IMG/VR virus record: IMGVR_UViG_3300044974_001051
Span: 1-20,190 of that record
Origin: a virus
Length of the DNA: 20,190 bases
Reading direction: 5' to 3' (one strand)
Below are positions 1 to 20,190 of the stretch, in pieces (the stretch's first letter is position 1; each line of letters starts with the position of its first letter). The notes under the pieces are model-generated. The model saw only the letters and a program-made list of their open reading frames with translations, did not search any database and had not been told where the DNA came from. Made by a program: the position numbers and the translations under genes.

Positions 1-26
1 CTATGGATGCGGGTGCGTTTAATCAT
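1..26 (-). CDS. Possible start of a leftward gene cut by the window edge
   Basis: On the minus strand an ATG at 26-24 overlaps the stop codon of the preceding leftward gene (TAATG arrangement), and the frame stays open for eight codons (MIKRTRIH) to the window edge. The stop-start overlap is the same kind of coupling seen between other genes here, which is the only support. No clear Shine-Dalgarno is visible and the fragment is too short to identify. Confidence 0.25.
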
Positions 27-289
27 TACCGATACGACACAGAACGAACGAGGTTATCATGTTTAGCCCCATCAGGCGCGATCGCTGTAGCAAACCAGAT
101 GTAGTAACCGAAACTTCGATAGTTTGCTTCCCAAGCTTTAGCACATTCAATACAATCAGCTAAAGATTCTAGTGGCGCAGTAGGATCGTCAAATTTGACT
201 GTATGGATTCCTGAATCACGACTCATTATGGTTCCGCTATGAATACCAATGCTTAGCCGCCAAGGTGTTTGTTGTTCTAGATCGTTCAT
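26..289 (-). CDS. Small hypothetical protein (87 aa), start revised
   Basis: I do not recognise this protein. The frame is open back to 445, but I choose the ATG at 289 because it is preceded by a strong Shine-Dalgarno, GGAGG, at 302-298 on the minus strand with 8-nt spacing. The upstream codons cover a hairpin and a HIP1 site and look non-coding. The product begins MNDLEQQTPWRLSIG and has an aromatic C-terminal segment (YRSFGYYIWFA), two Cys close together (IECAKAW preceded by ADC) and no obvious membrane segment or signal peptide. It lies downstream of the SWIM gene on the same strand, so the two are probably co-transcribed. It is likely a phage accessory protein; function unknown. Confidence 0.6.
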   Translation of the reverse strand: MNDLEQQTPWRLSIGIHSGTIMSRDSGIHTVKFDDPTAPLESLADCIECAKAWEANYRSFGYYIWFATAIAPDGAKHDNLVRSVSYR

Positions 290-297
290 AATTTCGT

Positions 298-302
298 CCT
301 CC
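298..302 (-). promoter_or_regulatory. Shine-Dalgarno GGAGG fixing the start at 289
   Basis: The plus-strand CCTCC reads GGAGG on the minus strand, 8 nt before ATG 289. It is among the best ribosome-binding sites in the window and favours the 87-aa form over the longer frame that starts at 445. Confidence 0.65.
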
Positions 303-362
303 AAATGTTTGTGTGTTGCGATCGCACCTACAGAGATATAGATGCGATCGACTATAGGAGCT

Positions 363-388
363 TCCCTTCTTCGCAGCTGCCGAAGGGA
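363..388. other. Inverted repeat after the SWIM gene
   Basis: TCCCTTC (363-369) pairs with GAAGGGA (382-388) around a 12-nt loop. A competing inner pairing is CTTCG (369-373) with CGAAG (381-385). It lies about 10 nt beyond the stop of the leftward SWIM gene, so it could be a weak terminator or a processing/stabilising hairpin. There is no T-tract, so termination is uncertain. Confidence 0.3.
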
Positions 389-398
389 GAGAGTCTCT

Positions 399-1013
399 TT
401 AGTTAATGGAGCGACCACTATTAGCTGGGACGTATTCAAAACCAATAATCTCCTTTAACAGTTTTCGATTTCCAGGCGCGGCGTACTCTTTAGCAAGCAG
501 CATATGCTCACAGGGCGATTGCTTGCTAGAGCAGTTGCAGCGGCTCAAATTGGTAGACGCTGACTGGCCCGCAAAGTCGAGCACAGTAAACCCAATCCCA
601 ATTTCTTCATGGATTGAGTACCCATGTCGAATCATCTGCGCGGCTATTAACTTTTGATAGCTAATAGCCTCTCCTGATTTACCAAACCGGCTTCCATCTA
701 TCCAGTCAGAAACGTCGAAGCTCTGCTGAGTAGAATTTCTGAACTCATCTTCTAGCCAACAGGTTAGCTTGCCGTTCTCGATTTGAGAACTTGTGATAAG
801 GCTCTCAAAGTCTGCCTCAATTTGGAGGATGGCTTGACATATGTTAGGGCTAGCATAGGAGTTTCCTTTTTGATTCAAAATCTTGTCGGATACTTCTAAT
901 CTAGCTCTCAAGCTTGGAATTGGAATTCTCTCTTTAGGAAGACCACCCAACCGGCCACTTAAGTTCCAAACGAGACACCTATTTGCCAGTAGGTTTGAAA
1001 ACGATGGCATCAT
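399..1013 (-). CDS. SWIM zinc-finger protein (204 aa)
   Basis: The C-terminal third contains C159-x-C161-x6-C168-x-H170 followed by a helix (MLLAKEYA). This is the C-x-C-xn-C-x-H signature of the SWIM zinc finger, a DNA- or protein-binding module found in bacterial SNF2-associated proteins and MuDR-type transposases. The segment just before it (GIGFTVLDF) fits the short beta strands that usually precede the first cysteine. The N-terminal 130 residues are not recognised. No helicase or transposase domain is attached, so this is a stand-alone SWIM protein. The start at 1013 (ATGATG) has only a distant AAAGG upstream, so the exact start is uncertain. It is transcribed away from the head genes and is probably the first gene of the leftward cassette. 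DNA binding or regulation is inference. Confidence 0.7.
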   Translation of the reverse strand: MMPSFSNLLANRCLVWNLSGRLGGLPKERIPIPSLRARLEVSDKILNQKGNSYASPNICQAILQIEADFESLITSSQIENGKLTCWLEDEFRNSTQQSFDVSDWIDGSRFGKSGEAISYQKLIAAQMIRHGYSIHEEIGIGFTVLDFAGQSASTNLSRCNCSSKQSPCEHMLLAKEYAAPGNRKLLKEIIGFEYVPANSGRSIN

Positions 1014-1093
1014 TTTATATTAATACCTTTAGATTGAACACCGTAAATTTATGCTGAGCGTTTACTCTGAGCTCATAGTTATGGGCGCTTTAC
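1014..1093. promoter_or_regulatory. Divergent intergenic region
   Basis: These 80 bp separate the leftward SWIM gene from the rightward head genes and must carry or border promoters for both directions. The region is AT-rich with TTGAAC around 1034 and TATATTAATA near 1016, but I cannot identify a convincing spaced -35/-10 pair. It is called from gene geometry only. Confidence 0.35.
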
Positions 1094-1921
1094 GTGCAGG
1101 AAACTCAACTTATTAACAACTTGTTCGCTCAATCAGTAAATCAACATCGCAGAGAAAATGGTGTTGACCCACTGCCATCTGAGCAAGTTTTATCTGAATC
1201 AAGTTCTGAACCTGTAGAGCCGTCTGCCGCGACACAGCCTGCTCAGCCTGTGGTTGCTGAGCCGCCTGGCCCTGTAACTCTTGCTGCACAACCTCATGAG
1301 ATTGTTGCACGCAGTACTGATTACACTACTTTAACCGAGCCCCATCCTTCTGTATTTACACAGCCAGAATCTAATCATAGCGAATCTATGTCTCAGATTT
1401 TGGCTCAAGCATTGTCAAGACTCTCAGATCCAGCAGCGATGTCCCGAAAGATCCACGCTGATGCATCTGCCGTTATTCCTGAATTTTCTCAAGCGCCCTC
1501 CTGCGCTACTTGTAAAGCTTCCACTCTAGACTCTAGCTTAAACCAACTTACTTGCCAAAGTTATGGGGTTTTAGTTCTCTCGAACTATATTTGCGCTTCA
1601 CACCAAGTTTTTAGTCAGCCTCAGCAAGCTAAGCCCGTTGAGGCAAAAGTTCAACAGGTAGAATCTAAGGCTCAAGAGCCAGTCGTAATGGCCTCTGACG
1701 CAAAGCTTTTTGCTGAGGCAACTGAAAAAGCTAACTCTAGACCTGACCTTTCACCCGAGGATCAAGAAGTCTATGCCGTCGTTTTATACAAGAAAGCTTT
1801 TAAAGAAAAGACAGGCTCACTTGAAGGCGCATTTTCTACTGACTCAGAGCTTAGCGAGGCCTTTGCTTATGCCGCCAAAGAAAAAATGACTCAGTACCGC
1901 AAGAAAAAATCTGCTGTTTAA
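1094..1921 (+). CDS. Hypothetical head-cluster protein, Pro/Gln/Glu-rich, with Cys cluster (275 aa)
   Basis: The product is not recognised. The start is GTG at 1094: an in-frame stop lies at 1076 and no ATG occurs before codon 99. Residues about 25-95 are low-complexity Ser/Pro/Gln/Glu-rich and probably disordered. The middle contains C137-x2-C140, C154 and C167-x2-H170, which could form a zinc site. A second Gln/Lys/Glu-rich linker follows (about 172-200). The last 65 residues form a charged, helix-rich domain beginning LSPEDQEVYAVVLYKKAF and ending in a basic KKK tail; this resembles ChaB-like domains only loosely. It is the first gene of the head block, 15 bp before the protease gene, so a role in the head (internal protein, scaffold partner or minor capsid protein) is plausible but inferred from position. 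Confidence 0.6.
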   Translation: MQETQLINNLFAQSVNQHRRENGVDPLPSEQVLSESSSEPVEPSAATQPAQPVVAEPPGPVTLAAQPHEIVARSTDYTTLTEPHPSVFTQPESNHSESMSQILAQALSRLSDPAAMSRKIHADASAVIPEFSQAPSCATCKASTLDSSLNQLTCQSYGVLVLSNYICASHQVFSQPQQAKPVEAKVQQVESKAQEPVVMASDAKLFAEATEKANSRPDLSPEDQEVYAVVLYKKAFKEKTGSLEGAFSTDSELSEAFAYAAKEKMTQYRKKKSAV

Positions 1922-1936
1922 TTTGTATTATACAAA

Positions 1937-3202
1937 ATGTCTTTAACTCCCACCCAAATTGCTGCCCTTCTAGACGATGACCTTGATGAACTCTTCTCTG
2001 AGCCTACCGAAGACAACTCCAATCAGGCAGATGCGCCTAATGTTAAAAGCTCAGAGGTACTTGAAGAACTATCGGAAGACGAACCCACTTCAGAAACTCT
2101 GTCCGAGAACAGGGATGCAACCGTAACTATCCAACTCTCTGATGAGTTTGGTCTTCAATACGGCCCTCTTTTAAGCCAGGGTTTTAGACTCCGAGTTCCT
2201 ATCGCTGTTCTTGGCACTTGGGAACACCCAGAGTATGGGCCGATCTCATTTACTACTGAAGACTTTGCGGATATGATGCGCAACTTCAACGCGAATGTAA
2301 CTGGGTATGAGCCTCCTTTATTCTATGGCCACCCGATTAATCGGGACACTATGGAAGGTGCTCCTGCTGTTGCTTTCTTGGATCGTTTGTATCAACTTGG
2401 CGATACTCTCTTTGGAGAATTTGATGCTAAGCCTGATGCTTATTACCAAGTTGCTGAAGACTACTTTAGGTATTCCTCGGCTGAAATTATTCGGAATGCT
2501 GTTTCTAAAGAAAACGGAGAATCCCTTGGGACTCTGTTGGTTGGCTGCGCGTTAACCAACCGCCCTTTCTTAACCCGGATGCCTCGAAACGTTGCTCTGA
2601 CAGAAGTTTACTCAAGTTGCGCAGACTTGGCAAATACATTTGTGTTTAGCTTAACCCAGACTGATAAATCACCAGGTTCTATGATTACAACTCAAGCCAC
2701 CTCGGCTCAGCCTGAAACTATCGAAGCACCCGCTGTTGTAAATCAACCTGCGGCCCCTGCTTCCGAAAGTTTTGCTGATCCTTCTCAACTGGCTTCTCAG
2801 CTAATTACTCTTGCCCAGCAGGTTGAGACCCAGCGGCTTGAGACTGAGAAAGCAAAAGCTTCAGCCGATGAAGCAAATCAAAAACTTGCTCGCCAAGAAC
2901 TTGCTTCTAAGCTCGACAAAATTGAAAAGCTTAATTTAAGCCAGCCTGTTAAAGATTCTTTTAAGGCTGTTATTACAGCTGGTCTTCCTTCTGAACAAGA
3001 AGAGGCTGTGTTTACCGCTTTATCTGAAATGAGCGCTCAAAATGCCCAGCTTTTGACTAAGCAGCAAGGTTCTCAATCAGATGATACTTCTGACCAGAAC
3101 GCTGAAGGCTCTAATGTTTCGGATGAAAATCCTTACGCTCACATTATCCAAAAGCATAACCAATTGAGCGAACAGCGTCAGCGTTCCGCTCAACTCTATT
3201 AA
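1937..3202 (+). CDS. Prohead protease with C-terminal scaffold, Mu gpI-like (421 aa)
   Basis: Residues about 85-220 match the layout of Mu gpI-type proteases, which cleave scaffold during head maturation: a W-x-HPEYG segment, then F-x-x-x-x-F-A-x-M-M, a conserved PLFYGHP motif (127-133), a GAPAVAFLDRL segment (141-151), then YFRYSSAEI (176-184) and TNRPFL (207-212), the counterparts of Mu's YRYLSP and LTNxPA. The first 60 residues are acidic and probably disordered. The part after residue 249 is Ala/Gln/Glu-rich with a coiled-coil-like stretch (about 283-330) and a disordered acidic tail, which is what a scaffold domain looks like. The gene lies 16 bp before the major capsid gene, the normal place for it. 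I did not assign catalytic residues. The fused protease-scaffold architecture is known from Mu and relatives. Confidence 0.8.
   Translation: MSLTPTQIAALLDDDLDELFSEPTEDNSNQADAPNVKSSEVLEELSEDEPTSETLSENRDATVTIQLSDEFGLQYGPLLSQGFRLRVPIAVLGTWEHPEYGPISFTTEDFADMMRNFNANVTGYEPPLFYGHPINRDTMEGAPAVAFLDRLYQLGDTLFGEFDAKPDAYYQVAEDYFRYSSAEIIRNAVSKENGESLGTLLVGCALTNRPFLTRMPRNVALTEVYSSCADLANTFVFSLTQTDKSPGSMITTQATSAQPETIEAPAVVNQPAAPASESFADPSQLASQLITLAQQVETQRLETEKAKASADEANQKLARQELASKLDKIEKLNLSQPVKDSFKAVITAGLPSEQEEAVFTALSEMSAQNAQLLTKQQGSQSDDTSDQNAEGSNVSDENPYAHIIQKHNQLSEQRQRSAQLY
2681..3202 (+). CDS. Possible internal start producing free scaffold (173 aa)
   Basis: Within the protease gene, in the same frame, codon 249 is an ATG (2681) at the junction of the protease-like and coiled-coil parts. 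AGGT lies at 2674-2677, giving a short but usable spacing. Mu produces its scaffold (gpZ) from an in-frame internal start in gene I, and lambda does likewise with C/Nu3, so a separate 173-residue scaffold starting MITTQATS is a reasonable prediction. The ribosome-binding site is only moderate, so this is inference supported by domain position. Confidence 0.4.
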   Translation: MITTQATSAQPETIEAPAVVNQPAAPASESFADPSQLASQLITLAQQVETQRLETEKAKASADEANQKLARQELASKLDKIEKLNLSQPVKDSFKAVITAGLPSEQEEAVFTALSEMSAQNAQLLTKQQGSQSDDTSDQNAEGSNVSDENPYAHIIQKHNQLSEQRQRSAQLY

Positions 3203-3218
3203 GGAACCTGACTGATAA

Positions 3219-4547
3219 ATGTCTACGCATCCCGAGTTAACCCCCTCCTCAACAAATTACGAATACATCGGTGACGTTACAGCGCTAGGTTCCTTGAACC
3301 TGACTATGCTGGCCCGTTCTTACGAGCAGATTGAAATCGGCTCTTTAGACGATGTTTTCCCTTCTCAGAATATTCCTGAGCGTACCATCACAATCGAACA
3401 GGTTGTTGAAGGTTTAGGCATTATGCCCATTGTTCGCTTTGGCGTTCCTGCTGGTAACTTCGCTGAGAATGAGCGCATTCGTCGGCGCGAAGTTTCTCCC
3501 GCTGTTGTTCGTGAAGATGACTTTCTTGACCAAGGCCTGATCAACCAGCTGCGCAAAGCTGGTACCTACAACGATCAGTACAACCCTCAACAAATCATCG
3601 CTGATCGTGTGCGGAAAATGATCAATCGTCACAAGCGGACGATGGACTTTTTCCGGGCTCAAGTTCTGCTGGGTGGGATTAATTATACTGACCCCCGCAC
3701 CAACCAGTCGATCAACGTTTCGACCCACATTCCTGTTCACAACCTTTTCCACTACAAAGGCTTTAACGCTACTGTAGCAGCTAACGCAACTATTACTGGT
3801 ACTGCTTATACCGCAGCTACCGCGTTGACTAACGATAAAGGTCGGACTGAGGCTCTTCTCTTTACTGATGCCAATGGTCGCGCTGGCGTCCCTTGGACTC
3901 ACCCGCAAGCTGATCTTGTTCGCACTCTGCGCCTTATTAAGCACTTCCTTTGGAAGACCAACAAGAATAAGTTCACTGAGATGGTTATCTCTAGCGAACT
4001 CTATACTGTGATTCAAGAAAACGAGTTTGTGAAAGCTTACTCAGGTCAACTGGGTCTCTTTGGTGATTATGCTCGCGCAGATGGTCAGCCTGGTGGTCGC
4101 AGCATTACTGCGACTGGAGTGGGTGCTGTCACCAGTCCTCAGTTTATTAGCTACGGCCCAGGTGGGGACATTGAAGCTATTGCTGGTGTAAAAATCCGTA
4201 TTCTTGACGGTCTCTTCCGCCATCCTCAGACCAACACTGTCACCAACTACTGGCCCCCGAATAAGGTTGCTCTGATGGCACCCCGCCATTACCAAGATGC
4301 CCAGGAAACTCTCGGTCTTACTCACCACTGTGTGGGTGAATCTCCTGATGCTTCTCCTGGTCTGTGGATGCGAACTGGCCCTGACCAGCAGCCTCCTTCT
4401 CCTCCCGGACGGACTATGCAGATGGGTGACTCTTTCCTTCCCTTTGCTAAATACCCAGAGTGGATTGCTATCCTCACTGTGTGTGAAGCTACTGAGATCA
4501 ACGATACCCTCATTCTGGGTTCGATGGAAAGCTTCGGTACTTTCTAG
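3219..4547 (+). CDS. Major capsid protein, lambda gpE type (442 aa)
   Basis: This forms the icosahedral shell. The N-terminal half has the hallmarks of the major capsid protein E family (HK97 fold): an ER-T-I-x-I-E strand followed by G-I-x-P (residues about 53-71), then VRFGVPAGNF, a run of Arg leading to a 'P-x-x-x-x-D-D-F-L' segment, 'INQLRKAGTYND', and the long helix with IADRVRKMINRHKRTMDFFRA ending in a LLGGINY turn. At 442 residues it is longer than lambda E (341), mainly through a Thr/Ala-rich insert around 185-225 and a Pro-rich loop near 386-395 (DQQPPSPPGR). AAGGA lies upstream of the ATG with long spacing. The position immediately after protease/scaffold strongly supports the call. 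Codons are GC-richer than in the flanking genes, as is usual for a highly expressed capsid gene. Confidence 0.85.
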   Translation: MSTHPELTPSSTNYEYIGDVTALGSLNLTMLARSYEQIEIGSLDDVFPSQNIPERTITIEQVVEGLGIMPIVRFGVPAGNFAENERIRRREVSPAVVREDDFLDQGLINQLRKAGTYNDQYNPQQIIADRVRKMINRHKRTMDFFRAQVLLGGINYTDPRTNQSINVSTHIPVHNLFHYKGFNATVAANATITGTAYTAATALTNDKGRTEALLFTDANGRAGVPWTHPQADLVRTLRLIKHFLWKTNKNKFTEMVISSELYTVIQENEFVKAYSGQLGLFGDYARADGQPGGRSITATGVGAVTSPQFISYGPGGDIEAIAGVKIRILDGLFRHPQTNTVTNYWPPNKVALMAPRHYQDAQETLGLTHHCVGESPDASPGLWMRTGPDQQPPSPPGRTMQMGDSFLPFAKYPEWIAILTVCEATEINDTLILGSMESFGTF

Positions 4548-4593
4548 ATCTTTTTGTTCACCATCTCGCCAATCTGCTTTTTAGGAGTAATCC

Positions 4594-5277
4594 ATGCCAT
4601 CTGTCGGCCAACAATTTGACTTTGATCGCTTCCCGCAGGCAATGCGCGGCGGGATGCGAGTTTATCCTTACGGTGGGGTCGTTTCTGGCCTTACCATTGG
4701 GACTGTAGCCTATAACGCTACCACTGATGTTCTAACCATCCCTTATGCTGCTGGCGTTGTTCGGCTCGATGGTAAGAAGTATTCTATCGGCGCGAGTTCT
4801 GTTACCGTTGCAGCGGTTCCCAGTTCTGCAACTGTTGTGACTCCCATTTATGTTCTTCCCACTCGCGCCAACCCAGTTGTAACTTCTGCCCCTGCTTCTA
4901 ACGCCGCAGCTCCTCCTACTGGAGGCACTGGCCCCGTGCGTCTTCATGCTGTAGACATGGGCGAGTACTTCAAACTCGTTAATTTCTACAAGTATTCTGG
5001 CAGCGCCTGGGCTAAACACGATATCATCTTTGATCCCCCGACTCTTGATTACGGGAATCTTCCCCACAACGAGATTGTTGGGGCTACCGTGGGTGTTGCT
5101 CCTGAGAAAATGGTGCATAGCAAAGACGTTTCTTCGCCTTTCTTATCTGCCCCTGCTGCTCATTACGTTCGTTACGACAGCTCTTTACTAATTGCAGTTG
5201 TTACTTCTACTACTGCTGCAACTGGTGATGTTGTCACCGCAACTGTAGACGCTAAAGAGGTTGAAATCGTTATCTAA
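4594..5277 (+). CDS. Probable head decoration or accessory capsid protein (227 aa)
   Basis: I do not recognise a named family. The start is well supported by AGGAG at 4583-4587, 6 nt before the ATG. The protein is rich in Gly, Ala, Val and Thr, with many alternating hydrophobic stretches that predict beta structure, a Pro/Ala-rich loop near residues 98-112 and a C-terminal strand-rich segment (LLIAVVTSTTAATGDVVTATVD). It has no Cys, no membrane segment and no signal peptide. Small beta-rich proteins encoded directly after the major capsid gene are often decoration or head-stabilising proteins (lambda D lies directly before E), so this role is inferred from composition and position. Its stop codon overlaps the next start. 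Confidence 0.55.
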   Translation: MPSVGQQFDFDRFPQAMRGGMRVYPYGGVVSGLTIGTVAYNATTDVLTIPYAAGVVRLDGKKYSIGASSVTVAAVPSSATVVTPIYVLPTRANPVVTSAPASNAAAPPTGGTGPVRLHAVDMGEYFKLVNFYKYSGSAWAKHDIIFDPPTLDYGNLPHNEIVGATVGVAPEKMVHSKDVSSPFLSAPAAHYVRYDSSLLIAVVTSTTAATGDVVTATVDAKEVEIVI

Positions 5278-5735
5278 TGGCTCACACCCTGATTGTTATT
5301 AGCAACGTAAATGTCCCCCTCACTGAGGGGCAATGGAAACCCGGTGAGCTTTCAGCTGTCTACTCTGGTGATGTGCTGACTGTAGAAGATGAAGTGGCCC
5401 AAAAGCTGATCTCTTACTACCCTGGCGCTTTTCATGTTCACTTGGTTACTGACCAAAAGCCTGTAAAAGTTAAGGCCGAACCAACTGAAGACACTAAACT
5501 GGTTGTTGGTCTTCAGGTTGACTCGGCTAAGCTAGCTGAAACTAGCGAAGACGAAGTAGTTCTTCCTTTAGAATCAGATGCGCATCACTCAAAGGTTAAG
5601 GCTTATGTCCTTGATCTTGAGGAAGCAAATCCGGTTGATCTAGCTAGAATCAAAGCAGTGAAAACTCGCTTTCCTAATTATGCGTCTGTTGTTGCTGAGT
5701 GCGATCGCATTCTTGAGGCGAATGGCGCAATCTGA
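5277..5735 (+). CDS. Hypothetical structural or connector protein (152 aa)
   Basis: The ATG overlaps the preceding stop (TAATG), indicating translational coupling. The N-terminal half forms a compact beta-like domain (LIVISNVNVPLTEGQWKPGE) followed by a V-E-D-E-V-A-x-K-L segment. The middle (about 65-100) is acidic and probably flexible, and the C-terminal 45 residues form a helical domain (DLARIKAVKTRFPNYASVV). I cannot assign a family. Its place between the capsid genes and tail-neck genes suggests a small head-completion or connector protein; this is inference from synteny only. A HIP1 site lies near its 3' end (5701). Confidence 0.55.
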   Translation: MAHTLIVISNVNVPLTEGQWKPGELSAVYSGDVLTVEDEVAQKLISYYPGAFHVHLVTDQKPVKVKAEPTEDTKLVVGLQVDSAKLAETSEDEVVLPLESDAHHSKVKAYVLDLEEANPVDLARIKAVKTRFPNYASVVAECDRILEANGAI

Positions 5736-7327
5736 TGACGTTTACGTTTGGCGATCGCTTTTCGTATAACAACCCGACTTTTGCTGCTCTCGAGACTGCC
5801 ATCGAGAGCGCAACAGACGCGCAACTTATAAACGCTTCACCAGAGTTGAATTCTTTAGCTCAAATGGTGAGGCGTTTTTCAGTGTTGTTAAAGAGCACTC
5901 CTGTAAAACAAATTTATTATGCCATTACAGACCATGCTGACCCTGAGATTGGCTTAATTCTTGGTTCTGCTAAAGACTCTGAAGGCAACTGGCGTTATGC
6001 CGGTATTAATGACGTTAAAAAGTTTATCTATTCCCCGGCTACTGGAGAGCTTGTTTCTGAGTACCAGAACAAATTTGCAGATGGTATCCGGCGCATATCT
6101 GCTTGCTTCGCAGCCGCTGAATTAATCTCTCAGTTTGCGACATTAAAAGAGCAACTTGCTCATGCTGAAGCTCTTAAAGATAGAGCAACTAGCGAGCTAA
6201 AGTTTTTACTTGAGATTCCGGCTAATGCGCCATCTGGCTCAACTAGTGCTGCTACTGAAGATGAAGTCAATACTGGCCGCATTTATTTCCAACGTCTAAC
6301 TCACCAACTTGAGATTCCTCTTTCTGTTTACATAACATTCCCTGGAACGCTGTCAGACCTCACTCCAATTGTCTACACTCCAGGAAACCTCTCTACAGCA
6401 GAGATTGTTAGTGACATAGCCGACAAAATTAATGAAGCTTCTCTTACTGTAGATGGTGGGAACCTTTTAGCTTCCCCTGTTCTTTCTGGCGTACAAAACA
6501 CTCACTACATTGAACTGAGTCCTAGAACGGTGGTGGTTGATAGAACAGCCACCCTAATTACAATCCAGTTTAAGTTTCAAGCTGGCGCAGATTATGATTC
6601 AACTGACCTTCCCTTTATGTGGGGACTAGATGTTGAAAACATGTCAAAGTACCCACTTAATAGTGTTCTACTTTTAACCCGCGCAACATATTTTGTAGCT
6701 AGTAAAATTGGTGAGGCTCAGGACACAACACAGGATGAGTTCCTGCCAACAATTCTGTATATCAGAAAGAACTCTCTTGTTAATGCTTCCACAACTGATC
6801 AGTACCAACTAAGGTTCCCAGTTACTGATGAAACTCTAATTACTGTGCCATTCAACCGAGTAACGGGTGCTCAACAAGAAACTCTAGACGCTGAGCGCTA
6901 TCAACAGTTTGCTTTAAGTCTTCTCAATACAATCACGGCTAGTAGAGACGAAAACTTTATGGTTTCCGCGATTATTCGCAACGACCCTTCAACAGCCGCT
7001 GACCCTGTAGCTGTTCTAGAGCTATTTGCTTGGTCGGTAATGAATCCTCAGGTTATTCTTGTTCTTGATATTCTTCAGGTTCCGGCTGATATAGAAATTT
7101 CATTGGGTGATTATAATGGCCCTTATAGCAAATTCTCAAATAAGCCTCGCTCTTTAAGAGTACGGGCGACTTATGCAAGAGCTGCTGAAACTGTGACTAC
7201 AACTACTGGGCTTGATTTAGCTGGAACACCTAAGATGGTTGGCTTTAGTCGTTCCAAACTTCTAGACAATGTTAATGATGCTACCCGCCAGTTTGAAGCT
7301 ATGCATGATCCTTTCTACTTTTACTAA
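5735..7327 (+). CDS. Large neck or connector-region structural protein, unknown family (530 aa)
   Basis: The ATG overlaps the previous stop (TGATG), continuing the coupled chain. The N-terminal region (about 1-120) is mixed alpha/beta. It is followed by a helical, coiled-coil-like stretch (about 128-165, with ISQFATLKEQLAHAEALKDRA), a Ser/Thr-rich linker (about 170-180) and a large beta-rich part (about 180-460) ending in a short aromatic tail (DPFYFY). No catalytic motif, signal peptide or membrane helix is visible. Its position between head and sheath genes suggests a head-tail joining, neck or collar component. I do not recognise it and do not assign a specific role. A HIP1 site overlaps its first codons (5751). 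Confidence 0.6.
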   Translation: MTFTFGDRFSYNNPTFAALETAIESATDAQLINASPELNSLAQMVRRFSVLLKSTPVKQIYYAITDHADPEIGLILGSAKDSEGNWRYAGINDVKKFIYSPATGELVSEYQNKFADGIRRISACFAAAELISQFATLKEQLAHAEALKDRATSELKFLLEIPANAPSGSTSAATEDEVNTGRIYFQRLTHQLEIPLSVYITFPGTLSDLTPIVYTPGNLSTAEIVSDIADKINEASLTVDGGNLLASPVLSGVQNTHYIELSPRTVVVDRTATLITIQFKFQAGADYDSTDLPFMWGLDVENMSKYPLNSVLLLTRATYFVASKIGEAQDTTQDEFLPTILYIRKNSLVNASTTDQYQLRFPVTDETLITVPFNRVTGAQQETLDAERYQQFALSLLNTITASRDENFMVSAIIRNDPSTAADPVAVLELFAWSVMNPQVILVLDILQVPADIEISLGDYNGPYSKFSNKPRSLRVRATYARAAETVTTTTGLDLAGTPKMVGFSRSKLLDNVNDATRQFEAMHDPFYFY

Positions 7328-8574
7328 TGGCAGATAGGATTTATTCAGCCACTGACCGGCAAGTTGTACTAGCAGTAGCGCTTGCACTTCAGAAGCATCC
7401 TCTCATGCAAGAGCTGCCCATTTTTGAAGTGGGTACCCCGGTTGGTCAGCCACCAGTTAGAGTTGCTGTCCAGAAATTTAGAACTTACTCGGGTCTTGAA
7501 TTACCAGAGCCTGGCTTAACGCTATCCGTGTTTCCAACAGGTGGATACACATCGACAGCCTCTCTAGAAAATGAGCATTACACAATGGGTCGGCCTGACC
7601 CTGGCGAATATTCTGATCGCACGAGATTTAGGCTTACGATTCAAGCCTCTATTATTGAGGCAAGTTTTGATGTTCCTATTGCTGTCTCCTATTCTCTTCA
7701 AGAGAGTGAAGAATACGGGCCTTTTGGCCAGCGTTTTGAATTAGTCGAGCCTGCTAATCAAGACGAACCAGCTGAAGTAACAGGGGAAGCAATCATTTAT
7801 GTTGTCCCTTCTGAAGAAATGCTTCGAGACTTAATGACTATGATTCGGTACATAGTCCGAGATATAGGTCATTTTCAGCCTTACGGTATTCGCAACCCAT
7901 CTATTCTTTATACAAACTATCCAACTACATCAACAATTAGTCAAACCAATCCAGAGAACTTAGTGTTTCACAGGGCTGAAACAGTAATTGAATTTGATAT
8001 TTATGAGACAAACCTCGCTCGTTCAAACCAAGGTCTATTTATAGTCGAGACAGTCAAAACTCTTCTAATTGAAGATGAGTCAACTGAGGTTGACTTTGAA
8101 AACTTAGTTAACTACTTTGTTCCTCCTGAACCTGAAGAGGGAGAAGAGCCTTGGACAAATAGCCCAGTCCGAGATGCTGTAGATCTATATACTGTAATAC
8201 AGTATCCAGGATATACCCCTCCAACATTGAGCATTACTTCTCAGACAACTAGTGAAGTTGCCTTGACAGAGCAGACTCAATTTACGTTTACTGTTACAAG
8301 AATCGGAAACCTGGATATTATTAGCGAAGTTAACTGGCAGGTTACGGGCACTGGCCCCCTTCCCGCTTTAGCTATTCATTTTGAGGATTTAGAATATCCT
8401 TTGGATTCTCTCGAGTTTGATGTTGGGGAAGAGACACAAGTAATTACGTTTAAGACAGCTGGAGAGCTTTCCCTTCCAGCCGACAGATTTTTTAGTGTCA
8501 GTTTAATTAGACCTTCTGAAGGAACAGAAATTAATAGAGGAAGAGCTATTGGCGTAATTCTCGCTAGCGATTGA
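7327..8574 (+). CDS. Probable tail terminator/neck protein with C-terminal Calx-beta-like domain (415 aa)
   Basis: The ATG again overlaps the previous stop (TAATG). The N-terminal part (about 1-110) starts with a helix (DRQVVLAVALALQKHPLM) followed by strands and the segment LPEPGLTLSVFP, a layout similar to tail terminator/completion proteins (lambda U, T4 gp15 type); this is a weak resemblance. Residues about 297-415 look like a Calx-beta domain: LSITS near its start, FTVTRIG, an E-E-T-Q-V-I-T-F strand, D-x-F-F-S-V-S-L-x-x-P-S-E-G and a final GRAIGVILASD, matching the usual ending of such repeats. The acidic calcium ligands are not clearly all present. An acidic linker (about 258-275, PPEPEEGEEPW) separates the halves. 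Position directly before the sheath gene agrees with a role at the head end of the tail. Confidence 0.6.
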   Translation: MADRIYSATDRQVVLAVALALQKHPLMQELPIFEVGTPVGQPPVRVAVQKFRTYSGLELPEPGLTLSVFPTGGYTSTASLENEHYTMGRPDPGEYSDRTRFRLTIQASIIEASFDVPIAVSYSLQESEEYGPFGQRFELVEPANQDEPAEVTGEAIIYVVPSEEMLRDLMTMIRYIVRDIGHFQPYGIRNPSILYTNYPTTSTISQTNPENLVFHRAETVIEFDIYETNLARSNQGLFIVETVKTLLIEDESTEVDFENLVNYFVPPEPEEGEEPWTNSPVRDAVDLYTVIQYPGYTPPTLSITSQTTSEVALTEQTQFTFTVTRIGNLDIISEVNWQVTGTGPLPALAIHFEDLEYPLDSLEFDVGEETQVITFKTAGELSLPADRFFSVSLIRPSEGTEINRGRAIGVILASD

Positions 8575-8626
8575 CCACCCTTGACCGTCTTCATTTTGAT
8601 AAAACAAACAAAGCTAGAAAAGTAAT

Positions 8627-11600
8627 ATGAACCAACAACTATCTTTTCCTAACGTTAGTTTTCAGGAAACTCTCGTCGGGCCTATCCCATTCAATACAAA
8701 CTACCGCAACCGGGTGGGCATTGCCGGTATTTTTCGTCGAGGCCCTCGTGGTGCAGTCCGAGTTACTAACCGGCAAGATGCAGCCTATCTCTATGGAGAT
8801 GACAACTCTCCTGGTGCGGTTGCTGTTCGTCAGGTTCTACTTCAAGGTGCAACTGACATTGTCATTTCTCGCGCTACCCCTCGGGCTACCGCAGCTACTC
8901 TTGATCTAAAGTTTGCCAACGTTCTTCCTACTAACCAAGCTCAAGTTGGTTTTATTGGCAACATCCAGCAGTTTAATGCTGGCAATCAAGTTCAAACTAC
9001 TGGTCTAAAGCTGAATGTTCGATACGTTGGCCAGAGCTTTGAGACTGTTCGGGCAGCTGGCTTACTTAACGTTCGAGATACTAGCGCTCTTCCTAGTAGT
9101 GTTGATTACAATGGGCTGGGTCTTTTTGAGTACGTCGCTGAAGAGTATTTGAAAGGTGATCCTGGTTTTGTTGTTTCGACGGCTTTGACTGGCCGGTCAA
9201 ACACAATTGGCTTTACTCTCGCTTCTAGCGTAACGTTAGCTCTAAATGATGTTTTAACTCTTTCTACTCTAACTAACGTTGACGGTGTTCCGGTAGTTGG
9301 ACAAGTTTACGTTTTAACTAATGGTATGCAAATTACCATTGCTTCTGCAACGACTGCAACCGTCACTAAAAATCCAGGCACTCTACCTGCCGCGACTTAT
9401 TCTGCTCGCCAGATTAAAACTCTTGAGATTGCAAGTCTTCGCACTAGTCTAGCAAAAGACAGCTATCTCTACTTTTCTAACGCAAGTTTTAAGCTAACTG
9501 AAAACGCTGACCCCTCAAATAACCCGGTTTCTCTAAAAGGCGTTTTAAGCTCAACCTCTGTTGGAGTTATCATTCCCCAAGGCGCTATTCCATCTGTTGA
9601 GCAAATCATCTCATCAACCGCGACGGTTAGCGCCCCTGCAACTTATATTCCAGTTTCTGGTTCTGTTGAGAACCAGATTCAATGGATGTACGCTGATCGC
9701 ACTTTAGAAAGCAACCAATCTTTTGTTGCTAACTTAAAGCCCGGTCGGCTTTTGTACTCTGGTTCAGCGGTTGTTTTTAACAGCACTTCTAGCACTCCCT
9801 TGATGGTAATGTCAGTTGCTGCTGATGACCCTTCTAACCCAAACCGAGTTCGGTTTTTAGTTAAAGGGCAGATCGCGACCGTTCTGACTAACGCTTCGGT
9901 TTCTCTCTACGAAACTTCTAAGAATCTCTACATCTTCTCTTCCACATTTAGGGCAAGATCTGGCGGTCTCCCAGAGTACGTAAAAAATCCTTCGGCTAGC
10001 GTTACTGTTTCTTCAAACGCGATAAACGGAGCTGTTTCTCTTTCTGTAGCATCTGTTCCTTACCGACTTGACCCCGGCTTTGAAATTAACTTTTCCAACG
10101 GGTCAAAATTTACAGTTGGCACTCAAACTCCTGCCTCTGTTTCATCGGCTACTATTTCTGGTACTCTTTCTGGCCCTGTTGCCGCAACTACTGTCGGCAC
10201 AGTTTCTGATCCTCTAGAGTATAAATTCATTCAGACTGCTTTTGAGGTAGACGACCGCAACGCTCTTGTTGACGCATTTCTTGTTTCAACTGAAGCTGTT
10301 CAAGCTAACAATTTTGACAATCGCATTCTGTTTGAGCGTGAAGATGGAGTTATCTTTGCTCCCTCGTCTGGCATTCAAGTTGACCTACCAGGCATTTCGA
10401 CCTCTAATAAGATTGCGTTTCTTAAGGGGGGTACGTTTAACGTTCCTGTTGCCTATGCTTCCGTAGCTTTAGGTTCTGCTGCTGGCGAGCAAGACTTCTC
10501 GGTTGGTATGACAGCTTCCCAAATTCTCACTGAACTAAAAGAAGCGATTGAACTTGACGCGATGATGATGGGTCTTCTTAGAGAGCCTATTATTTCGGCT
10601 AACTTGAATCCCCCAACTCTGAGTCTTGCCACCGGGTATACAGGCACTGACGCAAATCGCATTCGGGCTACTCTAACTCGCGAAGTTAAGGGGGTGTCTT
10701 CTGGTGTTACTGCTGATGACCTTTTGTTTAACTCTAGCAACATTTCCGATTCCAACTCTAAGTATGGAGCGGATCTAAGGTTTAGTGGGGCGATTGATGG
10801 TTCCAGCGCTGCTTATCAAGATTTCTACTCTATTGATTCTGACCCACTGCTTCGAGTTGTAGCCTTATCAGAAGGTGCTTACGGCAATAAGCTTAAGGTT
10901 AGTGTCACCCCCGGACGGGACGGTCAGTTTACTCTCTTTGTTTTAGATGAAGATAGTTCTTCTTACCAAAATGTTCCTGGTTCGGAAACGATGGCGCTTT
11001 CGACTCGGGATGTTGAAACTGACGGTTTGTTTAACGCCTCGGCTAATAGCCGACTGGTTCGTTGTTACTATCTACCCGCTGTTGATGGTAAAGAGTTGAC
11101 TGAACTAGAACTAAATAAAGTTCCTGTTCGACTTGCGCCGTCTTATGGCGATCGCATTCCTGTCTTTAATACCGCAAACCAATCTACCAGCTCGTTCTCT
11201 CTTCCTCTTTATGCTCAAGCGGCTTTTGGTGATTCTTATCTCCAAAATATTTACTTGAGTGAAGGCCAAGACACTGTTGTTGCAAGTTTGCCTGCTGCCG
11301 ATCGAGCTGCTATTCTTCGCCAGGCTGTTCAGGAGCTAGAAGGTCAAGATATTTCAATCTTATATGCCGCTGGGTATGATGCGGGCGACCGTAACTTCTC
11401 GGGCGTGACCGAAGAGATTATTGGCCAGGTCAATCGGGCTAATGTTTCTACTGGTCTAAGAACGGGTGTTATTCAAGCCCCCCGTAATCTTTCTGGGACT
11501 CAAGCTTTGAGCTTAGCCTCTGCCCAGAACAATCCTCGAATTGTTTTGGTTGGTGGGCACACCTCAATGGCTGGAGTTAGCGGTTTTAACAATACTCCTG

Positions 11601-12154
11601 GGGCTGGCTTTTATGTAGGTTTGTTGGCAGCTAACCCTCCTGAAATATCTCCCGCTGCTGCTGGCGAGGGAATGGTTCCAAATGGCGTCGTTTCTGTTGA
11701 CACTCCTTCAAACACAACCTATCTGGATGCCGTCACTCGCGCTCGGACTGAAGTTCTCTTCTACGACGCGGGCCTTGGAGTCTATAAGTTTCTAAATGGT
11801 TTGTCAACTACTTCTAACAGTAGTGATCGGTACGTCTCTGTGCGACGGATGGCTGACCAAATTCTTCACGACCTGTATCTTAATCTAGTGTGGGTTCGCT
11901 CAAATAGGAACACCACTTCTTTAAGAGCCCAGGTAGCAGTTGCGGTTGACGCCTATCTTCAAAGCCTGACCCGTGAAGGGCGAATCTCGAGCTTCCGAAA
12001 CACGATTTGTAACGAAAGTAACAACACACCAACCACTATCTCTCAGGGCATTCTAAACATCGCGTTGCTCTACACGCCAGTATACCCGGCTGACTTTATC
12101 AGGGTCAGCGTTACCCGAGAAATTGCAGATTCCCTGAGCCTGCAAACCCAGTAA
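8627..12154 (+). CDS. Tail sheath protein, unusually large (1175 aa)
   Basis: This is the contractile sheath subunit. The N-terminus has the sheath pattern: a 'GPIPFNTNYRNRVGIAGIFRRGP' region followed by a 'TNRQDAAYLYG' segment and VAVRQVLLQGATDIVISRA. The domain containing VVALSEGAYGNKLKVSV (about 740) and the C-terminal third are also sheath-like: a Walker-independent 'ILYAAGYD'/'IVLVGGH' Rossmann-like core, VRRMADQILHDLYLN, and a C-terminal strand with YPADFIRVSVTREI. Typical sheaths are roughly 400-700 residues. Here about 600 extra residues (roughly 130-735), Ser/Thr/Val-rich and beta-like, lie between the N-terminal segment and the spaGAYGN domain, and are probably exposed on the tail surface. 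The ATG has GAAAAG upstream with short spacing. The tail tube gene follows 40 bp later, the standard pair for contractile tails. Confidence 0.85.
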   Translation: MNQQLSFPNVSFQETLVGPIPFNTNYRNRVGIAGIFRRGPRGAVRVTNRQDAAYLYGDDNSPGAVAVRQVLLQGATDIVISRATPRATAATLDLKFANVLPTNQAQVGFIGNIQQFNAGNQVQTTGLKLNVRYVGQSFETVRAAGLLNVRDTSALPSSVDYNGLGLFEYVAEEYLKGDPGFVVSTALTGRSNTIGFTLASSVTLALNDVLTLSTLTNVDGVPVVGQVYVLTNGMQITIASATTATVTKNPGTLPAATYSARQIKTLEIASLRTSLAKDSYLYFSNASFKLTENADPSNNPVSLKGVLSSTSVGVIIPQGAIPSVEQIISSTATVSAPATYIPVSGSVENQIQWMYADRTLESNQSFVANLKPGRLLYSGSAVVFNSTSSTPLMVMSVAADDPSNPNRVRFLVKGQIATVLTNASVSLYETSKNLYIFSSTFRARSGGLPEYVKNPSASVTVSSNAINGAVSLSVASVPYRLDPGFEINFSNGSKFTVGTQTPASVSSATISGTLSGPVAATTVGTVSDPLEYKFIQTAFEVDDRNALVDAFLVSTEAVQANNFDNRILFEREDGVIFAPSSGIQVDLPGISTSNKIAFLKGGTFNVPVAYASVALGSAAGEQDFSVGMTASQILTELKEAIELDAMMMGLLREPIISANLNPPTLSLATGYTGTDANRIRATLTREVKGVSSGVTADDLLFNSSNISDSNSKYGADLRFSGAIDGSSAAYQDFYSIDSDPLLRVVALSEGAYGNKLKVSVTPGRDGQFTLFVLDEDSSSYQNVPGSETMALSTRDVETDGLFNASANSRLVRCYYLPAVDGKELTELELNKVPVRLAPSYGDRIPVFNTANQSTSSFSLPLYAQAAFGDSYLQNIYLSEGQDTVVASLPAADRAAILRQAVQELEGQDISILYAAGYDAGDRNFSGVTEEIIGQVNRANVSTGLRTGVIQAPRNLSGTQALSLASAQNNPRIVLVGGHTSMAGVSGFNNTPGAGFYVGLLAANPPEISPAAAGEGMVPNGVVSVDTPSNTTYLDAVTRARTEVLFYDAGLGVYKFLNGLSTTSNSSDRYVSVRRMADQILHDLYLNLVWVRSNRNTTSLRAQVAVAVDAYLQSLTREGRISSFRNTICNESNNTPTTISQGILNIALLYTPVYPADFIRVSVTREIADSLSLQTQ

Positions 12155-12194
12155 GTTTTCCACCCCAGTAGACCTTAACCCCCGATAAGCTAAC

Positions 12195-12932
12195 ATGGCA
12201 ATTTTCACAGCAAATTCTTCCCCTGCTGGGGCCGCGATTAATAATTCTATTAAGGATCCAATGCAGGGCTTTGACGCCGATGTCTGGGTCATTGACCAAG
12301 CGACCGGCAACCAGCTTTTAGTTGGGCGCTTTACCAGCATCCAGCTAACTATCCGAAACGCGACTGAGCCTTACATGGAATTTAACCAACGCATTCCCCG
12401 AATGCTTGATGGTGAATTTCAGTTCGGTTGGGTTTTAGAACGGGGTCTTATTGACACCCGTCTTCTAGAGTCTACCTTTGGCTTTGATGACATTCGTCGT
12501 GAAATGCGCATTGGTCGCAGCCCAAGGATGGTAATCACCTTTGATCTTTCTGCACCTGAACTTGACGAACGGTCACTCAACAACGTTGATCTTCGGAACA
12601 ATAATCTTGGCGAACTGCTAGTCAACGGAAATGATAACTCCCGTCGTCGGCGTCACTCGGTCGGCCAATATAGATTGGTCTATTGTAAAGTTGACAGTAT
12701 GACTATCGGCGCGATGGCCGGACGTTCAGTAATTGCTGTTCGTTGGGAAGGCCTGGCTGAAGGGATCAGTTACGTCGATTCCTCGTCTGTGTGGGCCGGG
12801 ACTGTTGTTGGTAATCCCTTTACGCCTGCGGACAGTCAGAATACAAACTCTGTATTTTATAACCAGGCCACTATTGTTAATGATGCTCGGCCTACTTGGG
12901 CTTTGCAAAACGGAAACACTTTCGCTCTTTAG
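12195..12932 (+). CDS. Tail tube protein (245 aa)
   Basis: The gene directly follows the sheath gene, where myoviruses encode the inner tube. The content fits the tube/gp19-like fold: an N-terminal 'FTANSS' segment, then VGRFTSIQLTIRNATEPYMEF (residues about 43-63), a GEFQFGWVLERGLID segment typical of tube loops, and a beta-hairpin region containing YRLVYCKVDSMTI. The Arg-rich stretch RRRRH (about 151-155) and the Asn-rich segment before it form a likely loop. The last 40 residues are polar. It has no signal peptide or membrane segment. The start has only a weak purine stretch upstream. The call rests on position and general pattern more than on exact family motifs. Confidence 0.7.
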   Translation: MAIFTANSSPAGAAINNSIKDPMQGFDADVWVIDQATGNQLLVGRFTSIQLTIRNATEPYMEFNQRIPRMLDGEFQFGWVLERGLIDTRLLESTFGFDDIRREMRIGRSPRMVITFDLSAPELDERSLNNVDLRNNNLGELLVNGNDNSRRRRHSVGQYRLVYCKVDSMTIGAMAGRSVIAVRWEGLAEGISYVDSSSVWAGTVVGNPFTPADSQNTNSVFYNQATIVNDARPTWALQNGNTFAL

Positions 12933-12949
12933 TATAGGGTGGAGTTTTG

Positions 12950-12967
12950 GTTAGGGCATGCTCTAAC
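12950..12967. other. Near-perfect 18-nt palindrome
   Basis: GTTAGGGCATGCTCTAAC is its own inverted repeat apart from one G-T pair; arms GTTAGG and TCTAAC flank a self-complementary GCATGC centre. It lies 17 bp after the tube gene stop. It could be a protein-binding operator or an RNA hairpin protecting the transcript end. No T-tract follows. Confidence 0.45.
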
Positions 12968-12984
12968 AGCCTTCCCAGGCAGAC

Positions 12985-13044
12985 GAGTTGCGTTGAGTGG
13001 AGATGAGGGGAGTCGAGTTGAGATGAACCGAGTTGAGTTGAGAC
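12985..13044 (+). repeat. GAGNN pentanucleotide array 1 (12 units)
   Basis: Twelve consecutive 5-nt units stay perfectly in phase from 12985. Ten are GAG plus two variable bases (TT, TG, AT, GG, TC, TT, AT, TT, TT, AC); units 2 and 9 deviate (GCGTT, GAACC). The triplet is conserved while the dinucleotide varies, so this is not simple slippage of one fixed unit. Confidence 0.85.
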
Positions 13045-13094
13045 GCTGTGCCTAAGCACTTTTCAATTCTAGTTTGTAATCTTCAGAACGACAA

Positions 13095-13112
13095 CTGGGC
13101 CTAAAAGCCCAG
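13095..13112 (+). other. Short hairpin CTGGGC/GCCCAG
   Basis: CTGGGC (13095-13100) pairs perfectly with GCCCAG (13107-13112) around the loop CTAAAA. It lies between GAGNN array 1 and the strong terminator, 14 nt before the terminator stem. It might be a companion or alternative structure in the transcript leader. Confidence 0.45.
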
Positions 13113-13126
13113 AGTAGATACAAAGT

Positions 13127-13162
13127 AGAAACCCCAGGAGGCCTAAACTTCCTGGGGTTTCT
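13127..13162 (+). terminator. Strong intrinsic terminator-like hairpin
   Basis: AGAAACCCCAGGA (13127-13139) pairs perfectly over 13 bp with TCCTGGGGTTTCT (13150-13162) around a 10-nt loop, and the run GGGGTTTCTTTAG gives a T-rich 3' end on the plus strand. It should end transcripts from the capsid-sheath-tube block. Because the A-rich 5' flank mirrors the T-rich 3' flank, some activity on the minus strand is possible. Confidence 0.75.
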
Positions 13163-13184
13163 TTAGCCATTTTCAGGCTACGTC

Positions 13185-13234
13185 GAGTTGAGTTGAGTCG
13201 AGTAGAGCAGAGTGGAGTTGAGCCGAGAAGAGGC
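13185..13234 (+). repeat. GAGNN pentanucleotide array 2 (10 units)
   Basis: Ten perfect in-phase GAG triplets separated by dinucleotides TT, TT, TC, TA, CA, TG, TT, CC, AA, GC. The array begins exactly 200 bp after the start of array 1, and about 22 bp after the terminator. Confidence 0.85.
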
Positions 13235-13342
13235 GGTTTTTGTCAACCGAAGCTGACTTGAACAATCTAACACACTGCCGCGACTAGGTGCAAGCTGCTT
13301 GGCTGGGTGGCGAGCCTGCTTTACATAAAGGGGTAGAAAGGC

Positions 13343-13374
13343 CAAACCCCCAGCCGGTTAGGACTGAGGGTTTG
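13343..13374. other. AAACCCC-type hairpin, second copy
   Basis: CAAACCCCCAG (13343-13353) pairs with CTGAGGGTTTG (13364-13374) with one mismatch around a 10-nt loop. Its arms resemble those of the terminator at 13127 (AAACCCC/GGGGTTT) and it sits similarly relative to its GAGNN array, but no T-run follows on the plus strand, so it is a degenerate or non-terminating counterpart. Confidence 0.5.
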
Positions 13375-13383
13375 CAAAACGCC

Positions 13384-13448
13384 GAGTTGAGTCGAGTGGA
13401 GAAGAGCTGAGCTGAGTCGAGGTGAGCAGAGGAGAGCGGAGGCGACTT
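13384..13448 (+). repeat. GAGNN pentanucleotide array 3 (12 GAG units plus one GACTT)
   Basis: Twelve in-phase GAG triplets with spacers TT, TC, TG, AA, CT, CT, TC, GT, CA, GA, CG, GC, followed by GACTT as a degenerate thirteenth. The array starts 199 bp after array 2 and ends about 77 bp before the hub gene start, so it would lie in the hub mRNA leader if the promoter is upstream of it. Confidence 0.85.
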
Positions 13449-13525
13449 CTCTACTATATACCTTGCGCACTTAGCTTGCAACTTAGGCAGTTAAGGTCAA
13501 AGTATATTTATGAATAGATTATTAG

Positions 13526-16500
13526 ATGAGTATTCCCGAACCGAGATTCGATCCAACCCTTGGGGATAAATGTCACATGAGAAGTCAGGGTGCTATCCCG
13601 GTTTGGGCGATCACGAGTCTTGACCATACTCAGATCTTATTCTCGAACGTTCATTCTGAGCCCTCCCAATGGGTAATTAGTAGTGCGACGGTTTATCAAC
13701 AGAGATTTTTTGCAAGTTCGACGGCAACAATTTCATTGTCATGTAACTTGACTTCAGTTCATGATATGCCACCTGAACTACCTCTTTACAAAAAGAAAAT
13801 TGACAACGAGGAAGTTCTTTCAAGACTCGGCCCTGAGGATGAAATTTGCGTTTGGATGGGCTATTTGCCGACAATGCGACCTGTCGCTCCTGAGGATCTA
13901 GAAAACTCCCTTCTTTTACGAAACTATATTGGCGTGATCGACACAATCGCAGCCATAGGAACGCCAAAGGGTATCTCATTAACAATCCAGTGTCGAGATC
14001 GTGTTCGTTACCTGTCTGATAGCGAAGTAACATTTGATCCATCATACGGTAATGACAAGAACGCTAGCACACTCGCAAAAGCATTTGCAAAAGGAAACGA
14101 GAATGTCTTGCGGTCAGATTTGATCCTAAAGATTTCCCAGTTGGGAATTGGCCATGTTGCTATTCAAGGTGAGACTGACGACTGCAATCTAAATGGCCGA
14201 GTTATTAAGAAGGGCTTTATTCAAGATTTGGGCTTTTATGTTCAGTACAACAGTAGTTCTGGTAATGCTTTAAGAGGTGGAGGGGGTGCTGCGACTGTTG
14301 GGACTGGAGCTTTATTAGGAATCACAGGTCAAACAGGTGTTGGTACAGGGCCTCACCTCCATCTTCAATACGCCCGCTCTTATGACCCGAGCAGAAATAG
14401 AGTAACAGACGAACATGCCAACCGTATTGCCTTAAATGGAGTTCCTTTAGGTAGTGTCCAAATTACATCTGAACACTGGACTAGAAACCCTGGCAGAACT
14501 GCGAGGTACGGACGCAAGCACTATGGTATCGATTATGCAGCTTCTATAGGAACAGAGATTCGTTCAACTGTTCCTATAGAAAAGATTTCTGGAGTAATTA
14601 GTGATCGGGGTGGTGGAGGCCTTTACACCGCAGTCACTTTTCCAGATGGTGTCTCTTTGCAGATGCTTCATCAAGACCCTGCTGTTTATAATGTAGAACT
14701 TGGGTCTGGAGGAGAAGCACTTCAAGCAGCACCCACACCAACTCCCCAGCCATCTCAACCAACAACTGCGTCAGGAACTTCTGACCCAAATCTTCGTGCG
14801 GTGTTAGATATGATCGCGTGGGCAGAGGGTACTAGCACAATAGCTGGAAGTGATCGAGGTTACAACGTTCAGTATACTGGCCGTTTATTTAATAATGGCT
14901 ATCGCGATCACCCTCGCCAGATTTTAGGAACTGGATTACGGTCATCTGCTAGTGGTCGATATCAATTTCTTATAAGAACTTGGGATGGGCTAGTTCGCAA
15001 ATTGGGCTTGACATCTTTTAGTCCTGAGAATCAAGACAAAGCTGCGATCGATCTTCTTAAACAAAGAGGGGCTTATGACGCGGTTCTTAAACAAGACTGG
15101 CCTACTGTGCTAGATAAAATTGCTTGTGAGTGGGCCAGCATTCCAAGAAGCAATGGATCTTTTTGTTACCCTAGTCAAGGAACTAAAACCCCTCAACAAA
15201 TTTATGACTTTTTAGGTAGCCATTTAGGAGGTGCTGATCCCACATTTACAGGTTCTCCTTCTGAAAGCTCTAGCGGGCCGGGAGGTTATTCATTTGTTAG
15301 ACCTTTAACAGAAGCAAAACGCCCCGACTTTTTCTACACATGTAAAAACGAATTTTCTAAAGATATTATCCCTTGCCGCGCTCGCACTTCTAACCCAAAA
15401 GAGTTATTAGACCTAGACTCAGAAATGAGGTTTAACATCTTTACCGGGCGATTACCCTACTCGGTTGATATTATCAGCAAAGATTTCTCAATTGAAACTC
15501 AGATTCCGATTGAGTTTATTCGAGTTCTCTCAGCTCAGGAACCTTACCCAACTGAGACTTTTATGAACCATCTTGACGGGCAGTTCTATTACACCCCTAG
15601 AGTAAATGATGTTTCAGGCTTAGCTGACCCTAAGCGATTTTACAGGACGTACTACCACCGTACTATTCCCCCGCAGGTTTCTGGTAGCATTCCTAAGCCC
15701 TCGTTTGAGTCCATTATAGAAAGGCTAGAGACTGAAGGTTGCGAGTTTACCCAAACGTTTGACTACAGTCGCATCTTTGGCCAGGTTGATTACAACCAGA
15801 TGACGATCAACTTCAAAGAAGAGCTGTCCTCTCTTGGTATGAAGACTAACTTCTTTATTGCTAACCAATCTCCTAACGGGAGTGTGGCCGGTGACGCGAT
15901 TATTATGCACATGTCAGCCAGGCCCGCGTTTCTTCGAGGACATGAAATTGGTGGCCGCAACATGTACATTGTTGACGAGACGATCAAAAATATTGGAGAG
16001 GCGGCAGCGGTTGCAGCTTCAGTTGCTCGTCTCTATGCTAAAGAGTTGCGCACGGCATCAATGACTGTGTTAGGTGATGCTTCGTTAACCCCTGGCGAGC
16101 TGGTTCAAACTATTAACTCACCTATTTACTCTCAGACTCTTCAGACTTATATTGATGAGCGACAGTCTATTGTTGAGTATGAAGGCGCGACTCGTGCTAG
16201 TTACCTGAGTGCATTAGAAGTTACGCGCCAGGGAATTGAATCTAGAGCTGAGACTTCAGCCCCTCTTACAGGGAACTATTCATCTGAACCTTCACCTGAC
16301 GGCTATGAGCGAGTTGATGAAGACTATAAAATTAGGGCTAGAAAAGCTGAGTTTAAGAAGAGCGCTGAGGACATCTTTTGCTCTGCCACTAAAAAAGAAA
16401 CAGCCACGGTTGTAGAAAAGGATACTGAGGGAGATAACGCAGCAGCGACAACTGAAGAGTGGGGCGAGAATCACTGGCGAAAGTCTGGGTTCACGCAAGA

Positions 16501-16600
16501 CCCTCGATCTATTTGGAGAATCGAGGGTGTACGGCATACGCTAAACTCGGCAGGTAGCCAGGGATGGACTAGTGAGCTTGTATTACTGAGTCCTTATTGA
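13526..16600 (+). CDS. Baseplate/tail hub protein carrying permuted M23 peptidase and GH104 lysozyme domains (1024 aa)
   Basis: Residues 1-240 and about 590-1024 look like the two halves of a tail hub (gp27/gpD-like): an ISLTIQCRDRVRYLSD segment (150-165) and a C-terminal WRIEGVRHTLNSAG...SELVLLSPY. Between them are two wall-degrading domains. Residues about 251-388 form an M23 (LytM) peptidase with GPHLHLQ (H277, H279), then H332-YGI-D336 and MLH (H382): all expected zinc/catalytic residues, but in permuted order. After a Pro/Thr linker (402-420), residues 421-566 closely follow lambda endolysin R (GH104 transglycosylase): LDMIAWAEGT with E434 equivalent to the catalytic Glu19, DHPRQI, SGRYQFL, LGLTSFSPENQD, WASIPRS. 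A Ser/Gly linker (568-587) leads back to the hub. The function inferred is digestion of peptidoglycan at the injection site. The start at 13526 has a weak ribosome site; ATG 13577 (after GGGGA) is an alternative. Confidence 0.8.
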   Translation: MSIPEPRFDPTLGDKCHMRSQGAIPVWAITSLDHTQILFSNVHSEPSQWVISSATVYQQRFFASSTATISLSCNLTSVHDMPPELPLYKKKIDNEEVLSRLGPEDEICVWMGYLPTMRPVAPEDLENSLLLRNYIGVIDTIAAIGTPKGISLTIQCRDRVRYLSDSEVTFDPSYGNDKNASTLAKAFAKGNENVLRSDLILKISQLGIGHVAIQGETDDCNLNGRVIKKGFIQDLGFYVQYNSSSGNALRGGGGAATVGTGALLGITGQTGVGTGPHLHLQYARSYDPSRNRVTDEHANRIALNGVPLGSVQITSEHWTRNPGRTARYGRKHYGIDYAASIGTEIRSTVPIEKISGVISDRGGGGLYTAVTFPDGVSLQMLHQDPAVYNVELGSGGEALQAAPTPTPQPSQPTTASGTSDPNLRAVLDMIAWAEGTSTIAGSDRGYNVQYTGRLFNNGYRDHPRQILGTGLRSSASGRYQFLIRTWDGLVRKLGLTSFSPENQDKAAIDLLKQRGAYDAVLKQDWPTVLDKIACEWASIPRSNGSFCYPSQGTKTPQQIYDFLGSHLGGADPTFTGSPSESSSGPGGYSFVRPLTEAKRPDFFYTCKNEFSKDIIPCRARTSNPKELLDLDSEMRFNIFTGRLPYSVDIISKDFSIETQIPIEFIRVLSAQEPYPTETFMNHLDGQFYYTPRVNDVSGLADPKRFYRTYYHRTIPPQVSGSIPKPSFESIIERLETEGCEFTQTFDYSRIFGQVDYNQMTINFKEELSSLGMKTNFFIANQSPNGSVAGDAIIMHMSARPAFLRGHEIGGRNMYIVDETIKNIGEAAAVAASVARLYAKELRTASMTVLGDASLTPGELVQTINSPIYSQTLQTYIDERQSIVEYEGATRASYLSALEVTRQGIESRAETSAPLTGNYSSEPSPDGYERVDEDYKIRARKAEFKKSAEDIFCSATKKETATVVEKDTEGDNAAATTEEWGENHWRKSGFTQDPRSIWRIEGVRHTLNSAGSQGWTSELVLLSPY

Positions 16601-16896
16601 AGTAGTGTTTCTATAACTTCTCTTTGAGTTAAAAAGCTCAAATCATGCGGTTGGTGATAGGACATTCCGCTGCCCATAGCAAACTCAGCCTCAGTATTTT
16701 GGATGAGTTCTAGAAAGTTCTCGACTTCATAGTCGATATTTTGGCTATCCCAAGTAATAGGCCGATCTGTTATTCCAACTGTTTGGTGATAAAGAGTTTT
16801 TTCCTTTATTCTATAGATAAGAATTGAGTGACCAATAGGCTTTCCCCAGAGGCCTTCCTTCATTTCTCTGTAGCCCATTTTTTGTAATGCTTTCAT
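16594..16896 (-). CDS. Small hypothetical protein, last gene of leftward cassette (100 aa)
   Basis: The protein is not recognised. It is encoded on the minus strand and its end overlaps the hub gene end tail-to-tail by 7 bp, so no terminator fits between them. Its ATG overlaps the upstream gene's stop (ATGA), indicating translational coupling. The sequence begins MKALQKMGYREMKEGLWG, has a short beta-like stretch (IGHSILIYRIKEKTLYHQTV), is acidic in the middle (DYEVENFLELIQNTEAEF) and shows no membrane segment or Cys. It is likely an accessory phage gene; function unknown. Confidence 0.6.
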   Translation of the reverse strand: MKALQKMGYREMKEGLWGKPIGHSILIYRIKEKTLYHQTVGITDRPITWDSQNIDYEVENFLELIQNTEAEFAMGSGMSYHQPHDLSFLTQREVIETLLQ

Positions 16897-17156
16897 ATTT
16901 TAATCTCAATAGTGAATAGATCTTGGCTCATCTTTTCTGGAATATTTTGGCTTCCTGTCCCGCCAACTTTATTCCAGTAACTCATAATAAGAGACTCTTT
17001 TATCGCTGAAGTAATCTCTCCATTCCAATTAAGCGATGTAGCGTAAAGAATAGTACGTGGCTGATGAAGTCGAATGGGCACGGGGCCGATCGTTTCCTTA
17101 TACGCCTCTTTATTAAGAGTGACGGTGAAGCTTACGACTTTTTGATGTTGGAGCAT
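16893..17156 (-). CDS. Small hypothetical protein (87 aa)
   Basis: Not recognised. The coding frame ends with TGA overlapping the next gene's ATG by 4 nt (ATGA). The upstream gene stops 6 nt before this ATG. The composition is mixed, with likely beta strands at the start (VVSFTVTLN) and end (LFTIEIKI) around a central helix (TSAIKESLIMSYWNKV), consistent with a compact alpha/beta domain. No signal peptide, Cys or metal motif is present. Upstream Shine-Dalgarno is weak, so translation probably depends on coupling to the preceding gene. Confidence 0.6.
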   Translation of the reverse strand: MLQHQKVVSFTVTLNKEAYKETIGPVPIRLHQPRTILYATSLNWNGEITSAIKESLIMSYWNKVGGTGSQNIPEKMSQDLFTIEIKI

Positions 17157-17162
17157 TTGATT

Positions 17163-17492
17163 TTAGATACTGATTTCATCATTTTGGATTAATTTGTCCA
17201 GCTCGCACTGCTCAATCCATCTTTCAAAACGCCCATGCTCTATGTGATCTCTTATGATTAGAGTCGCAGCAGCTAACTCTTGAAACTCTGAAATCTTTTG
17301 GCTATCCCTTGTTTCAATACTGGCTATAGTCATCACTGGTTTCAACTCAAGGATATCACTAGAAACCTTCGCGTCAAAACGCGCTGGAGACTGTTCTTTG
17401 TTTGCTTTGGTGTAGAGGTACACACGTTTATTGCCACTGGACACTTTAACTCTAACTTGAAACCCTCGCCATTCAAAAGATGTGTCAGTCAT
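17163..17492 (-). CDS. Small hypothetical protein (109 aa)
   Basis: Not recognised. The N-terminal half appears beta-rich and basic (FEWRGFQVRVKVSSGNKRVY), then come a Lys/Glu-rich stretch and a helical C-terminal part (EFQELAAATLIIRDHIEHG, then ERWIEQCELDKL). The ATG at 17492 overlaps by 8 nt the end of the 39-aa gene upstream (ATGACTGA). The stop is 6 nt before the next start. A nucleic-acid-binding role could be imagined from the basic beta start, but nothing specific supports it. Confidence 0.6.
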   Translation of the reverse strand: MTDTSFEWRGFQVRVKVSSGNKRVYLYTKANKEQSPARFDAKVSSDILELKPVMTIASIETRDSQKISEFQELAAATLIIRDHIEHGRFERWIEQCELDKLIQNDEISI

Positions 17493-17604
17493 TTTTACCT
17501 TCGTTCATATATTGATAGCGCAGTTCTCTTACCTCTTGATTGTTGCCACCAAAACGGCGGATTAACTTTTTGTCAAAAGTTACTTCTAGGTAGGCTCTAG
17601 CCAT
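17485..17604 (-). CDS. Very small hypothetical protein (39 aa)
   Basis: This frame is below usual length cut-offs but fills the only gap in the leftward cassette exactly. Its ATG (17604-17602) overlaps the end of the upstream gene by 8 nt (ATGGCTAG) and its TGA overlaps the start of the downstream gene by 8 nt (ATGACTGA). Such identical overlaps at both ends are unlikely for a chance frame. The product begins MARAYLEVTFDKKLIRRFGG, is basic in the first half and ends EGKND. It has no Cys and no hydrophobic segment. Function unknown; the first residues predict a beta strand followed by a short helix. Confidence 0.6.
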   Translation of the reverse strand: MARAYLEVTFDKKLIRRFGGNNQEVRELRYQYMNEGKND

Positions 17605-17884
17605 ATGAAACGAACCATTCTGTAATGTAGGGAGTACAGCAGTGCGGATGAATACTCAGCAACTCATCAATTGTTTTGCCTTTAGCCCACTGGTTGAACT
17701 TTCTTACGCTAGTCCAGCCGCCGACTTCTGAGTTGCTTTCGTACTCATCAATATTTTTTGACTTGAGGTATTTTATAATGGCAGGTCTCAGAGATTCTCT
17801 ATCTTGATGGATAGCTAGAATTTCTCCTTCGTCATCTCTAGGGTCTCCTTGAAGGACAAACACTTTTATTTTTGACTCAGTCAT
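17597..17884 (-). CDS. Small hypothetical protein (95 aa)
   Basis: Not firmly recognised. It begins MTESKIKVFVLQGDPRDDEG, a beta strand then an acidic turn, continues with a helix (SLRPAIIKYLKSKNIDEY) and ends with HPHCCTPYITEWFVSYG, which contains adjacent cysteines and two His. This small alpha/beta layout (strand, helix, W-rich end) occurs in many short phage and bacterial proteins of unknown function. The start lies 4 nt after the stop of the upstream gene, and the end overlaps the 39-aa gene. Confidence 0.6.
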   Translation of the reverse strand: MTESKIKVFVLQGDPRDDEGEILAIHQDRESLRPAIIKYLKSKNIDEYESNSEVGGWTSVRKFNQWAKGKTIDELLSIHPHCCTPYITEWFVSYG

Positions 17885-17888
17885 CTGA

Positions 17889-18089
17889 CTAATCTCTTTT
17901 TACTAATTCAGGGCATGGAGTTGTGCTAGGGCAAACATTCCATAGGATTGGACCAACGGGAAGCTTTCCCATCTTCTCTAGCTTTCTGCCAACGGATTGT
18001 GCCTCTTCTTTTGAGGAGTAGAGAGTCTTATAAACCCACTCGTACACATCTCGAGAAAGCATACCGTAGATCTCGAATGATTGAGTCAC
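17889..18089 (-). CDS. Small hypothetical protein, GTG start (66 aa)
   Basis: Not recognised. The start is GTG at 18089-18087, chosen because GGAGGG lies on the minus strand at 18103-18098, 8-9 nt upstream. This gives a 62-nt out-of-frame overlap with the end of the upstream 155-aa gene. An internal ATG at 18062 would still overlap. The protein has a short strand (FEIYGML), a VYEWVYKTLYSSKEEAQSVGRKL segment that resembles the 'sseeeA' helix of small ruler-like domains, and a Pro/Cys-rich end (NVCPSTTPCPEL). It is very small and probably cytoplasmic. Confidence 0.55.
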   Translation of the reverse strand: MTQSFEIYGMLSRDVYEWVYKTLYSSKEEAQSVGRKLEKMGKLPVGPILWNVCPSTTPCPELVKRD

Positions 18090-18495
18090 TTGCCTGACCC
18101 TCCGCGCTCATATCTATGAGAACAACCTCTCGAGTTTTCTTACCAGAGCAGTTTTTTAGTAGTTCTTCCATTCCATTCTTTTTAAGATAGGAGGCTAGAA
18201 CAGCTGACTCACCAATTCCATCATTATCAAAAATAGTAACGTCAACAGTTCTGATCGGCTCATCCCAAAGGTCAAAGCCTTTCATAAACGCCCCAAAACT
18301 CGCACCCATTTTACGGATGTCTGATTTAGATAAAGGTTCTTGGGAAGGGATGATTACGTAGAGAGGCTCTGATTCTGAGCTGGTCTGTTGAATGACTAAG
18401 AATGGATAGTTATCTCCGTCTGTCATTGTGTCAACAACAATAAGGCAGTTTACCGGATTCCATAGAATTACAGATTGATCTTCTTTTGCTGACAT
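18028..18495 (-). CDS. Hypothetical protein, first gene of leftward cassette (155 aa)
   Basis: Not recognised. It is an alpha/beta protein with strands such as ILWNPVNCLIVVDTM and FLVIQQ and YVIIPSQEP near the N-terminus, a central DEPIRTVDVTIFDNDG segment, a helix (AVLASYLKKNGMEELLK) and a further strand REVVLIDMSAEG near the end. No catalytic signature is clear. No good Shine-Dalgarno precedes ATG 18495, so it may be leaderless or start from a nearby promoter; an alternative ATG at codon 24 is no better supported. It is the first leftward gene, transcribed divergently from the large gene at 18569. Confidence 0.6.
   Translation of the reverse strand: MSAKEDQSVILWNPVNCLIVVDTMTDGDNYPFLVIQQTSSESEPLYVIIPSQEPLSKSDIRKMGASFGAFMKGFDLWDEPIRTVDVTIFDNDGIGESAVLASYLKKNGMEELLKNCSGKKTREVVLIDMSAEGQASDSIIRDLRYAFSRCVRVGL
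18098..18103 (-). promoter_or_regulatory. Shine-Dalgarno GGAGGG inside the 155-aa gene
   Basis: Plus-strand CCCTCC reads GGAGGG on the minus strand, 8-9 nt before the GTG at 18089. It lies inside the coding frame of the upstream gene and decides the start of the 66-aa gene. Confidence 0.6.
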
Positions 18496-18568
18496 AATTT
18501 TGGGGTTGAATGAACAGTTAGATTTACGTTGAACAAATTAGTATGTTGAATACTAGCTTACCATTTGT
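18496..18568. promoter_or_regulatory. Divergent intergenic region
   Basis: These 73 AT-rich bases separate the leftward small-gene cassette from the large rightward gene and should contain or border promoters for both. TTGAAC (about 18530) followed 16 nt later by TACTAG is a possible weak rightward promoter; it is not convincing alone. Confidence 0.35.
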
Positions 18569-20190
18569 ATGACTTCTATCTCCGACAGCCAGCGCTCAGT
18601 TGGCGGGCAGAACTTGGGCTTCTATCAGAAGCATCGATCCATGCAGGCTCGTGTGGGCCAGGGATATCCTCTTCATATTCGCATGGCTCAAGCGCTTCAA
18701 TCTCCTGAGCATATTTATTATGGCAAATATTTAGCATCTGAACCCCCGTCAGGTCTAAGGCAAGTTAACCAAACGGGCTTTGGTCTATTTAATGGAGGAG
18801 GCTTCCTGCCGCCGCCACCGAGGCCGGGTGCTAGGCTTGTAACGGGTGAGGTGGGGCAAAGCATGTCTGTCCGCCTGGGCGAGATTTTTCAGCATGGCGG
18901 GAATGATGAAGTGGGTGAAGGGGCCCTTCAACTTGGAACTGATCTTCCTGTAGTCTCATCACCTTGGCTAGCCCCAGCGGCGGTGAGTATGGATGGTTTA
19001 ACATTCATATCTTATATTCCTAAACCAGATAATGAGGGCACCCAACTTAATCTTGAAATGCCTGCTAACCAGATGTTCTTCGCTAACCAAACGGCGACTA
19101 ACTATCATGTCTCTGTAGGTACAGAGGTCATTGCTGAGAATCAAACGGTTACCCAAAACACGGGCGCGTTTTCAACAACAACTAACCGTTTAATGGGAGA
19201 GATCGCGCTTCGGGAAGCAGTCACAAACTATAACCACATCTATGATGGCACGCTAGGGATAAATCTGCTGGATGGCTCAACCGAGGTCAATGAGATTCAG
19301 GCTAGCCCCGCTGATTCTGGATGGGTTAACGTTTTAGAACAGTTGATTGAGCTTCCTATTCTAAATGAGAAATATCGAGAGGTTGTTTACTGTCTTCTTC
19401 AGAACTTAGCGGCGGATGCCTGGTCTGGTACAACTGACAACCCTGTGGCTGGATTAGTCCAAAATCTAACTCAGGAAGCTGGGCTGGGTGGAGTAGTGGA
19501 TGTGATGGCTAAGCTTAACAAATGGCTTCCTAAAGCACTAAAGATAAAGGATCTTTTATTTGGAAAGTCGGATCAACGCGCAACGGTTGGCGTTACTACT
19601 TTAGATCTCAAAACTTTAGATTTAACTTTAGACATTAGTCAAGGCATAGCCAAAATCAATGAGGCTCTTGCCGAAGAAGCTTTTGTTTACACTGCCAATC
19701 GCTTAACCGTCTGCGGATTTGAGATTACTACTAACGATACCTATAGCGAGATTCCTTCTACTCTTGTTCAGTGTCTTAAGGGTCTTAACAATAGACTTCC
19801 AGCCAGCCTTAAGTTTGAAACTTATGGTTCAGATAGAGTAACAGCGCTTAGAATCACGCCTGGTCTTTTTATCTCAGAGGGCAAAGCTCTAGTTGTAGAA
19901 ACGACAATTGGTAACCCAGTAACAATTGCGATTGATGCCCTTAGATGCACTCTTCCAATTGAGCTGCAACAGCTAGCTCAACTAGAGTATGGAGACCAGA
20001 CGATTACTTCAAAGCCGTTTTCTGTTGAGCAGTTAATTGCCAAGATTCAAATGGCTGTTGGCTTAGTGGAAAACCCAGAGGCCGCGCTTCAGATTCTTAC
20101 TAACTATCTGCCTGCTGAACTAAAGGGCGTATTTTCTTTAGACGGTAATTCTGTCTTTATCAATCCCGAGGCGATCTATAACTTTGGGGT
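18569..20190 (+). CDS. Large structural-type protein, truncated by window end (540+ aa)
   Basis: An uninterrupted frame runs from ATG 18569 to the right edge (540 complete codons), so only the N-terminal part is visible. It starts MTSISDSQRSVGGQNLGFYQ and has no signal peptide. A Gly/Pro-rich stretch (GGGFLPPPPRPG, about residue 76-87) is followed by beta-rich Thr/Asn segments (about 150-220, with NQTATNYHVSV and NQTVTQNTGAF) and then a longer part alternating helices and strands with many Leu (about 240-540). I recognise no family. Its position after the hub gene in a phage late region suggests a baseplate, tail-spike or tail-tip component, but a cargo or tail-measure role is not excluded. 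No good ribosome-binding site precedes the ATG. Confidence 0.65.
   Translation, partial: MTSISDSQRSVGGQNLGFYQKHRSMQARVGQGYPLHIRMAQALQSPEHIYYGKYLASEPPSGLRQVNQTGFGLFNGGGFLPPPPRPGARLVTGEVGQSMSVRLGEIFQHGGNDEVGEGALQLGTDLPVVSSPWLAPAAVSMDGLTFISYIPKPDNEGTQLNLEMPANQMFFANQTATNYHVSVGTEVIAENQTVTQNTGAFSTTTNRLMGEIALREAVTNYNHIYDGTLGINLLDGSTEVNEIQASPADSGWVNVLEQLIELPILNEKYREVVYCLLQNLAADAWSGTTDNPVAGLVQNLTQEAGLGGVVDVMAKLNKWLPKALKIKDLLFGKSDQRATVGVTTLDLKTLDLTLDISQGIAKINEALAEEAFVYTANRLTVCGFEITTNDTYSEIPSTLVQCLKGLNNRLPASLKFETYGSDRVTALRITPGLFISEGKALVVETTIGNPVTIAIDALRCTLPIELQQLAQLEYGDQTITSKPFSVEQLIAKIQMAVGLVENPEAALQILTNYLPAELKGVFSLDGNSVFINPEAIYNFG

Follow-up and report, generated by a model that had tools for sequence, protein, structure and literature searches.

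Three GAG/CTC triplet arrays in a putative LMM01-like cyanophage as candidate orphan guide arrays of the VIPR type

What reads a triplet that recurs every five nucleotides between two viral tail genes? The stretch analyzed here (the window) comprises the 20,190 nt of IMG/VR record IMGVR_UViG_3300044974_001051, and three such arrays are found within the 593 nt that separate a tube-like tail gene (12195-12932, plus strand) from a tail hub/lysozyme gene (13526-16600, plus strand). On the plus strand, array 1 (12985-13042) carries GAG in 10 of its 12 units, array 2 (13185-13232) in 10 of 10 and array 3 (13384-13441) in 12 of 12, and the starts of consecutive arrays are 200 and 199 nt apart. The initial annotation had counted GAG in 32 of 34 in-phase 5-nt units over the three arrays, a number that we reproduced exactly. 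The column information amounts to 2.00, 1.81 and 1.81 bits for G, A and G and to 0.22 and 0.12 bits for the two spacer bases. GAG arrays are confined to the plus strand of the window. Among 300 versions of the window generated with a first-order Markov model, a single GAG array of at least 5 units was found and no array of at least 8 units with any triplet, and a chance origin of the arrays is excluded.

The window appears to be a fragment of a large, LMM01-like cyanophage, and its host is probably a cyanobacterium. Its capsid and tube-like proteins are distant relatives of proteins of Microcystis phage LMM01; the tube-like gene belongs to phrog_34837 and is homologous to LMM01 gp092, and the hub gene gives endolysin and metallo-endopeptidase matches. 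A contig of 207,855 bases (IMGVR_UViG_3300042340_000379) is 100% identical to the window from window base 298 onwards and contains these three arrays but no further ones. Window positions 1-297 have no match to this contig, which reflects either a strain difference or an assembly join. A BLAST comparison of the array region with phages and plasmids returned chance or hairpin matches only, and an Rfam search gave nothing at gathering score. In the relative L131, whose genes are arranged in the same order, the gap between the tube and hub genes is only ~70 nt long and holds no array, so the arrays lie within a stretch of ~520 nt that was either gained in the window phage or lost in this relative. 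At the same junction, Microcoleus phage My-WqHQDG carries a reverse-oriented gene (L308 12773-13207, minus strand) whose putative product is macro-domain-like from its sequence. The tube-hub junction may be a cargo site.

IMG/VR was scanned for eight in-phase GAG units. Many matches were fixed-unit repeats or coding sequence, and the variable-spacer arrays formed a distinct class, often with several arrays per phage, which is carried by at least 11 contigs including the window phage; two more scans that excluded periodic repeats found no further true members. Conservation of GAG with variable spacers in relatives, which the initial annotation had proposed as a check of its reading, was thus seen in other phages, and all 16 spacer dinucleotides occur among the 374 units of the array phages. 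Many of these arrays sit between convergent genes, and the cyanobacterial HIP1 palindrome is abundant (6-28 per 10 kb) in six of the ten other array contigs listed. Arrays in L199, L200, L201, L097 and L023 were rejected as class members, being coding or short-unit repeats. In addition to its GAGNN arrays, one phage contig (G004) has GGCNN arrays at both ends (L166 1-43; L169 3706-3798, corresponding to G004 63706-63798), which may represent a second guide class in the same phage. A 14-unit variable GAGNN array was also observed directly 3' of an RND efflux operon in a Burkholderiales MAG contig (L155 82-149, minus strand); a bacterial array class suggested by this case was discarded, as none of 150 Burkholderiales genomes matched a related pattern.

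The cluster shared most widely in an all-against-all comparison of the array phages was a protein of ~200 amino acids encoded next to the arrays. By profile it was found in seven of the ten other array contigs listed (for instance at G006 59674-60276 and G009 20531-21145), in six of which a small wHTH-like partner accompanies it; the two proteins are PHROG families of unknown function (phrog_4652 and phrog_5926). A profile built from 70 relatives matches PDB entry 36pp, 'SUSP1 Vipr protein' (E 9.8e-11), and the predicted structure of the linked protein (pLDDT 95.1, pTM 0.88) retrieves in Foldseek the Cas7/Csm3 subunits of type III and type VII CRISPR complexes (E 9.4e-10, probability 1.00). 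Vipr is the phage-encoded RAMP protein of VIPR (Viral Interference Programmable Repeat), which was described in phage SUSP1 and a Pseudomonas fulva prophage and further consists of an accessory protein (vap) and vrRNAs of ~100 nt (PMC13142463). In a vrRNA, 9-16 units of a GGY motif alternate with NN, and the NN letters pair with DNA while one base is left out, usually the codon wobble position; the complex silences genes of competing phages (PMC13142463). SUSP1 served as positive control: it carries GGT arrays on the vipr strand, its Vipr matches our 70-member profile at 3e-23 and its vap resembles the wHTH-like partner by inspection. The claim of the initial annotation that a spaced triplet is read by a multimeric RNA-binding protein, rather than produced by slippage, is supported.

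The association extends across the Vipr family. Relatives of the ~200-residue protein are encoded by 285 IMG/VR contigs, and 48 of the best 80 of these 285 loci (L222-L301) have variable-spacer arrays of strict period 5 no more than 3 kb from the gene; 240 randomized loci contained no strict period-5 arrays. Each array-bearing locus uses a single triplet in 47 of 48 cases, which on the vipr strand is GGC, GAC, CGC, CTC, GTC, GTT, CAC or AGT, and the one mixed locus combines GAG and CTC, i.e. one array is reversed. In all seven GAG phages that encode Vipr, the vipr strand reads CTC; G009 and G004 each have one additional array in reversed orientation. Several loci are rich in arrays: L278, L283 and L298 have eight to ten each, and in G003 (25399-26871; L163 5399-6871) ten consecutive modules, each consisting of (NNCTC)12-25 and, after it, an almost identical hairpin (AACCCCGTCAGCGATGGCGGGGTT), lie 3' of vipr and vap as a very large guide cluster.

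We conclude that the three arrays of the window are most likely VIPR-type guide-RNA (vrRNA) genes on the minus strand, with a probability of roughly 0.87. Their surroundings agree with such an organization. A scan of 661 nt on both strands yielded two promoter-like sites where 0.3 would be expected. Each belongs to the minus strand and directly precedes an array: a sigma-70-like TTGCAA-17-TATAGT (13453-13481) ends ~10 nt upstream of array 3, and TTGTCG-17-TAGAAT (13066-13094), likewise sigma-70-like, ends ~22 nt upstream of array 1. For array 2, no promoter passed the scan. Beyond the arrays in the same direction, folding of the minus strand gave a 3' tail hairpin with a 13-bp stem and a 6-nt loop for array 3 (13343-13374; 75-nt segment, -26.4 kcal/mol, z -1.76, 14 of 200 shuffles as stable) and a 3' tail hairpin for array 2 (13127-13162; 86-nt segment, -31.2 kcal/mol, z -3.10, 0 of 200 shuffles as stable), and these hairpins start 10-23 nt past arrays 3 and 2. 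The 3' side of array 1 on the minus strand holds two short hairpins (12950-12980) with a stability not above chance (66-nt segment, -9.6 kcal/mol, z +0.83). Over 31 arrays, the 3' side folds more stably than the 5' side (p 0.002). Calculated from the expected start to the hairpin end, each of the three units would be ~100-110 nt long. Because CTC is on the vipr strand in seven phages and both promoter-like sites and hairpins of the window are on the minus strand, the array RNA is most likely a putative minus-strand (CTCNN)n transcript, antisense to the late operon, and not the GAG-bearing sense strand of that operon as proposed in the initial annotation.

According to this proposal, the minus strand would give rise to three vrRNA units, which would run antisense to the late operon and each follow the plan of promoter, ~10-12 CTCNN repeats and 3' hairpin tail. 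The CTC triplets would set the register in which Vipr (Cas7/RAMP-like) subunits contact the RNA, arranged in a helical row with one subunit for every 5 nt. The NN dinucleotides, taken together, would act as a gapped guide pairing with DNA in the pattern NN-x-NN-x, in which x, the skipped base, usually coincides with a codon wobble position. The two spacer bases, described initially as free to vary, would under the VIPR reading be the informative part. Such guides would probably recognize tail genes of competitors related to this phage and block transcription of these genes, with the phage's own copies escaping through mismatches.

In RNA order, the dinucleotides read GT AA AA GG AT AA GA CC AT CA AA AA in guide 1 (12985-13044, minus strand), GC TT GG AA CA TG TA GA AA AA in guide 2 (13185-13234, minus strand) and GC CG TC TG AC GA AG AG TT CA GA AA in guide 3 (13384-13443, minus strand). 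With the one-base-skip rule of VIPR, a site resembling guide 3 was located inside the hub gene (13735-13770, minus strand, 18 of 24 positions) and one resembling guide 1 inside the tube-like gene (12237-12272, plus strand, 17 of 24), both with the skip at the codon wobble; the hub gene gave the best match of guide 3, and the tube-like gene that of guide 1 among the late genes of the window. The hub-gene codons specify L S C N L T S V H D M P versus [FL]S[CW][NK]LLSV[HQ][DE]RA implied by guide 3, and the tube-like-gene codons I N N S I K D P M Q G F versus V[NK][NK]G[IM][NK][DE]P[IM][HQ][NK][NK] implied by guide 1. Guide 1 finds its best match in the relative L131 at the homologous site as well, where it also scores 17 of 24 and where the V implied by this guide is present. 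Compared to shuffled guides in the nine late genes on both strands, the wobble-phased matches gave p 0.001 for guide 3, 0.031 for guide 1 and 0.22 for guide 2 (Fisher combination ~6e-4), and the other two codon phases in the same nine genes all gave p>0.5. Since the sites in the phage's own hub and tube-like genes carry mismatches, we suggest that the true targets may be the homologous genes of a competitor phage. An IMG/VR scan with guide 3 yielded no exact target; its matches were the phage itself, an unrelated contig and L306, a hub-like fragment that contains stops. Across the entire 208-kb genome of the phage, the best guide scores were not unusual, and the guides of nine other array phages showed no excess of own-genome matches; the targets are therefore regarded as supported by inference and not as a result. 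A search with 126 guides against 2.66 Mb of DNA, with skips of 0, 1 or 2 bases, likewise gave no excess over shuffled guides.

Neither the window nor the 208-kb contig, which is not closed, contains a vipr gene detectable with the family profile, with SUSP1 Vipr or by motif search, and the partner-protein profile has no significant match to indicate a vap in either of them. As vipr and vap were not found, the window is a set of VIPR-type guide arrays and not a complete VIPR locus, and we refer to these strongly supported guide arrays as 'orphan', their effector gene not being recognized. Vipr may come from elsewhere, either in trans or from DNA beyond the sequenced part, the phage may have a divergent Vipr of its own, or the arrays may be relics. 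We tentatively consider that the orphan CTC guides could borrow Vipr from a co-infecting phage, a satellite or a resident prophage, with the private triplet of the lineage deciding which Vipr reads them; this version is possible though doubtful and, if true, would make guides and effector separate, tradable units.

The alternative that the arrays are dead remnants of a lost VIPR cassette and serve no present function would account for the lack of recognizable vipr and vap genes in 208 kb, for the two broken units and the missing stable tail of array 1 and for the insert-free relative L131. Drift would, however, erode the triplets, and arrays 2 and 3 have kept GAG in every one of their 22 units, an argument against an old relic. 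Promoter-like sites and tails persist as well, and orphan arrays are a recurring situation: GAGNN arrays without recognizable vipr also occur in G008 (L179 9567-9649; a short contig of 10.6 kb), G010 (L188 5171-5324) and G011 (L190 8256-8308). Taken together, we consider a dead remnant unlikely.

The initial annotation attributed the arrays to a TRAP-like ring, i.e. the GAG-bearing late mRNA would wrap around an 11- or 12-subunit TRAP/MtrB-type protein of the phage or its host and control readthrough into the hub gene. The known TRAP ligand is indeed GAGNN with 2-nt spacers and 10-12 units, and a true site looks alike: in Clostridia bacterium 41_269, 10 units (L157 3991-4038) lie upstream of trpE and PF02081 is detected with an E value of 3.8e-40. 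The same search that finds PF02081 in this control detects it in none of the array phages (all 12 phage records). Moreover, the arrays accompany Vipr in seven phages and read CTC on the vipr strand there, none of the triplets GGC, GAC, CGC and GTT of other Vipr phages is a known TRAP ligand, and it is the minus strand that bears the promoter-like sites and hairpins although GAG is on the sense strand of the late operon. This explanation is thus largely refuted and has become very improbable.

Half-turn binding to DNA was also suggested at the outset: a protein would touch GAG at each half-turn of the duplex, for example in packaging or roadblock termination, in line with the 5-bp period and the location of many arrays between convergent genes. 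Such a site is highly unlikely, as it leaves the promoter-like sites, the 3' hairpins and the linked Cas7-like protein with its RAMP fold unexplained, and the strand is mostly fixed relative to vipr with one private triplet per phage. A terminator of hairpin plus GAG or a REP-like element was dropped from consideration once the linked protein had been identified. Finally, a decaying pentanucleotide microsatellite or coding repeat, as represented by many (GAGNN)8 matches in IMG/VR, is excluded by the column statistics, with nearly information-free spacers next to a near-invariant GAG in the window, and by the full set of spacer dinucleotides and the position of the arrays outside genes.

Compared to known systems, the arrays share triplets, 2-nt spacers and about 11 units with TRAP (MtrB) sites, but differ by the lack of a TRAP gene, the most likely use of the other strand, presumably informative instead of neutral spacers and an unrelated fold of the linked protein. 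The similarity to the crRNA/Cas7 backbone of class 1 CRISPR systems lies in the principle that a helical row of RAMP subunits reads an RNA and breaks base pairing at a fixed interval, and the Vipr model matches Cas7/Csm3; however, the window shows no CRISPR repeat-spacer organization and no recognized cas genes, and the guide information would be dispersed over the arrays as dinucleotides. The closest resemblance is to VIPR itself, which a 2026 report presented as a CRISPR forerunner using a gapped guide code: the window arrays have 12, 10 and 12 units with a constant triplet and NN at 0.1-0.2 bit, would form units of ~100 nt of which several lie in one intergenic stretch like the SUSP1 vrRNAs, have long hairpins on the 3' side of arrays 2 and 3 though not of array 1, and are tied across phages to a Cas7/RAMP-like protein with a small DNA-binding-type partner. 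They differ in that the triplet is CTC and not GGY, the constant motif being given as GGY or 'a related consensus' (PMC13142463); CTC arrays adjoin Vipr genes in seven other phages. Further, no vipr or vap was found in the window phage, which probably infects a cyanobacterium. The window arrays extend VIPR to an LMM01-like cyanophage and other cyanophages, to a non-GGY register and to guides without a recognizable effector gene, and because 47 of 48 loci use a private triplet, it becomes testable which residues of Vipr select the triplet and whether guides are exchangeable between phages.
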